From the NCBI GenBank assembly GCA_009392005.1, contig VFHL01000006.1, forward strand, positions 136,671 through 200,670: a stretch of 64,000 nt of DNA, read 5' to 3'. The notes beneath the pieces are model-generated. The model was not told the DNA's origin. It saw nothing but the letters and a program-made list of their open reading frames with translations, and did not search any database. The translations under genes were made by a program, and so were the position numbers. Position 1 is the first letter of the stretch; each line of letters opens with the position of its first letter. Of the stretch, positions 1-64,000 are shown piece by piece. This DNA is from SAR202 cluster bacterium. Lineage in GTDB: Bacteria > Chloroflexota > Dehalococcoidia > UBA6926 > VFHL01.

Positions 1-33
1 TCTGATCTCGTTCATTTACCAATTAACATTTTC

Positions 34-2319
34 TTAGCTAAAGACCAACTTTTCAAGAAGTAGTTTCGCAGATTTCTTGTCAAGAATCTCATTGTTATTT
101 CCGCATTTTGGAGATTGAACACATGATGGACAACCTTCCTCACATGGGCAAGAGCGAATTGTCTCTAGAGCGGCATTCCACAGTTCCGCTACGATACTGT
201 ACCCATGCTCTGCTATTCCAACACCACCTACATGGGCATCATGAACGAAAATAGTCGCCTGCCCAGTATCAACATGAAATTGTGTTGATACCCCCCCAAT
301 ATCTTGACGGTCACACATTGCAAAAAGAGGCAACAATCCAATCACCGTGTGCTCTACCGCATGCAAAGCTCCAGGCAGTTCTGCATCGCTAAGTGTCATC
401 TCTCCAACCATTTGTTGGGATATTTCCCATGAAAAGGCAACTGTATCAATCGTAGCTGACGGCATATTCAAGGCACAATGTTCCAATATCTCTTCAGTCA
501 TGTGCCGTTTCTTTTTGTACCCCACAACTTGCGATGTCACCTCAACTTCAGAAAGCGAAACACGTACATTACCAACCATCTTTGTATCAAGAACCCGTTT
601 TACACGTAGATCACTAAGATCAATTGCCTGAGTGTAATAGGAATGGTGGCTTCGTTGGACATACGCCCTTCGACTAAAAACATCTAGTTCGTCTATTAAA
701 TATTCGTCACCCCTGTGAAGATAAATTGCACCAGGGTGCAGTTCAAAATGTGCCATTGAATCATCAACTTCTTCCAAAATTTGGCCCGTCTTCAAATCCA
801 CTAATTTATACGGATCGGCGCTCGATGATCGAATGTTTACAGATTCAACAGGATACGGATGCTGTGGAGACGAATACCATTGACCTCTGCGACGAGACAA
901 CAATCCTTGTGCCTCCAACATATCAAGATCCAAACGTAAATCGGTAAAAAAATACTTCTTATCATCTAAGCTCAATGGGATTTCATAGGCGGCACATTGT
1001 AGATGCGCTGAGAGAACATGCCTGTTTTCGGGATTTATTAGTACATGCTCGGGTGAATGTCCAAACAAGGTTTGTGGATTTCGCAAAATATATTGGTCAA
1101 GTGGGTTATCTAGGCCAACCAAAATGCTTAACGAGCGCTGGCCGCGACGACCACTTCTACCTGCTTGTTGTAATGCGCTAGAAATGCTTCCTGGAAAGCC
1201 CATCAGAAGTGTGGCATCCAAATCACCTATGTCAATTCCTAACTCCAAAGCATTTGTAGCAAATACACCGAGTAATTGCCCCGATAACAGATCTGCTTCA
1301 ATCGCACGACGCTCTTCCGGTTGATACCCCGCACGATACGCGCTGATCCGTTTACCAAGAGCGTAATCCACCTTACGAAGACTATCTCGAGCATAATTGT
1401 ATGCTAGCTCTGCTGTTCGCCGTGTTCTCGTAAATGCAAGTGTTCGGACTCCACGAGTAACTAGTTCGGAAAACAGTGCGACTGACTCTGTAGCCGTACT
1501 ACTACGAAGATTTTTTTTGTTATCTATGAGAGGCGGATTCCAAAAAAGAAAATCTTTACCGCCATTCGGAGCGCCATCATCATCAATTAACGTAAATGGT
1601 TTTCCTACGAGCAATTCCGCATGCTCCTTAGGATTTCCAAGCGTCGCTGAAGCTAAAACAAATTGAGGAGAACTTCCATAGTGATGGCATATCCTACGTA
1701 AGCGACGCAATACATTCGCTACATGGGAACCAAAAACACCCCGATAAACATGTGCTTCATCGACAACAATAAAATCAAGATTACGTAAGAATCGCTGCCA
1801 AACCGCATGATTCGGTAAAACAGCGACATGCAACATGTCCGGGTTTGTTAACACAACATTGCTTTTGCTACGAATATCTGCCCGCTCATACATAGGGACG
1901 TCACCATCATATGGATCTATCAAAATTGAATCCCCAATCCCCTCAACCAACTCAGCGAAATGACTGATCTGGTCGCGAGCCAAGGCCTTCGTTGGGGCAA
2001 TATATAATGCTCGACTTGAACGATCTTCGAACCAAGCCTTCAATATCGGTACATAATAACTAAGACTCTTGCCACTGGCTGCAGACGTACTAACAACAAT
2101 ATCCTGCTTCCTGTTCACAGCGTTAATCGCAGCTGCCTGATGGCTATAAAATGGGAACATCTTTTTGGCTACAAGAATCTGCATCAAGGCGTCAGGCAAC
2201 TCATGATCTAAATCTCCGTGAGAGACCTCTTGCCCTGAAATCTTTTCATGATGGACAAGTTGCCCCTTTTCGGTAGAAACTTCCGAAAAATATTTGATGA
2301 CCTCTTCAAAACCTATCAT
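34..2319 (-). CDS. mrfA: DEAD/DEAH-box helicase with DUF1998-type C-terminal Cys cluster (Hrq1/MrfA-like)
   Basis: Motifs SAASGKS (Walker A), DEAH, QQAGRSGRRGQ, and C-terminal CPCEEGCPSCVQSPKCG. Start probably at internal Met (MIGFEEV); the supplied ORF runs to 2418 with a TTG start. Confidence 0.85.
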   Translation of the reverse strand: MIGFEEVIKYFSEVSTEKGQLVHHEKISGQEVSHGDLDHELPDALMQILVAKKMFPFYSHQAAAINAVNRKQDIVVSTSAASGKSLSYYVPILKAWFEDRSSRALYIAPTKALARDQISHFAELVEGIGDSILIDPYDGDVPMYERADIRSKSNVVLTNPDMLHVAVLPNHAVWQRFLRNLDFIVVDEAHVYRGVFGSHVANVLRRLRRICHHYGSSPQFVLASATLGNPKEHAELLVGKPFTLIDDDGAPNGGKDFLFWNPPLIDNKKNLRSSTATESVALFSELVTRGVRTLAFTRTRRTAELAYNYARDSLRKVDYALGKRISAYRAGYQPEERRAIEADLLSGQLLGVFATNALELGIDIGDLDATLLMGFPGSISSALQQAGRSGRRGQRSLSILVGLDNPLDQYILRNPQTLFGHSPEHVLINPENRHVLSAHLQCAAYEIPLSLDDKKYFFTDLRLDLDMLEAQGLLSRRRGQWYSSPQHPYPVESVNIRSSSADPYKLVDLKTGQILEEVDDSMAHFELHPGAIYLHRGDEYLIDELDVFSRRAYVQRSHHSYYTQAIDLSDLRVKRVLDTKMVGNVRVSLSEVEVTSQVVGYKKKRHMTEEILEHCALNMPSATIDTVAFSWEISQQMVGEMTLSDAELPGALHAVEHTVIGLLPLFAMCDRQDIGGVSTQFHVDTGQATIFVHDAHVGGVGIAEHGYSIVAELWNAALETIRSCPCEEGCPSCVQSPKCGNNNEILDKKSAKLLLEKLVFS

Positions 2320-2414
2320 GTGATTGAGAATAATGGTTTGACGTATTACATACCACTCATTCCTGCACGAGATGACACTAATCAAATCACCACTTTTGTA
2401 CAAGGCAACTTCCG

Positions 2415-3995
2415 TCAATCCAAAAATCGGTCCCCTAAAACCGTCAAAAATTCAACGAATTCTGAAGATAGAACGAGTTGATCCAAAAGATCTACCGCCT
2501 TATCAAGATCATGCTTACTGCTATCCACACGATCGACCAATATCTGTTCAACTTCTTCACTACGAAATTGTCGATATAATTCTTCATCAAATATTATTCC
2601 GTCCGGTAACTTGGCCTCATAACGAATCCATTGCCAAAGTTGAGCACGGGCAATTTCTGCCGTTGCTGTATCTTCCATTAACCCGTTAATCGCAACTGCT
2701 CCAATTCCCTGGACCCATGCTTCAATGTACTTGATTGCGACACTTATATTATTCCTAACTCCTGATTCCGACACCTGACCGGTGGGCATGGTCAATAAAT
2801 CACTCGCAACTCCGTCCCATGCACTCTCATTGTTCAATTGATTCGCACCAGAAAATGCTTCATCGAAAATTGTTCCGACAGGTTCAACGAGACCGGGATG
2901 AGCTACCCAAGCTCCATCAAATCCTTGATCAGCTTCCCGTTGTTTATCAGTACGAACAGCTTGCATCGCGTTTTCATTAGATTCATGATCATCTCGCCGT
3001 GGAATATACGTAGACATACCACCTAATGCATGGATCCCTCTTTTATGACTCGCACTCACAACAAGCTTGGCGGCAGATTCAAGAAATTTGGTGTTCATTG
3101 TCACTTCAGACCGGTCTGGAAGCACAAAATCAGGATGCTTATTGAATGTCTTAATCACACTATATATATAATCCCATCGACCTAAGTTGAGGCCACTAAT
3201 GTGATCTCGCAGTTCATATATGATCTCATCTATTTCAAAAACCGCGAGAATATGTTCAATTAGAACTGTTGCTTTAATTGAACCATTTGGAACTCCAAGT
3301 ATGTTTTGCGCATATGTAAAAACTTCGTTCCATAAACGGGCCTCTCCGTAACCTTGCATTTTAGGCAAATAGAAATAAGGGCCAGAACCGCTATCAATCA
3401 ATCTTTTCGCATTATGAAAAAATGCAAGGCCAAAATCAAACAAACTTGCTGACACTGGAAATCCATCTACAAGAACGTGGCGCTCATCTAAATGCCATCC
3501 GCGAGGGCGGATACACAAAACCGATAATTTGTCATTTAAAGTGTATTTGCGACCACTGGCGCTAACGGATTCAATTGCACGCCGTACCGCATCATAAACG
3601 TTGACCTGCCCTTGCATTGTTTCATCCCACTGGGGAGAATGGGCATCCTCAAAATCGGTCATGTAAATCTGTGCACCTGAATTCATCGCGTTGATGAACA
3701 TAGTCCGATTTGATGAAGGGCCTGTTATCTCAACTCGCCGATCGTCTAGATCTGAAGAAATCCTGGCAACTCGCCATTTTCCTTCGCGAATTGAACTGGT
3801 CTCAGCCAAAAATGAGGGAAAAGAGCCCGCGTCGATTGCTCGTTGTTTATTCTTCCTATCAACTAATATTTGCGCGCGAGATGTCTCAAATTGTTTGGCT
3901 AAGCCTGCTACAAATTCCAATGCATCTTCAGTAAGAATTTTCTTCGAAACAGAATTTTGTTTACCAAGAACCTGAATAGGTATCTGCATACACAC
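2415..3995 (-). CDS. aceB: Malate synthase (A type)
   Basis: 526 aa; TDFEDAHSPQWDE and IRPRGWHLDERHVLVDG are malate synthase A hallmarks. Confidence 0.92.
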   Translation of the reverse strand: MCMQIPIQVLGKQNSVSKKILTEDALEFVAGLAKQFETSRAQILVDRKNKQRAIDAGSFPSFLAETSSIREGKWRVARISSDLDDRRVEITGPSSNRTMFINAMNSGAQIYMTDFEDAHSPQWDETMQGQVNVYDAVRRAIESVSASGRKYTLNDKLSVLCIRPRGWHLDERHVLVDGFPVSASLFDFGLAFFHNAKRLIDSGSGPYFYLPKMQGYGEARLWNEVFTYAQNILGVPNGSIKATVLIEHILAVFEIDEIIYELRDHISGLNLGRWDYIYSVIKTFNKHPDFVLPDRSEVTMNTKFLESAAKLVVSASHKRGIHALGGMSTYIPRRDDHESNENAMQAVRTDKQREADQGFDGAWVAHPGLVEPVGTIFDEAFSGANQLNNESAWDGVASDLLTMPTGQVSESGVRNNISVAIKYIEAWVQGIGAVAINGLMEDTATAEIARAQLWQWIRYEAKLPDGIIFDEELYRQFRSEEVEQILVDRVDSSKHDLDKAVDLLDQLVLSSEFVEFLTVLGDRFLD

Positions 3996-4060
3996 CTGCT
4001 TTCCATCAGTCGATCACACTTTGATTGATCATTTTTTCAGACACTAATGATTAACACGCT

Positions 4061-5101
4061 CTAGAAATCCACCTGTACTTTGACACTACCTGATCGTTTG
4101 TCAGCGGCGGCGGCAAATGCTTCTTCCGCTTGGTCGACCGAAAAAACATGAGTGACTAACTTATCAACTGGAATTCCTCCCGATCCAAGAAGACGCAATG
4201 CTAAAGAAAAATCACTTGCCTCAGCAGATTTGGGACGACCATAAAAAATAGATCCGCTTAAAGTTATCTCACGCACAACCACACTATTCATCGGCAAAAC
4301 AATATCTTGATCCGTTAAACCTAATAGGCTAACTAATCCTCCACCGCGAACAATATTTAATGCTTGCTCTACAGGCTGCTGGCCACCAACCGTTTCAAAC
4401 ACAGTATCGATCTGATTATCACCAAGCCATACACCGATATGTGATTTAGTATCACTTTTGGTCGAGAGCAAGACGCTATTTGCACCCAAGTTTTCAGCTA
4501 AATCTGCTTGATGTTGATATCGTGCTGTAACCCCTATAAATCCAACACCCATTTGCTTCGCTACGATCAGTCCAAGCAATCCGACAGTACCCGCACCTAT
4601 GATGACGACATTACGAGGCCAGTGAGTATTAGATTCTCGGACAGCATGAATTACAACTGCTAACGGCTCAGCTAATGCTGCTGCTTCCCATGACAAATTT
4701 TCAGGTACCCGATGCAACCGACTCGATGAAACCGCTATATATTCGGCTAAACCCTGATTGGTAAATTTCCTGTTATTGCAGTTTTGCATCAAGCCTGTTT
4801 TACACATATCACAACTACCACAAGAATCTACTGGTTCAAACGCGACTCGGTCACCTATTTCAAAATCTGAATCTGTGTTACCGACATCAACAACAATACC
4901 AGCCAATTCATGGCCACCCGCAAATGAAATTTCCGACACAACCTTGCGACTGCCACGAGCATAAGAATGAAGATCAGACCCGCAAATACCACATCTCTTT
5001 ACTTGAACGAGAATCTGATTTGTGCCTATTTGCGGCATAGGCACTTCCTGTACTCGTACCTTCCGTGGCCCTTCTAACACAATCGCGCGCATAGAAGTCA
5101 T
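4061..5101 (-). CDS. Zinc-dependent medium-chain alcohol/threonine dehydrogenase family protein
   Basis: CGICGSDLHSY, GGHELAG, CxxCxxC...C structural zinc site, GAGTVGLLG Rossmann motif; RBS ggagga upstream of ATG at 5101. Confidence 0.88.
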   Translation of the reverse strand: MTSMRAIVLEGPRKVRVQEVPMPQIGTNQILVQVKRCGICGSDLHSYARGSRKVVSEISFAGGHELAGIVVDVGNTDSDFEIGDRVAFEPVDSCGSCDMCKTGLMQNCNNRKFTNQGLAEYIAVSSSRLHRVPENLSWEAAALAEPLAVVIHAVRESNTHWPRNVVIIGAGTVGLLGLIVAKQMGVGFIGVTARYQHQADLAENLGANSVLLSTKSDTKSHIGVWLGDNQIDTVFETVGGQQPVEQALNIVRGGGLVSLLGLTDQDIVLPMNSVVVREITLSGSIFYGRPKSAEASDFSLALRLLGSGGIPVDKLVTHVFSVDQAEEAFAAAADKRSGSVKVQVDF

Positions 5102-5284
5102 GGTATGTTCCTCCAACAGTTATAGCATAGTATGGCCTAAATTTTCGGATACCGTTACACTGCCTTAAATGAGACGGAGTGGCTCGCGGTGTCATTCGTT
5201 ACGATCGATCGCCGGTAGAGATACGATTATGACTGGTTCGTTTGATTTAATTAATCTGCCAACCATGATGGCACGGATTTTTCT

Positions 5285-6367
5285 GTGGACAACCACAGAC
5301 CAGACATTAAAGGAATCATCACGTTGACTAACGTACAAGGATTTTTAGGAATTGCTCGTGGCATTACCTTGTGCCTGATTCTTGCATCATTAATCCTACT
5401 AATATCTCAATGGGATTCTGTTCCAAATTATGATCCACTCCTCGCAGCACTCATCATCGGTATTACATTTAAAGCCATCTGGCCTAACGCTCAATGGCAT
5501 AGTTCCGGGGCTAAATTTTCAGGCAAGACAATTTTAGAGTTTTCAGTCATGATTTTAGGAGCCAGTATATTTCTACCAAACGTCATCCGCGCGGGTTCAG
5601 GTCTAGTTGCCCTCATAATTTTTGGTGTCGCAGGAGGAATGCTAGTCGCATTTATTGTTGGGCACAAAATTCTAAAATTAAGCCCAAAACTTGCAATACT
5701 CATAGGAACTAGCAATTCGATATGCGGCAATTCGGCTGCAGCTGTAATGGCTCCGATTATCGGAGCAAGTTCCAGTGAACTTGCCGCGGTAATCGCAGTA
5801 AGCGGCTTACTTGGAGCCGGCCAAATACTTCTTCTCCCAATGCTCGCGCCTTTATTTGGACTGAATAATTATGAGTATGGTATCGTCGCTGGAATGTCAG
5901 TGTACGCAGTCGCTCAAGTGTATGCCGCCTCTGCAACAGTCAGCGCCACATCAGCTTCTGTCGCCACTTTTGTAAAATTAGCTCGCGTTGTTTTATTGGC
6001 TCCACTCGTCCTCGTTATACAAATAATCCTATCAATCCAAAAAACACAGGCCTTGAACGAAGTAAAAACATTCAAAGAAATCTCGATACGACAATATCTC
6101 CCATGGTTCGTTTTAGGTTTCATACTCCTGGCAATCCTACGATCAATCGGTTTCATTACTGAAGATCAAGGGGGGCAAATTCGCAACTTTTCAAGATATT
6201 CCTTCATCGTCGCAATGGTTGCAATCGGTATGGCGGTAGATATTCGAGACGTAGTTAAAATTGGACCAAAAGTTGTTCTTGTTATCTGCTCTATATTACT
6301 TTTCATGATTACGACAAGCGTTTTGGCCAGCAAAATTCTTCATTCGGCATCGGTTATCAACGGATAA
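5285..6367 (+). CDS. YeiH/UPF0324 family putative sulfate exporter
   Basis: Polytopic protein with GTSNSICGNSAAAVMAPIIGA signature of the family. Confidence 0.85.
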   Translation: MDNHRPDIKGIITLTNVQGFLGIARGITLCLILASLILLISQWDSVPNYDPLLAALIIGITFKAIWPNAQWHSSGAKFSGKTILEFSVMILGASIFLPNVIRAGSGLVALIIFGVAGGMLVAFIVGHKILKLSPKLAILIGTSNSICGNSAAAVMAPIIGASSSELAAVIAVSGLLGAGQILLLPMLAPLFGLNNYEYGIVAGMSVYAVAQVYAASATVSATSASVATFVKLARVVLLAPLVLVIQIILSIQKTQALNEVKTFKEISIRQYLPWFVLGFILLAILRSIGFITEDQGGQIRNFSRYSFIVAMVAIGMAVDIRDVVKIGPKVVLVICSILLFMITTSVLASKILHSASVING

Positions 6368-6454
6368 CCTATCTATCTCGTGCTCCAAACATTCCCCTAA
6401 AACCGTTCTGACACCAACACATCCATGCACCATTGGCGAAAGGGAGAAAAGAAA

Positions 6455-7615
6455 ATGAACACACGCTATTCCCTTCATTGCCGCATTTGTGACACCTTTA
6501 CAAAGAGTAAGACTCAACAGATATGTGTGAAATGCTCATCTCCTCTACAAATCCAATACACTGAACAGAGGAAGGATTCAATCAAAACATCACAAAGAGG
6601 TATTTGGGCAACAGATGCTCCAATGCCAATAACGAACCCTGGGAATATCGTGACTCTTGGAGAAGGCAACACTCCAATAATTTCATTAGATAAATTTGCG
6701 GCGAAGATGGGTTTGTCAAAGGTCTATGGAAAACTTGAGTCCCAGAATCCCACTTCATCATTCAAGGATCGCGGAGCGACCGTTTTAGTTTCTTTTATAA
6801 AGGAACTCGGGATCAATGAAATTGTTGAAGATTCGTCAGGAAATGCCGGAGCAGCGCTCGCTGCCTACGCTGCGAGGGCTAGAATCAGAACTCACATCTT
6901 TGCTCCATCGTCCACGCCACAACAAAAGATTCAACAAATAAAGATTTTCGGTGCAATCATCCATTTGGATACCAATGACCGTGAAGCAACTACAATCGCA
7001 GCACAGGGTTTCGCTCAAAAAAATGGACTCTTTTATGCATCACATAATCTCAGTCCGTTCTATCTAGAAGGAACTAAATCATTCGCATACGAAATTGTGC
7101 AGCAAATACCCGAAATGGATCTCCCTCACCACATAATATTCCCCGTTGGAAACGGATCGTTATTTCTTGGAGCATGGAAAGGATTTCGCGAACTCCAAAT
7201 TGAAGGGAAAATTAAGGAGATACCCTATCTCCACTGTGTTCAAGCCGAGCTAGTGTCACCAATTGTTTCGACCTTTGAGAATCGCAACGTTCCCAAACAC
7301 GATATTCACAAACCTAAAACAGTCGCTAGTGGAATAGCCATCAATAAAGCGCCACGAGCTCAAGAAGTAGTCGATGTTCTTACGAACAATCAAGGATCCG
7401 CTGTATCTGTCACAGAGCAAGAAATCATGGGTACCCAAAATGAATTGGCAAAAAATGAGGGTCTATTCATGGAACCTACATCAGCAGTCGCATTTGCCGG
7501 GTTGAAAAACCTTGTGCAAAGAAACCTCATTGGAGCGAACGAGCGTGTCTTAATCCCGGTTACGGGTTCAGGCTTGAAAGACACATCTGCTATTGCGACC
7601 TCTGATCGAGGATAA
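6455..7615 (+). CDS. thrC: Threonine synthase-like PLP enzyme
   Basis: N-terminal zinc ribbon CRICDTF..CVKCSS, NPTSSFKDRGA PLP-lysine motif, PVGNGS; RBS ggagaaaag upstream of ATG at 6455 (supplied ORF begins 6425). Confidence 0.85.
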   Translation: MNTRYSLHCRICDTFTKSKTQQICVKCSSPLQIQYTEQRKDSIKTSQRGIWATDAPMPITNPGNIVTLGEGNTPIISLDKFAAKMGLSKVYGKLESQNPTSSFKDRGATVLVSFIKELGINEIVEDSSGNAGAALAAYAARARIRTHIFAPSSTPQQKIQQIKIFGAIIHLDTNDREATTIAAQGFAQKNGLFYASHNLSPFYLEGTKSFAYEIVQQIPEMDLPHHIIFPVGNGSLFLGAWKGFRELQIEGKIKEIPYLHCVQAELVSPIVSTFENRNVPKHDIHKPKTVASGIAINKAPRAQEVVDVLTNNQGSAVSVTEQEIMGTQNELAKNEGLFMEPTSAVAFAGLKNLVQRNLIGANERVLIPVTGSGLKDTSAIATSDRG

Positions 7616-7794
7616 GCAAGCAATCCACCGAAACATTCTGAATTTGACTAATTTTCAGTCATCAACCCTTATGCAGGAAGCTTTTTTGTATTATTGTATA
7701 GTCTGAGTAATTGTTAATTGGTTCACGAGTTCGGAAATTATTTGAATACAAGGTCCTTTGCTCTTATAAGAGGAAGAATAACAAGGAGGCAGAT

Positions 7795-8499
7795 GTGACT
7801 ACTCAATCAATCATTGATCAAGCAAAGAAGGAAAAGAGATTGATACTCACTGAAGAGGAGTCAAAGACTCTTCTCGCTGATGCAAACATACGCACAACAA
7901 AAATTGCGGCAGCTTCCACCCGTGACGAAGCGATCAACAAAGCTGACGAAATCGGATATCCAGTCGTCGTAAAAATCGATTCCACTGATATAACACACAA
8001 ATCGGATGTAGGAGGCGTTTCTGTAAACCTAAAAGATGCCAATGAAGTTGGCGAGGCATTTGATACCGTCATCAGCTCGGCCAAAGAGAATGCTCCCGGC
8101 GCCAGTATCCAAGGTGTAACCGTTCAAGAGATGGCAGATCCTGGTGTCGAAGTGATTATTGGACTTTCAAAGGATCCTCAATTTGGTCCCGTATTGATGT
8201 TCGGTCTAGGCGGGATCGCAGTTGAAATCCTGAAAGATGTTGCATTCCGAATCGTACCACTTGAAAAACGCGATGCCAAACAATTGATTCGCGAAATCAA
8301 AGGATTCGCGATGCTGGAAGGATACAGAAACTTGCCCGCGGTGGATCTAGAAAAATTGGAAGATTTGGTTTTGCAAGTGTCGGAATTCGCATGGGCACAT
8401 CCTGAAATCGCTGAAATGGATTTAAATCCGGTCATTGCTCAAGCGGATGGTGCAATTGCTGCTGACGCTCGAGTTATATTGGAAGAGGAGTCGCAATAA
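7795..8499 (+). CDS. Acyl/acetyl-CoA synthetase (ADP-forming) beta subunit, ATP-grasp
   Basis: ATP-grasp_5 pattern (YPVVVKIDSTDITHKSDVGGV, GLGGIAVEILKDVAFRIVPL, EMDLNPV). Likely GTG start at 7795 after aaggagg RBS; supplied ORF starts 7711. Confidence 0.85.
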   Translation: MTTQSIIDQAKKEKRLILTEEESKTLLADANIRTTKIAAASTRDEAINKADEIGYPVVVKIDSTDITHKSDVGGVSVNLKDANEVGEAFDTVISSAKENAPGASIQGVTVQEMADPGVEVIIGLSKDPQFGPVLMFGLGGIAVEILKDVAFRIVPLEKRDAKQLIREIKGFAMLEGYRNLPAVDLEKLEDLVLQVSEFAWAHPEIAEMDLNPVIAQADGAIAADARVILEEESQ

Positions 8500-9917
8500 T
8501 GGATGCCACCCTCAAAAAAAAGCTGGACATCGGATTTAACCCTCGCAACATTGTTGTTGTGGGAGACAAAGGTCCGAACTATAACTGGTTAAAGTCCTCT
8601 GCAGAATATCCGGGCGGCCCCACATACTCCGTCCAACTGGACGAGAATGAAATTCCTGGTATTGAAGAACTTGGAATCAAAAATTTCAAGAGTTTGCATG
8701 ATATCCCCGAAGACGAGATTGATTACGTAATTATTGCTGTTCCACGGCGCATTGTGCCATTTATATTAAAAGACTGCATAGAAAAGAAGGTGACTCTAGT
8801 CGCGTGTTACACTGCCGGATTCGCCGAAACACACGAAGAGGAAGGCATACAGCTATCAGAAACGATAATAAACATGTGCAAAGAAGCCGACCTCGCGATG
8901 GTAGGGCCAAATTGCCTTTGTATTTCCAATCCTAAAGTGGGCCTGCTTAGTAATACCAGTCAACGAACAGGTCCTGGCGGATTCGTTGGAGTCTTATCAA
9001 TGAGCGGCACGCATACTGGGACTATGATCAGCGCTCTCACTGCACATGGAATGCCTATCAGCAAAAGTGTTAGCATGGGCAACTCGTTATCCATCGAACA
9101 ATCAGATTGGCTCGAATACCTTGGCGAAGATGAAGAAACAAAAATTATTTGCATGTACCTTGAAGGTGTGCGCAATGGACGACAATTTTATGACTCTTTA
9201 AAGAAAGTGGCCGCAAAAAAACCAGTCGTAATCCTAAAGGGTGGTCAAACAGCAGATGGCGCACGAGCTGCAACCTCACATACAGCATCGCTTGCATCCC
9301 CATTCGCAATTTGGAGTGGTATGTTCCAACAGACAGGCGCCATAGGAGTGAACTCAACCGACGAGATCATCGATGTCGCCAAAGTACTCACAATGGCGAA
9401 GCCTGTTAGCGGAAATCGTCTTGGGGTGATTGCGAGTACTGGAGGACAATCAGTACTCGTATCCGATGCATCAGCAAAACATGACCTTACTGTCCCTGCT
9501 CTTGAAGAATCAAGCTACGAGAAGTTACGAGAATTATTCACACTCACTGGAAACAGCTACCGAAACCCACTCGATGTAACGGGAGTTCTAAACACCGCGG
9601 AAGAAGGGGATATGATGCTGAATGTTCTGGCAGATGATCCAAACATCGATATCATCGCCATGGAAGTGGGTGACTTCACACAAAGGCGTAATGACCCTGA
9701 CTTTTACGACAACATGATTAAAAACTTCCAATCAATAAAGGAAAATTCAGATAAGCCTTTCATTGTCGTTCAAACTGGCATGGAAGATGTAGTCTTAAAA
9801 ACTCGAGAGACCTTAAAGGAAAAGGGGATTCCGTCAATCTATAGTTTCCTCAGAGGAACACAAGCACTTGGACGTGCCAAAGACTATTACACTGCACAAG
9901 CGGAAATAAACTCTTAA
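8499..9917 (+). CDS. Acyl/acetyl-CoA synthetase (ADP-forming) alpha subunit, CoA-binding
   Basis: CoA-binding and succinyl-CoA-ligase-like domains; GPNCLCISNP, SMGNSLSIEQSDWLEYLGEDEETKIICMYLEG, VILKGGQTADGARAATSHTAS. Confidence 0.87.
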   Translation: MDATLKKKLDIGFNPRNIVVVGDKGPNYNWLKSSAEYPGGPTYSVQLDENEIPGIEELGIKNFKSLHDIPEDEIDYVIIAVPRRIVPFILKDCIEKKVTLVACYTAGFAETHEEEGIQLSETIINMCKEADLAMVGPNCLCISNPKVGLLSNTSQRTGPGGFVGVLSMSGTHTGTMISALTAHGMPISKSVSMGNSLSIEQSDWLEYLGEDEETKIICMYLEGVRNGRQFYDSLKKVAAKKPVVILKGGQTADGARAATSHTASLASPFAIWSGMFQQTGAIGVNSTDEIIDVAKVLTMAKPVSGNRLGVIASTGGQSVLVSDASAKHDLTVPALEESSYEKLRELFTLTGNSYRNPLDVTGVLNTAEEGDMMLNVLADDPNIDIIAMEVGDFTQRRNDPDFYDNMIKNFQSIKENSDKPFIVVQTGMEDVVLKTRETLKEKGIPSIYSFLRGTQALGRAKDYYTAQAEINS

Positions 9918-10083
9918 GTTAATTGTGTTGCACCATAATCATCTAGCTTGCACTAATGGTGTGTAATCTACGCTCTCCGCGTTTTTTTCGTTTTGAAAAT
10001 AGGTATGAATTGACAAGTTTAGGATAAAAAGAGCAGAATTTCCAAGAGTCCAGTTAAGTCTGAGCAATCATGGGGGAAAGAAA

Positions 10084-10767
10084 ATGATATATGAATTGCG
10101 AAACTACGAACTAATGGCAGGGAAAGCGCCCGCTGTTATCGAACGTTTTGGACAACATTCAATTCATTATTTTGCTCAGCACGGAATTCAAAACATCGGC
10201 TACTGGACACCTACATTTGGAGAATACAGTAATCGCTGGATATATCTTCTCGGTTATGAGGACATGGCTGACAGAGAGCGTGCGTGGGCTGAACTCGCAA
10301 ACGATCCAGTTCGCCAAAAAGTGATGGAAGAGGCAAGTCAAGAAGGACCTCAAACACACCATGTAACCAATCTATTTCTCCTACCCACAGAATATTCTCC
10401 CGACCCGCTTGATCCTTCTTCAGAAAGTGGTTCTGCAGCCATTTGCGAACTGCGAATTTACGATATCGTGCCAGGAAAAGCACAACCTCTGCACGAACGA
10501 TTCGCAAATGTCACGATCCCATTGTTCGAAAAACATGGAATCAGAAACATCGGCTATTGGACGCCCGTCATCGGCGGAAACAGCAACCAACTTTGGTACA
10601 TGCTGGGATACAAAAGCTTAGCGCATCGTGAAGAAGCATTTGCATCGTTCGCTGCCGATCCTAAATGGCAAAATGCCGCCAAAGCAACAACTGAGAAACA
10701 TGGAACCGTGACAGAAAAAATCATTAGCCAAATCTTACGTCCAGCAGAATTTTCACCGGTGAGATAG
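10084..10767 (+). CDS. Tandem NIPSNAP-domain protein
   Basis: Two repeats: MIYELRNYELMAGKA...NIGYWTP...YLLGYEDMADRE and ICELRIYDIVPGKA...NIGYWTP...YMLGYKSLAHREEA. Confidence 0.88.
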   Translation: MIYELRNYELMAGKAPAVIERFGQHSIHYFAQHGIQNIGYWTPTFGEYSNRWIYLLGYEDMADRERAWAELANDPVRQKVMEEASQEGPQTHHVTNLFLLPTEYSPDPLDPSSESGSAAICELRIYDIVPGKAQPLHERFANVTIPLFEKHGIRNIGYWTPVIGGNSNQLWYMLGYKSLAHREEAFASFAADPKWQNAAKATTEKHGTVTEKIISQILRPAEFSPVR

Positions 10768-10860
10768 GTTAATAGAAGTATGATTAATCGTAGCTGTTTG
10801 ATTTAAGTAAATATCTCATTGCGAAAGGCGGGCTGTAAGGTACAATTTATTTAATGCTAC

Positions 10861-10954
10861 GGAGGGATCGCATAGCTTGGTCGAGTGCGGCCGCCTGCTA
10901 AGCGGTTAGGCCGGGTGACCGGTCTCGTGGGTTCAAATCCCACTCCCTCCGCCA
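10861..10954 (+). tRNA. tRNA-Ser(GCT)
   Basis: Acceptor GGAGGGA/TCCCTCC, anticodon loop CTGCTAA, long variable arm, T-arm GGGTTCAAATCCC, encoded CCA. Confidence 0.95.
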
Positions 10955-10987
10955 TCATAGTCCTTACAAATCAAGAGGTTTTAATTA

Positions 10988-12367
10988 ATGGCTCAATATC
11001 ATATATGGACAGTTGGCTGCCAAATGAACAAAGCGGATTCAGATCGACTGGGCTCGGCTCTTGAAGATCTCGGTTATGAATTCACAAATGACGCTGAACA
11101 AGCAGACATGGTAATTTTGAATAGTTGCGTCGTTCGACAAGGAGCCGAAGATAAGGTAGCTGCACGCCTCAACAGCTTACAAGGTTGGAAACGCAACAAT
11201 CCTAACAACACGCTGACTTTGATGGGATGCATGGTTGGCCCAAAAACTGATGAATTGGAAAAACAATTTGCTCACGTAGACTTCTTCTTAAGACCTCAAG
11301 AATTTATGCCTCTAGTAGAGTTCGCATCAGAGCGCCAAGGTGTTCCTTGTAGCACAGACCTAGACTTATTGCCCCCAACTCAACCACAGGTGAGCGCATA
11401 TGTTCCTGTTATCCATGGGTGTGACGACTTTTGCACATATTGTATTGTTCCGTACAGGCGAGGCAGGGAACGAAGCAGATCTATCCAAGATCTCGTACGA
11501 GAATCTGAAATGCTATCCCGACGAGGCGTCAAAGAAATAACATTACTGGGCCAAATTGTTGACCGATACGGGCATGACCTAGAGGAAGATACTGACCTCG
11601 CAGATCTGCTAAATGCAATCAATTCTGTTGAAAACATACATAGGGTACGATTCCTAACTTCTCACCCTCGTGACATGAGCCAACGTATAATTGACGCAGT
11701 CGCTCATTTAGAAAAAGCATGTGAATGGATCAATCTTCCGTTTCAATCTGGTGATAACGCAATATTGAATGCAATGCGACGACCTTATCGGATTGAAGAT
11801 TATCTATCACTCGTAGAACGCATTCGAGACGCCATTCCAGATGTCGCTTTAAGTACCGATGTAATCGTTGGTTTCTGTGGAGAGACTGAAGAACAATTCG
11901 AAAACACAATTGCCGTTCTTGAGAAGATACGTTTTGACACTGTTTTTGTCGCCGCATATTCCACTCGTACTGGAACAATTGCTGACCGAAAATTCCAAGA
12001 CGATATCCCAGTAAAAGAAAAACTCAGACGTAAGAAGATTATTGAAGAGTTACAAGAGCGCATTGCAACAGAAAAAAATGCCCCTCTATTAGGTGAAAGA
12101 GTTGAAATATTAGTTGAAAAGAAGCAAAAAGAGAAGTGGATGGGCCGGACTAGAACCAACAAGCTCGTATTTTTTGATGATTCACGTGACTGGACTGGAA
12201 AGCTTGTTGAAGTAGACGTCACGCATACAGGACCGTGGTCCCTTCAAGGAAACTTGCCGGATACTACCTCAATATCAGATACTATAGACGGTATAATTGA
12301 ATATTCTCACTTTAAAGATGACACTCATCAAAGCAAGAATGAAATTCCACTTAAGACGATCACTTAG
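10988..12367 (+). CDS. miaB: tRNA-2-methylthio-N6-dimethylallyladenosine synthase MiaB
   Basis: MTTase: WTVGCQMNKADSDRL, GCDDFCTYCIVPYRRGRERSR radical SAM, TRAM C-terminus. Confidence 0.93.
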   Translation: MAQYHIWTVGCQMNKADSDRLGSALEDLGYEFTNDAEQADMVILNSCVVRQGAEDKVAARLNSLQGWKRNNPNNTLTLMGCMVGPKTDELEKQFAHVDFFLRPQEFMPLVEFASERQGVPCSTDLDLLPPTQPQVSAYVPVIHGCDDFCTYCIVPYRRGRERSRSIQDLVRESEMLSRRGVKEITLLGQIVDRYGHDLEEDTDLADLLNAINSVENIHRVRFLTSHPRDMSQRIIDAVAHLEKACEWINLPFQSGDNAILNAMRRPYRIEDYLSLVERIRDAIPDVALSTDVIVGFCGETEEQFENTIAVLEKIRFDTVFVAAYSTRTGTIADRKFQDDIPVKEKLRRKKIIEELQERIATEKNAPLLGERVEILVEKKQKEKWMGRTRTNKLVFFDDSRDWTGKLVEVDVTHTGPWSLQGNLPDTTSISDTIDGIIEYSHFKDDTHQSKNEIPLKTIT

Positions 12368-12382
12368 GAAGGATCTAGCGGA

Positions 12383-13546
12383 ATGGCGCAAGACATAAAT
12401 ATCCCTGTAACGCCAAGCGCACCTGGAGCTGCCCACAACCTGGCCCCAGTATCTAATTCAGCTCGACAACCTATACCAAATACCTACTTTCATATGTCCG
12501 AGGAAGAATTGGATGAACGCATCCAAGATGCTCGTCACACCTTAGGGAAACGTCTAACAATTTTGGGACATCATTATCAGCGATCAGACATTATTAAATA
12601 CGCTGATCTACGAGGTGATTCCTACAAACTAGCGAGATTCGCGGAAGAGCAAGAAGACGCAGAATATATTATCTTCTGTGGCGTGAATTTCATGGGTGAA
12701 ACAGCAGATATCCTGAGTAAGCCTGAACAAAAAGTCATACTTCCCAATTTAGATGCGGGGTGTCATATGGCTGATATGGCGCCGACGCAAGACGCTTATG
12801 ATTGCTGGGATGATTTGACAGAAGTAGTAAGCACCGATCGCGTGATGCCCGTTACATATATGAACTCAACCGCAGCCATCAAAGCACTAGTTGGTAAGAA
12901 TGGCGGAATAGTGTCAACGTCTTCGAATAATGACAAGATTTTTCAATGGGCACAGGAACGAAGGGAAAAAATCTTATTTTTCCCTGATCAATATTTGGGT
13001 GCCAACACATGGAACAAATTGAATTGGGATCGGACCAAAGTAACGAAATGGAATCCTTATTTAGAACTCGGAGGCAACACAAAAGAGCAACTTGACGACG
13101 CCAGATTAATCTTATGGGCTGGTTTTTGCTCAGTTCACAAAAGATTCACGTTAGATCAAGTGAAAAGTGCCCGTGAGAACAATGAAGGTATCAAAGTAAT
13201 TGTTCATCCCGAATGCACTGAAGATGTAGCAGATGCATCAGATTACGTAGGCTCTACCGAATACATTATTCAAATGGTAACTGACGCACCATCAGGAACG
13301 AAATGGGCGATCGGGACAGAAATCAATCTCGTTGGCCGCCTTCAAGAAGAAAATCCTGATAAATTAATTTTTTGCTTGGATCCTGTAGTTTGCCCATGCT
13401 CAATGATGTATCGGATACATCCTGCTTACCTTGCCTGGGTAATTGAAAATTTAGTTGAAGGAAAAGTGATCAATCAAATATCCGTTGATCAAGAAACAGC
13501 CCATTTTGCAAAATTAGGCCTTGATCGTATGCTTCAAGTTACCTAA
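12383..13546 (+). CDS. nadA: Quinolinate synthase
   Basis: LGHHYQRSDI, GVNFMGETADILS, HPEC, DPVVCPCSMMYRI. Confidence 0.94.
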   Translation: MAQDINIPVTPSAPGAAHNLAPVSNSARQPIPNTYFHMSEEELDERIQDARHTLGKRLTILGHHYQRSDIIKYADLRGDSYKLARFAEEQEDAEYIIFCGVNFMGETADILSKPEQKVILPNLDAGCHMADMAPTQDAYDCWDDLTEVVSTDRVMPVTYMNSTAAIKALVGKNGGIVSTSSNNDKIFQWAQERREKILFFPDQYLGANTWNKLNWDRTKVTKWNPYLELGGNTKEQLDDARLILWAGFCSVHKRFTLDQVKSARENNEGIKVIVHPECTEDVADASDYVGSTEYIIQMVTDAPSGTKWAIGTEINLVGRLQEENPDKLIFCLDPVVCPCSMMYRIHPAYLAWVIENLVEGKVINQISVDQETAHFAKLGLDRMLQVT

Positions 13547-13730
13547 AGCTTGTGTTTCATCTAAACGTTCGACACTTACACAGAATTCGAAACTTGCAAT
13601 CACTCCTTCTTTGGACATGTTTTACTCCGCATTATCCACGCTGATGATAACTTACGATAGAGGAATACGTATGGGTATTGACCGTGTGGTCATTGTTAAT
13701 CATCAAGCATATTTGAGATTGAATTAAATC

Positions 13731-15284
13731 ATGCCCAAATACGATTACATCATAGTGGGTTCAGGAATTGCAGGTCTTTACACCGCTTTACTCGCGCGAC
13801 AACTAGGAACCGTACTGATACTCACCAAAGGAACAATTGAGGAAACAAACACCCGTTACGCCCAAGGTGGTATCGCTGCAGCTATCGGAAGCAATGATTC
13901 GACCAATCTTCATTTTGAGGATACTCTTGCTGCCGGTGCCGGTCTTTCTGATCCCGAACATGTGAGAATTTTGGTCGATGAAGCAGCAGATCGAATCCAA
14001 GACCTCATCAATTTTGGTGTCCCGTTCGATACAATTCATGGTGAAATCGCGCTAACGCGAGAGGGTGCCCACAGTCGCGACCGTATTCTTCATGCCGGTG
14101 GAGATGCTACTGGCGAACAAATTGAGATGACCCTGAGTAGGCTAGCACAAATGTCGCGCATCACCGTGCTAGAAAACATCTTGGTGACAGACGTCATCGT
14201 TGAGCAAGGCCGGGCAACTGGTGTACGAACTCTTGATGGTAGAACAGACCTGGCAGCTGACTATGAAGGCCACTTCATTCTCCTCACAACGGGAGGTGCA
14301 GGGCGAATTTTCCGCTATACAACTAACTCTCCAGTCGCCACCGGAGATGGCGTCGCATTGGCATACCGTGCGAATGCAGAAATACGAGATATGGAATTCT
14401 ACCAATTTCACCCGACTGCACTTCGATTACCTGGTGCTCCGCCTTTCCTGATATCAGAAGCTGTTCGTGGTGAAGGAGCAATACTTCGAAACAAACAAGG
14501 TAAAGCATTTGCAAAGAACTACCACAATCTTGGCGACCTCGCCCCACGAGATATAGTGGCTCGCGCCCTCCTCTCGGAGATGGCGAAAGATAATTCAGAT
14601 AACGTTTTCCTTGATGTAACCCATCTGCACGATGCAAAAATCGCAACCCGTTTTCCAACGATTTACAAGACATGTCTATCTCATGGTATTGACATGGCAA
14701 AAGATTGGATTCCAGTATCTCCTGCCGCCCATTATATGATGGGAGGCATCGTAACTAACACATGGGGGGAAACAACCGTCCCCGGACTTTTTACATGTGG
14801 CGAGACCGCATGTACAGGCGTCCATGGAGCAAATCGACTTGCATCAAATTCTTTGCTTGAGGTGCTTATTTTTGGAAAACGCCTTATTCAAAAAACCAAG
14901 TCCATCCTTGAAGACAAGGAAGAAATGAGTGGGATTCCGACATCAGGCGGCTCCTCGCTTGCTAAACACTCATCTCGGGATACTAATGATATTCCTTTAT
15001 CCTTTAGTGCAATTCAAAATCTGATGTGGGAACAAGTCGGTATGATACGGAATGGGCATGATTTAGCGAAAGCATCGCAAACCCTTGCCTCGTGGGAAAT
15101 GGATCTCGCGAATGAAATTGGTGCTCAAGATCAAGAGTTGCGTAATGTAATTCTTACAGCGAGGTTAATGGCGGAAGCCGCGCTGCAACGTACCGAAAGT
15201 CGTGGGGCGCATTCAAGAAGCGATTTTGATTCTACTGCCAATGAATGGGAGAAACACATCAACTTCCAAAAATCACCTAGCTAA
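13731..15284 (+). CDS. nadB: L-aspartate oxidase
   Basis: FAD GSGIAGLYTALLA, TRYAQGGIAAAIG, QFHPTAL, HGANRLASNSLLEVLIFG. Confidence 0.95.
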   Translation: MPKYDYIIVGSGIAGLYTALLARQLGTVLILTKGTIEETNTRYAQGGIAAAIGSNDSTNLHFEDTLAAGAGLSDPEHVRILVDEAADRIQDLINFGVPFDTIHGEIALTREGAHSRDRILHAGGDATGEQIEMTLSRLAQMSRITVLENILVTDVIVEQGRATGVRTLDGRTDLAADYEGHFILLTTGGAGRIFRYTTNSPVATGDGVALAYRANAEIRDMEFYQFHPTALRLPGAPPFLISEAVRGEGAILRNKQGKAFAKNYHNLGDLAPRDIVARALLSEMAKDNSDNVFLDVTHLHDAKIATRFPTIYKTCLSHGIDMAKDWIPVSPAAHYMMGGIVTNTWGETTVPGLFTCGETACTGVHGANRLASNSLLEVLIFGKRLIQKTKSILEDKEEMSGIPTSGGSSLAKHSSRDTNDIPLSFSAIQNLMWEQVGMIRNGHDLAKASQTLASWEMDLANEIGAQDQELRNVILTARLMAEAALQRTESRGAHSRSDFDSTANEWEKHINFQKSPS

Positions 15285-15375
15285 GTGATTTTAAGATCCT
15301 TACTCAATACCAATATCAGGCAACACAACACCAACAAAAGATCCTCGTACGTTAAGGGAAAATAAGGAGGTAAAC

Positions 15376-16233
15376 ATGAAACCTTTGAGCCTCGATCTTG
15401 AACGGATAGTAGACATGGCATTGGAGGAAGATCTCGGCCACGGCGATATCACCACCCAATCACTTTTGCCACCCAATATTCAGGGAGCAGGAGTCATTTT
15501 AGTGAAAGAACATGGGATTGTAGCCGGCGTGGAGATCGCCCTAGCGATTTTTAAAAGACTTGATCAGCAAATTCGATTTGACGTGCTCAGCACTGACGGG
15601 ATATGGGTTGAGCCAGGAACACAGTTATGCAGAATTGAAGGGAATCTCACAGCAATCCTCGCTGGTGAGCGAGTCGCACTCAATTTTTTACAGCGCCTCA
15701 GTGGTGTAGCGACTGAAACCGCTAAATTCGTTGAAACGGTCTCCGGCACAAAAGCACGAATCATCGACACTCGAAAAACAACACCTGGGCTGAGACTTTT
15801 AGAAAAATATGCTGTCCGCGTAGCTGGGGGATTTAATCATCGTTTCAATTTGAGTGATGCCATCTTAATTAAAGACAATCACCTTGCAGCGCTTAGGTCC
15901 ATTGAGGGCAACCTCACAACTGCTATAGCATCCGCCAAGAAAAATGCCCCCCATGGGATGAAAATCCAACTTGAGGTAGAAAATTTTGAAGAAGCAAAAA
16001 ATGCCATTGAAGCAGGGGTAGATTCCTTATTGTTGGATAACATGCATCCAACTGAAATGCAAAGAGTGGTAGAACAATTTGGCGATAAAGTATTCATGGA
16101 AGCTTCCGGAGGCATTACCCTCGAAAACGTACGGGCAGTTGCAGAAACTGGAGTCGATGTCATATCTATCGGTGCATTAACTCACTCATCTCCTGCTTTG
16201 GATATAAGCCTAGATTTAGAAATACTAAATTGA
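15376..16233 (+). CDS. nadC: Nicotinate-nucleotide pyrophosphorylase (carboxylating)
   Basis: LEEDLGHGDITTQSL, LNFLQRLSGVAT, IDTRKTTPGLRLLEKYAVRVAGGFNHR, LLDN, EASGGI. Confidence 0.95.
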   Translation: MKPLSLDLERIVDMALEEDLGHGDITTQSLLPPNIQGAGVILVKEHGIVAGVEIALAIFKRLDQQIRFDVLSTDGIWVEPGTQLCRIEGNLTAILAGERVALNFLQRLSGVATETAKFVETVSGTKARIIDTRKTTPGLRLLEKYAVRVAGGFNHRFNLSDAILIKDNHLAALRSIEGNLTTAIASAKKNAPHGMKIQLEVENFEEAKNAIEAGVDSLLLDNMHPTEMQRVVEQFGDKVFMEASGGITLENVRAVAETGVDVISIGALTHSSPALDISLDLEILN

Positions 16234-16346
16234 TCTACAAAAAATAATTGGAACAACCTAGTACAATATTTCTTGCCGAGCAGATATGCCCCTATGGCGA
16301 TACCAGACATCTCGTGCAGCTGCTAATGTAAAGTACCTTTACCCCT

Positions 16347-17654
16347 ATGCGACAACACTCAATAAACACAGATATAAAAAGAACCAAGAAGCCCCGCATA
16401 TTCTATGGTTGGTACATTGTCATAGCAAGCGTATTAAGTAATGCTTACCTTTCTACTGCATTCTTCCAAGGGTTCTCTGTATTCTTCCTACCAATTGTCA
16501 ACGAATTTGGATGGACTAGAGCACAGACTTCAGTTGCATTTTCGTTACGTCAGCTAGAAATCGGAATCTTAGCTCCATTAATGGGTTTCCTAGTGGATCG
16601 TTTAGGTGGTCGCAAGGTAATCATAATTTGCATGGTCATAAGTGGGTTTGGTTTAGTCTTAATGAGCAGAATAAATTCACTATGGTCATTCTATGTAACA
16701 TTTGCACTGATTTCAGTTGGCGTAAGTGGTGCCAGCCATGGGATATCATGGCCAACTGTCGTAGCCGCTTGGTTCAATCGTTTACGCGGCCGAGCTCTCG
16801 GATTCACCTTTCTTGGTCCAGTGGTCGGAGCCCCTGCGATCATTTTAGTAGTATTGTTAGAGCAAGCAGTGGGATGGAGATTATCTGTACTCTATCTCGG
16901 TATAGGTATCTGGTTAATTGGCATCCCTCTTGGAGCTCTCGCTCGATCAAAACCCACCGATTATGGTTACCTTCCTGATGGTGATCTTCCAAATGAAGAT
17001 ACCAAGAATGCATTGGCAGACAAAAACCTACTCGAAGATTCTCCCGATGACCATACGATGACTGGACAGACTGCCACAATGGCCTTACGATCAAACGCTT
17101 TCTGGCTCCTTGTTGGTCTTTATGGACTACATGGGGTTGGCCTCAGCGGTTTTTTTGTCCACCAAATTCCATTTTTTGAACACATCGGATTCAGCACTGC
17201 GCAATCTGCGATGACTGTATCTGTTATGTTCATTGCAAGCGGGATAGGAAGGTTGAGCGCCGGGTTCCTAATGGACTTGATTGATTGGCGCATCATCATG
17301 CTTGTTGTAATGGTAACCCAAACGCTAGATATGTTCGCATTAATATATGTCTCTGAATATTGGCATGCCTTAGTATTTTCTGTGATTATGGGAATAGGGT
17401 TCGGCGCAACAATCCCAAGTCGACCAATACTTGTAGGCAAATATTTCGGGATGCGAGCATACGGAACAATACAAGGGTTATTACAGGGCTCTGCAATCGC
17501 ATCTGGCGTCGCAGGACCAATCATTATGGGATGGGTGTTTGATCAATATTTGAGTTACAATCCGGCCATCGTTGGATTCACAGCTTTAACCGCTTTAACA
17601 ATTCCAGTAATTCTCCTATGTCGGAATCCAGAAACAAACTATAATTACAGTTAA
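16347..17654 (+). CDS. MFS transporter (monocarboxylate-transporter-like)
   Basis: About 12 hydrophobic segments, FYGWYIVIAS N-terminus, GFLVDRLGGRKVI loop motif. Confidence 0.85.
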   Translation: MRQHSINTDIKRTKKPRIFYGWYIVIASVLSNAYLSTAFFQGFSVFFLPIVNEFGWTRAQTSVAFSLRQLEIGILAPLMGFLVDRLGGRKVIIICMVISGFGLVLMSRINSLWSFYVTFALISVGVSGASHGISWPTVVAAWFNRLRGRALGFTFLGPVVGAPAIILVVLLEQAVGWRLSVLYLGIGIWLIGIPLGALARSKPTDYGYLPDGDLPNEDTKNALADKNLLEDSPDDHTMTGQTATMALRSNAFWLLVGLYGLHGVGLSGFFVHQIPFFEHIGFSTAQSAMTVSVMFIASGIGRLSAGFLMDLIDWRIIMLVVMVTQTLDMFALIYVSEYWHALVFSVIMGIGFGATIPSRPILVGKYFGMRAYGTIQGLLQGSAIASGVAGPIIMGWVFDQYLSYNPAIVGFTALTALTIPVILLCRNPETNYNYS

Positions 17655-17693
17655 TGAATTTAAGAATCTACACAATTGTAAGGATCATTTTAA

Positions 17694-18383
17694 ATGCCTA
17701 AGATTAAATCGATGATGCAATCAATAGTTCTACTCATAACCCTACTGTTTATTTCCGCCTCATGTTCTTCAACCGATATGGACGTCACGCCTATCGCTAC
17801 GACGAAGACAACAATATCGGCCCCAACTCCAACAACAAAAGTACCAGTGAACGCAGGAACATTAAACTACCAAAAGTACTCTAAGCCACCAGCGCTGACG
17901 ATTGATGTAAATAGCACTTATACAGCGACCATACTCACAAATAAAGGCACAATCACAGTAAACTTGTTTGCCTCAGAAGCGCCTCGTACCGTCAATAATT
18001 TCGTGTTTTTATCGCGAGAAGGATTCTATGAAAATGTCCCCTTCCACCGAGTCATCAAAGGGTTCATGGTTCAAACAGGGGATCCAACAGGTACTGGCAC
18101 AGGAGGCCCCGGTTATGATTTTAAGGACGAACCGGTAAGTCGAGAGTATTTGAGAGGAACCTTGGCGATGGCGAATGCAGGGCCTGATACAAACGGAAGC
18201 CAGTTTTTCATCATGCATCAAGACAGCCCATACCTACCAAAAAACTACACTATCTTTGGTGAAGTTGTTGATGGATTTGAAGCGCTGGATGAAATTGCCA
18301 ACACGCCTGTCACAAACAATATTCGTGGAGAAGAATCAGTCCCCACCATGGAACTACGTATCGAAAAAGTCACGATACAGTAA
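17694..18383 (+). CDS. Cyclophilin-type peptidyl-prolyl isomerase, predicted lipoprotein
   Basis: Signal peptide with lipobox ISASC, Thr/Pro linker, then FHRVIKGFMVQTGDPTGTGTGGPGY cyclophilin core. Confidence 0.92.
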   Translation: MPKIKSMMQSIVLLITLLFISASCSSTDMDVTPIATTKTTISAPTPTTKVPVNAGTLNYQKYSKPPALTIDVNSTYTATILTNKGTITVNLFASEAPRTVNNFVFLSREGFYENVPFHRVIKGFMVQTGDPTGTGTGGPGYDFKDEPVSREYLRGTLAMANAGPDTNGSQFFIMHQDSPYLPKNYTIFGEVVDGFEALDEIANTPVTNNIRGEESVPTMELRIEKVTIQ

Positions 18384-18512
18384 GAATTCAACTCCTCTAA
18401 TTGAAATAATAGTTCGCTGTGTTGTTTTTTCAGAAAAACCAAGCTACGCTGTCACAAATACTAAATCAATGTTGCACAAGATTAGCATCAGCAACTAGAG
18501 CAGGAACCCTAC

Positions 18513-19022
18513 ATGGCCCAATATTCGGCAGCACCAGAGATGACAATTGATACAGAAAAAAGTTATACCGCTACTATTCAAACAAGCAAAGGGGACGTAG
18601 TAATCGATTTGTTCCCCAAAGAAGCACCCTTGAGTGTGAACAACTTTGTTTTCCTAGCTCGAGAGGGCTTTTATAACAACGTGAAGTTCCATCGCATTAT
18701 CAAGGGTTTCATGATCCAAGGAGGAGATCCTACCGGCACTGGCGCTGGCGGTCCGGGGTACCAGTTTAGTGATGAAGAAGTTACTCGTGATTATGTAAGA
18801 GGTACGTTGGCAATGGCAAACGCAGGCCCTAACACCAATGGCAGCCAATTCTTCATCATGCACGCAGATATGGGATTGCCACCAAGCTACAACATATTCG
18901 GATTAGTCAAAGAAGGTATTGAAACTATTGATGCGATCGCAGATGTTCCAACAGTCGGACCCGAAAAATCAACGCCGACTGAAGACGTCTTAATCACAGG
19001 CGTGGATATCTCTGAAAGCTAG
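18513..19022 (+). CDS. Cyclophilin-type peptidyl-prolyl isomerase (no signal peptide)
   Basis: FHRIIKGFMIQGGDPTGTGAGGPGYQF, NTNGSQFFI. Confidence 0.93.
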   Translation: MAQYSAAPEMTIDTEKSYTATIQTSKGDVVIDLFPKEAPLSVNNFVFLAREGFYNNVKFHRIIKGFMIQGGDPTGTGAGGPGYQFSDEEVTRDYVRGTLAMANAGPNTNGSQFFIMHADMGLPPSYNIFGLVKEGIETIDAIADVPTVGPEKSTPTEDVLITGVDISES

Positions 19023-19065
19023 GTACAAAAAACCACCGTATCCAACACCTTTTGTTCCCCAGTCA

Positions 19066-19806
19066 TTATTTTTGGATCACACTTGGTGTGGTTTTTCCTC
19101 TTTGTCTCCAAGCTAACTTGGATAACTGGGTCCCCATCTCATAAAGTACGATAAGAGGGACGGCAACAAGAGTCTGGTTTAATGGATCAAATGTCGGTGT
19201 GATAATCGCACCCAAAACAAATGCTAGAACAACTGCCCATCGCCTTTGCTTCGCAAGAAATTCAGGCCTGACGATGCCTAATCGGGACAAAAGATACAGT
19301 AAGAAAGGCATCTCAAAAGATAGGCCTAACCACAGTAAAAGTGTCACAACAACACTGACATAATTACCAATCCGAATTGTTGGTTGTGCCACATCGCTAC
19401 CGAATGTTAGAAGGAAATTTAATGCAGGCGGCAATAAAACGAAGTAACCAAACAGCACACCAATTAGAAATGAAATACTAACGCCAGGAAGAGCCAAATA
19501 CAGGTACTTCTTCTCAGCAGGTAATAGTGCTGGCCGCACAAACATCACAATCTGAAAGACGATATAAGGCAACGTAATAACAAATCCAGCAAGAAGAGAA
19601 ACTTTGACATATGTAGCGAGTAATTCTGTAATTTCTGTATAAATTGGCTGGAAATCACCAGCGGGTAGGACCAAAAACGGAAAAAAAACATGTTGGGCAA
19701 AGAAAAAAGCTGCACCACTCACAATGACAAGCACTGCCACAGTACGGATTAACCGATTGCGAATCTCCCTCAAATGTTCGACCAAGGGCTGCCGCTGATT
19801 ATTCAT
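19066..19806 (-). CDS. tatC: Twin-arginine translocase subunit TatC
   Basis: LVEHLREIRNRLIRT N-terminus, six hydrophobic segments, FEMPFLLYLLSRLG. Confidence 0.94.
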   Translation of the reverse strand: MNNQRQPLVEHLREIRNRLIRTVAVLVIVSGAAFFFAQHVFFPFLVLPAGDFQPIYTEITELLATYVKVSLLAGFVITLPYIVFQIVMFVRPALLPAEKKYLYLALPGVSISFLIGVLFGYFVLLPPALNFLLTFGSDVAQPTIRIGNYVSVVVTLLLWLGLSFEMPFLLYLLSRLGIVRPEFLAKQRRWAVVLAFVLGAIITPTFDPLNQTLVAVPLIVLYEMGTQLSKLAWRQRGKTTPSVIQK

Positions 19807-19879
19807 ATGTACATCTTACACTTATGGATAATGCCATTTATAACATGGAGCGGGATCGAACCAAAGAATATATTTTTCC

Positions 19880-20488
19880 TCAATCTAACCAATATATTCT
19901 TTCCGACGGATCCGTGCGATAGGATTTAGGTAAGACCTCTGGTTTGCCAATAAACATTGCCCCGACCATCTCCCAATCAGAATCAGCACCTATTGTCTCT
20001 CGCAATCGTGGATGGGTCGTTGCAGATCCTGTGCTCCAAGTTAACGCAAGTCCTTCTGCTACAGCTGCAAGTGCTGCATTTTGCACTCCACAGCACACAG
20101 CTGCATAATTCTCTCTAGTAATTTCCTCTTTCTCCCCAGGAACACTGAAAACATAAACCAAAGCCGGGGCACTTAATACACGATTTCGAGCATCATCAGC
20201 CGATTTCTTTTTTTGACCAGGATTTGGGTTCGATACGCTTTCATATTTTTCTTGCCACGCTAAATCCGCAACCTCATCTCGTACATCACTGTCGCCGGAA
20301 AAAACAAAAAATCGTTCTGGCTCAGTCAAGTGATGATTGGGTCCCCAATGTGCGGCACCAAGAATCCTTTCCAAAGCACCACGAGACACGGAATCAGCTG
20401 TAAATTGGTTGGTCATGCGTCTTTCGAAAATCGCTTGATAAACACTCACAGGGGTGTATGGAATTTCAATATCCTCATTGCTAATCAA
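19880..20488 (-). CDS. Nitroreductase family protein
   Basis: IFERRMTNQFTADSV, AAHWGPNHHLTEPERF, LALTWSTG flavin-fold pattern. Confidence 0.85.
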   Translation of the reverse strand: MISNEDIEIPYTPVSVYQAIFERRMTNQFTADSVSRGALERILGAAHWGPNHHLTEPERFFVFSGDSDVRDEVADLAWQEKYESVSNPNPGQKKKSADDARNRVLSAPALVYVFSVPGEKEEITRENYAAVCCGVQNAALAAVAEGLALTWSTGSATTHPRLRETIGADSDWEMVGAMFIGKPEVLPKSYRTDPSERIYWLD

Positions 20489-20674
20489 TCCGCCACCTCA
20501 ATCTAACCATCATGCGTTTAAAAGGGATTATAAAGGATCCAAAAAGATTGACAATCAGATATAGCAAGTTCACGTCGAGAAAAGGAATGAAAATCTACGG
20601 CTACAGAAAAAGCCACGCATCAGGCACAAACGACTACCAACGATGCATGAAGCCAAAGATGGTAACTACCGAGT

Positions 20675-21793
20675 TTACTCGACCTTAAGTTGCCCCACCA
20701 TACCTGCCTCCCGATGACCTGGTATATCACAGAAGAACGTGTATGAACCAGCAGCCAGTGTAACAGAAGCTTCTTCAGTACCTCCCTGAGTCGCTGGGAG
20801 TAATCTAAAGTCTTCGCCCTCTATCACAAATGAGTGATCAAGGAATCCAGTATTAGTGAAAGTAACATCAACGTCCCCGGATAACGCCGTAAGTGAATCT
20901 GGGCTGAATTTGAAGTCATCCGCTCCCGAAAGAACAATACTATGGCCTGCTGCTTCCCCGGCGCTAGTACCATGACCATCAGTAGATGTAGAACTATCCG
21001 TTGAGGCCACTATTGCCTTAGGCATGGTTGAAAGGCGCCAATCTTTCATATCCTGGATCAAATGCGCCAACAGCCAACGATCCTCTTCGCTAAGGAATTT
21101 ACTAAATGCTGGCATATTACCCCGAGGTTTTTCTTCATTAGGATGGCTATTCGGTTGAACACCAGTTACACAATGAGATGGTGTGTTGCCATGAGAAACA
21201 AGAGATTTATCGTGTGGTGCCCAAAGGCTCTCGGTACCACAACTGATAAGCCAATATAACTCACCTATTGTTCGAGAAACCGCAATTGCATCGCGCTCAT
21301 CTGCCTCTGTGTCCGGATCATCTACAAATCGAACAGGGTACTGAACGACGGTGCCAAACAAAAGATTAGGAATTGATTGACCACCACTTGGATTCAATCC
21401 TGTTCCATCAACCCCGTGACATCCTGCGCAATTAATCCTGTATACATTTTGAGCATGGTCTTTTGTCGTGCGATCATAAATCACTGGGCTCTCTACATTA
21501 ACAATCTCTGCAAATGATAAGTTCTCGTATGACTTGCTAACTACAAAATATCCATTCGCGCCGAACGCGTTCTTCTCAAAGACAGTCGCGCTGGCTGGGC
21601 GGTCTAAACGTGGCTCCTCTTGCACTCGATAATTTTGTCCGTAGTGCATTTCTTGAAAGAAATCCAACGGGTAGGATCCTATCGAGCACCCAGCTAGTAC
21701 CATCATTGTAACTAACAGCAGAGGAAGCGCGATAAACCTCGTCCCTTTGCTGGAACTCACTAAACGACCTATATATTTTGTGGGTAATTGCAT
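20675..21793 (-). CDS. Monoheme cytochrome c fused to a C-terminal cupredoxin domain (ActE-like, alternative complex III)
   Basis: Lipobox LAGC; heme motif NCAGCHG; C-terminal domain with type-1 Cu ligands DHSFVIEG...FFCDIPGHREAGMVG. Confidence 0.85.
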   Translation of the reverse strand: MQLPTKYIGRLVSSSKGTRFIALPLLLVTMMVLAGCSIGSYPLDFFQEMHYGQNYRVQEEPRLDRPASATVFEKNAFGANGYFVVSKSYENLSFAEIVNVESPVIYDRTTKDHAQNVYRINCAGCHGVDGTGLNPSGGQSIPNLLFGTVVQYPVRFVDDPDTEADERDAIAVSRTIGELYWLISCGTESLWAPHDKSLVSHGNTPSHCVTGVQPNSHPNEEKPRGNMPAFSKFLSEEDRWLLAHLIQDMKDWRLSTMPKAIVASTDSSTSTDGHGTSAGEAAGHSIVLSGADDFKFSPDSLTALSGDVDVTFTNTGFLDHSFVIEGEDFRLLPATQGGTEEASVTLAAGSYTFFCDIPGHREAGMVGQLKVE

Positions 21794-21812
21794 GTTTTTT
21801 CTCTAAGAACTC

Positions 21813-22316
21813 TTACTCTTGTTTGATATCAACCGCACCGGCTTCTCTAAAAGCCCCTTCAGCAGCGCTAATCCGTTCTGCAGGCGCATCTAATACTAAT
21901 GCGATGTGGCCTTCGGTAATACGTGTATCGTACAAGCCCGGCCCAGTTACCCGCGGCAACCGAGACTCAATAATAATCCCTATGGTAGTGAATATTAACG
22001 CACCGAGCATTGTACCCTCGTACATAATAATAATCATTGGCGGGAACGACGCAATCGGCTTTCCACCAGTAACTAGTGGAAACGAGACCTGCGTCCCCAA
22101 AGTGATCAAAAGCCCCGAAAAGAACCCTAAAAGAGCTCCCACGAATGGATATCTGAAGAGTGTATGTTTCGGGTCTTTTTCCCCGAAAGCCCCCTCAGGA
22201 TATGGAGTGTCTGTTAAGACCTCCCACTCGTCATTAGTAAATCCAGCCGCATCCAACTTAAGAGTTGCATCAGCTGCAGATTCCGCCGTATCGAACAATC
22301 CTAAAATACTAGCCAT
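21813..22316 (-). CDS. actD: DUF3341 protein, ActD subunit of alternative complex III
   Basis: ILGLFDTAESAADATLKLDAAGF N-terminus, two TM segments, operon position. Confidence 0.83.
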   Translation of the reverse strand: MASILGLFDTAESAADATLKLDAAGFTNDEWEVLTDTPYPEGAFGEKDPKHTLFRYPFVGALLGFFSGLLITLGTQVSFPLVTGGKPIASFPPMIIIMYEGTMLGALIFTTIGIIIESRLPRVTGPGLYDTRITEGHIALVLDAPAERISAAEGAFREAGAVDIKQE

Positions 22317-22332
22317 CTTCGCTTTCCTCTAC

Positions 22333-23706
22333 TTATTCTTCTCTATAAACTGCTGGAACACCAACGCGACCCACTTGAATCTCCGTTGTAAGCACTTTTC
22401 CTTCTTTGATATCAAACAATGGAATCAACGGGAAGAACTTGGAAAAGATCAGTAATAGAAGGCCGACGAAACAAAACGTTCCGAGGACAAAAATACCCTC
22501 CGCCGCTGACGGCATATAACTTCCCCAGGAGAAAGTTGCTGCCTGCTTATATTGTAAACCTGGAACGATGATAAGAAATCGCTCTAGCCACATTGCTATA
22601 TTCACAAATATTGATATCCAAAACATGGCAACTATATTGCGGCGAACTCTTTTTGAAAGCCATAACCCAACCGGAAATATATAACCTGTAAACACGAACA
22701 CAATCACCATAAGGTTGTATGGCCATTGGAAGAATCGAAGATCCCAAACCGCGATCTCATGTGATTCAACGTAGAAAATCGAGAAGAACAGTTCGAGCAA
22801 TGTGAAATAAAACCAGGCTGATGCTACTACGATCAGCAAGCGCCCCAAAGAATCAAAATGATCTGGTGTGATGTAATTATCCCATTTAAACAACCACCGC
22901 ATCGCGGCCATCATCGTAATCACAGCTGAAACACCTGAGTGAACAGCTCCAATAACAAAATATGGTGCAAAAATTGTAGTGTGCCACGCTGGGACAAGCG
23001 CAACCGCGAAGTCCCAAGAAACGATACTATGCACCGATACGAAAACAGGAAGAATAATTGCCGATAATAAAACACCTGCGACAATCTGGAGCTTCCACTG
23101 ACGTGGTGTGCCCCGCCAACCTAGTGCCAACGCACCGTACACCACATGTCTCCACCCAGTAGTCCGGTCTCTAATGACTGCAAAGTCTGGGACAAGGGCG
23201 ATAAATACAAACGCCGTGCTTCCCGTAAGATAAGTGAAAACCGCGCTTGGGTCCCAAACAAACGGGGAACGGATATCAGGCCATATCCCGCGCGCAAAGT
23301 CGTAAGGAAATAGCCAATATATCGTCCGCCAAGGACGACCCGTATGAATTAATGGATTCATCATTGCGGTTAATAATGAAAATACCGTTAGGACCTCAGC
23401 TGCCCGTGTTACAGGGCGCCGCCACTCCGCTTGGCTCAACCGAAGAATCGCAGAAATCATAACTCCCGCGTGACTGATACCAATCCAGAAAACGAAATTC
23501 GTGATGTAGAATCCCCACATCACAGGCCTATTGAAGCCCGTAATTGACAAGCCATTGATGATCAAAAGGACAACCACGACGACGGCCGCGAAAACACCGG
23601 TGCTTAGAAGAACAGCGAGCATCCAAAACCTTTTGTTGGTCACCAAAACGGTGTTCAACAGTTCCTCGTTGATTAGTTGGTCCGAAGCAACGACAGGGGC
23701 CTTCAT
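22333..23706 (-). CDS. actC: NrfD/PsrC-like quinol-interacting membrane subunit (ActC)
   Basis: About 10 TM; ISHAGVMISAILRL, SWDFAVALVPAWHTTIFAPYFVIGA. Confidence 0.88.
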   Translation of the reverse strand: MKAPVVASDQLINEELLNTVLVTNKRFWMLAVLLSTGVFAAVVVVVLLIINGLSITGFNRPVMWGFYITNFVFWIGISHAGVMISAILRLSQAEWRRPVTRAAEVLTVFSLLTAMMNPLIHTGRPWRTIYWLFPYDFARGIWPDIRSPFVWDPSAVFTYLTGSTAFVFIALVPDFAVIRDRTTGWRHVVYGALALGWRGTPRQWKLQIVAGVLLSAIILPVFVSVHSIVSWDFAVALVPAWHTTIFAPYFVIGAVHSGVSAVITMMAAMRWLFKWDNYITPDHFDSLGRLLIVVASAWFYFTLLELFFSIFYVESHEIAVWDLRFFQWPYNLMVIVFVFTGYIFPVGLWLSKRVRRNIVAMFWISIFVNIAMWLERFLIIVPGLQYKQAATFSWGSYMPSAAEGIFVLGTFCFVGLLLLIFSKFFPLIPLFDIKEGKVLTTEIQVGRVGVPAVYREE

Positions 23707-23735
23707 CTATAATTCTCCTAATATAACGTTTGTCA

Positions 23736-25139
23736 TTATCTTGGCTTCCCTATCAAAGTATAGGTGCCCCTCAAAAGTGGTCGTATAACGCGAAGGAGGA
23801 CGTCCTCCTTCATTTCCCACATAGAAATTGGTGGAACCAAACGAGTTACCAATAAGTACACGAATACTGCTCCACTTATCGCCCCAACTATCATCATAAT
23901 ATCGATAGCATCCGGTAGGATCATTGCGGGCAGTGCGTGTGATAAATCAAAAGCGTGATGTCCTACCTCGTCATTTGGAACACCAAAAGAGGCTACGTAG
24001 ATCCGGATACGATCAAAGAACAACCCGACCAAAATGATCAGAGACACAATCGTCGGCCCAATAATACTCTTCCGCACTGGATTAGCGATAAGAAGAATTC
24101 CGGGGATCAGGAAGCAAAGCAAAAAACCTGCTAGGAAAAATGGCCGGTAAGTTTCAAACTGAATATACCTGAGAACGCCTATTTCCCCATCGCTTCGTCC
24201 AAACCAATAAACGATGAAAGCGCACCACCAGAAGTAAAACCACAGGAAACATGTAGCAATAAGAGGTTTGGTAAGTGCCCAGAATGGCTCCATCTTAATG
24301 TAATCAGACAACCCACCCCATCTGCGCATCACATACATCGTAACAATCAGCGTAGCCAGGCCTCCTTGTAAGGCTGTGAGCATGTGGTAGGCCGGGAATA
24401 TTGCATCTTTCCAACCGGGAACCAATGCTAGAGCAAAATCAGATGGAACCAAAAAATGAGCCGTAAATAGGCCCATAAAAAAGAACGTGCCAAACAATAT
24501 TATGCCAACCTGCAATATTTGCCATTGAGTGGACGTACCGCGCCATCGAATCGCCAACCGGCGATTCCAAGAGCGACTAGCGTCGCTGTCACGAAGTACG
24601 GCATGATCTGGCACTGTCGTAATCCAAAAGAAACATGCTGCAGCAAGTATAAACCCTAGCATGCCCATAGCGCTCCAAAGATGTGGAGCACCCCAACTAG
24701 CATGGAACCAAATGGTTGGCCTAAACGAGTCAGCACCTGTTTGGGACGAAGGAATCATGAAATACATCGGAATGAGAAGCAAGAAGATATATATTGTTAC
24801 GGCTCCCCATATTTCCGCCGCCCTCACCATAGGTTTGCGCCAATTAGCCTTCGTCATTCTAAATGCAAAAGCTGAAAGCGGTGCCGCTCCTGCAGTCGTC
24901 AGCAACCAAACCATAGTCGCTGCGTAATAACCCCAAATGGAACGATCATCAAACCCTTCCAGTGCTCGTATAACAAAACCAACGATTCCGAGCGCAAATA
25001 GGGCACCAGAAAGTATCAGCGCTGTCCGATATTTCGGCCCTGAGCTGACGACACGCGAGACCTGATCTGCGGTGATCTCCGCAGGAGTCAAGCCAAGTGC
25101 TTCAGGTACGTGATGTCCGTTGTGGCCGTTATTAGCCAT
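23736..25139 (-). CDS. Second NrfD/PsrC-like membrane subunit of alternative complex III
   Basis: About 10 TM; FLVPSDFALALVPGWKDAIFPAYHMLTALQGG parallels the ActC paralog; same operon. Confidence 0.83.
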   Translation of the reverse strand: MANNGHNGHHVPEALGLTPAEITADQVSRVVSSGPKYRTALILSGALFALGIVGFVIRALEGFDDRSIWGYYAATMVWLLTTAGAAPLSAFAFRMTKANWRKPMVRAAEIWGAVTIYIFLLLIPMYFMIPSSQTGADSFRPTIWFHASWGAPHLWSAMGMLGFILAAACFFWITTVPDHAVLRDSDASRSWNRRLAIRWRGTSTQWQILQVGIILFGTFFFMGLFTAHFLVPSDFALALVPGWKDAIFPAYHMLTALQGGLATLIVTMYVMRRWGGLSDYIKMEPFWALTKPLIATCFLWFYFWWCAFIVYWFGRSDGEIGVLRYIQFETYRPFFLAGFLLCFLIPGILLIANPVRKSIIGPTIVSLIILVGLFFDRIRIYVASFGVPNDEVGHHAFDLSHALPAMILPDAIDIMMIVGAISGAVFVYLLVTRLVPPISMWEMKEDVLLRVIRPLLRGTYTLIGKPR

Positions 25140-25872
25140 GATGCTTTACTGCTTCCCCTTTATATTCTGGGTCAACCTTCTTGAGATAAACAACGTTTGG
25201 TCCAGTCCCAAGTGATTCTAGAAGACGATAAGCCCTTTCATCTTCAACCATGTGACTCACCTTTGAATTATCATCGTTGAGATCTCCAAATACTAATGAG
25301 CCGGTTGGGCAAGCCTGCGCACAGGCTGGCATTAATTCACCATCATTAATCTCGCGTCCATCGCGATCTGCTGTCCGTTCTGCACGCCGTATCCGGTGCA
25401 CGCACATCGTGCACTTTTCCATAATACCTTTGCTCCGAACCGTTACGTCTGGATTCAGATAATTGCGCATAATATCGGGCCATATCGGCTCCCACCAATT
25501 AAAGAACCGGACATTATAGGGATCATTGTTCGCACAAAACCTCGTCCCAACACACCGGTTATATACTTGGATGTTTAATCCATCAAGACTATGGTAGGTC
25601 GCATACACTGGACACACAGGCTCGCATGGGGCATTGCCACAATGCTGGCAAAACACTGGCAGGAAACGAGCCTTCACATCTGGAAATTCACCTTCCCAAT
25701 ATCGGTCGATGCGAATCCAATTTTGGGTTCGCCCTGTTTCATACATCTCTTCATCTGGAAGCTTAATGTTGTTCTCAGCATGACATGCAATGACACATGC
25801 CTGGCAGCCAGAACAGCGGTCAATATCAACAACCATGCTCCATTTACTATCACGTTCACTAGCGCGAACCAT
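25132..25872 (-). CDS. Iron-sulfur subunit (ActB FeS part), 4Fe-4S dicluster type
   Basis: CSGCQACVIACH, CQHCGNAPCEPVCP, CVGTRFCANNDPYNVR, CTMCVHRI, CAQACPTGS. Confidence 0.9.
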   Translation of the reverse strand: MVRASERDSKWSMVVDIDRCSGCQACVIACHAENNIKLPDEEMYETGRTQNWIRIDRYWEGEFPDVKARFLPVFCQHCGNAPCEPVCPVYATYHSLDGLNIQVYNRCVGTRFCANNDPYNVRFFNWWEPIWPDIMRNYLNPDVTVRSKGIMEKCTMCVHRIRRAERTADRDGREINDGELMPACAQACPTGSLVFGDLNDDNSKVSHMVEDERAYRLLESLGTGPNVVYLKKVDPEYKGEAVKHHG

Positions 25873-25892
25873 CTAATCTCCTCCGAATCCTG

Positions 25893-28145
25893 TTAATGCG
25901 AATGCGTTTCGTGTGTTCCATTTGTTACTTGAATAACGTCTGTGTCAACGGTCTCTATTGCAGGTACCGAGCCTTCCATCTTTGGCATAACTATGCGTTT
26001 ACCAGTTTTAGTAATGTTTACTTTGGTTGACCCCCAGGCCAAGGCACCAGTTTCGCTATCTGACTTGTCACCAACAAGTGACAAAACATTTTCGCCCCGA
26101 CCGGCAGCCCATTGACCATAGTCAGTATGGCCCTGACCAATGGGAACAGATAATACATCGGGTGCCGCAGCAGGGTGAACATAGACGGGAACTTCAATTG
26201 ACCGCGAGCCGGCATTCAACTGAACAATATCCCCTTCACGAACAGACAAACTCTCTGCTGTACGCGGATTAATCTCCACCCAGGTCTTCCACGCAACAGT
26301 AGTTAATGGATCAGGCGTCGCTTGAAGCCAAACAAGATTTGCTCCACTTCCATCCGTTAAAGCGACATGAGGAAATGGGATAAGGTGATAATCTCCTTGT
26401 GTGAACTCCGGTGTTACACCCTGTGTTGGTAGAGACGATTTTATATGACCACCATCGGTAGACGTCGCTCGTACATCCCACCAACCACCGCGCATCAAAA
26501 CTCCCCGCCAAAAGTCTTCGGCATTTGAAGCTCGGATCATTCCAGTTGAACCTCGGTCAAAATTCCTCTTAACTTGATCCTTGACCATTTCTTCAACAGT
26601 CGACCACGGCATGTTGAGATTCAATTGTTTCGAAATCGAAATAAGAACATCGCCAAAACTACGGGTATCAAACACTGGTTTGACCACCGGTTGCTGAACA
26701 CCCAAAGAAGCATAGCCTGGACCTGGTTCCGGGATATCATCACCCCAATCTTCAAGCATGTGATGCTCTGGCAGTATCCAATCTGCTTGTTTGGTTGTCT
26801 CATCCAAGAAATTGCTGAAACTGACAACTGTACCCACATTGCCTAAGGCCCCAGAAAAGTCAGCTGTACCTGACAAGCCGTAACTGGGATCAGCACCGTG
26901 GACCAAAACCATCCCATACTCGCCAGTTTTTAATCCATTTGTAGTAGTTTTCCATTCTTCATACGACACCGCCGCTGAAGAGGAAGGCATCTCGACCCCT
27001 GATTTGTCGCGCTCAGGGAAGGATGGGTTAAATACAACCCCGCCCTTTTCTCCAACACTACCCGCAAGATAATTCAACGCATAAATCGCGTTGAGGTTGA
27101 ATAAGCCGTTTGTTTGGGCAGCGGCCACTCCACCACCAATCGCTATGCTCGGTGTCTCGGTTGCGAATCTTACTGCTGCAGCTTCGATCTTATCTGCATC
27201 AATCCCGGTGGTTCCTGCAACTTTATCCGGCGCAAAAGCACTCAGAGCAGCAGATCCGCGGCGACCTGTCAACCGTTGAACCGCATCTGCATCTTTAGCC
27301 AATCCCTTTTCTAAGATGACGTAAGCCATACTCAACGCAAGATGGCCCTCGGTACCTGGGCGATTCGCAAGCCAAGTATCGGCATTAGCAGCTGTCATCG
27401 ACATTCTGGGCTCAACATGGGTCAGATACCCCCGATCATGCCCACCCTGCCTGAATTCGCCGTAGGCCCGACCAAAGGCCACAGGAGACAACCAAGTACC
27501 CAAAAAATCCGCTCCAAAATTGAGAATCGTCTTCGCGTTAGCAATATCAAATGTTGGGAGAAGATCCTGACCAAACACATTTGCAACTGCTGCTCGAGTA
27601 ACGGTTTCCTCAAGAGTCTCATAAACCTTGTGTTCGATATTGTTACCAAAAGTGGACCCAAACTTGTTAACGAGTTTCCCCAAACTTCCACGAATGGGAT
27701 TTGTTATCAACAAAGCTTTAGAATTATTATCTTTAACAGTGGCCAAGTTCTTAGAAACTTCAGTTATCGCTTCATTCCATGAAACGCTTACGAATCCATC
27801 ACCTTGCTTGCGCATCGGCCCCTTAATCCGATCTGGATGATACAAAGACTGAAGTGCGGCCTGGGCTCTCACCGAAGATTTGCCTTGATTTGTCGGAAAA
27901 TCAGGATTCCCCTCGATCTTCTTCGCGCGTCCCTCCATTACCCGTACCAAAATGCCTTCGGTGGTCTGTCCATCACGCCACAACGATGCATACCAGTTAT
28001 CAAATCCATCAACCATGTCTTCGGGCATCTGGCTTGGGCTCTGAACGAGAAGCTCTCGGGTTGGGATAGCACAACCCGCGAAAAGAACTGCCCCCACTGA
28101 TGTGGCGCCAGCCATACGTAAAAACTCTCGTCGAGTTACGTCCAT
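25893..28145 (-). CDS. Molybdopterin-oxidoreductase-like subunit (ActB catalytic-like part), Tat signal
   Basis: TRREFLRMAG Tat signal with lipobox-like Cys; MopB-fold sequence with no N-terminal FeS Cys motif, as in ActB. Confidence 0.85.
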   Translation of the reverse strand: MDVTRREFLRMAGATSVGAVLFAGCAIPTRELLVQSPSQMPEDMVDGFDNWYASLWRDGQTTEGILVRVMEGRAKKIEGNPDFPTNQGKSSVRAQAALQSLYHPDRIKGPMRKQGDGFVSVSWNEAITEVSKNLATVKDNNSKALLITNPIRGSLGKLVNKFGSTFGNNIEHKVYETLEETVTRAAVANVFGQDLLPTFDIANAKTILNFGADFLGTWLSPVAFGRAYGEFRQGGHDRGYLTHVEPRMSMTAANADTWLANRPGTEGHLALSMAYVILEKGLAKDADAVQRLTGRRGSAALSAFAPDKVAGTTGIDADKIEAAAVRFATETPSIAIGGGVAAAQTNGLFNLNAIYALNYLAGSVGEKGGVVFNPSFPERDKSGVEMPSSSAAVSYEEWKTTTNGLKTGEYGMVLVHGADPSYGLSGTADFSGALGNVGTVVSFSNFLDETTKQADWILPEHHMLEDWGDDIPEPGPGYASLGVQQPVVKPVFDTRSFGDVLISISKQLNLNMPWSTVEEMVKDQVKRNFDRGSTGMIRASNAEDFWRGVLMRGGWWDVRATSTDGGHIKSSLPTQGVTPEFTQGDYHLIPFPHVALTDGSGANLVWLQATPDPLTTVAWKTWVEINPRTAESLSVREGDIVQLNAGSRSIEVPVYVHPAAAPDVLSVPIGQGHTDYGQWAAGRGENVLSLVGDKSDSETGALAWGSTKVNITKTGKRIVMPKMEGSVPAIETVDTDVIQVTNGTHETHSH

Positions 28146-28193
28146 CCGTTTCCCTTTCTAATCAATCAAAAAATCTTTCGTTTTATATCTCAA

Positions 28194-28772
28194 CTAATAA
28201 TGGCAGGTTGAACAATCCGTTGGCGCATTTTTCGCACGGTGACATTCAACACAATCCGCCATCTTCAGTGTCCTCACCTGCTCTACCTGCTTCACTGATG
28301 CGACGTCACCATGGCAAGTAGCACACACTTCTGAAGGGATAATGTCACGACCTTGTTCAGCTGACATAAGATCTGACAACACGCGGATATGTGGCTCATG
28401 CCAGAATCGCACGGTGTCGGGTAATCTGTGAACGCGAGCCCATGTGATTGGCTGGCCAGTATCCCACGCATCCCTGACCTGCGCAGTTATCGTACCGTCA
28501 CCACCCGTAATAATCTTGTGACAGAAAACGCACTGTTCAACAGCTGGAACCGTTGCCGCGTTGGTTTGATCCGCATTACGATGACAAAATTGGCAATCAA
28601 GAGCTGCAACGTCCGCATGCGTTTGATGCGGGAAAACGAACGGTTGCTCAGGCACCGGATAGATGTTTGCAAGCACTTTCGGAATGACAACTCCCATACC
28701 GACCGCAAATGTCGCGACCAGAACGATTGCCACAACAACGATGATGAATTTATCGCTGATCAGTGCCCGCAT
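28194..28772 (-). CDS. actA: Pentaheme cytochrome c (ActA-like)
   Basis: Five CxxCH motifs: CQFCH, CVFCH, CATCH, CVECH, CSTCH; N-terminal membrane anchor. Confidence 0.9.
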   Translation of the reverse strand: MRALISDKFIIVVVAIVLVATFAVGMGVVIPKVLANIYPVPEQPFVFPHQTHADVAALDCQFCHRNADQTNAATVPAVEQCVFCHKIITGGDGTITAQVRDAWDTGQPITWARVHRLPDTVRFWHEPHIRVLSDLMSAEQGRDIIPSEVCATCHGDVASVKQVEQVRTLKMADCVECHRAKNAPTDCSTCHY

Positions 28773-28847
28773 GAAGCTTTGCTCTCCTATCCCTATGTAT
28801 ACGTTTCTTTTGTTTTACTTTTTAATTTAACAACAAATATTCTGATT

Positions 28848-29144
28848 TTAGTACCACTTACGATCGTAGATCTCGTAAACAACTTCCAGCAACTCAATAC
28901 TTGACGCCAAGAAAATAATCAACCCAACGGCCGCTGCCGCGGAAACAAAATAGAAAAATGGTCGAACTTTGTTGACGCTCCGTGGAATGTGATTTGATTC
29001 AACAAGAGAGGGAATCACCGCATGCGCGATCATCCAATCAAAGGCGATCACAATCGCGAATAGCACATTTAAATGTAGAGCCGTCGTTAGCTTACCTAAA
29101 ACTGCCCACTGCTCGGTTGTCGTGAAGCTCGGATCTATATCCAT
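28848..29144 (-). CDS. Small two-TM membrane protein at head of Act operon
   Basis: 98 aa, two hydrophobic helices, co-oriented just upstream of actA-like gene. Confidence 0.6.
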   Translation of the reverse strand: MDIDPSFTTTEQWAVLGKLTTALHLNVLFAIVIAFDWMIAHAVIPSLVESNHIPRSVNKVRPFFYFVSAAAAVGLIIFLASSIELLEVVYEIYDRKWY

Positions 29145-29631
29145 AAAACCCCAGCGCTCCTCTTATATGTGATTCACATCACAAGGGAATCGTAGATTCG
29201 CAACATCGCGTGAAGACTCGTCGCTTCAACTGCTCGACCGACCTCAACGCACGAGAAATCAAAACCCTTTTTGAATGCTTATACAATACACGATTTAATG
29301 GTGTCAAGCCTATACTTTTTGGATGAAAAAAAAGTATTCACATATCCATCACTACGACAACTAGACATAACAACCGGAGTTGGGGAAAGAAACGGGTCAG
29401 AAAGCTGGTACGCTTATAGACACAAATGCAAGTTGCTCGACGGCAAAGCCAAAGAAAAAAAACGCCTGCTCACATTTATGTATAAACGGTGGTATAGAAA
29501 AACAAGCGGAACAAATGAAACATTGCTTTCCACAAAACATGAATATCAATCGGAATAGATTTGATTCCAGCCTTCACTTTATGTTTTTGATTTTGGCATC
29601 ATTAAGTTGATCAGAATTTAGGAGACTAGAA

Positions 29632-30255
29632 ATGAAACTTTTGATAGCAACAACAAATATTGGCAAAATCCACGAGTTTGAGACGTTGTTAGAAAACACG
29701 GGCTACGCCATAACAACGCCATCAAAAGAAGGGATTAAAATCAATGTTGTGGAAAACGAGGAAACTTTTAAAGGTAATGCAAGACTTAAAGCTGAAGCCT
29801 TTTCTAACGCCACAGGCCTTCTTTCTCTCGCAGACGACTCTGGACTAGAAGTTGACGCACTTAATGGCGAACCAGGTGTAAGGACTGCTCGTTACGCTGG
29901 AGATGACGCTACCGATGTAGAGCGCCAAATATATTTATTAGAGAAGATGAAAACTGTACCAATTCCTCAGCGCGGGGCGACATTCCACTGTGTCATAGCA
30001 ATAGCCGAGGCCGGCCGGCCAACAACTTATGCAACAGGAAATGTTAGAGGTATAATATCAACAGATATAAAAGGGTCGAAAGGGTTCGGGTACGATCCAA
30101 TATTTTTCATACCGGAATTAAATAAACGCCTTTCTGAACTTTCCACACATGAAAAAAATGCGATCAGCCATCGGGGCATCGCGGCTCAATCCGCCAGGCT
30201 GCTGCTCCAAGGCAGGGAGCGACCCGACCCGAACAATCCAGAAAATGCGACATAG
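29632..30255 (+). CDS. rdgB: XTP/dITP diphosphatase (RdgB/HAM1)
   Basis: IATTNIGKIHEFETLL, LADDSGLEVDALNGEPGVRTARYAG, KGFGYDPIFF. Confidence 0.95.
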   Translation: MKLLIATTNIGKIHEFETLLENTGYAITTPSKEGIKINVVENEETFKGNARLKAEAFSNATGLLSLADDSGLEVDALNGEPGVRTARYAGDDATDVERQIYLLEKMKTVPIPQRGATFHCVIAIAEAGRPTTYATGNVRGIISTDIKGSKGFGYDPIFFIPELNKRLSELSTHEKNAISHRGIAAQSARLLLQGRERPDPNNPENAT

Positions 30256-30264
30256 GATATCGGC

Positions 30265-31281
30265 ATGAATGAACTAGTTACGGACCAGATGAAGCGGCCT
30301 GTACAGGATTTACGGATTTCAGTCACGGATAGATGCAACTTACGGTGTCCGTACTGCATGCCCGCTGAAATTTTTGGCGAACGGTATGAGTTTCTCAACA
30401 GAGAAGAACTATTGACGTTCGACGAAATTGAACATATTACAAATATATTCGTCAAGCTTGGCGTCACGAAAGTCCGCTTAACTGGTGGAGAACCACTTCT
30501 TAGAGCAAACATCGGGGATTTAATTACGGCCTTGGCAAACATTAAAGGTATAGATGATTTAACTCTTACAACCAATGGATTCCTTCTTGCCCAAAATGCC
30601 CAAGCATTAAAGGATGCGGGGCTGCAACGCATTACAGTAAGTCTGGATTCTTTAGATGACGCAACGTTCGCTCAAATGAATGGACGCGAGTATACAACCA
30701 CCAGAGTCTTAGAGGGTATAGCAGCGGCAGAAAAGGCTGGATTGAGCCCAATAAAAATTAATGTCGTCGTCCAAAAAGGTATCAACGAACACACCATTCT
30801 TGATATTGCACGCCATTTTAAAGGGACCGGGCATATCGTAAGATTCATCGAGTACATGGACGTTGGTAATCTTAATGGGTGGGATTTGAGTCAAGTTATG
30901 CCATCCCAAGAGATAATTACTCTCATAAACAGTGAAATGCCCCTAGAACCAGATTCACCAAACTACATTGGCGAAGTCGCGAAACGGTACCAATACGTTG
31001 ATGGAACCGGCGAAATTGGAGTCATTTCCTCTGTCAGCAATCCGTTTTGTGGTGATTGTAGTCGTGTTCGACTTTCCGCTGACGGCCAAATGTTTACATG
31101 TCTTTTTGCAAGTCGTGGCACAGATTTACGTGCTGTCATTCGAGACGCATCATCCGAGGCATCCTTAATTGAAAAGGTGGCTTCAACATGGCGGATCAGG
31201 ACAGATCGGTATTCAGAGGAGCGATCATCTTTAACTAAACCATTAGAGGAAAAAGTTGAGATGTACAAGATCGGAGGATAA
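30265..31281 (+). CDS. moaA: GTP 3',8-cyclase MoaA
   Basis: RISVTDRCNLRCPYCMP, KVRLTGGEPLLR, FCGDCSRVRLSADG. Confidence 0.95.
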   Translation: MNELVTDQMKRPVQDLRISVTDRCNLRCPYCMPAEIFGERYEFLNREELLTFDEIEHITNIFVKLGVTKVRLTGGEPLLRANIGDLITALANIKGIDDLTLTTNGFLLAQNAQALKDAGLQRITVSLDSLDDATFAQMNGREYTTTRVLEGIAAAEKAGLSPIKINVVVQKGINEHTILDIARHFKGTGHIVRFIEYMDVGNLNGWDLSQVMPSQEIITLINSEMPLEPDSPNYIGEVAKRYQYVDGTGEIGVISSVSNPFCGDCSRVRLSADGQMFTCLFASRGTDLRAVIRDASSEASLIEKVASTWRIRTDRYSEERSSLTKPLEEKVEMYKIGG

Positions 31282-31343
31282 GCAGCTTCTGCTCTTCGCT
31301 CAATCAGGTCAGGTGACCAAATTATCGCTTAGGAGACTTCATT

Positions 31344-32159
31344 ATGGGTGAGTTAGACGGCAAAGTAGCAATCGTAACAGGAGCCGGGCGTTTACGAGGA
31401 ATCGGACGAGCTACAGCGGTTTCTCTAGCCAAACAAGGTGCCTCTATCGCAATTACTGGAACAGGAAGGGATCCCGCTAGTTTTCCCCCTGACGAGAAAG
31501 AAGTTGGATGGAAGGATGTTGAAAGTACAGCCGAACAAGTCGTGAATGAAGGTCAAGAAGCTTTACCCTTGGTTGGAGATGTGACAAACAGCTCCGACGT
31601 TGAGCGGATGGTCCAACAAACTTTAGATCGCTTCGGGCGAATCGATATACTCGTGAATAACGCAGCCTTCGCCCGTGGACCAGACCGCGTTCCAGTACAT
31701 GAATTGTCTGAAGAAATTTTCAGAAAAGTTGTCGATATAAAACTGATTGGTTCATTCCTATTCTCAAAAGCTGTCGGAACCCAACTTATGAAACAATCGA
31801 ACGGTGGGCGTATTGTGAACTTATCGTCAGTCGCCGGTAAAAGGGGCAGTGGGACCGCAGCCGCATACAATGTAGCGAATGCATCGGTGATCATGCTAGC
31901 TCAAAGCCTCGCAGACTGGCTGGCACCATACAATGTGACTTGTAATGCGGTTTGCCCAGGGCTCACAGATACGTCTCGGATGGATGATCTCGGATACCCA
32001 AGGGGCACCGCCTGGAACCAATCAACACAATCCAATCCGTTAGGAAGAGCTGCCACAGACGACGAAATAGCAGGAGTCATAGCGTTTCTTTGTTCAGATG
32101 CAGCATCCTACATATCAGGCCAAGCGATTAACGTGAACGGCGGATCTGTAACCTGGTAA
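31344..32159 (+). CDS. Short-chain dehydrogenase/reductase
   Basis: VAIVTGAGRLRGIGRATA, LVNNAA, YNVANAS, C-terminal SYISGQAINVNGG. Confidence 0.9.
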   Translation: MGELDGKVAIVTGAGRLRGIGRATAVSLAKQGASIAITGTGRDPASFPPDEKEVGWKDVESTAEQVVNEGQEALPLVGDVTNSSDVERMVQQTLDRFGRIDILVNNAAFARGPDRVPVHELSEEIFRKVVDIKLIGSFLFSKAVGTQLMKQSNGGRIVNLSSVAGKRGSGTAAAYNVANASVIMLAQSLADWLAPYNVTCNAVCPGLTDTSRMDDLGYPRGTAWNQSTQSNPLGRAATDDEIAGVIAFLCSDAASYISGQAINVNGGSVTW

Positions 32160-32190
32160 ACACTTCTTTTTCTAGAAGGATATTCACCCC

Positions 32191-33027
32191 ATGTTGACGC
32201 GTCGGCTAGCAATAATGGCGGTGCTAATTTATTGCTTTCTAATATCAAGTTGTTTAAGTAATGTCAGACAAAACACCACACCCCATATTGAATCCGACAC
32301 AAACCTAGTGATACTCGCGGCTTCCTCATTAACTGATGCCTTTACGGAATTGAAGAATCTATTCGAGGAAAAATATCCCCGAACAAATATATTGTTGAAT
32401 TTTGCTGGCACACCAACTCTTCTAACTCAATTGGATTTAAGCTCAAGTGCCGATCTATTTGCTTCTGCTGATGAATACCACATAAGCCTTGCACAAGAAA
32501 AAGGGATCATATTAGCGAGCAATACAACTAAATTCGCAACAAATAAATTAACGCTTATCACACCAGCCTCAAGTAAAGTGGTGAGAGAGCTCCATGACAT
32601 CAGCAATCCAAACACCAAAATCATTTTGGCTCTTAAAAACGTTCCGTTGGGTCGATATTCACATGCCAGTTTAGAGCTCATGGGCCACCTGAACAATTCG
32701 GATCTTGACTTCACCCGTAGAGTATTAAAAAACGTGGTATCTCAAGAAACGGCTGCAAGGCAAGTTCTAGCGAAAATCATGATCGGGGAAGCAGATGCGG
32801 GGATCGTATACATTACTGATGCGACAAAGAGACACCCAACGCATCTCAATATGATCATGATTCCAGACGAAGCAAATGTCACTGCTATATATTCGATCGG
32901 AATTGTTACGAATGCACGAAATCACAAAATTGACCACGCACAACAATTCATTGATTTTATCGTTTCCAATAAAGGTCAGGATATACTTAGACGTCATGGT
33001 TTTGGAAAAGTTCAACAAAATCAATAA
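32191..33027 (+). CDS. modA: Molybdate ABC transporter substrate-binding protein
   Basis: Lipobox LISSC; LVILAASSLTDAFTELKNLFE; ADAGIVYITDA. Confidence 0.9.
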   Translation: MLTRRLAIMAVLIYCFLISSCLSNVRQNTTPHIESDTNLVILAASSLTDAFTELKNLFEEKYPRTNILLNFAGTPTLLTQLDLSSSADLFASADEYHISLAQEKGIILASNTTKFATNKLTLITPASSKVVRELHDISNPNTKIILALKNVPLGRYSHASLELMGHLNNSDLDFTRRVLKNVVSQETAARQVLAKIMIGEADAGIVYITDATKRHPTHLNMIMIPDEANVTAIYSIGIVTNARNHKIDHAQQFIDFIVSNKGQDILRRHGFGKVQQNQ

Positions 33028-33835
33028 TCAGATTTTACCTACCGGCAAAGTGCTCACCCCATTGGGTTTTGCAATTGCGACGATATATATCCTTTTTATC
33101 ACATTGCCAATAATCGCTCTCGCGATCCGGGCGCTCGGCGGAGCTGATTTTATCCAACACATCACCGGACCAACTGCTGTGCAAGCATTGCGAATTTCAT
33201 TGTTAACGAGTGGGATTAGCATGCTGATAATAATTGGTTTAGGGTCACCATTCGCATTATTGTTAGCGAAAAACAATTCTCGCTTTTTAAAGACAATCGA
33301 CCTGATTGTAGAACTCCCAATAATTCTCCCACCAGTTGTAGCTGGAGTAGCCATGCTAATGGCATTCGGAAGAACTGGCTTGCTTGGTAACCCTTTAAAC
33401 AACATCGGCATCACTCTGCCATTTACGACGACCGCTGTAATCATGGCTCAAATATTCGTTTCTGCCCCGTTCTATATCCGAGCTGCAAAAATCGGATTTG
33501 CTTCTGTGCCAAAAGAGCTAGAAGAGATTTCTGAAACCCTCGGGGTTTCTCCATGGTCGACTTTTTGGAGAATAACCATACCGCTAGCATGGCCTGCTAT
33601 GGCTGGTGGCGCCGCTTTGGCTTGGGCACGCGCTATGTCTGAATTTGGTGCAACGATCATGTTCGCCGGCAACATGATTGGGCAAACCCAAACTTTACCA
33701 CTCGCCATTCTTAGCAGCCTTGAGAGCAATCTTGAAACAACCTTGGCAATTTCCTTACTGCTAGTAGGCGTTTCAATATCCATATTGATTCTGCTCAGTA
33801 CGCTAGTGGATACCACAAAACGAAATAATTCTTGA
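32996..33835 (+). CDS. modB: Molybdate ABC transporter permease
   Basis: ALRISLLTSG, ELPIILPPVVAGVAMLMAFGRTGLLG, EFGATIMFAGNMIGQTQTLPLAI. Start likely 32996 overlapping modA; supplied ORF starts 32876. Confidence 0.88.
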   Translation: MVLEKFNKINNQILPTGKVLTPLGFAIATIYILFITLPIIALAIRALGGADFIQHITGPTAVQALRISLLTSGISMLIIIGLGSPFALLLAKNNSRFLKTIDLIVELPIILPPVVAGVAMLMAFGRTGLLGNPLNNIGITLPFTTTAVIMAQIFVSAPFYIRAAKIGFASVPKELEEISETLGVSPWSTFWRITIPLAWPAMAGGAALAWARAMSEFGATIMFAGNMIGQTQTLPLAILSSLESNLETTLAISLLLVGVSISILILLSTLVDTTKRNNS

Positions 33836-33906
33836 TCAAGCGTTACGCAACCATCGCTTCGTCCGTCAACCTGGGCAAACACCTAACGATGTTTCCCTTA
33901 TCTAAT

Positions 33907-35799
33907 CTATGCCTTGATTTCTTCTGATTGCTCGCCTAACGATTTGGTGTCATCAAGAGAAGCGTAATTCATGGTATAAAGACGCGTATAAACACCTCCC
34001 TTTGCGAGGAGACTATTATGATCACCCATCTCCTGTATCTCCCCATTCTCGAGAACAATAATTTGATCAGCATTGCGAATTGTCGATAAACGGTGCGCGA
34101 TCACAATAGACGTCCTTCCTTTAAGCAATTCATTCAATGCATCTTGAATTAAGCGTTCTGTATGAGTATCAATGTTTCCTGTGGCTTCATCAAGAATTAG
34201 AATTCGTGGGTCTGCGAGCACCGCACGAGCAAAGCTTAATAACTGTCTTTGCCCCACGCTAAAATTCGCTCCTCGTTCACTCACCTCACCCTGATATTGG
34301 TCATCGAGCATCTCAATAAAATGATCAGCCCCGACTACACGGGCCGCCTGTTTCACCTCATCCAAACTCGCATCCGGACGCCCAAAAAGAATATTGTCCT
34401 CAACCGTACCTGAAAACAAAAAAGGATCTTGAAGAACGACGCCCATCTGCCGTGATATTGATATATGGGTCACGTCTCTCACATCTATCCCATCGATCGT
34501 GATATTACCTTGCGTTACATCATAAAGACGAGGCACCAAATTCACGAAACTCGTTTTACCAGCGCCAGTATGGCCAACGAGCGCAACTGTTTGGCCAGGC
34601 TGGATCGTTAGATCAATATCCTTCAAGATCGGTTGGCCAGGAACATATTCAAAAGTGACTTGATCAAATTTGATTTCTCCCGTGATTGTTGGCAATGGGT
34701 AGGCATCTTCCTTATCAACCACATCTGATTCCGCATCCATAAGCTCAAAAACTCGCACGCCACCTGCCATTGCGCGTTGAAGCTCTGAGTATTGCATAAT
34801 GATGTTACGTATCGGTTCGAAAAATCTTTGCGCATATAATAAAAAGGCCACTACCTCACCTGCTGAAGTATCGCCATTCAGTGCACGAAACCCACCAAAA
34901 ACCACAACCACACCAATCGCTATCGCAGAGTTGATTTCAACAACGGGCATCATTATTCCTGACAAGAACGCCGCACGAATATTCGCATCTAAATGTGAAC
35001 GGTTAATTTCATCAAACTCATCAATATTTCGTTCTTGACGTCGCATGCTCTGAATCGCCTTGGCACCGGAAACGTCTTCTTGAAGCGTCCCATTCACGTT
35101 TGCAATTGCTTGACGCACAGAAACAAAAGCATCACGAGCAAACCGCTGCCACACACTAACTATCAAAACCAGAATGGGGATCCCAACAAGAGTTGCAAAC
35201 GCTAACATCCAATCCATAGCGAACATGACAGCCACTATTCCGATCAAAGTTAACAACTGCGCAATCGTACCCACCAGCCCTTGAGTCATTACTTCTTGGA
35301 TTTGATTGACATCATTCGTGACCCGCGACATTATACGGCCAACTTGGCTACGATCCCAAAATCCCATTGAAAGAGTGTTAAGGTGCGCAAACAAATCATT
35401 GCGTAAAGTGCGAATTAAGCCTTGACCGACGCGAGCCATGTAATATATTTGCGCTCTGTTACCAATTGCCCCAAGTACAGCAATCACAAAGAATAAAGCT
35501 GAAATGAAGAACAAACCATCCAAATCGCCTGGGATAATATATCGGTCGATAGCTATTTGTATGAGCAAGGGGAATAAAACGCTAGCAAGGGTATACGCCA
35601 ACAAACCAGTTATTGCTACGAAACCTTCCCATTTATATGGTTTCAGGTACGGAAAAAGACGTCGCACCACGATATGCTCATACACATTCCCGTACTGCTC
35701 TTCGTCATCAAGGAATCGGTTGGCTGTACCAGCATGCCCGCCTCCAGCACCCGCCTGACGCCGCCAACTGCCACCACGCTTATTTCCGGTTTGCATCAA
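33907..35799 (-). CDS. ABC exporter half-transporter (TMD-NBD)
   Basis: Walker A GHTGAGKTS, FSVGQRQLLSFARA signature, ILDEATGNID. Confidence 0.92.
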   Translation of the reverse strand: MMQTGNKRGGSWRRQAGAGGGHAGTANRFLDDEEQYGNVYEHIVVRRLFPYLKPYKWEGFVAITGLLAYTLASVLFPLLIQIAIDRYIIPGDLDGLFFISALFFVIAVLGAIGNRAQIYYMARVGQGLIRTLRNDLFAHLNTLSMGFWDRSQVGRIMSRVTNDVNQIQEVMTQGLVGTIAQLLTLIGIVAVMFAMDWMLAFATLVGIPILVLIVSVWQRFARDAFVSVRQAIANVNGTLQEDVSGAKAIQSMRRQERNIDEFDEINRSHLDANIRAAFLSGIMMPVVEINSAIAIGVVVVFGGFRALNGDTSAGEVVAFLLYAQRFFEPIRNIIMQYSELQRAMAGGVRVFELMDAESDVVDKEDAYPLPTITGEIKFDQVTFEYVPGQPILKDIDLTIQPGQTVALVGHTGAGKTSFVNLVPRLYDVTQGNITIDGIDVRDVTHISISRQMGVVLQDPFLFSGTVEDNILFGRPDASLDEVKQAARVVGADHFIEMLDDQYQGEVSERGANFSVGQRQLLSFARAVLADPRILILDEATGNIDTHTERLIQDALNELLKGRTSIVIAHRLSTIRNADQIIVLENGEIQEMGDHNSLLAKGGVYTRLYTMNYASLDDTKSLGEQSEEIKA

Positions 35800-35832
35800 A
35801 ACTCATCTCCAGCCCGTCAAGACACGATTTTT

Positions 35833-37686
35833 TCATATCTGTAATATATTCTTAGAGGATTCAAGAGCTTCTTCTTGCTGACGAAGCTGCAACTCATATA
35901 TCTGCCGATACAAGCCTTCTTTTTCCAAAAGAACATCATGCGTTCCTTCTTGCACAATCACACCTTCATCCAGAACGACAATCTTGTCTGCTCGTTTCAA
36001 ATTCGCAAGGCGGTGGGCAATAATGAAGGTAGTGCGATCTTTCATTAGGTCCGTTAATGCTTGTTGAATAAGGTATTCCGTCTCCGTATCAACATTTGAA
36101 AGTGAATCATCTAATACCAAAATCCTTGGATCCAAGAGAAGCGTTCGTGCTATTGCAAGCCGCTGCTTTTGCCCGCCAGATAAGGTGATGCCTCTTTCGC
36201 CAACTTCCGTATCGTATCCATTCGGCAAGGTCATAATAAAATCATGCAGCCGCGCAGCTCGCATAACCCTCTCTATTTCCTCATCACTGGCACCATATTT
36301 TCCATATGCAACATTCTCCCGAATCGTTGCTGAAAAGAGGAATACGTCTTGTTGAACGGTACCAATATTTTGACGTAATGAATCCACTTCGACCGAACGA
36401 ATGTCAACTTCATCAATCAGCAAACGGCCAGAACTCACATCGTAAAAACGAGGGATCAGGCTTACAAGAGTAGTTTTCCCACTACCGGTGCTACCCAAGA
36501 GTGCTACAACCTGATTCGGATCAGCCTCGAGATTAATAGAAGTCAATGTAGAAGTCACTGAGTCATAGCTGAAATTCACATTTTCAAACCTAACTCGGCC
36601 TTTTATAGCCCCCATCGGCTTGGCATCAACTTGATCCGAAATCGTCGGCTCGGCATCAAGTACTTCAAAAATACGCTCACCTGCTGCTACCGAACGTGAT
36701 ACCAAATCTCCCAAAAAACCCAACATTCGAACCTGCTCAGTAAGCATTACGAGGTAGATAAATGCTTGGGTTAATTGGCCAGGCGTCATATTATCGTTAA
36801 TAATCTCACGCCCTCCATAGACCAAAATAGCACCCATCAAAAACCACACGGTTCCAGTCATAACCGCATTATTCGTTGATCTGATAGACGTCCCCAAAAT
36901 GCTGCGATCATAGACATACGTAGAACGATGCTGAAATTTAACATTCTCCGCCTCTTGGCGACCAAAGGAATGAACAATCTTCGCTCCCGCAAGATTTTCT
37001 TGCAAAACCACGGTCATCGCCGCTTGTCCCTCTTGAATCGTTAACCAAATAGGTCGAAGGCTGACACTTGTCTTAATCGCTCGATACCCAATGAATGGGA
37101 TCCCAACAAAAGCTATGAGCGCCAATGGAGGGCTGGTCAACCAAAGAAAAACAAGAATCGCAGTGAAAAATATTGCGGTTTGAAATGGGCGAGGTAGCCC
37201 AATGCTTGTCAACATACGAGCCGCTTCAACGTCGGCGGTTGCTCGTGACATTAGCTCCGCGGTCGGCATCTTGTCGTAAAACGCAAAGCTTTGTTTCTGA
37301 TATGCCTCATAAATATGATTCCTGACATCATATGCAACGCGCTGAGAAATCGACTGATTCAGAAAGGTCTGTGCAAAAGCAGCGACTCCACGTAGAATCC
37401 CAGCTGCGAGGAGACACAAAGCCGTGAGGAAAAGATAGTAAATAGTACCAGGTGTTGCCCAAGCATTTATCACTGGAATGTTCGTTTCATTCCCATTAAT
37501 GCTATCTACCGCCTGAGCCATAAACCACGGCATGATAAACATAAACGAAAGCATCGCAACTAAGGAGATTGCATTAAAAGAAACCAGCTTAATATGTGGC
37601 AACACGAACGCAATTAAGCGAATAATTATGCGCGAGTTATAAACAAACCCACGAGGTCGATCCGCGGCGCTACCACGACTAAACAT
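35833..37686 (-). CDS. ABC exporter half-transporter (TMD-NBD), partner of neighbouring gene
   Basis: GSTGSGKTT, LSGGQKQRLAIARTL, LVLDDSLSNVD (Asp in place of catalytic Glu). Confidence 0.92.
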   Translation of the reverse strand: MFSRGSAADRPRGFVYNSRIIIRLIAFVLPHIKLVSFNAISLVAMLSFMFIMPWFMAQAVDSINGNETNIPVINAWATPGTIYYLFLTALCLLAAGILRGVAAFAQTFLNQSISQRVAYDVRNHIYEAYQKQSFAFYDKMPTAELMSRATADVEAARMLTSIGLPRPFQTAIFFTAILVFLWLTSPPLALIAFVGIPFIGYRAIKTSVSLRPIWLTIQEGQAAMTVVLQENLAGAKIVHSFGRQEAENVKFQHRSTYVYDRSILGTSIRSTNNAVMTGTVWFLMGAILVYGGREIINDNMTPGQLTQAFIYLVMLTEQVRMLGFLGDLVSRSVAAGERIFEVLDAEPTISDQVDAKPMGAIKGRVRFENVNFSYDSVTSTLTSINLEADPNQVVALLGSTGSGKTTLVSLIPRFYDVSSGRLLIDEVDIRSVEVDSLRQNIGTVQQDVFLFSATIRENVAYGKYGASDEEIERVMRAARLHDFIMTLPNGYDTEVGERGITLSGGQKQRLAIARTLLLDPRILVLDDSLSNVDTETEYLIQQALTDLMKDRTTFIIAHRLANLKRADKIVVLDEGVIVQEGTHDVLLEKEGLYRQIYELQLRQQEEALESSKNILQI

Positions 37687-37884
37687 CGTGCAAGCCTACA
37701 AACATTAACCGGGAAACAATAACTTTCATTCAGAAGTTCCTATGGAATCCATAATCACCAAGTTATGACATCTTTTCAGACGACACTTACAAATCCCATT
37801 CTATATTGCTGGACATAACGACCGCAACTTGGGACAGATGCACAACAGCCTAGCGTGCCCAACAAAACAGCGGTACAAAAATAA

Positions 37885-37958
37885 TGGCTGGCCCGCCTGG
37901 ATTCGAACCAGGGTTAGAGGAGTCAAAGTCCACTGTCCTACCGCTAGACCACGGGCCA
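37885..37958 (-). tRNA. tRNA-Gln(TTG)
   Basis: Reverse complement TGGCCCG...CTTTGAC anticodon loop...GGTTCGAATCC...CGGGCCA-G-CCA. Confidence 0.92.
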
Positions 37959-38073
37959 GTAAATGCCGACTTGAATAACTACTATTCGTGCAATCATTCA
38001 GGCAACCACATCATGCAGTCACAATACATCTGATGTCAATGCAGGAAAGATCTAGTTACCACTCAGTCAATAA

Positions 38074-38844
38074 TCAACGCCCTTTGAAAACAGGATCTCG
38101 TTTTTCAACAAATGACGTAATCGCCTCACGGTAATCTTCAGTGTCCCCCAAACCTGGCTGAGGATTACGTGATTGCCGTTCAGCAATATCATGACGAGCA
38201 TTATTACGAATTGCCTGCATTGTAGCCCTCACCGCCAACGGAGGTTGCAGAAGAATCCGTTCTGCCATTGCATTAGCAGATTCCAACAACTTTTCGTTTG
38301 AAACAACTTGATTCACAAGTCCAAAATGATGTGCAGTTTTCGCATCAATTGGCTCACCAGTAATTGCCATTTCTGTAGCAATCTTTGAAGGAATCCACTG
38401 AGTAATATTGGACCAAATCCCTCCCCCCGGAATACTTCTTCTAATCATGCTCATTGCGAAACGAGCATCTTCCGCCGCGATCACAACCGAACATTCTCCA
38501 GTCAGCCACAGTCCGAAACCATACGCATGGCCTTGCACCGCTCCAATAACCGGTTTGCCACTTGTAATTGGATCAAGAAACGGAGGCCCGACAACCCGGC
38601 GAGGCGCATCAACTTCAGTGTCAAGCCGTTCACGATAGTCTTGAACATCGCGACCCGCACAAAAACTCCGACCCGCTCCTGAGATTATTGCAACCCACAA
38701 ATTATCGTTAGCTTCAAAAGCATCTACTGCATCCGCGAACTCTTCTAACAACGTATCGTTCATGGCATTTAACTTTTCTGGTCGATTAAATGTCAAATCA
38801 AGGATATGATCTCTTTCCTCATACAAAATAGTTTCATATGTCAT
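38074..38844 (-). CDS. Enoyl-CoA hydratase/isomerase family protein
   Basis: FNRPEKLNAMNDTLLEE, ISGAGRSFCAGRDVQ, VIGAVQGHAYGFG. Confidence 0.92.
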   Translation of the reverse strand: MTYETILYEERDHILDLTFNRPEKLNAMNDTLLEEFADAVDAFEANDNLWVAIISGAGRSFCAGRDVQDYRERLDTEVDAPRRVVGPPFLDPITSGKPVIGAVQGHAYGFGLWLTGECSVVIAAEDARFAMSMIRRSIPGGGIWSNITQWIPSKIATEMAITGEPIDAKTAHHFGLVNQVVSNEKLLESANAMAERILLQPPLAVRATMQAIRNNARHDIAERQSRNPQPGLGDTEDYREAITSFVEKRDPVFKGR

Positions 38845-39004
38845 TGTTTCAGCTCCCTTTTTTTATTTCCCTGGAATTTTCCCATTTGGAACAAATATTT
38901 ATAAACGATATGCACAGAATTACACCCCAGTTTTCATAACAATTCGGACAGTATAGCCTGAATCTCTTGCATATACCTAATCACTTCGCTATGATAAATG
39001 TCTG

Positions 39005-39031
39005 TTAGCAGACTATAGGCGTGAGTGCTAA
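39005..39031 (+). promoter_or_regulatory. CIRCE-like HrcA operator upstream of groES
   Basis: TTAGCAgac-N9-GAGTGCTAA compared with consensus TTAGCACTC-N9-GAGTGCTAA; 9-nt spacer exact, left arm has 2 mismatches. Confidence 0.82.
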
Positions 39032-39066
39032 TTGGAATTAATCAATGTTGAGGAGGGTTTGAAACA

Positions 39067-39366
39067 GTGAGCACATATAAACCCCTCGGTAACCGCATTC
39101 TTATTCAAGCGGTTGGGGAGGCAGACGAGGTGACAAAAGGAGGGTTAATCATACCTGATAGCGCAAAAGAAAAGCCACAAAAGGCGGAAATCTTAGCTGT
39201 AGGTCCCGGGAAACTGAATGAGGACGGGACACGTCAGCCGATGGAAGTCGCAGTTGGCCAAAAGATTCTTTACGCTAAGTATGCAGGAACCGAAGTGGAT
39301 GGGGACGACGACGCGGAATTAATGGTCATTAGAGAAGAGGACGTTCTCGCAATCGTAGAGGATTAA
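39067..39366 (+). CDS. groES: Co-chaperonin GroES
   Basis: YKPLGNRILIQAV, GGLIIPDSAKEKPQKAEILAVGPG. Confidence 0.96.
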   Translation: MSTYKPLGNRILIQAVGEADEVTKGGLIIPDSAKEKPQKAEILAVGPGKLNEDGTRQPMEVAVGQKILYAKYAGTEVDGDDDAELMVIREEDVLAIVED

Positions 39367-39440
39367 CGATTGTGGTCCTGGCACCGTTGGCCAAATAACA
39401 CTAAACAAATCATCCTAAAAAGATGAAAAGAAGTACGTAA

Positions 39441-41102
<1,662 letters not shown>

Positions 41103-41150
41103 GCCGCAGTACACCAATAGGATCCAATGTTGGATCAGATAGAAACCAAA

Positions 41151-41180
41151 AAGAGGGGCGAATAATGCCCCTCTTTTTTT
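41151..41180 (+). terminator. Rho-independent terminator after groEL
   Basis: Stem aagaggggc/gcccctctt, loop gaataat, then T-run. Confidence 0.9.
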
Positions 41181-41217
41181 GAAAAGGAAATATCCTCAGA
41201 CAACGTGATTCAAAACG

Positions 41218-41688
41218 TTACGACGAACCACGCCCCGAAGTGTGTCGATCACCACTATCAAAAGAAATCGTCACTGGGCCATCATTTTCAACCCGAACAA
41301 GCATCTGCGCTCCAAAACGTCCAGTTTGCACCACAATGCCAGTATCTCGAAGCATGGTCGCAAACATTTGAAGATTTGGTTCTGCCACTTCTGGAGGCGC
41401 AGCGCCCATAAAACTAGGACGTCTTCCCTTACGAGTATCTGCATACAAAGTAAATTGACTTATTAAAAGAATTTCGCCAGTAACGTCAAGAACAGATTGA
41501 TCAAATCTACCGGCGCTATCTGAAAAGATCCGCAAATTCACAATTTTGGTAACAAGATATTCAAAATCATCGGATTGATCGTGTGGCGCGGAAGCAACGA
41601 ATAAAACCAACCCAGGCCCTATTTCACCAACGATCTTTTCTTCAACTTCAACAGAAGCAGCTAACACTCGCTGAAGCAAAACTCGCAC
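41218..41688 (-). CDS. dtd: D-aminoacyl-tRNA deacylase
   Basis: MRVLLQRVLAASVEV, LLISQFTLYADTRKGRRPSFMGAAPPE, GRFGAQMLVRVENDGPVT. Confidence 0.95.
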   Translation of the reverse strand: MRVLLQRVLAASVEVEEKIVGEIGPGLVLFVASAPHDQSDDFEYLVTKIVNLRIFSDSAGRFDQSVLDVTGEILLISQFTLYADTRKGRRPSFMGAAPPEVAEPNLQMFATMLRDTGIVVQTGRFGAQMLVRVENDGPVTISFDSGDRHTSGRGSS

Positions 41689-41691
41689 GTT

Positions 41692-42036
41692 TTATTCTTC
41701 GGATTCAGACTGGTCGACAGGGCCGGCAATTGTTTCTGGAGATGCTGTTTCAGAACCATGATCTCCCCCATCCCCATCATGATCGTCATGAGAGGACGAA
41801 TCACTTGACCCTTCTTGTTCTTTACGCTCACGGTTATACCAATAATTCCCAGGCCCATTCCGACGAGCATCAGAGGTATAAAACCCTGGAGCGTTATATA
41901 CAATCGCTGGCATCGTTAAGACACGTCGCGCCTCTGATGCACATTCTGGACATTCAGAAATTGTTTCCGCATCAAATCCTTGGCGCAAATCAAAATGATG
42001 ATTGCATTCCGTACATGCATATTCATAAGTAGGCAT
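41692..42036 (-). CDS. FmdB-family zinc ribbon protein with acidic C-terminal tail
   Basis: MPTYEYACTECNHHFDLRQ...CPECAS; Asp/Ser/His-rich tail. Confidence 0.9.
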   Translation of the reverse strand: MPTYEYACTECNHHFDLRQGFDAETISECPECASEARRVLTMPAIVYNAPGFYTSDARRNGPGNYWYNRERKEQEGSSDSSSHDDHDGDGGDHGSETASPETIAGPVDQSESEE

Positions 42037-42186
42037 TCAACTCTCCAATTAAGACTCTCGTATCACAGATTTTTGATTCACTCAACAAGTCGGCATCCTA
42101 AACGAAAACCCACGATCCATCAACAGCCCCAAATGTCCTGATACAAGATTCACAAGATCATCGCTATGCTACAGGCACATCTCTAT

Positions 42187-42768
42187 CTAAGCAACACCGA
42201 AAAAGTTCAACATGGGTGATATTGCACTTGACCCTAAATATGCGAATGCTAGTCCTTTAATAGTTTTCCCAGGCAGTGACCACAGAAAAAAACGGGATAA
42301 TGGGTAACCATGGCTTCCTGCGAGAAACCCGACAAAATCAAAAAATGGACTAGGGATTACCGCCATCACAAATATAATGGGACCTCCATATCGAAGCATC
42401 CATTTGTCAAATATTGCGAGTTGTGGATATTTTTCCAGCAAACCCTTACCGGAGTAACCCAATGCGTAACCTGTTATCTCTCCAAGAGTCATACCAATCC
42501 CACCGACAATTCCAACGATGAAAGGATTCCACAGCCATCCGCCGGCGAGAACAATAGCGAGGCTTGGAGTGGGTAGCACAACAGACGCACTACCCGCAAA
42601 ACTTGCGATGAAAACACCGAAGTAGCCCAGTTGGCTCAAGGACGCCAAATAATCACGCAGTAGAAACAAAGGAATGACAATAACTAAAACGACAAAAACA
42701 GTCATGATTTGCACAAATTTTGGATTCAATACCCAACTAGGGATCAAACCACGACTTCTCGCACGCAA
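42187..42768 (-). CDS. DedA/VTT-domain membrane protein
   Basis: GYFGVFIASFAGSASVVLPTPSLAIVLAGG; GGIGMTLGEITGYALGYSGKG. Confidence 0.85.
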   Translation of the reverse strand: MRARSRGLIPSWVLNPKFVQIMTVFVVLVIVIPLFLLRDYLASLSQLGYFGVFIASFAGSASVVLPTPSLAIVLAGGWLWNPFIVGIVGGIGMTLGEITGYALGYSGKGLLEKYPQLAIFDKWMLRYGGPIIFVMAVIPSPFFDFVGFLAGSHGYPLSRFFLWSLPGKTIKGLAFAYLGSSAISPMLNFFGVA

Positions 42769-42929
42769 TGAGATGCCTCCCGTTATTTACTACCTGAAAA
42801 TAGAGCCAATATACTTAGACTAATTTTACAACACTCATATCACTACGGGAAAAGCTGATAACCGCGAAAAATCAGGACCACCTAGTGCGAATCGCCAAAT
42901 GGTCTGACAGGACCGACGCGGGACACGCC

Positions 42930-43493
42930 CTACGTTATTTTAAACAGCTCTTTTAACTGCTCACGTGCTTCTTCAAAGGTTCGATGGGGTGATTGAGGTA
43001 TGCCATTACGTTGAATTTTCAAACACACAAAAATTGGTCCTTCTTGTTGAAAGATGTCTTCAAGGTTGGTTATGAATTCTTCAAAGTCATCAAATTCGTA
43101 ACTCATGGAATAACCCGCTGACAACGCTAAACCTTTGAAAGACAATTTATCCGCACCGGGTATAGGTGCAGACCCCGTACTGAAATACATATTGTCTTGT
43201 AAAACAAAATGAATTAAATTCGGTGGTGCGCTATTTGCGATAGTCACAAGAGAACCAAGATTACTAAGAAGACTCCCATCACCATCGATCACAGCAACTT
43301 TGTGGTCAGGTTGAGCCAATGCTAAGCCCAGTGCGAATGATGATGCTTTACCCATCATGTCATCTAGAGGGACATCCCGACCTGGATTTCCAGATATGTT
43401 CTGCCACTCTTCGAGACCAGTCATCGTGGCGACCACAAGAGCGTCTCGCCGGAATTCATCAATAGCTTTCAACGCATCAAGCGAAGGGATCAT
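42930..43493 (-). CDS. TPP-binding (C-terminal) subunit, sulfopyruvate/phosphonopyruvate decarboxylase-like, copy 2
   Basis: VIDGDGSLLSNLGSL...NLIHFVLQDNMYFSTGS TPP motif. Confidence 0.82.
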   Translation of the reverse strand: MIPSLDALKAIDEFRRDALVVATMTGLEEWQNISGNPGRDVPLDDMMGKASSFALGLALAQPDHKVAVIDGDGSLLSNLGSLVTIANSAPPNLIHFVLQDNMYFSTGSAPIPGADKLSFKGLALSAGYSMSYEFDDFEEFITNLEDIFQQEGPIFVCLKIQRNGIPQSPHRTFEEAREQLKELFKIT

Positions 43494-43495
43494 AT

Positions 43496-44083
43496 TTAAG
43501 AGGTACCGATCTCCTTGCGTAAGGCTACTAATGCATCCTTAGTGGGGCGTGCTTTGGGATGACGCTTCCGCCTACCGATCGGCTCATTCTGCACTTCTGG
43601 AACAATTTTAATACAAACAAAGACAGGACCTTCTTCATTCAGTATAGAATCTGCCTGTAAAGTGAATTCTTCCAAGTCATCAAATTCATATGCTGCTTTG
43701 TAACCGGCTTCGCGTGCAATCCCGGCAAACGACAACTCGCCAGCCGACGGTATAGGTTGACCACCTGTCGTACCATAAACGCCATTTTCCAAAACAAAGT
43801 GATACAGATTTTTCGGTTTTTTACCAGCAATTGTTGCGAGAGTTCCCAAGTTCATCTCCAGGCTGCCATCTCCATCAAAAACAATTATATTGGTGTCTGG
43901 TTGCGCCATCGCCAGTCCTAAGGCGAATGTCGAGGCTTTCCCCATTGCACCACCAATCGAGACATCACGATCTTGATTTTGTGTCACATCAAGCCAAGCA
44001 CCATTTCCAGTCATAGTCGGAAGCACAATCGCATCGCCTCGCAGCTTTTCTACAACTTTCATCATCTCGCGTTGTTCAATCAT
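43496..44083 (-). CDS. TPP-binding (C-terminal) subunit, sulfopyruvate/phosphonopyruvate decarboxylase-like, copy 1
   Basis: VFDGDGSLEMNLGTL...NLYHFVLENGVYGTTGG TPP motif. Confidence 0.84.
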   Translation of the reverse strand: MIEQREMMKVVEKLRGDAIVLPTMTGNGAWLDVTQNQDRDVSIGGAMGKASTFALGLAMAQPDTNIIVFDGDGSLEMNLGTLATIAGKKPKNLYHFVLENGVYGTTGGQPIPSAGELSFAGIAREAGYKAAYEFDDLEEFTLQADSILNEEGPVFVCIKIVPEVQNEPIGRRKRHPKARPTKDALVALRKEIGTS

Positions 44084-44130
44084 TTTCGTGACCTTTCTTT
44101 ATCAAAAACACCGGAATAACTCGGAAAATA

Positions 44131-44667
44131 TCAGCGATTAAAACCGTGATATTCATCTCCAATGAGTACAACAATCGGAGTGTTATTCTCATATGCTTCT
44201 TCAAATGCAATTGAGATACGATCCGCATCTTCATCACGTTCAACCAAATAATATTTCAGGCCCCATGCATCCATATATGGCTCCGTGAAACGTGCAGCAG
44301 AATCTGGCGTTACCCCATGACGCGTCCATCCTCGATAGCCCACAATCATGACAATAGGTAAGCCTAAATCTACAGCGATACCACGAATGGAGTCACCAGA
44401 CTCAAACATCCCTGTATTTTGAATTAAACACACAGGCCGTTTTCCACCTACAATCAAACCAGCAGCTACAGCCATCGTCTCGCCCTCTCGTGCTACCGGG
44501 ACCACATCCAAACTTGATTCAGCATCCATCAATTCATATAAGAAGTTGGTTTCACTATCTGGTAGCGCAACTACATGCGAGACACCATTTTTTTTGAATT
44601 CCTCGATCATCGTTGCTGGATTAAGAATTGCTTGCTGGCTAGCCATTCCCCCCCCTTGTCTTGCCAT
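44131..44667 (-). CDS. TPP-binding (N-terminal) subunit, sulfopyruvate/phosphonopyruvate decarboxylase alpha-like
   Basis: VSHVVALPDSETNFLYELM...VAREGETMAVAAGLIVGGKRPVCLIQNTGMFESGDSI. Confidence 0.85.
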   Translation of the reverse strand: MARQGGGMASQQAILNPATMIEEFKKNGVSHVVALPDSETNFLYELMDAESSLDVVPVAREGETMAVAAGLIVGGKRPVCLIQNTGMFESGDSIRGIAVDLGLPIVMIVGYRGWTRHGVTPDSAARFTEPYMDAWGLKYYLVERDEDADRISIAFEEAYENNTPIVVLIGDEYHGFNR

Positions 44668-44894
44668 ACAAAGGCCGTTACTCGAGTCCTCTACTCACCC
44701 TAATAATATAGACACATCAAAGCCCGCTCCAAACATGAGAATGTAACCACTTTACATAGTGATCAATTCACACCCTCATAATAGATACGGAAAAACGATA
44801 CGTCAATCCAAAAATGGAAAGTATAAAGGTCAACAATCCCAAGTTAAGCTTCGTTGACACACATAGGGGCCGATGCTAGACTTTTGACCGTATT

Positions 44895-44968
44895 TGGCAA
44901 CGTAGCTCAGCGGCAGAGCGGGCGCTTCATAAGCGCTAGGTCGTAGGTTCGAACCCTACCGTTGCCAT
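44895..44968 (+). tRNA. tRNA-Met(CAT)
   Basis: TGGCAAC/GTTGCCA acceptor, TTCATAA anticodon loop; no initiator C1-A72 mismatch. Confidence 0.92.
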
Positions 44969-44971
44969 TCA

Positions 44972-45045
44972 GGGCGGTTAGCTCAGTCGGTTAGAGCGCC
45001 TGCTTCACACGCAGGAGGTCAGAAGTTCGAGTCTTCTATCGCCCA
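44972..45045 (+). tRNA. tRNA-Val(CAC)
   Basis: GGGCGGT/ATCGCCC acceptor, TTCACAC anticodon loop. Confidence 0.94.
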
Positions 45046-45065
45046 CATGTGGCGAATAAGTCAGT

Positions 45066-45151
45066 GCCCAAGTGGCGGAATGGCAGACGCGCTACGTTCA
45101 GAGCGTAGTGCCCGTATGGGCGTGGGAGTTCAAATCTCCCCTTGGGCACCA
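45066..45151 (+). tRNA. tRNA-Leu(CAG)
   Basis: GCCCAAG/CTTGGGC acceptor, TTCAGAG loop, long variable arm, CCA. Confidence 0.94.
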
Positions 45152-45167
45152 TGAATTATGTTTTCAC

Positions 45168-45244
45168 GCGCTTGTAGCTCAATCGGATAGAGCGTAGCCC
45201 TGCGAAGGCTGAGGTTGTGGGTTCAAGTCCCGCCAAGCGCGCCA
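45168..45244 (+). tRNA. tRNA-Arg(GCG)
   Basis: GCGCTTG/CAAGCGC acceptor, TAGCC-CTGCGAA-GGCTG anticodon arm, CCA. Confidence 0.92.
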
Positions 45245-45469
45245 CATACCAGATCCATCCTTGTAAGTAGAGACAAAAACCACACACGCCATATCTTATG
45301 AAATGTATTTTCAGATTTATCCCTCGTAGAGAAAAAGCATCTGTATGTGATCTTTGCACATTAGATACTTTCTTATGATTCCCACTTCCTACACGAAGTC
45401 ACAGAAATGGTATGGTGCATAAAGAATCAATTGCAAAACATTTTTTAACAAAAAATTAGGAGATATGCG

Positions 45470-47065
45470 ATGTGGTTTGACTCAAGAAGATCAGCAATTC
45501 ATGCACGCAACGGTATGGTCGCTACTAGTCAACCTTTGGCAGCCATGACTGGGATACAGATCTTAATGGCGGGTGGAAATGCAGTTGATGCAGCAGTTGC
45601 CACTGCTGCAACTCTCGCTGTTGTAGAACCAATGTCAACAGGTGTAGGAGGCGATCTTTTTGCACTCGTGTGGAACGCAAAAGAAAAACGGGTGCATGCA
45701 CTTAATGGTAGTGGTCGCGCCGGAGAACACGCATCACTAGAAGAGTTAGTCCGACAAGGCCTGAACACGATCCCTGAAGACAGCCCATATTCTGTAACTG
45801 TACCTGGGACAGTTGATGGATGGGAAAACCTACTTAATAAATGTGGGACCATGGGCTTCCAAGACATTTTAAAACCTGCAATTGAATATGCAGAGAATGG
45901 ATTCCCCGTCTCGGAGATCATCAGCAATGCTTGGGTCAGCAGTGTTCCTAAACTTTCCAAACTACCGTCAGGCCAAGAAATGTTGATAAATGGAAGGGCA
46001 CCAGAGACCAGCGAAATTATGCAACTCCCTGAATTGGGAAAGACCTTGCGCGCAATTGTCGATGGTGGCGCACGCGGATTTTATACGGGTAGAATTGCCG
46101 AAAGAATCTCTCAATTCGTTGAACAACAAGGCGGTTGGATTTCCCAAAAGGATTTGGCTGAACATTCTTCAGAATGGGTGGAACCAATTTCAACCAATTA
46201 CCGTGGCATGGATATATGGGAATGTCCACCAAATGGGCAAGGTCTGAACGTACTCTTAGGATTAAACATGTTGGAAGGTTTTCAGATTTCTGACATGGGG
46301 GCCCAGTCGACTGATCGATACCATCATTTGATGGAAACAACACGGTTGGCTCTTGCTGATGGGTTTAGATATATAACGGATCCCGAAAGCGAACACGTAC
46401 CAGTTCCAGTTCTTCTTTCGAAGAATTATGCCCAAAAAAGAGCTCGAGAAATCAACCCTGATCGCGCTCTCCAAACGATACTTCCAGGCAAAATCCCCCC
46501 TACGGGAAACACCGTTTATCTAACCGTCATCGACAAAGATGGAAATGCATGCTCACTTATGAACAGCATTTATCGGAATTTTGGCACGGGTCTAGTCGTC
46601 CCTGAAACTGGCATCCTCCTTCATTGCCGAGGGGCACTGTTTTCACTGGATCCAAATCATCCAAACGCCCTTGCACCAGGGAAACGCACTTTTCACACAA
46701 TCATTCCTAGCATGGTCACACAAAATGACAATCTCATCATGAGTTTCGGTGTTATGGGTGCTCTCCAGCAAGCCCAAGCCCAAATCCAAGTTCTCACAAA
46801 CATGTTCGACTTCGACATGGAGCCACAACAAGCTCTGAATGCGCTCCGCTACAGAATAAATCCTAGTCAAGCAACAGCCATTGAAGAAGGCATATCCAAT
46901 GAAGTACAGGCTCAACTAGCAAAACGTGGCCACGATCTCACCCTAATCAGTGGAGAGCAACGCACACTTTTCGGTAAGGGCCAAATTATTGCAAGAAACC
47001 CAGAGACTGGAACGTTGACGGCAGGAACAGAGCCAAGGTCTGATGGAATCGCGATCGGATGGTGA
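45470..47065 (+). CDS. ggt: Gamma-glutamyltransferase family protein
   Basis: GGNAVDAAVATAATLAVVEPMSTGVGGDLFAL; NTVYLTVIDKDGN nucleophile-Thr region. Confidence 0.92.
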   Translation: MWFDSRRSAIHARNGMVATSQPLAAMTGIQILMAGGNAVDAAVATAATLAVVEPMSTGVGGDLFALVWNAKEKRVHALNGSGRAGEHASLEELVRQGLNTIPEDSPYSVTVPGTVDGWENLLNKCGTMGFQDILKPAIEYAENGFPVSEIISNAWVSSVPKLSKLPSGQEMLINGRAPETSEIMQLPELGKTLRAIVDGGARGFYTGRIAERISQFVEQQGGWISQKDLAEHSSEWVEPISTNYRGMDIWECPPNGQGLNVLLGLNMLEGFQISDMGAQSTDRYHHLMETTRLALADGFRYITDPESEHVPVPVLLSKNYAQKRAREINPDRALQTILPGKIPPTGNTVYLTVIDKDGNACSLMNSIYRNFGTGLVVPETGILLHCRGALFSLDPNHPNALAPGKRTFHTIIPSMVTQNDNLIMSFGVMGALQQAQAQIQVLTNMFDFDMEPQQALNALRYRINPSQATAIEEGISNEVQAQLAKRGHDLTLISGEQRTLFGKGQIIARNPETGTLTAGTEPRSDGIAIGW

Positions 47066-47145
47066 GCACTCCGCAGATTTACAGTTTATTGGGAACATGC
47101 TAGCCTGATTTCCAAAGGGTCTAAGTTGAGAAAAAGGGGGCATCA

Positions 47146-47931
47146 ATGGCCTATAAAACAGTATTAGTTGAACAACTCGAGCACCTCGCAGTCGTAACGA
47201 TGAATCGTCCCGAAAGATTGAATGCGATCGATGCGTTCTTAAGACAAGAGTTACCCGCCGCTCTTCGCGATATTAGCAACAACGAAGACATCCGTGCTGT
47301 CGTCCTCACAGGAGCTGGGCGAGGGTTTTGTGCCGGTGCTGATGTCAAAAATATGGCCTTGCGGCAAAGTGGAAAAACAGACGAACAACCACCCGTCGTT
47401 GACACAACCCTTCCTGGCCCACTCATGGCAATCCGGTCTCTTCCTATACCAGTGATCGCCGCTGTAAATGGAGTTGCAACGGGCATGGGGATGTCAATTT
47501 CTCTCGCTTGCGACATACGCATCGCATCTGAGCAAGCACGTTTCGCTTCGATTTTTATCAAAAGATCCTATGTTCCGGATACCGGCGCTTCCTATATGCT
47601 TCCACGATTGATTGGACCAGGCAAAACAGCAATGATGGCATATACTGGCAAAGTGTTTGACGCTGATTGGGCACTTGAATCAGGACTTGTCGACACAGTC
47701 GTTCCTGCCGAGGGCCTGATGGATGAAGCCATTCAATGGGGGCAAGCGATTGCAGCCAACCCACCACTTGCAATCAAGGCAACCAAAACACTCCTTTACG
47801 ATAATGAAGCTCTTGAGGAGCAAGTTGCGCGTGAAAGTGCAGCAAACGCATCTATGTCAGAAACAGCGGACCGGCGCGAAGCGATCTACTCCTTTGTCGA
47901 GAAACGTGCGGGCATCTTCCACGGACGTTAA
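47146..47931 (+). CDS. Enoyl-CoA hydratase/isomerase family protein
   Basis: MNRPERLNAID, LTGAGRGFCAGADV, VNGVATGMGMSISLACD. Confidence 0.92.
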   Translation: MAYKTVLVEQLEHLAVVTMNRPERLNAIDAFLRQELPAALRDISNNEDIRAVVLTGAGRGFCAGADVKNMALRQSGKTDEQPPVVDTTLPGPLMAIRSLPIPVIAAVNGVATGMGMSISLACDIRIASEQARFASIFIKRSYVPDTGASYMLPRLIGPGKTAMMAYTGKVFDADWALESGLVDTVVPAEGLMDEAIQWGQAIAANPPLAIKATKTLLYDNEALEEQVARESAANASMSETADRREAIYSFVEKRAGIFHGR

Positions 47932-48015
47932 ATAGAAGACATGAGAAGACCCATTCCCTAAATAATCGATAGGATGCGCTGCGGAGATTACCGTAAAACA
48001 TCCGGTGACGTTGTA

Positions 48016-48453
48016 TCAGAGGATAACTTTTTTTCGCATCAGCAAGTGCTCAATTCCAGCCTCAAAAAAGACGTGTCCTTCGCTTGTGTATCCATGCTTC
48101 TCGTAAAAATCGCTGACATAAGTTTGCGCATGCAAGGCAATTACAACGGCTCCATTTTTGATAGCTTCATTCTCTAACCACTCTATGAGTAAACTTCCGA
48201 CCCCGGAGCGTCTCTCTGGCTGCAGCACCGCCATACGGCCAATTTTGGCTTCAAGACCACCAAGAATCAAACGTCCAGTTCCTATTACGATTCCACGAGA
48301 AATTGCGATCGCATGAATCGCAGTATCATCATATTCGTCCATTTCTTCCTCTTCCGGAACATGTTGCTCTTGGACAAATACTTCCATACGAATCGATTTA
48401 GCCGCTTCCATATCAATATCTCCGACAACACGCCTGACCACAATATCAACCAA
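48016..48453 (-). CDS. GNAT family N-acetyltransferase
   Basis: AIHAIAISRGIVIGTGRLI, GRMAVLQPERRSGVGSLLIEWLE acetyl-CoA motif. Confidence 0.9.
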   Translation of the reverse strand: MVDIVVRRVVGDIDMEAAKSIRMEVFVQEQHVPEEEEMDEYDDTAIHAIAISRGIVIGTGRLILGGLEAKIGRMAVLQPERRSGVGSLLIEWLENEAIKNGAVVIALHAQTYVSDFYEKHGYTSEGHVFFEAGIEHLLMRKKVIL

Positions 48454-48620
48454 GAAGTGTTCTCCTGACTGCGATCCGCCTAGCTTTGAACTTACTGAAA
48501 ATATAAATTAATTGTAATCTATAACGGAAAGATGGCGCTAAAACACACAAACTCTTTAAAATTTCTTAACAATACTGTATTACTCTAGTGCCATCATAAG
48601 CACAAAAAGGAACGAAACCG

Positions 48621-49106
48621 ATGAACACAAAACGCAAATGGCTTACCACCGCTTTACTTGCCCTTTTAACATTAGGCATCACAAGTGGATTTGTCCTTGC
48701 CCGGTCCAACACAGAAACAAAACTCGCCACTGCTGTTGAAAACGGAACACTCACACAAGAACAGGCCGACACAAAAATTAAACACTTCAACAATATGCGC
48801 TCAAAGATGGCTAAACCTTTCCCTCACAAACACAGGCCGACCCTAGAAGATGTCACTGCAAAACTCGCCACTGCTGTTGAAAACGGAACACTCACACAAG
48901 AACAGGCCGACACAAAAATTAAACACTTCAACAATATGCGCTCAAAGATGGCTAAACCTTTCCCTCACAAACACAGGCCGACCCTAGAAGATGTCACTGC
49001 AAAACTCGCCACCGCTGTTGAAAACGGAACACTCACACAAGAACAGGCCGATGAGAAACTCCAAATCTGGCAAGAAAAAGATTTTAATCCCCAAAAAGCA
49101 CATTGA
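48621..49106 (+). CDS. Small predicted secreted protein with 47-aa tandem repeats
   Basis: N-terminal signal peptide (KWLTTALLALLTLGITSGFVLA); KLATAVENGTLTQEQADTKIKHFNNMRSKMAKPFPHKHRPTLEDVTA repeated. Confidence 0.85.
   Translation: MNTKRKWLTTALLALLTLGITSGFVLARSNTETKLATAVENGTLTQEQADTKIKHFNNMRSKMAKPFPHKHRPTLEDVTAKLATAVENGTLTQEQADTKIKHFNNMRSKMAKPFPHKHRPTLEDVTAKLATAVENGTLTQEQADEKLQIWQEKDFNPQKAH
48720..49051 (+). repeat. 141-bp direct tandem repeat, two full copies plus a 50-bp partial third
   Basis: Units at 48720-48860 and 48861-49001 read as identical; third begins 49002 and diverges after 49051. Confidence 0.93.
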
Positions 49107-49164
49107 GTCTACGCAGATGCGTCTTGGGCGACCAATGTGGTAAGAGAAGAATGAGGTTTTAGCA

Positions 49165-49854
49165 TTGGCAAGCACCGTACTAATAGTAGAAGATGATCCT
49201 CATACTGCTAAGATTGTAGAACTATATCTGAATCGCGACGGTCACAAGGTAATCGCAACCGGGGACGGTACACGTGGCCTCGATTTAGCACGGCAGATCA
49301 ATCCCGATCTCATCGTACTCGATGTCATGTTGCCTAACATGAACGGAATTGAAATCTGTCGAATTCTTCGGCTTGAGTCTGACGTTGCAATCGTGATGTT
49401 AACTGCACGAGTTGAAGAGAATGACCGCCTGGCTGGTTTAGATATTGGCGCTGACGATTATGTGACGAAACCTTTTAGCCCTAAGGAATTGGCTGCCCGA
49501 ATTCGCGCTGTTTTACGTCGAACAAAAAACGATGCTTTACGAAACGGACCCGACGAACTCAAATACGAAAATATTACGATCAATATTTCGGACCACAGCG
49601 TGGAGATCAATGGCGATTCGATCCAATTGACACCCACAGAATTTCGCCTTCTTGTTATGTTTCTGAAAAATCCTGCACGTGTCTTGTCACGTGAGCAAAT
49701 TATAAGTGAAGTTTTTGGCTACGATTTTGATGGCTATGATCGAACAGTAGATGTTCATGTTTCCAACTTACGCCGAAAACTTGAATTACATGGAACTTTA
49801 GACAATATCTTACAGACAGCTTACGGTGTGGGGTATAAATTTGGCCATGCGTGA
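49165..49854 (+). CDS. OmpR/PhoB-family response regulator
   Basis: VLIVEDDPHTAKIVELYL, LIVLDVMLPNMNG, C-terminal winged helix. Confidence 0.95.
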   Translation: MASTVLIVEDDPHTAKIVELYLNRDGHKVIATGDGTRGLDLARQINPDLIVLDVMLPNMNGIEICRILRLESDVAIVMLTARVEENDRLAGLDIGADDYVTKPFSPKELAARIRAVLRRTKNDALRNGPDELKYENITINISDHSVEINGDSIQLTPTEFRLLVMFLKNPARVLSREQIISEVFGYDFDGYDRTVDVHVSNLRRKLELHGTLDNILQTAYGVGYKFGHA

Positions 49855-51211
49855 ATGGTTTTTCAGCCTGCAATTTCGTCTAATCACAGCATTCACTTTA
49901 GTTCTCGCTATCGCGCTTTTTAGCGTAAGTATATATGTCGGTCACCAAGCTAAACAAAATGTTCAACGACTTGAATCGGAATTCCAATTAGCACGCGAAG
50001 AACGGGTGCAAGAATTTGTTTCTAGTCTGTATTTAAAAAGCCAAAAATTGTCTGACATCCAACAAACACTTCAAAAAGCTCACCCCTTATTCAAAGAACG
50101 TGTAATAATTCGTGACCGCAATGGAGTCATACTTGCTGATTCACAATATGGCATTAACCGTCGCATTTCCTCCAACAGTAATCGCCTTCTCAATCTCTTG
50201 ATTATCGATGAAAAGATCGAAATTGACCGTGCTACAGCACGACTCCAAGAGGCCTCACAACAAGCGTCTTTCAGCGACCCAGGTTTTTCACGACTATTGG
50301 CAGCAGTAAACAGATCACTTTTATGGGCAGGAATTGCAGCAGGATCAGGGGGGATTTTATTGATCTCCCTTATTTCTCAGCGCATTCTGCAACCGATTCG
50401 TAGATTAGGTACTGCCTCACGAAACCTCGGCAGCGGTGATCTAACACAACGAGTGTCCCCATCAACAATTGGAGAACTTGGCGAACTCGGGCGAACATTT
50501 AATTCCATGGCCACAAATCTTCAGATGGCGGAACAGCAACGACAAGATTTAGCCGCCGATATCGCTCACGAATTACGCACACCGCTCTCTAACGTCCGCG
50601 GTTACGTAGAGGCAATAAAAGATGGTCTTACAGAACCCGATGCTCCAACGATTGACATTATTCATCAACAAATTCTGCACTTGAATCGTTTAATCGAGGA
50701 TCTTCGATTACTTGCCTTAGCGGAAGCGGGCGCGCTTAAGCTTGCTTTAGGTGAAACTGATATTGAGCTGATTCTGTCTCAATCAATCGACGCCATTTTG
50801 CCGCGAGCCCAGTTAAGCAATATTGTAGTTGATTTAATGCAACCAACTGATTTACCAAGAACCTCCGGTGACGAGACGCGTATCAGACAAATCATCACTA
50901 ATCTTTTGGAAAATGCCCTCACACATACACCCAATGAGGGAAAGATTACCGTCAGCAGCAGTGTGACCCAAACAAATTTCATCCGCATTGAAATCACAAA
51001 CACCGGCCCTAGTATATCTGAAGAAGATTTGGCCCAGATTTTCGAGAGATTCTATCGCACCGATCCATCGCGCAGTCGCTCAACCGGTGGGACAGGCCTA
51101 GGACTCACAATCGTCAAACAATTAGTTGAACTGCATGGTGGTACAGTTGTTGCGGAAAACGCTTCGGACAACACAATCATTTTCATCATCGAATTGCCTA
51201 TTTCACCCTAA
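49847..51211 (+). CDS. Sensor histidine kinase
   Basis: Two TM helices, HAMP, DIAHELRTPLSN H-box, GTGLGLTIVKQLVELHGG G-box. Start overlaps regulator stop; supplied ORF starts 49826. Confidence 0.94.
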   Translation: MREWFFSLQFRLITAFTLVLAIALFSVSIYVGHQAKQNVQRLESEFQLAREERVQEFVSSLYLKSQKLSDIQQTLQKAHPLFKERVIIRDRNGVILADSQYGINRRISSNSNRLLNLLIIDEKIEIDRATARLQEASQQASFSDPGFSRLLAAVNRSLLWAGIAAGSGGILLISLISQRILQPIRRLGTASRNLGSGDLTQRVSPSTIGELGELGRTFNSMATNLQMAEQQRQDLAADIAHELRTPLSNVRGYVEAIKDGLTEPDAPTIDIIHQQILHLNRLIEDLRLLALAEAGALKLALGETDIELILSQSIDAILPRAQLSNIVVDLMQPTDLPRTSGDETRIRQIITNLLENALTHTPNEGKITVSSSVTQTNFIRIEITNTGPSISEEDLAQIFERFYRTDPSRSRSTGGTGLGLTIVKQLVELHGGTVVAENASDNTIIFIIELPISP

Positions 51212-51230
51212 AGCATCCACGGTGTAGAAA

Positions 51231-52190
51231 TTACATCCGGGTTATCTCATCTTCATTAACGATTAATGTCTCAACAGGAAGATGAAATGCTTTCGCTATT
51301 TTAAGAATCGCTCCAAATGTAACGTTTTGTTTCCCATTTTCTACTGCACTAATATATGTACGATCCAGTTCAGCCTCGTTCGCTAATTGTTGTTGTGTCC
51401 AGCCAGTATCCTGTCGCAACGCAAGTATTCTCTGACCAAGCACTTGAAGATACTGGTCTAGAGATACGTTTCCCATCTTTTCCGCAACAAGCACTCGCGC
51501 ACTATGAATTGCACCAACGGCATCAAGAGCCGTTCCATCCGCTCCTACTTCTTGTGCTAATTCTGGGTTCTCACGAAACAAAGTCCCTCCCACCAGAATT
51601 TTTGGAGGAGTCGGCAAGTTGTGAATTGCGGAAACCATTTCCGCCAATCGGGACACAATGTCCGAATTCTTCATCGTTGCCGAAATCAGCACCAAATCAA
51701 TCACCCGATTCTCTAAAAACGATACCACCGCCTGTCGTGGAGTATTGGAACCCAAGTAATCGACAGCCCATCCATCAGCAATCAACAAATCAGCTACCAT
51801 CCGCGGACCAACATTGTGTGTTTCACCTTCTGCTGTCGTCACAAGAGCGCGGGCTCTTGGTGTAACAGATGGTTTGATATCCTGACGCAATCTAGCCATA
51901 TGATTTAATGTGATTTGCGTTGCAGCATGCTCATCCGCAATCCCTATCTCATCTGCATGCCACATCTCTCCGATCCGCACTTGAGCCGGAGAAAACAACT
52001 TAAGATACACATCAGCCATCGTCCAACGCATCCTCTGTAGCATATTTTCTACAATCTTTTCCGCCCGCGTGTAATCTCCTTTAAGCACGTAATCAATATA
52101 ATCTGCTACATAATCCCGCTCTTGCACTCGGTCTTCTTGCATAATATGTCCCGCATCCTGGTTGATTTTGTAGGATATACTTGACACCAT
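51231..52190 (-). CDS. Cobalamin-binding CarH-like sensor/regulator with C-terminal XRE-type HTH
   Basis: B12-binding cap WHADEIGIADEH (W-x9-EH), ExHxxG (ETHNVG), SATMK, GG; C-terminal GWTQQQLANEAELDRTYISAVENGKQNVTFGAILKIAKAF. Start uncertain: 52199 (TTG), 52190 (ATG) or 52142 (MQEDRV). Confidence 0.88.
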   Translation of the reverse strand: MVSSISYKINQDAGHIMQEDRVQERDYVADYIDYVLKGDYTRAEKIVENMLQRMRWTMADVYLKLFSPAQVRIGEMWHADEIGIADEHAATQITLNHMARLRQDIKPSVTPRARALVTTAEGETHNVGPRMVADLLIADGWAVDYLGSNTPRQAVVSFLENRVIDLVLISATMKNSDIVSRLAEMVSAIHNLPTPPKILVGGTLFRENPELAQEVGADGTALDAVGAIHSARVLVAEKMGNVSLDQYLQVLGQRILALRQDTGWTQQQLANEAELDRTYISAVENGKQNVTFGAILKIAKAFHLPVETLIVNEDEITRM

Positions 52191-52299
52191 ATATCTCAAT
52201 TGTTATATATATATTACATCACTTTAGTATTGGTGTCGTAATAAATCAACAAAACGTAAGGATACAACCCGGGAACAGGCCGATACAAATCAAACTTGC

Positions 52300-52437
52300 A
52301 ATCTCACCCGTGAGATTGGCAGCGTTGTGAATCTCCTCCACAAAACGCTGCGTCCACGCCCAGGGTGCAGGATGCATAGCAGAGCACAAAATAACCCCTC
52401 CCTCTCACAGCGATCACTATGTGACCTGCCCCCCTGG
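52300..52437. ncRNA. Candidate structured RNA (multiple nested inverted repeats), strand unresolved
   Basis: Hairpins aatctcac-cc-gtgagatt (52300-52317), gcagcgtt...aacgctgc (52319-52351), CCAGGG-T-GCAGG / CCTGC-CC-CCCTGG (52360-52371 / 52425-52437), tcaca...tgtga (52405-52424). Confidence 0.4.
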
Positions 52438-52529
52438 TTTCCACGAAAACAACCACTTGTATAAAATAACCGTAATAGCCGCGTATCAATCGTGGTAGGC
52501 TACCACCAAAAGGAAAAAGGAGCAGAGTA

Positions 52530-52799
52530 ATGGCGGATCGTATTCCTCGTTTAGAAATCATCACATGTATTGAGTGAGAGTATTTTCCACAGGCCGCTTG
52601 GATAGCGACCGAAATGTTTATTGAATTCCGAAGTCAGATCGCTTTAACACTGACACCATCCCACCAATCAGGACAACTTGAAGTGCGTCTGAACGGGAAC
52701 ACGCTATTTGATCGCCAGGCAGAAGGTGACACGTTTCCAGATCTCGACAACGTGAATGGGTGGAAGCAAACAATCCGAAACACTCTTGATTTGTCGTGA
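52530..52799 (+). CDS. SelW/Rdx-family selenoprotein with in-frame TGA (Sec) at 52575-52577
   Basis: AGGAG RBS then ATG; reads MADRIPRLEIITCIEUEYFPQAAWIATEMFIEFRSQIALTLTPSHQSGQLEVRLNGNTLFDRQAEGDTFPDLDNVNGWKQTIRNTLDLS. CxxU, AAW.A.E, FP match the Rdx family. Supplied ORF (52614-52799) is the 3' part only. Confidence 0.85.
52592..52610 (+). promoter_or_regulatory. Bacterial SECIS-like hairpin downstream of in-frame TGA
   Basis: GGCCGCT-TGGAT-AGCGACC: 7-bp stem with one C/A mismatch, 5-nt loop with G at position 2, loop begins 21 nt after TGA. Confidence 0.72.
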
Positions 52800-52961
52800 A
52801 CACCAAAACCAACATGGCATTTGTACGCGACAATCTCTTAATTCGCAAACAAATCCGAGCAGTCGAAAATCCAGCTAAATTTTATTCTAGTGACGATGTA
52901 GATTACAATTGGCAGACAGAACAACTTGAGAAGGCTTTTTGCAAACCTTTCTCTTTTTCAC

Positions 52962-53038
52962 GGGCGGTTAGCTCAGTTGGTTAGAGCACCTGCTTTACAC
53001 GCAGGGGGTCAGAGGTTCGAGTCCTCTATCGCCCACCA
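52962..53038 (+). tRNA. tRNA-Val(TAC)
   Basis: GGGCGGT/ATCGCCC acceptor, TTTACAC anticodon loop, encoded CCA. Confidence 0.95.
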
Positions 53039-53072
53039 CTAATTTCGTATCTAAAAATCGGCTTTACCCCTC
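52993..53072 (+). repeat. att-like direct repeat, copy 1 (3' half of tRNA-Val plus 34 bp downstream)
   Basis: About 76/80 identical to 54475-54554 by hand alignment. Confidence 0.9.
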
Positions 53073-53241
53073 ATCAAATGATCATTTTTATTCACGTTTA
53101 CGGTAGTTTTTTACTGTAAATGTTAATCTGTTTTCTTTTTTCCTTAGCTTTTCGATAGCTCAACGCTGGTTAGAAAACGCCTAGCCTATTCTCTTATAAT
53201 AGACACAAAAGACCTGTTTCGAGATACGTGGAGGTTGATCG

Positions 53242-54351
53242 ATGGGTAGAATGATCCAAGCTCTTCTTGCGTTGACTGTTCTGGTGATGGTCGGGGTATA
53301 TTTGTTCCAGGCCGCGAGTGAACAAGATGTTGATGCAACTGTAGAAGGACAAGCTGAAGCACCAATCGCTGCCGGTTCTGTCAAAGGACAAGAAGGACAG
53401 GGAACACGAGAGGCTGTAGCGACTCACTCAGAAATGCCTACATCTACGTCGGTACCACCGTCCCCTGCCCCAACATCGACTTCAGCCCTGGTTCCAATTG
53501 CGACACCAACGGCTAGGCCGAATTTGACAATTACCAACTCATTCTCGGAGCTACGTTGTAAGGGCCCGGCACAACTGACTAACCTCGCAGAGGACTATTT
53601 AGACAAAGGTGAGTACGATAACGTCATTGAAGTTACCACAGAATTCATTCGCTGTTATCAGGAACACGAATTTTACGACCCAGAGTATGCGCTTGACCCG
53701 CAGTTGCCGCGGAAGGCATTAGCTCACTTGAACCGGGGATCCGCATATCATTTTTTCGGGCGGTACGAACAGGCACTTGAGGATTTCAACGAACACCTTC
53801 GTAGGTATCCAAGCAGCTACCACGGACGCTCTAAACGAGGAATGACTTACTACTACCTCGGGCAATATGAACGGGCGATAGAGGATCTCAGCGAAGCTAT
53901 CCGGAATGATCGGGAGGATCCTCGATGGCCTTTTGGCTTTAGGGGGAATAGTGAACTTTTTCTGCATCGAGGAGATTCGCATTCGGGCCTCGGGCAACAT
54001 GATCGCGCGATTGAGGATTATAACGAAGCCATTCGGATGTACAGCGAAGCGATTCGGCTCGACCCACGGGACTCAAACTCATATGTCGACCGCGGGCTTT
54101 CGTACTCTAGACTCAGCCAGAACGACCGGGCGATTCAGGACTATGACGAGGCGATTCGACTAAACCCAGACTCCCCTAAAACATATATCTATCGCGCGGG
54201 TGCATACTATGATCTCGGCCAGTACGACCGGGCGATTCAGGACTATGACGAGGCGATTCGATTAGATCCAAACGATGAAACTACCGCTAATAATCGTAGC
54301 CTCGCATGCTCCATGCTGGCTGCTGCGCAGAAAAGTCAGTTTGGCTGCTAG
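53242..54351 (+). CDS. Secreted/membrane-anchored TPR-repeat protein
   Basis: N-terminal hydrophobic segment, Thr/Pro linker, repeated GQYDRAIQDYDEAIRLDPND units. Confidence 0.92.
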   Translation: MGRMIQALLALTVLVMVGVYLFQAASEQDVDATVEGQAEAPIAAGSVKGQEGQGTREAVATHSEMPTSTSVPPSPAPTSTSALVPIATPTARPNLTITNSFSELRCKGPAQLTNLAEDYLDKGEYDNVIEVTTEFIRCYQEHEFYDPEYALDPQLPRKALAHLNRGSAYHFFGRYEQALEDFNEHLRRYPSSYHGRSKRGMTYYYLGQYERAIEDLSEAIRNDREDPRWPFGFRGNSELFLHRGDSHSGLGQHDRAIEDYNEAIRMYSEAIRLDPRDSNSYVDRGLSYSRLSQNDRAIQDYDEAIRLNPDSPKTYIYRAGAYYDLGQYDRAIQDYDEAIRLDPNDETTANNRSLACSMLAAAQKSQFGC

Positions 54352-54474
54352 AAAAGCTTGATCGATTTACTACAACAGTTGGGAGAGACAGTGAGTTACA
54401 ACATCAGACAAAACACATACAAACACCGAACACGGTGGAGGAGCGAGTTATCGGGAGAGACAACCGATCTTCTA

Positions 54475-54554
54475 CTTTACACGCAGGGGGTCAGAGGTTC
54501 GAGTCCTCTATCGTCCACCACTAATTTCGTATCTAAAAAGTGGTTTTACCCCTC
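54475..54554 (+). repeat. att-like direct repeat, copy 2 (tRNA-Val 3' remnant)
   Basis: ctttacacgcagggggtcagaggttcgagtcctctatcgtccaccactaatttcgtatctaaaaa... duplicates tRNA-Val 3' end without a 5' half. Confidence 0.9.
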
Positions 54555-54748
54555 GCTCCGTGATTTCCCACTATCGACTCTACCCCAACTTTGACCCCAA
54601 CCACGGCGTAATTCGGTCGTGCTTGAAAGAGTGTTTTTGATGACAAACGAGGGGATAGTGTTTACCCTTTGGTGCGTGACAATACACATCAATACGGTTG
54701 TTGGTGTCACGCCATCTGTCACACTTTTAGTGGAGAAGGGGGTCACTT

Positions 54749-57700
54749 GTGACGCTATCTAAACTCATGCCACTACTCCTACTCACCGCAGCGTTTATGC
54801 TGGTGGTTAATTGTGGTGGAGAAAATCGGACGACGGGTACCCAGGCCCCTGTGACCAAAGCCGTGTCGAGGGTGGAGGTTGAACCTTCGCCTACAAACGA
54901 ACCCGCTACGCCAGAATCGAAAAAATCGGCCACTCCTGAATTGAGTCAAGATAAAGCAACCCCCACACTCACTCAGCCCTCGCCCATCGCCACCCCAACG
55001 CCGATAGTTGAAGCGACGATGGCAGCCAGACCAGAAGGCAATACAGCAAAGACCCAATTTACGATCTCAGGAACTATCCTCTCAGACAATGGAACACCAC
55101 TGGAAAACGCGATTGTAAATGCCCGGACAGAAGCTAGCCAGCCTCTGGTAGAGGGAAAGTCTACAGCAAACGGGATGTTTCGATTGCAGATGGGTGTCGA
55201 AAAATTGCCAGTACGGGTGCTGGTGGAGGTCAGCCATAAAGAAGCGGGTATTCCCACAGTGACCAATGCACGATGGCATAAGGTGGAGACACCAGGAGAG
55301 TCTCAGTTGGGCATCATCGCGCTTCCGGGTGCGGCTGATGCAGGTCTGAACCTTTCGGATGGTGTTGCGCAAAATGATGATGGGTCGATAAAAATAACTG
55401 ATGTTCCGGAGGAAGTGGCACACCTGTTCGCCCGATCATACGACCCTGACGAAGTGCCAGAGATATTTCCCGGTGAATTCGCTGAGGAAGGCGGTTCCCC
55501 GTTGAACTCGGCTGTATTTATGTGGGTTTCCGCACAGGATAACGGGGGGAGCGAAGTGGAACAGCTCTCCAGCCCTGTGACGGTGCGTGTCAGAGTGCCT
55601 CGGTCCCAATGGAAAGACTTGGAGGACATAGTCAGAGGCACAGACCGAATAGAGTTGCCGATTTACGCCTTTGACGAGGCCGGCGCAGTGTGGCGACAGG
55701 AAACAGCACTGGGTTGGCTAGAGGATGAAACAGGGATGGTGTTGCCGGAAGAGGCACAACCAGTGGTGCTCGATGGCTCATATGCTAGAGAGTTACACGC
55801 GACATTTAGAACCGACCATTTCTCGTGGCTCAACCTTGATTATCCTTTCTATGGGCCCTGGACGCAGTCTCTCTTGACCATCGATGAGCGCAACAATCCT
55901 TGCATGTTTGATGCACTGAGGCTCGCCAAGGCAATTGCATTGTCGACTAGTGGTGAAACAGCCTTCTCCATAGTGAACCAGCCCGGGTACAATCATTCTG
56001 AAGAGTTTGCACCAGGCGCCGGACCAGAGGTCAGGACGGAAGCCTTGCTTTTTGGGGATGATGGAGTTTATGGCACTAATGATCCGAACGAAGGATTATA
56101 TGGCTACTACTGGGGCGTTAACCCGAATGAAATCGTGATTGCCTCCGAATTTCTTGACTACTGTTCACCTGGTTCAACTCTAGACGAAAGGAAGAACGTG
56201 ACCCTCACTTTGGCTGCAACGATCCTCCACGAAACAGCGCACTGGAAGGAAGACCACTATGGCCCAGGCCCAGGCCCTCAAGGCCTAATCCCAGGAAGTC
56301 CTGGAGATCCACATTACGAAGAAGGCCATGCGTTGGAGGAGATCCTATTCACAGGCACGATGATATTAGTGGAAACCCCGAGTGGCATTATCATCGAAAT
56401 GGACGGAGATCCGCTGGACAACTCAATAAGAGATTGGTGGCTAAATCCGGACAACTGGCCGCCAGCAAATTCAGCATCAGGTGGAAGCCCAAGTTTAATC
56501 CAACCTTCGCTACAGGGCATCCAACAGGGGTCACTAAGGGACTTCTCCTCCTCCGTGCACTCTGTCAGTCAGACCTCACCAGTAAGCAAATGGCTGAGTG
56601 GAACTGCAAGTGCAGTCGCACCCGCACTCGTGGCTGACCATCAAAGCGGGGAACCACTTCAAGTGAACATATCCAACAGGGAAAGTACGTACAACTTGGG
56701 ACAAAGCATTCCTATCTCGATCACGTACACAAATGTCTCTACCCATTCTATCAAGGTTGTGAATAAAATAGCTCTGGAGGGCTGGCCCGCCCATTTCAAC
56801 ATCATAGATGACCAAGGTCAGCGCATTCCATTTATCGGCCCGGAAGTAAGGCTGCATATCGACAACAGCGATTTTACGACTTTACCGCCAGGCGGTTCTT
56901 TGGCGCTAGAAATAGATCTTACAAGGGATGTAGAGCGGAAAATTCTCCATTACCAACTACTACGACCAGGAACCTATGAAGTGACGATGGTCTACGAAGG
57001 TTTTTTTCGGGGCATTCCCGAAACCGTGTCCAATACTCTGACAATAGAGGTAGTGAACGGGGGCCAAGTCACGGGAACAGTGAGTGACGCAGAGAATGGG
57101 GATCCGTTGCCGGGAGCGACAGTGACAGTCTACCAAGGTGATATATTCTTGGTCTCGGCGGTAGCAGATCCAAATGGCCGATACAAAGTGGATCTGCCTG
57201 CAGTAGATCCAGATTTGGCAAGTGGCTCTGGATCCTATGGAGCTTACCGGTTGGAAGCAAGAGCGCCCGGATACCTGAGAGCGGTACGGACGGATGTGTT
57301 GGTCTCGGCAGGAATAGCTACAGAAGCTGACTTCGCACTTTGGGATCTACGGGCACAGGGATCTATGCGAATCGTGCTAAGCTACCCCACTTCCACCGTA
57401 GGAATGCTTTACCCAAATCTGTGGCTGCCAGAAGAACAGCCATACCACATTGACTACAGCCGCCGAGGGAACCTAGCGACGTGTCCTCGCGCGGAGTTAG
57501 AATTGGGTCTTTCTGCGATCGAAGGGATCCATACGCTTAGAATAACTGAGCTTTTACCAGTGGCCGGGACTTACATCTACGCAGTCTATAACATGTTGGG
57601 TTCGCCACTTCTAGGTGGAGCGGCCATCCCTTGGTCGGCATGGGACGCTCAGGTGCAAGTGTACGATACTACGGGTTTGATCGCTACGTACCAAGTTCCG

Positions 57701-57832
57701 CCCGAAATAAGTGGGCAATGGTGGAACGTGCTGGAGATAAACGCCGTCGACGGGAGTGTGCGTGGCATCAACACTGTGGGCGCTGACCCATCACCGTATG
57801 GGGACACTGGAGTGGGGTGTAGTGCTCAGTAA
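54749..57832 (+). CDS. Large predicted lipoprotein with HExxH motif and carboxypeptidase-regulatory-like domains
   Basis: GTG start; lipobox LVVNC; LAATILHETAHWKEDHYG; FTISGTILSDNGTPLENAIV and GQVTGTVSDAENGDPLPGATV. Confidence 0.8.
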   Translation: MTLSKLMPLLLLTAAFMLVVNCGGENRTTGTQAPVTKAVSRVEVEPSPTNEPATPESKKSATPELSQDKATPTLTQPSPIATPTPIVEATMAARPEGNTAKTQFTISGTILSDNGTPLENAIVNARTEASQPLVEGKSTANGMFRLQMGVEKLPVRVLVEVSHKEAGIPTVTNARWHKVETPGESQLGIIALPGAADAGLNLSDGVAQNDDGSIKITDVPEEVAHLFARSYDPDEVPEIFPGEFAEEGGSPLNSAVFMWVSAQDNGGSEVEQLSSPVTVRVRVPRSQWKDLEDIVRGTDRIELPIYAFDEAGAVWRQETALGWLEDETGMVLPEEAQPVVLDGSYARELHATFRTDHFSWLNLDYPFYGPWTQSLLTIDERNNPCMFDALRLAKAIALSTSGETAFSIVNQPGYNHSEEFAPGAGPEVRTEALLFGDDGVYGTNDPNEGLYGYYWGVNPNEIVIASEFLDYCSPGSTLDERKNVTLTLAATILHETAHWKEDHYGPGPGPQGLIPGSPGDPHYEEGHALEEILFTGTMILVETPSGIIIEMDGDPLDNSIRDWWLNPDNWPPANSASGGSPSLIQPSLQGIQQGSLRDFSSSVHSVSQTSPVSKWLSGTASAVAPALVADHQSGEPLQVNISNRESTYNLGQSIPISITYTNVSTHSIKVVNKIALEGWPAHFNIIDDQGQRIPFIGPEVRLHIDNSDFTTLPPGGSLALEIDLTRDVERKILHYQLLRPGTYEVTMVYEGFFRGIPETVSNTLTIEVVNGGQVTGTVSDAENGDPLPGATVTVYQGDIFLVSAVADPNGRYKVDLPAVDPDLASGSGSYGAYRLEARAPGYLRAVRTDVLVSAGIATEADFALWDLRAQGSMRIVLSYPTSTVGMLYPNLWLPEEQPYHIDYSRRGNLATCPRAELELGLSAIEGIHTLRITELLPVAGTYIYAVYNMLGSPLLGGAAIPWSAWDAQVQVYDTTGLIATYQVPPEISGQWWNVLEINAVDGSVRGINTVGADPSPYGDTGVGCSAQ

Positions 57833-57904
57833 AAACAAGGATATTCAGCCTTGTTAGTAGTGAACATCGATATGAGTGTTTCAGGCTTAGGGTAACATAG
57901 CGAC

Positions 57905-59446
57905 ATGAACCTCAAGGCCATACAGCTAGTTATCCTCACCTCAGCACTTGCGCTCCTGGTTGGTTGTGGTGGAAACCAGAGTGCTGCTACCCCGACCACT
58001 ATAGCTACTCGGGCGCCATCAATGGCCACCCCAATTCCTAACACTAACCCAGCTGACGCTCCAACTACAGCGCAAGACTCTACGAAGGTCGTTGAAGTGC
58101 ATTCCACCTCTTCTGAGACGACACCAATAGCTATATCTACCCTAGTACCTAGTACAGTGAAGAAAACTGGCGCTGAGAAAAATGAAGTTGCGAAAGAAGA
58201 AGTTGCTCCAACCCCATCATTTCCTGAAAACGTGGGGCGAGAAAGCGACGACTCCTTGCATCTCACCGATGAACAAAACCAATGCTTAGAAAATGCTCTG
58301 GGAATTTCAATCATGGAAGAGTTGGCTACGCGCGAACCAACAGAACAGGAACTTATTCATTTCTCCCCTTGTGGCGTGGATATTAATTCGGACTACAGTG
58401 ATTCAAAACACCACCAAGGAGACAGAAACAGCGAACCCTATGGAATCGGATCCGCCGCATTGGCATTCAATGCCAGTGAATACCCCAAAATGTATAGAGA
58501 CACAATTAAAGGTATATGGGAACCTGGAGCTTGGGATCAACTGGCTCGTTTCGTAAGTGATACATCCGGGCAAGAACGGCTGGAATCCTTGGGAATTAAT
58601 ACTGTTTCGGTAGTTGCCTCATTCAACGTCCTTGAAGGTGGCGAGCATGAGTTCCCTTTCACCATTGCTTTTATCGAAACTGAGATAGCGCGATACAAGA
58701 AACTTGGTTTCGCTGTCTTTTTGAGCGGAAACTCAAGGGGAGCTCCGTCCGACGTAAATCCCGAACAAGCCTTGGAGAATTACCTACTGTCCTGCAAGAG
58801 GGCCGCGGTGGAACTTGCTGAAGTGGCGGAGCGATACAATGTTGAGTACTTTTCACCTAATAACGAATTCGAGGGATCATTAGCTGATGAGGCTTTCCCC
58901 AGTCGTTTCCGAAGCTATAATCCACCCGAGACACCATTTGAACCAACTGATCCTGGCACAGATATGCGGGTGGAAGCAGCCTCCGGATGGTTTAACGATA
59001 TATTACCCGATTTAAAGCATGTATTTTCTGGCAAGATAATAGCAAAGGTGGGAGAAGCTCACCCCGCATACAGAGTCGAAGGATACGATTACATAGCATT
59101 TACGATTGACCACCATAACCTGACTCAAGCGGATTTCAGAAGACTCATTAGAAAACAATACAAAGATATTGCTGCTTCTGCTGCCATGAGTGGGGTCTCA
59201 TGGATGGTCGGAGAGGCATACTTCCACTACGGTGACGAGGGATTAGATTTAGATGCTTCAACTAAGAGCTTCCTGAAAGATATGCAACAGCACTATTTTG
59301 ATATATCACTCGATGAGTATCTGAACTTTGATCATGCCTCGCGACCATCGGGATACATCTTTATTGGGTATTTCATGGATGGCATAGAAATTAAGGACTC
59401 AGATTCCGAGACCATAATACGGAATTATTTTACCTTGATGACCTAA
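57905..59446 (+). CDS. Predicted lipoprotein with glycoside-hydrolase-like (TIM-barrel) catalytic region
   Basis: Lipobox ALLVGC, Thr/Pro linker; VEYFSPNNEFEG and SWMVGEAYFHYGDEG resemble clan GH-A acid/base and nucleophile contexts. Confidence 0.55.
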   Translation: MNLKAIQLVILTSALALLVGCGGNQSAATPTTIATRAPSMATPIPNTNPADAPTTAQDSTKVVEVHSTSSETTPIAISTLVPSTVKKTGAEKNEVAKEEVAPTPSFPENVGRESDDSLHLTDEQNQCLENALGISIMEELATREPTEQELIHFSPCGVDINSDYSDSKHHQGDRNSEPYGIGSAALAFNASEYPKMYRDTIKGIWEPGAWDQLARFVSDTSGQERLESLGINTVSVVASFNVLEGGEHEFPFTIAFIETEIARYKKLGFAVFLSGNSRGAPSDVNPEQALENYLLSCKRAAVELAEVAERYNVEYFSPNNEFEGSLADEAFPSRFRSYNPPETPFEPTDPGTDMRVEAASGWFNDILPDLKHVFSGKIIAKVGEAHPAYRVEGYDYIAFTIDHHNLTQADFRRLIRKQYKDIAASAAMSGVSWMVGEAYFHYGDEGLDLDASTKSFLKDMQQHYFDISLDEYLNFDHASRPSGYIFIGYFMDGIEIKDSDSETIIRNYFTLMT

Positions 59447-59529
59447 TCTAGAGGGTATTTATTATTATGAGGGCGCGTCGGCGCTAACTGGAATCTGTGA
59501 TGTGTATCGTGAGCAGAGGAGGTTGATCG

Positions 59530-60267
59530 ATGAGAAGAGTGATCCACGTGCTTCTTGCGTTGACTTCCCTACTCATACTCGGCTGTTCATCAAGTGATCC
59601 TGTTACCACCAGTGAAACCACCACAGTTGTTCCAGAAACCAGCATACCCCCACAATCAAACACCCCAACGCGCCCAACGAAAATAGCGCCTGTCAGGACA
59701 ATCACTCCTGTCATTGATGGAACCGAAATACCGACGATAAATATATCTCCGATTCCAAAAAATCTCCCTCCTTATAACAGAAAAACTTGGCAGCACTGGA
59801 TTGATGAAGACAGTGACTGTCAAAATACACGCCACGAGGTGCTCCTAGAGGAATCTACGGAACCAGTACAATTTACCAATTCAAAGGAATGTTCCGTACT
59901 AACTGGCTCATGGATTGGCCAATTTACAGGTACTCATTTTACGATCGCCAGAAACCTCGACGTCGACCATATGGTCCCCCTTGCCAACGCACATAGGTCC
60001 GGTGGGTGGGCTTGGAATGCTTCCGAAAAGAAAGCGTACGCAAACGATCTGTCTTACACAGGTCATCTCATTGCCGTATCAGCATCAGCGAACAGATCGA
60101 AGGGCGACAAGGGGCCCGAACACTGGCGCCCTCCTGATAAAACTTATTGGTGCACCTATGCCCGAGACTGGATCCGCATAAAAGCGGCGTGGAAATTGAG
60201 TGCCACGAACGCAGAATGGGACGCACTTCGCGAAATGCTTGAGACCTGTCCCGTTGACTCACAATAG
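59530..60267 (+). CDS. Predicted lipoprotein HNH endonuclease (DUF1524/GmrSD C-terminal-like)
   Basis: Lipobox [38 protein letters not shown]...[16 protein letters not shown]. Confidence 0.88.
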
Positions 60268-60425
60268 AAAGAAGAGATTTAACTGTAGGTCACGCTCAGT
60301 TTGAACAATCAGAAATCAAAGGATTCTTATAATGACTTCTGTTGCCCAAGAGGGATTCAACAGGATGTTTCATGGAAGAGCACATTGAAACGACACATCC
60401 GCACGTGAGCACGGATTGTTGATTC

Positions 60426-61772
60426 TTAGCCCATAGCGGGCTGTGTGCCCGGAACCCATCTTGTCCGTGGAAATCTTTGCTGTATGAAACGCTCTATCTC
60501 GCGCCACTTTTTGACGTCATCTGGAATCAAGAACGTAATCGCTTGTCCGCGTCGTCCCATACGACCGGTCCGCCCTGTACGATGTGTGAAGAGTTGAGGA
60601 GAATCTGGTATATCAAAATTGATCACCGTGTCTATTTTCTCAATATCGAGACCACGGGCTGCAACATTCGTTGCGACAAGAACCGGCAATTTGCCTGAAC
60701 GGAATTTATTCATCACATACTCTCGCCCATTTTGGCTAAGATTCCCTTGAATTGCTTCTGCTCGATATCCGCCATCAGCAAGCCGTGAGGCAAGTTTCTT
60801 CACTCCATGTTTGGTGCGTCCGAAGACCAGCGTCGGCCCGGATTGCTGTGATAAAACTGCCTTCAGCGCGTTGAATTTATCGGCCTTGTCAACCTCATAA
60901 ACAATATGTTCTATATCGGGAGATGCATGTATTTCAGCATCAACTGCCACCGTCTTTGGATTTCTAAGATACTTTTGAGCTGTCTTTTTAATCCAATCCG
61001 GCACAGTGGCTGAAAAAAGAACTGTTTGTCGCTCGCTTGGTGTCGCTTGTATAATCTTCTCAACATCTCGTGCCATACCCATATCGAGCATTTCGTCAGC
61101 CTCGTCAATAACCAGAACCTTGAGATTCTTCGGAACAAGATTCCCCTGGCGCATATGGTCTAACATGCGGCCGGGTGTTCCGATAACGATTTGTGTACCG
61201 CGGTTAAGAAGTGTCTTTTCGGGGCCTAGGGATCGCCCTCCATACACAAGAGCTCCCTTCAAAGAACGACGCTCAGCGAGTGGCCTGACAACACTGGCTA
61301 TTTGTATCGCTAACTCCCGTGTCGGAGCAACGATTATTGCCTGAACCGCTCTCAAATCAGGATTACACTTTTCAATCATCGGAATGGTGAAGGCCAATGT
61401 TTTCCCGGACCCTGTCCGCGCTTGCCCGATCACGTCATCACCAGCTTGCAACAATGGGATGGCTTCAGCCTGAATGGGAGTGGGGGTATTGATACCCATC
61501 TGCGCAATGGAAGCCCTTGTCGTGGACATCAAATCGATTGTTGAAAAAACATCTGGATGCCTTTCGTTTTCCCCTTTTAACAATCTCTTTGTTAGTAAAC
61601 CATTTTGCTTGCGATCTTTGAAGCAATCTGAGCAATAGACATCTTTCCCGGAAATGGGAGCAAAGGGTACCACCGCTGTTCCGCCACAAGACGTGCAGTT
61701 CGTTGTATAGCTGTCTTTATGTAATTTATTACGGGGTGAATATCGTGAGGTTCTGGATTTTTCTGTTTGCAT
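60426..61772 (-). CDS. DEAD-box RNA helicase with N-terminal zinc ribbon
   Basis: CTSCGG...CSDCF; ARTGSGKT, VIDEADEMLDMG, SATVPDW, HRTGRTGRMGR. Confidence 0.93.
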   Translation of the reverse strand: MQTEKSRTSRYSPRNKLHKDSYTTNCTSCGGTAVVPFAPISGKDVYCSDCFKDRKQNGLLTKRLLKGENERHPDVFSTIDLMSTTRASIAQMGINTPTPIQAEAIPLLQAGDDVIGQARTGSGKTLAFTIPMIEKCNPDLRAVQAIIVAPTRELAIQIASVVRPLAERRSLKGALVYGGRSLGPEKTLLNRGTQIVIGTPGRMLDHMRQGNLVPKNLKVLVIDEADEMLDMGMARDVEKIIQATPSERQTVLFSATVPDWIKKTAQKYLRNPKTVAVDAEIHASPDIEHIVYEVDKADKFNALKAVLSQQSGPTLVFGRTKHGVKKLASRLADGGYRAEAIQGNLSQNGREYVMNKFRSGKLPVLVATNVAARGLDIEKIDTVINFDIPDSPQLFTHRTGRTGRMGRRGQAITFLIPDDVKKWREIERFIQQRFPRTRWVPGTQPAMG

Positions 61773-62268
61773 TAAAGCGCGTACCTCTATATTGAAATTC
61801 GCGGAACATAGTAGTCAGCGCGATGCAATAAGCGGGAGTGGTGGAAAGTAGCGGATAAGTGCCAATCTCTGCCTGAACCCGGCCCTACCGGCGGGCTGCC
61901 TGAAGTGTACCGTCATCATAATCATATTAAAAGCACGTCTGTTTTGCAACGTAACAGATTTACATCACATTGTCGGGAAAGAATCCATAAGATCCCAAAA
62001 AAGCTGGTTGTATAGGTTTAAGTCCTACTGCAATTTCGTTCTCTCAGCCATGGGGGATTTGCACCCGACATCCCGCATCTTCAGAATCCGATCTTCGGAT
62101 TGACAATAAATCGAATTGAGAGCTTATGGATTGCATCATTACTTGCATTTTATTGAACTTGGTATTATACTTGATATAATTTTTTCCTGTATATTGGAAA
62201 AAAAATCGCCGTCGTTTGGGGTTGCTCCGTACCTCGAACAAAGAGAAGAGAGATGGAGGTAGAGGTAC

Positions 62269-62937
62269 ATGAGTATCAATAAGTTAACAGCATGGTTGTT
62301 AACCATCGGACCCATCGGGATGTTTGTTATTTGGGGCATCATCGACCCAATAGTCCTAGGTGAGGTTGCTGATGGGCTAGCCCCTGTGGAAGAGGCGACA
62401 GCCAATGTTCAACGTTATGCGGACAACGAAGTCACCGGCTGGATCCTGAGCTTATCGGGTGGCTTTAGCATGCTAGGAATGATGGTCGGACTCGGACTGC
62501 TCGCAAAGTCGATGCAAGCCGGTGGTGCGACCTTGGGATCTCTCTGTGGATATATCTTCCCAGCATTAGTGGCAATGATGGTTTTTGGGTTTGGCTCGGA
62601 GATTTCGGGACAAGAGATTTTGGTCGGCGGAAACGGTGTGGCTGGCGATCCCGAGCTCGGAGGAATGCTTTCACTTGTGGGTAACAGTGCCTTTGGCGCT
62701 TTCCCAATCTTCTGGGGATTAGGCCTCACATTATTAGGCCTGGGAATCACACGAGAAGATGGTCCTTTACCATCAATCATGGGATGGATTATGACCGTAA
62801 TGGGCGTTGTCATGTTTAGTATGTCGTTTGGTCTCGGTGACGAAATTGGCTTCTTCGCTTGGATCGGAGCCAGCCTTGTGGTATCGGCCACCGGGGTGTT
62901 GTCATTGTTGGCAATCCGAAAAGCGGCAGCGGCGTAA
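62269..62937 (+). CDS. Multi-pass membrane protein of unknown function
   Basis: 222 aa with several hydrophobic helices; gaggtagaggtac RBS-like upstream. Confidence 0.7.
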   Translation: MSINKLTAWLLTIGPIGMFVIWGIIDPIVLGEVADGLAPVEEATANVQRYADNEVTGWILSLSGGFSMLGMMVGLGLLAKSMQAGGATLGSLCGYIFPALVAMMVFGFGSEISGQEILVGGNGVAGDPELGGMLSLVGNSAFGAFPIFWGLGLTLLGLGITREDGPLPSIMGWIMTVMGVVMFSMSFGLGDEIGFFAWIGASLVVSATGVLSLLAIRKAAAA

Positions 62938-63027
62938 GATCCCACCCTAAAAACTAGACAAAAGATATTGTCGAAATAACGGTTATCTCCCAAAAGATGG
63001 GATTTGACAAACCGAAGACGTACGAGA

Positions 63028-63060
63028 AGGACTCCTAGCGAAACGTTAGGAGTCCTTTGT
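63028..63060 (+). terminator. Hairpin with short T-rich tail, probable terminator
   Basis: aggactccta...taggagtcct followed by ttgtttt. Confidence 0.6.
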
Positions 63061-63192
63061 TTTCATGATGCCTTTTCGGCAGACTCATTCTCACACACAA
63101 GAAGGGTCTGTTGACCAATCACAAGTATGCTAAATTGGACTCAAAATCCGAAAACACAGCTAGTTCATAACACTCGCTGAGGAGACGATCTT

Positions 63193-64000
63193 ATGTCCAA
63201 TCCTATCAAACGTATTTTAATCACAGGCGCAACAGGTTACATTGCCGATCAAATGTTGCCAACTTTCAAGGAAAAATATGCGACAGTTCTGATCGACACC
63301 CGCAAAGAAAATCGTCGGGGAGAACCAGTGAGTGATGTCAATATCGTCGATTTGATCGATCCCGATATCAGTGCGTACAAAGATCTTTTCACTAATGTTG
63401 ATGCCGTGATACACCTCGCGTACAAAAGCAGAGATGGGGATCCGATCGACCACTTTTATGATGAAAAAGAAAATGTCGAGATGGCTTACAACGTTTTCAG
63501 GGCAGCGTACGAATCGGGTGTGCCACGCGTCGTCATGGCCAGCTCGAATCATGCAGCTGACTGGTATGAACATGCTTTAATCCATCATCAAAATTTGGAC
63601 CTGATAGAGCCTTTGGATTTGCCGCTATCAGACAATTTCTATGGATGGGCCAAGGCTTCGTATGAACATCTAGGATTTCTTTTTGCTGCCGGAGGCTTGG
63701 GGACCGGAGTTGATGGAGCCGGTCCTGGAAATCTTGTCGAAGGGAATTTGGGGAGTGGAAGGAAAATGGGCGTGGTGATGGTGCGCATTGGCGCTCCCCG
63801 TCATCTCGACAAAAATCTTTATGGGGACAATCAGGTCGCATTCAAACGTGACCTTGGGGCTTACATAAGCCCAAGAGATATCACGCAACTATTCACGAAG
63901 GCCATGGAAACGGAACCAATCGAAAATGAACATGGAATCCCATGGCAAGTTGTCTACGGGATCAGTAACAATACCCGCGCTTTCTGGTCTCTCAAAAGTG
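63193..64000 (+). CDS. NAD-dependent epimerase/dehydratase (partial, runs off window)
   Basis: Translated by eye: MSNPIKRILITGATGYIADQML...DAVIHLAYKSRD...YGWAKASYEHLG; no stop before 64000, so absent from the supplied ORF list. Confidence 0.88.
   Translation, partial: MSNPIKRILITGATGYIADQMLPTFKEKYATVLIDTRKENRRGEPVSDVNIVDLIDPDISAYKDLFTNVDAVIHLAYKSRDGDPIDHFYDEKENVEMAYNVFRAAYESGVPRVVMASSNHAADWYEHALIHHQNLDLIEPLDLPLSDNFYGWAKASYEHLGFLFAAGGLGTGVDGAGPGNLVEGNLGSGRKMGVVMVRIGAPRHLDKNLYGDNQVAFKRDLGAYISPRDITQLFTKAMETEPIENEHGIPWQVVYGISNNTRAFWSLKS

Follow-up and report, generated by a model that had tools for sequence, protein, structure and literature searches.

The locus and the organization of the regulator gene

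The window, by which we mean the whole 64,000-nucleotide stretch of DNA analyzed here, carries on its minus strand an open reading frame at 51231-52199 coding for a protein in which a cobalamin-binding domain (CBD) is followed by a C-terminal Cro/CI-type (XRE) helix-turn-helix (HTH). The frame had been reported in the initial annotation, which gave no strand, and we confirmed its existence; its annotated TTG start at 52199 is unlikely to be correct. Since the first codons from that TTG coincide in part with a conserved operator (52169-52186) and with a predicted promoter, the ATG at 52142 (residue 20 of the 322-aa frame) is the likely start, giving a protein of 303 aa. The features of the locus are as follows, with residue numbers from the 322-aa frame.

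51231-52142, minus strand: gene of the XRE-CarH-like regulator from its likely start, ATG 52142-52140 (303 aa and stop), with operator and promoter upstream of the ATG
51888-52103, minus strand: four-helix-bundle cap, residues 33-104 (Pfam B12-binding_2, 2.3e-12; AlphaFold helices)
51927-51971, minus strand: adenosyl-capping motif GEMWHADEIGIADEH, GxxW-x9-EH, residues 77-91 (invariant in 36/36 homologues)
51513-51851, minus strand: Rossmann-type B12-binding subdomain, residues 117-229 (Pfam B12-binding, 7e-16)
51807-51824, minus strand: lower axial His motif ETHNVG (H128), then x41-SAT-x28-GG (read from the sequence)
51249-51440, minus strand: C-terminal Cro/CI DNA-binding domain (XRE; HTH_3/HTH_31/HTH_19), residues 254-317 (3.6e-11 to 2.7e-6)
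52169-52186, minus strand: predicted operator 1, TGTCAAGTATATCCTACA, overlapping the predicted -10 hexamer, 26 nt before ATG 52142
52200-52219, minus strand: candidate operator 2, a weaker palindrome, ATGTAATATATATATAACAA (TTGTTATATATATATTACAT on the plus strand), PWM score 14.8, 32 bp from operator 1
52172-52199, minus strand: predicted sigma-70-like promoter, -35 TTGAGA, 16-nt spacer, -10 TATCCT (9/12 matches)
49165-51211, plus strand: two-component system (OmpR-type response regulator, HAMP histidine kinase) that converges on the XRE-CarH gene and stops 20 bp short of it

The Pfam matches to B12-binding_2, B12-binding and HTH_3/HTH_31 all exceeded their gathering scores, and those to HTH_3 (4.1e-11) and HTH_31 (3.6e-11) spanned residues 254-310. 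No MerR domain was found by the domain scan, and the XRE/HTH_3 domain at the C terminus is the sole DNA-binding domain of the protein, in agreement with the initial description of a C-terminal XRE in the place of an N-terminal MerR. The gene stands alone between the convergent two-component system and a tRNA, with neither a photolyase nor a fasciclin gene next to it. Elsewhere in the window, a 161-aa secreted-looking protein of near-identical repeats (TAVENGTLTQEQADTKIKHFNNMRSKMAKPFPHKHRPTLEDV) is encoded at 48621-49106 on the plus strand, and a second tRNA-Val (tac) called by ARAGORN at 54441-54520 (plus strand), unsupported by Rfam, is probably either spurious or a degenerate copy.

The light-sensing signature and the predicted fold

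The cap region contains WHADEIGIADEH at residues 80-91 (W80, E90 and H91), the exact W-x9-EH motif claimed earlier, and GETHNVG at residues 125-131 contains the ExHxxG motif proposed to supply the lower axial His, which we located at H128 and found invariant in a 33-row alignment. W-x9-EH together with the B12 motif identifies CarH homologues (PMC8156234); GxxW, EH, GxxH and GxxxP are described in the SignatureFinder paper as the signature of light-responsive CBDs (PMC11796333). The latter signature is complete in the regulator, as GEMW, EH, GETH and GSNTP (within LGSNTP). The CarH/LitR class I motif pair (Wx9EH and D/ExHx2G/P-x41-SxT/V-x22-27-GG) is likewise present, with a spacer before GG of 28 residues in the window copy, one above the published 22-27, and of 26-27 in nearly all relatives.

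All 36 full-length CBD+XRE proteins of the family described below carry GxxW-x9-EH, and in the 33-row alignment W77, E87, H88 and H125 (numbering from M4) and the motif G do not vary among proteins that are 29-40% identical to that of the window. This conservation in 36/36 homologues at such low identity indicated that the match is well beyond chance. The regulator has a His directly after the Trp, as does Thermus CarH, in which this residue gives rise to a bis-His light state (PMC8156234; PMC11796333). Among family members the position is occupied by H, M, L, K, D, R, I or F, so the light-state chemistry may differ from one member to another.

AlphaFold2, run on the 33-sequence family alignment, yielded a model of the regulator with a pLDDT of 91.3 and a pTM of 0.75, in which the HTH helices extend from H244-262 to H292-301. 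When the model was compared with the PDB by Foldseek, 50 of the 50 matches listed were B12 (AdoCbl) photoreceptors, namely photocobilins (8J2W, 8J2X and 8J2Y), the CtMerR CBD (8JBS and 8JBT) and CarH/LitR entries. The PDB sequence matches were 8j2y and 5c8d, that of the photocobilin being confined to residues 29-237.

The family, its operator and its neighborhoods

Profile searches recovered 36 full-length CBD+XRE proteins in 33 genomes, all from the window's phylum: 25 of the 393 that were sampled from the class, plus eight from elsewhere in the phylum; a second full-length copy (42% identity) lies on contig 4 of the window genome. In a tree built from 71 cobalamin-binding domains, the XRE members all fall on the same side of one branch (support 88/87; 96% of bootstraps). 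This is compatible with one origin of the XRE fusion, with the provisos that the long branch of the Thermus CarH row prevents its placement and that the XRE set had been gathered with its own profile. In a 250-genome sample around a Bacillota genome no CBD+XRE protein was found, the best matches covering the CBD only; a single-protein scan of genome contigs gave only HTH matches, in Bacilli, and plasmid records gave CBD matches (Thermus CarH and Azospirillum), none covering 80% of the query. Within this sampling, which beyond the phylum consisted of the Bacillota-centered 250 genomes and the plasmid and contig scans, the architecture was seen only in the phylum of the window. Other light-signature CBDs were also encountered: those at L067, L077 and related Cdom loci (f110) have an extra C-terminal ~130 aa lacking a Pfam match, possibly photocobilin globin domains, and those at L054, L058 and L122 have an N-terminal 100-150 aa with neither a Pfam match nor a MerR domain, putatively another output or sensor domain.

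The upstream regions of the related genes have in common an 18-bp palindrome with the consensus TGTnnRnTATAnYnnACA, for which an EM motif search on 20 genus representatives gave a log-likelihood of 124 versus 57-63 in six shuffles. The exact pattern occurs once in the 1.6-Mb window genome, at the promoter of the regulator. As this pattern was derived with the window site in the set, the independent test is the leave-out one, in which the best site of the whole region lay at the family gene promoter in 26 of 36 regions, the promoter zone making up ~2% of each region, and the window operator was the best of 64,000 positions with its own genome left out of training. The palindrome often comes as a pair: a spacing of 31-33 bp (about three helical turns) was found for both copies of the window genome and in three other groups, and one of 26 bp in one further group. 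Judged by its position and conservation, the palindrome is probably the binding site of the regulator. The predicted promoter that it overlaps is a weak consensus match, of a kind no more numerous than in shuffles. The number of one-mismatch matches elsewhere in the genome (11 versus 14 in a reversed control) is at chance level; matches near a flavin reductase and a glycosyltransferase belong to this set.

Clustering of the genes around 35 family loci revealed recurring neighbors: DNA photolyase, GTP cyclohydrolase I (FolE), DUF2867-SDR, DUF1365, SRPBCC, an FAD-dependent amine-oxidase-like protein, a TIGR01777 epimerase, fasciclin and heliorhodopsin (8.7e-96). In statistics that ignore phylogeny, photolyase is present in 9/25 family genomes of the class versus 24/368 others (Fisher 5.5e-5), and fasciclin in 11/25 versus 21/368. 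Half of the photolyases in family genomes of the class (5/10) lie within 7 kb of a family gene; in the G189 and G135 relatives, the regulator's promoter is close to a photolyase operon. Of the 16 family genomes with a fasciclin gene, 13 have it next to the family gene (14 with the G331 remnant). At L094, where fasciclin and regulator genes converge, the two have separate operators, an arrangement that speaks for fasciclin as a target rather than just a neighbor. Fasciclin and photolyase were also found ~1-7 kb apart at three sites in genomes that yielded no XRE-CarH (G143 C16, G186 C2 and G272 C59), which suggests that a fasciclin-photolyase light-damage module exists without this regulator.

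The contig 4 copy (L085:7315-9884; G000 contig 4, about 34014-36583) is divergent from a TIGR01777/ThyD-like epimerase gene and an SRPBCC gene, with a one-mismatch operator between the regulator and the pair. The TIGR01777/SRPBCC pair is also present at related loci and may be the target of this copy. For the window copy, the sequence supports self-regulation alone. A carotenoid regulon was considered for it and rejected, there being no SQS_PSY (phytoene/squalene synthase) match in the window genome; the paired SQS_PSY copies in relatives may make squalene instead of phytoene.

A proposed light-released repressor and its relation to known systems

Because its light-sensing domain is of the CarH type and its relatives lie beside light-damage genes, the regulator is probably a green-light-sensitive gene switch, of a design that has received little study. 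We propose, with a probability of roughly 0.78, that it is a one-component green-light sensor and a dark, AdoCbl-bound transcriptional repressor that regulates itself. In the dark, AdoCbl would be held between the four-helix cap (W80, E90 and H91) and the Rossmann domain, with H128 as the lower ligand, and its binding would bring the CBDs into a dimer or tetramer, as in CarH. The oligomer would present its C-terminal XRE domains in pairs to the palindromic operators, which, often two in tandem, would cover the promoter of the regulator itself and thereby place the gene under its own control. Light would break the Co-C bond, the adenosyl group would leave, and the oligomer would fall apart and free the promoter; in relatives, the switch would also control the neighboring photo-damage genes. 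We infer AdoCbl binding, the light response, the repressor sign, the oligomer change and the binding of the operator by this protein. The AdoCbl use expected of the window genome (see below) fits the proposal; the absence from that genome of photolyase, heliorhodopsin, fasciclin and SQS_PSY speaks against it. The initial reading, an AdoCbl-dependent light- or B12-responsive repressor, is a prediction now supported by the computed domains, fold match, invariant chromophore residues, neighborhoods and operator.

The light-sensing CBD could instead act as an activator or via partner proteins: in one photocobilin, light activates the fused cyclase, and standalone forms act via protein contacts (PMC10979010). 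The variation of operator spacing between genera fits this reading, but the overlap of operator 1 with the predicted -10 hexamer is what repression by occlusion would lead one to expect, and we regard the activator reading as unlikely. Quite unlikely, too, is a sensor of B12 availability, in which the AdoCbl level would alter DNA affinity and light would play no part in the physiology, as might be the case for an organism living in the dark. The window genome lacks photolyase, heliorhodopsin and any carotenoid-type synthase, it is expected to make or import, and use, AdoCbl because it encodes a methylmalonyl-CoA mutase domain, and the same chemistry would give AdoCbl dependence without light. 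However, the family neighbors are photo-damage genes rather than genes of B12 synthesis or uptake, the light-linked W-x9-EH is invariant, an Rfam search of the window returned tRNAs only and no cobalamin riboswitch, and green light would be expected to photolyze any such AdoCbl-capped CBD. A corrinoid-methyltransferase-type (MtbC/MtgC-like) cobalamin protein joined to an HTH and regulating one-carbon metabolism is very improbable, as the NCBIfam MtgC/MtbC models gave 28-37 bits, below their cut-offs of 350-370, CarH and photocobilins score far better by sequence and structure, methyl-type domains such as MetH lack the adenosyl-capping motif (PMC8156234), and no methyltransferase gene recurs near the family loci.

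The proposed repressor shares with CarH/LitR class I (Thermus thermophilus CarH, PDB 5C8D/5C8E) the CBD fold, the W-x9-EH cap, the His after the Trp, ExHxxG-x41-SxT-GG and GxxxP, and the Thermus carH gene adjoins a photolyase gene, like those of several relatives here. In contrast, class I proteins have an N-terminal MerR domain rather than a C-terminal XRE domain, the CarH operator consists of 11-bp direct repeats, nAnnTnnACAn (PMC8156234), rather than a candidate 18-bp palindrome, and carotenoid genes are absent from the vicinity of the regulator described here. Lacking a MerR domain and scoring 67.9 bits, over the CBD only, against the cut-off of 400 of the CarH equivalog model (NCBIfam NF052513), the regulator is not a CarH by definition; by its anatomy, as seen in sequence and model, it probably works like one. 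Photocobilins (SasPcob and AbDPcob; 8J2W and 8J2Y) are the best structural and sequence matches and likewise have the CBD N-terminal and the output domain C-terminal, but the regulator has no biliverdin globin-like domain, the HTH follows the CBD, and its output is a DNA-binding domain and not a diguanylate cyclase.

Two systems resemble the family in their genes rather than in their regulators. The light-induced genes of Pseudomonas, the targets of class II LitR (PplR/PmlR), include photolyase, SDR, FAD oxidoreductase and FolE and overlap the family neighbors (PMC9758184), although class II LitR is an unrelated MerR-type regulator without B12 that works with a LOV protein. The RpoE-ChrR photooxidative (singlet-oxygen) regulon of Rhodobacter, controlled by an unrelated sigma/anti-sigma pair, contains the fasciclin RSP_1409 with photolyase, FolE2 and SDR (PMC7074977, Table 1), which again overlap these neighbors.

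As to whether the architecture is already described, a point raised in the initial annotation, it is not wholly unprecedented, since a 2024 database-mining paper noted, in general terms, fusions of an HTH to the N or C terminus of light-signature CBDs (PMC11796333, section 12 and Fig. 9). The main text of that paper mentions no XRE, operator or regulon, and in the searchable literature, including that main text, we found no description of the XRE subfamily, its operator or its neighbors, nor, for the phylum, of comparable light regulation. The family is a candidate regulator of light-damage defense in the phylum, and it might serve as a tool for green-light-controlled expression from a palindromic operator. 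It pairs the B12 light-sensing module with a second, unrelated DNA-binding fold at the opposite end of the protein, and its predicted operator is directly testable. On balance we favor the view that these proteins form a class of their own among B12 photoreceptor repressors, distributed widely across the phylum (probably Chloroflexota). In this class, MerR and direct repeats would have given way to a C-terminal XRE domain and to tandem palindromes three helical turns apart, and its members would control a photo-damage regulon (photolyase, FolE, fasciclin and heliorhodopsin) and not carotenoid synthesis. Set beside CarH, such a class would provide a naturally occurring counterpart for studying how the photolysis of adenosylcobalamin is linked to the release of DNA.
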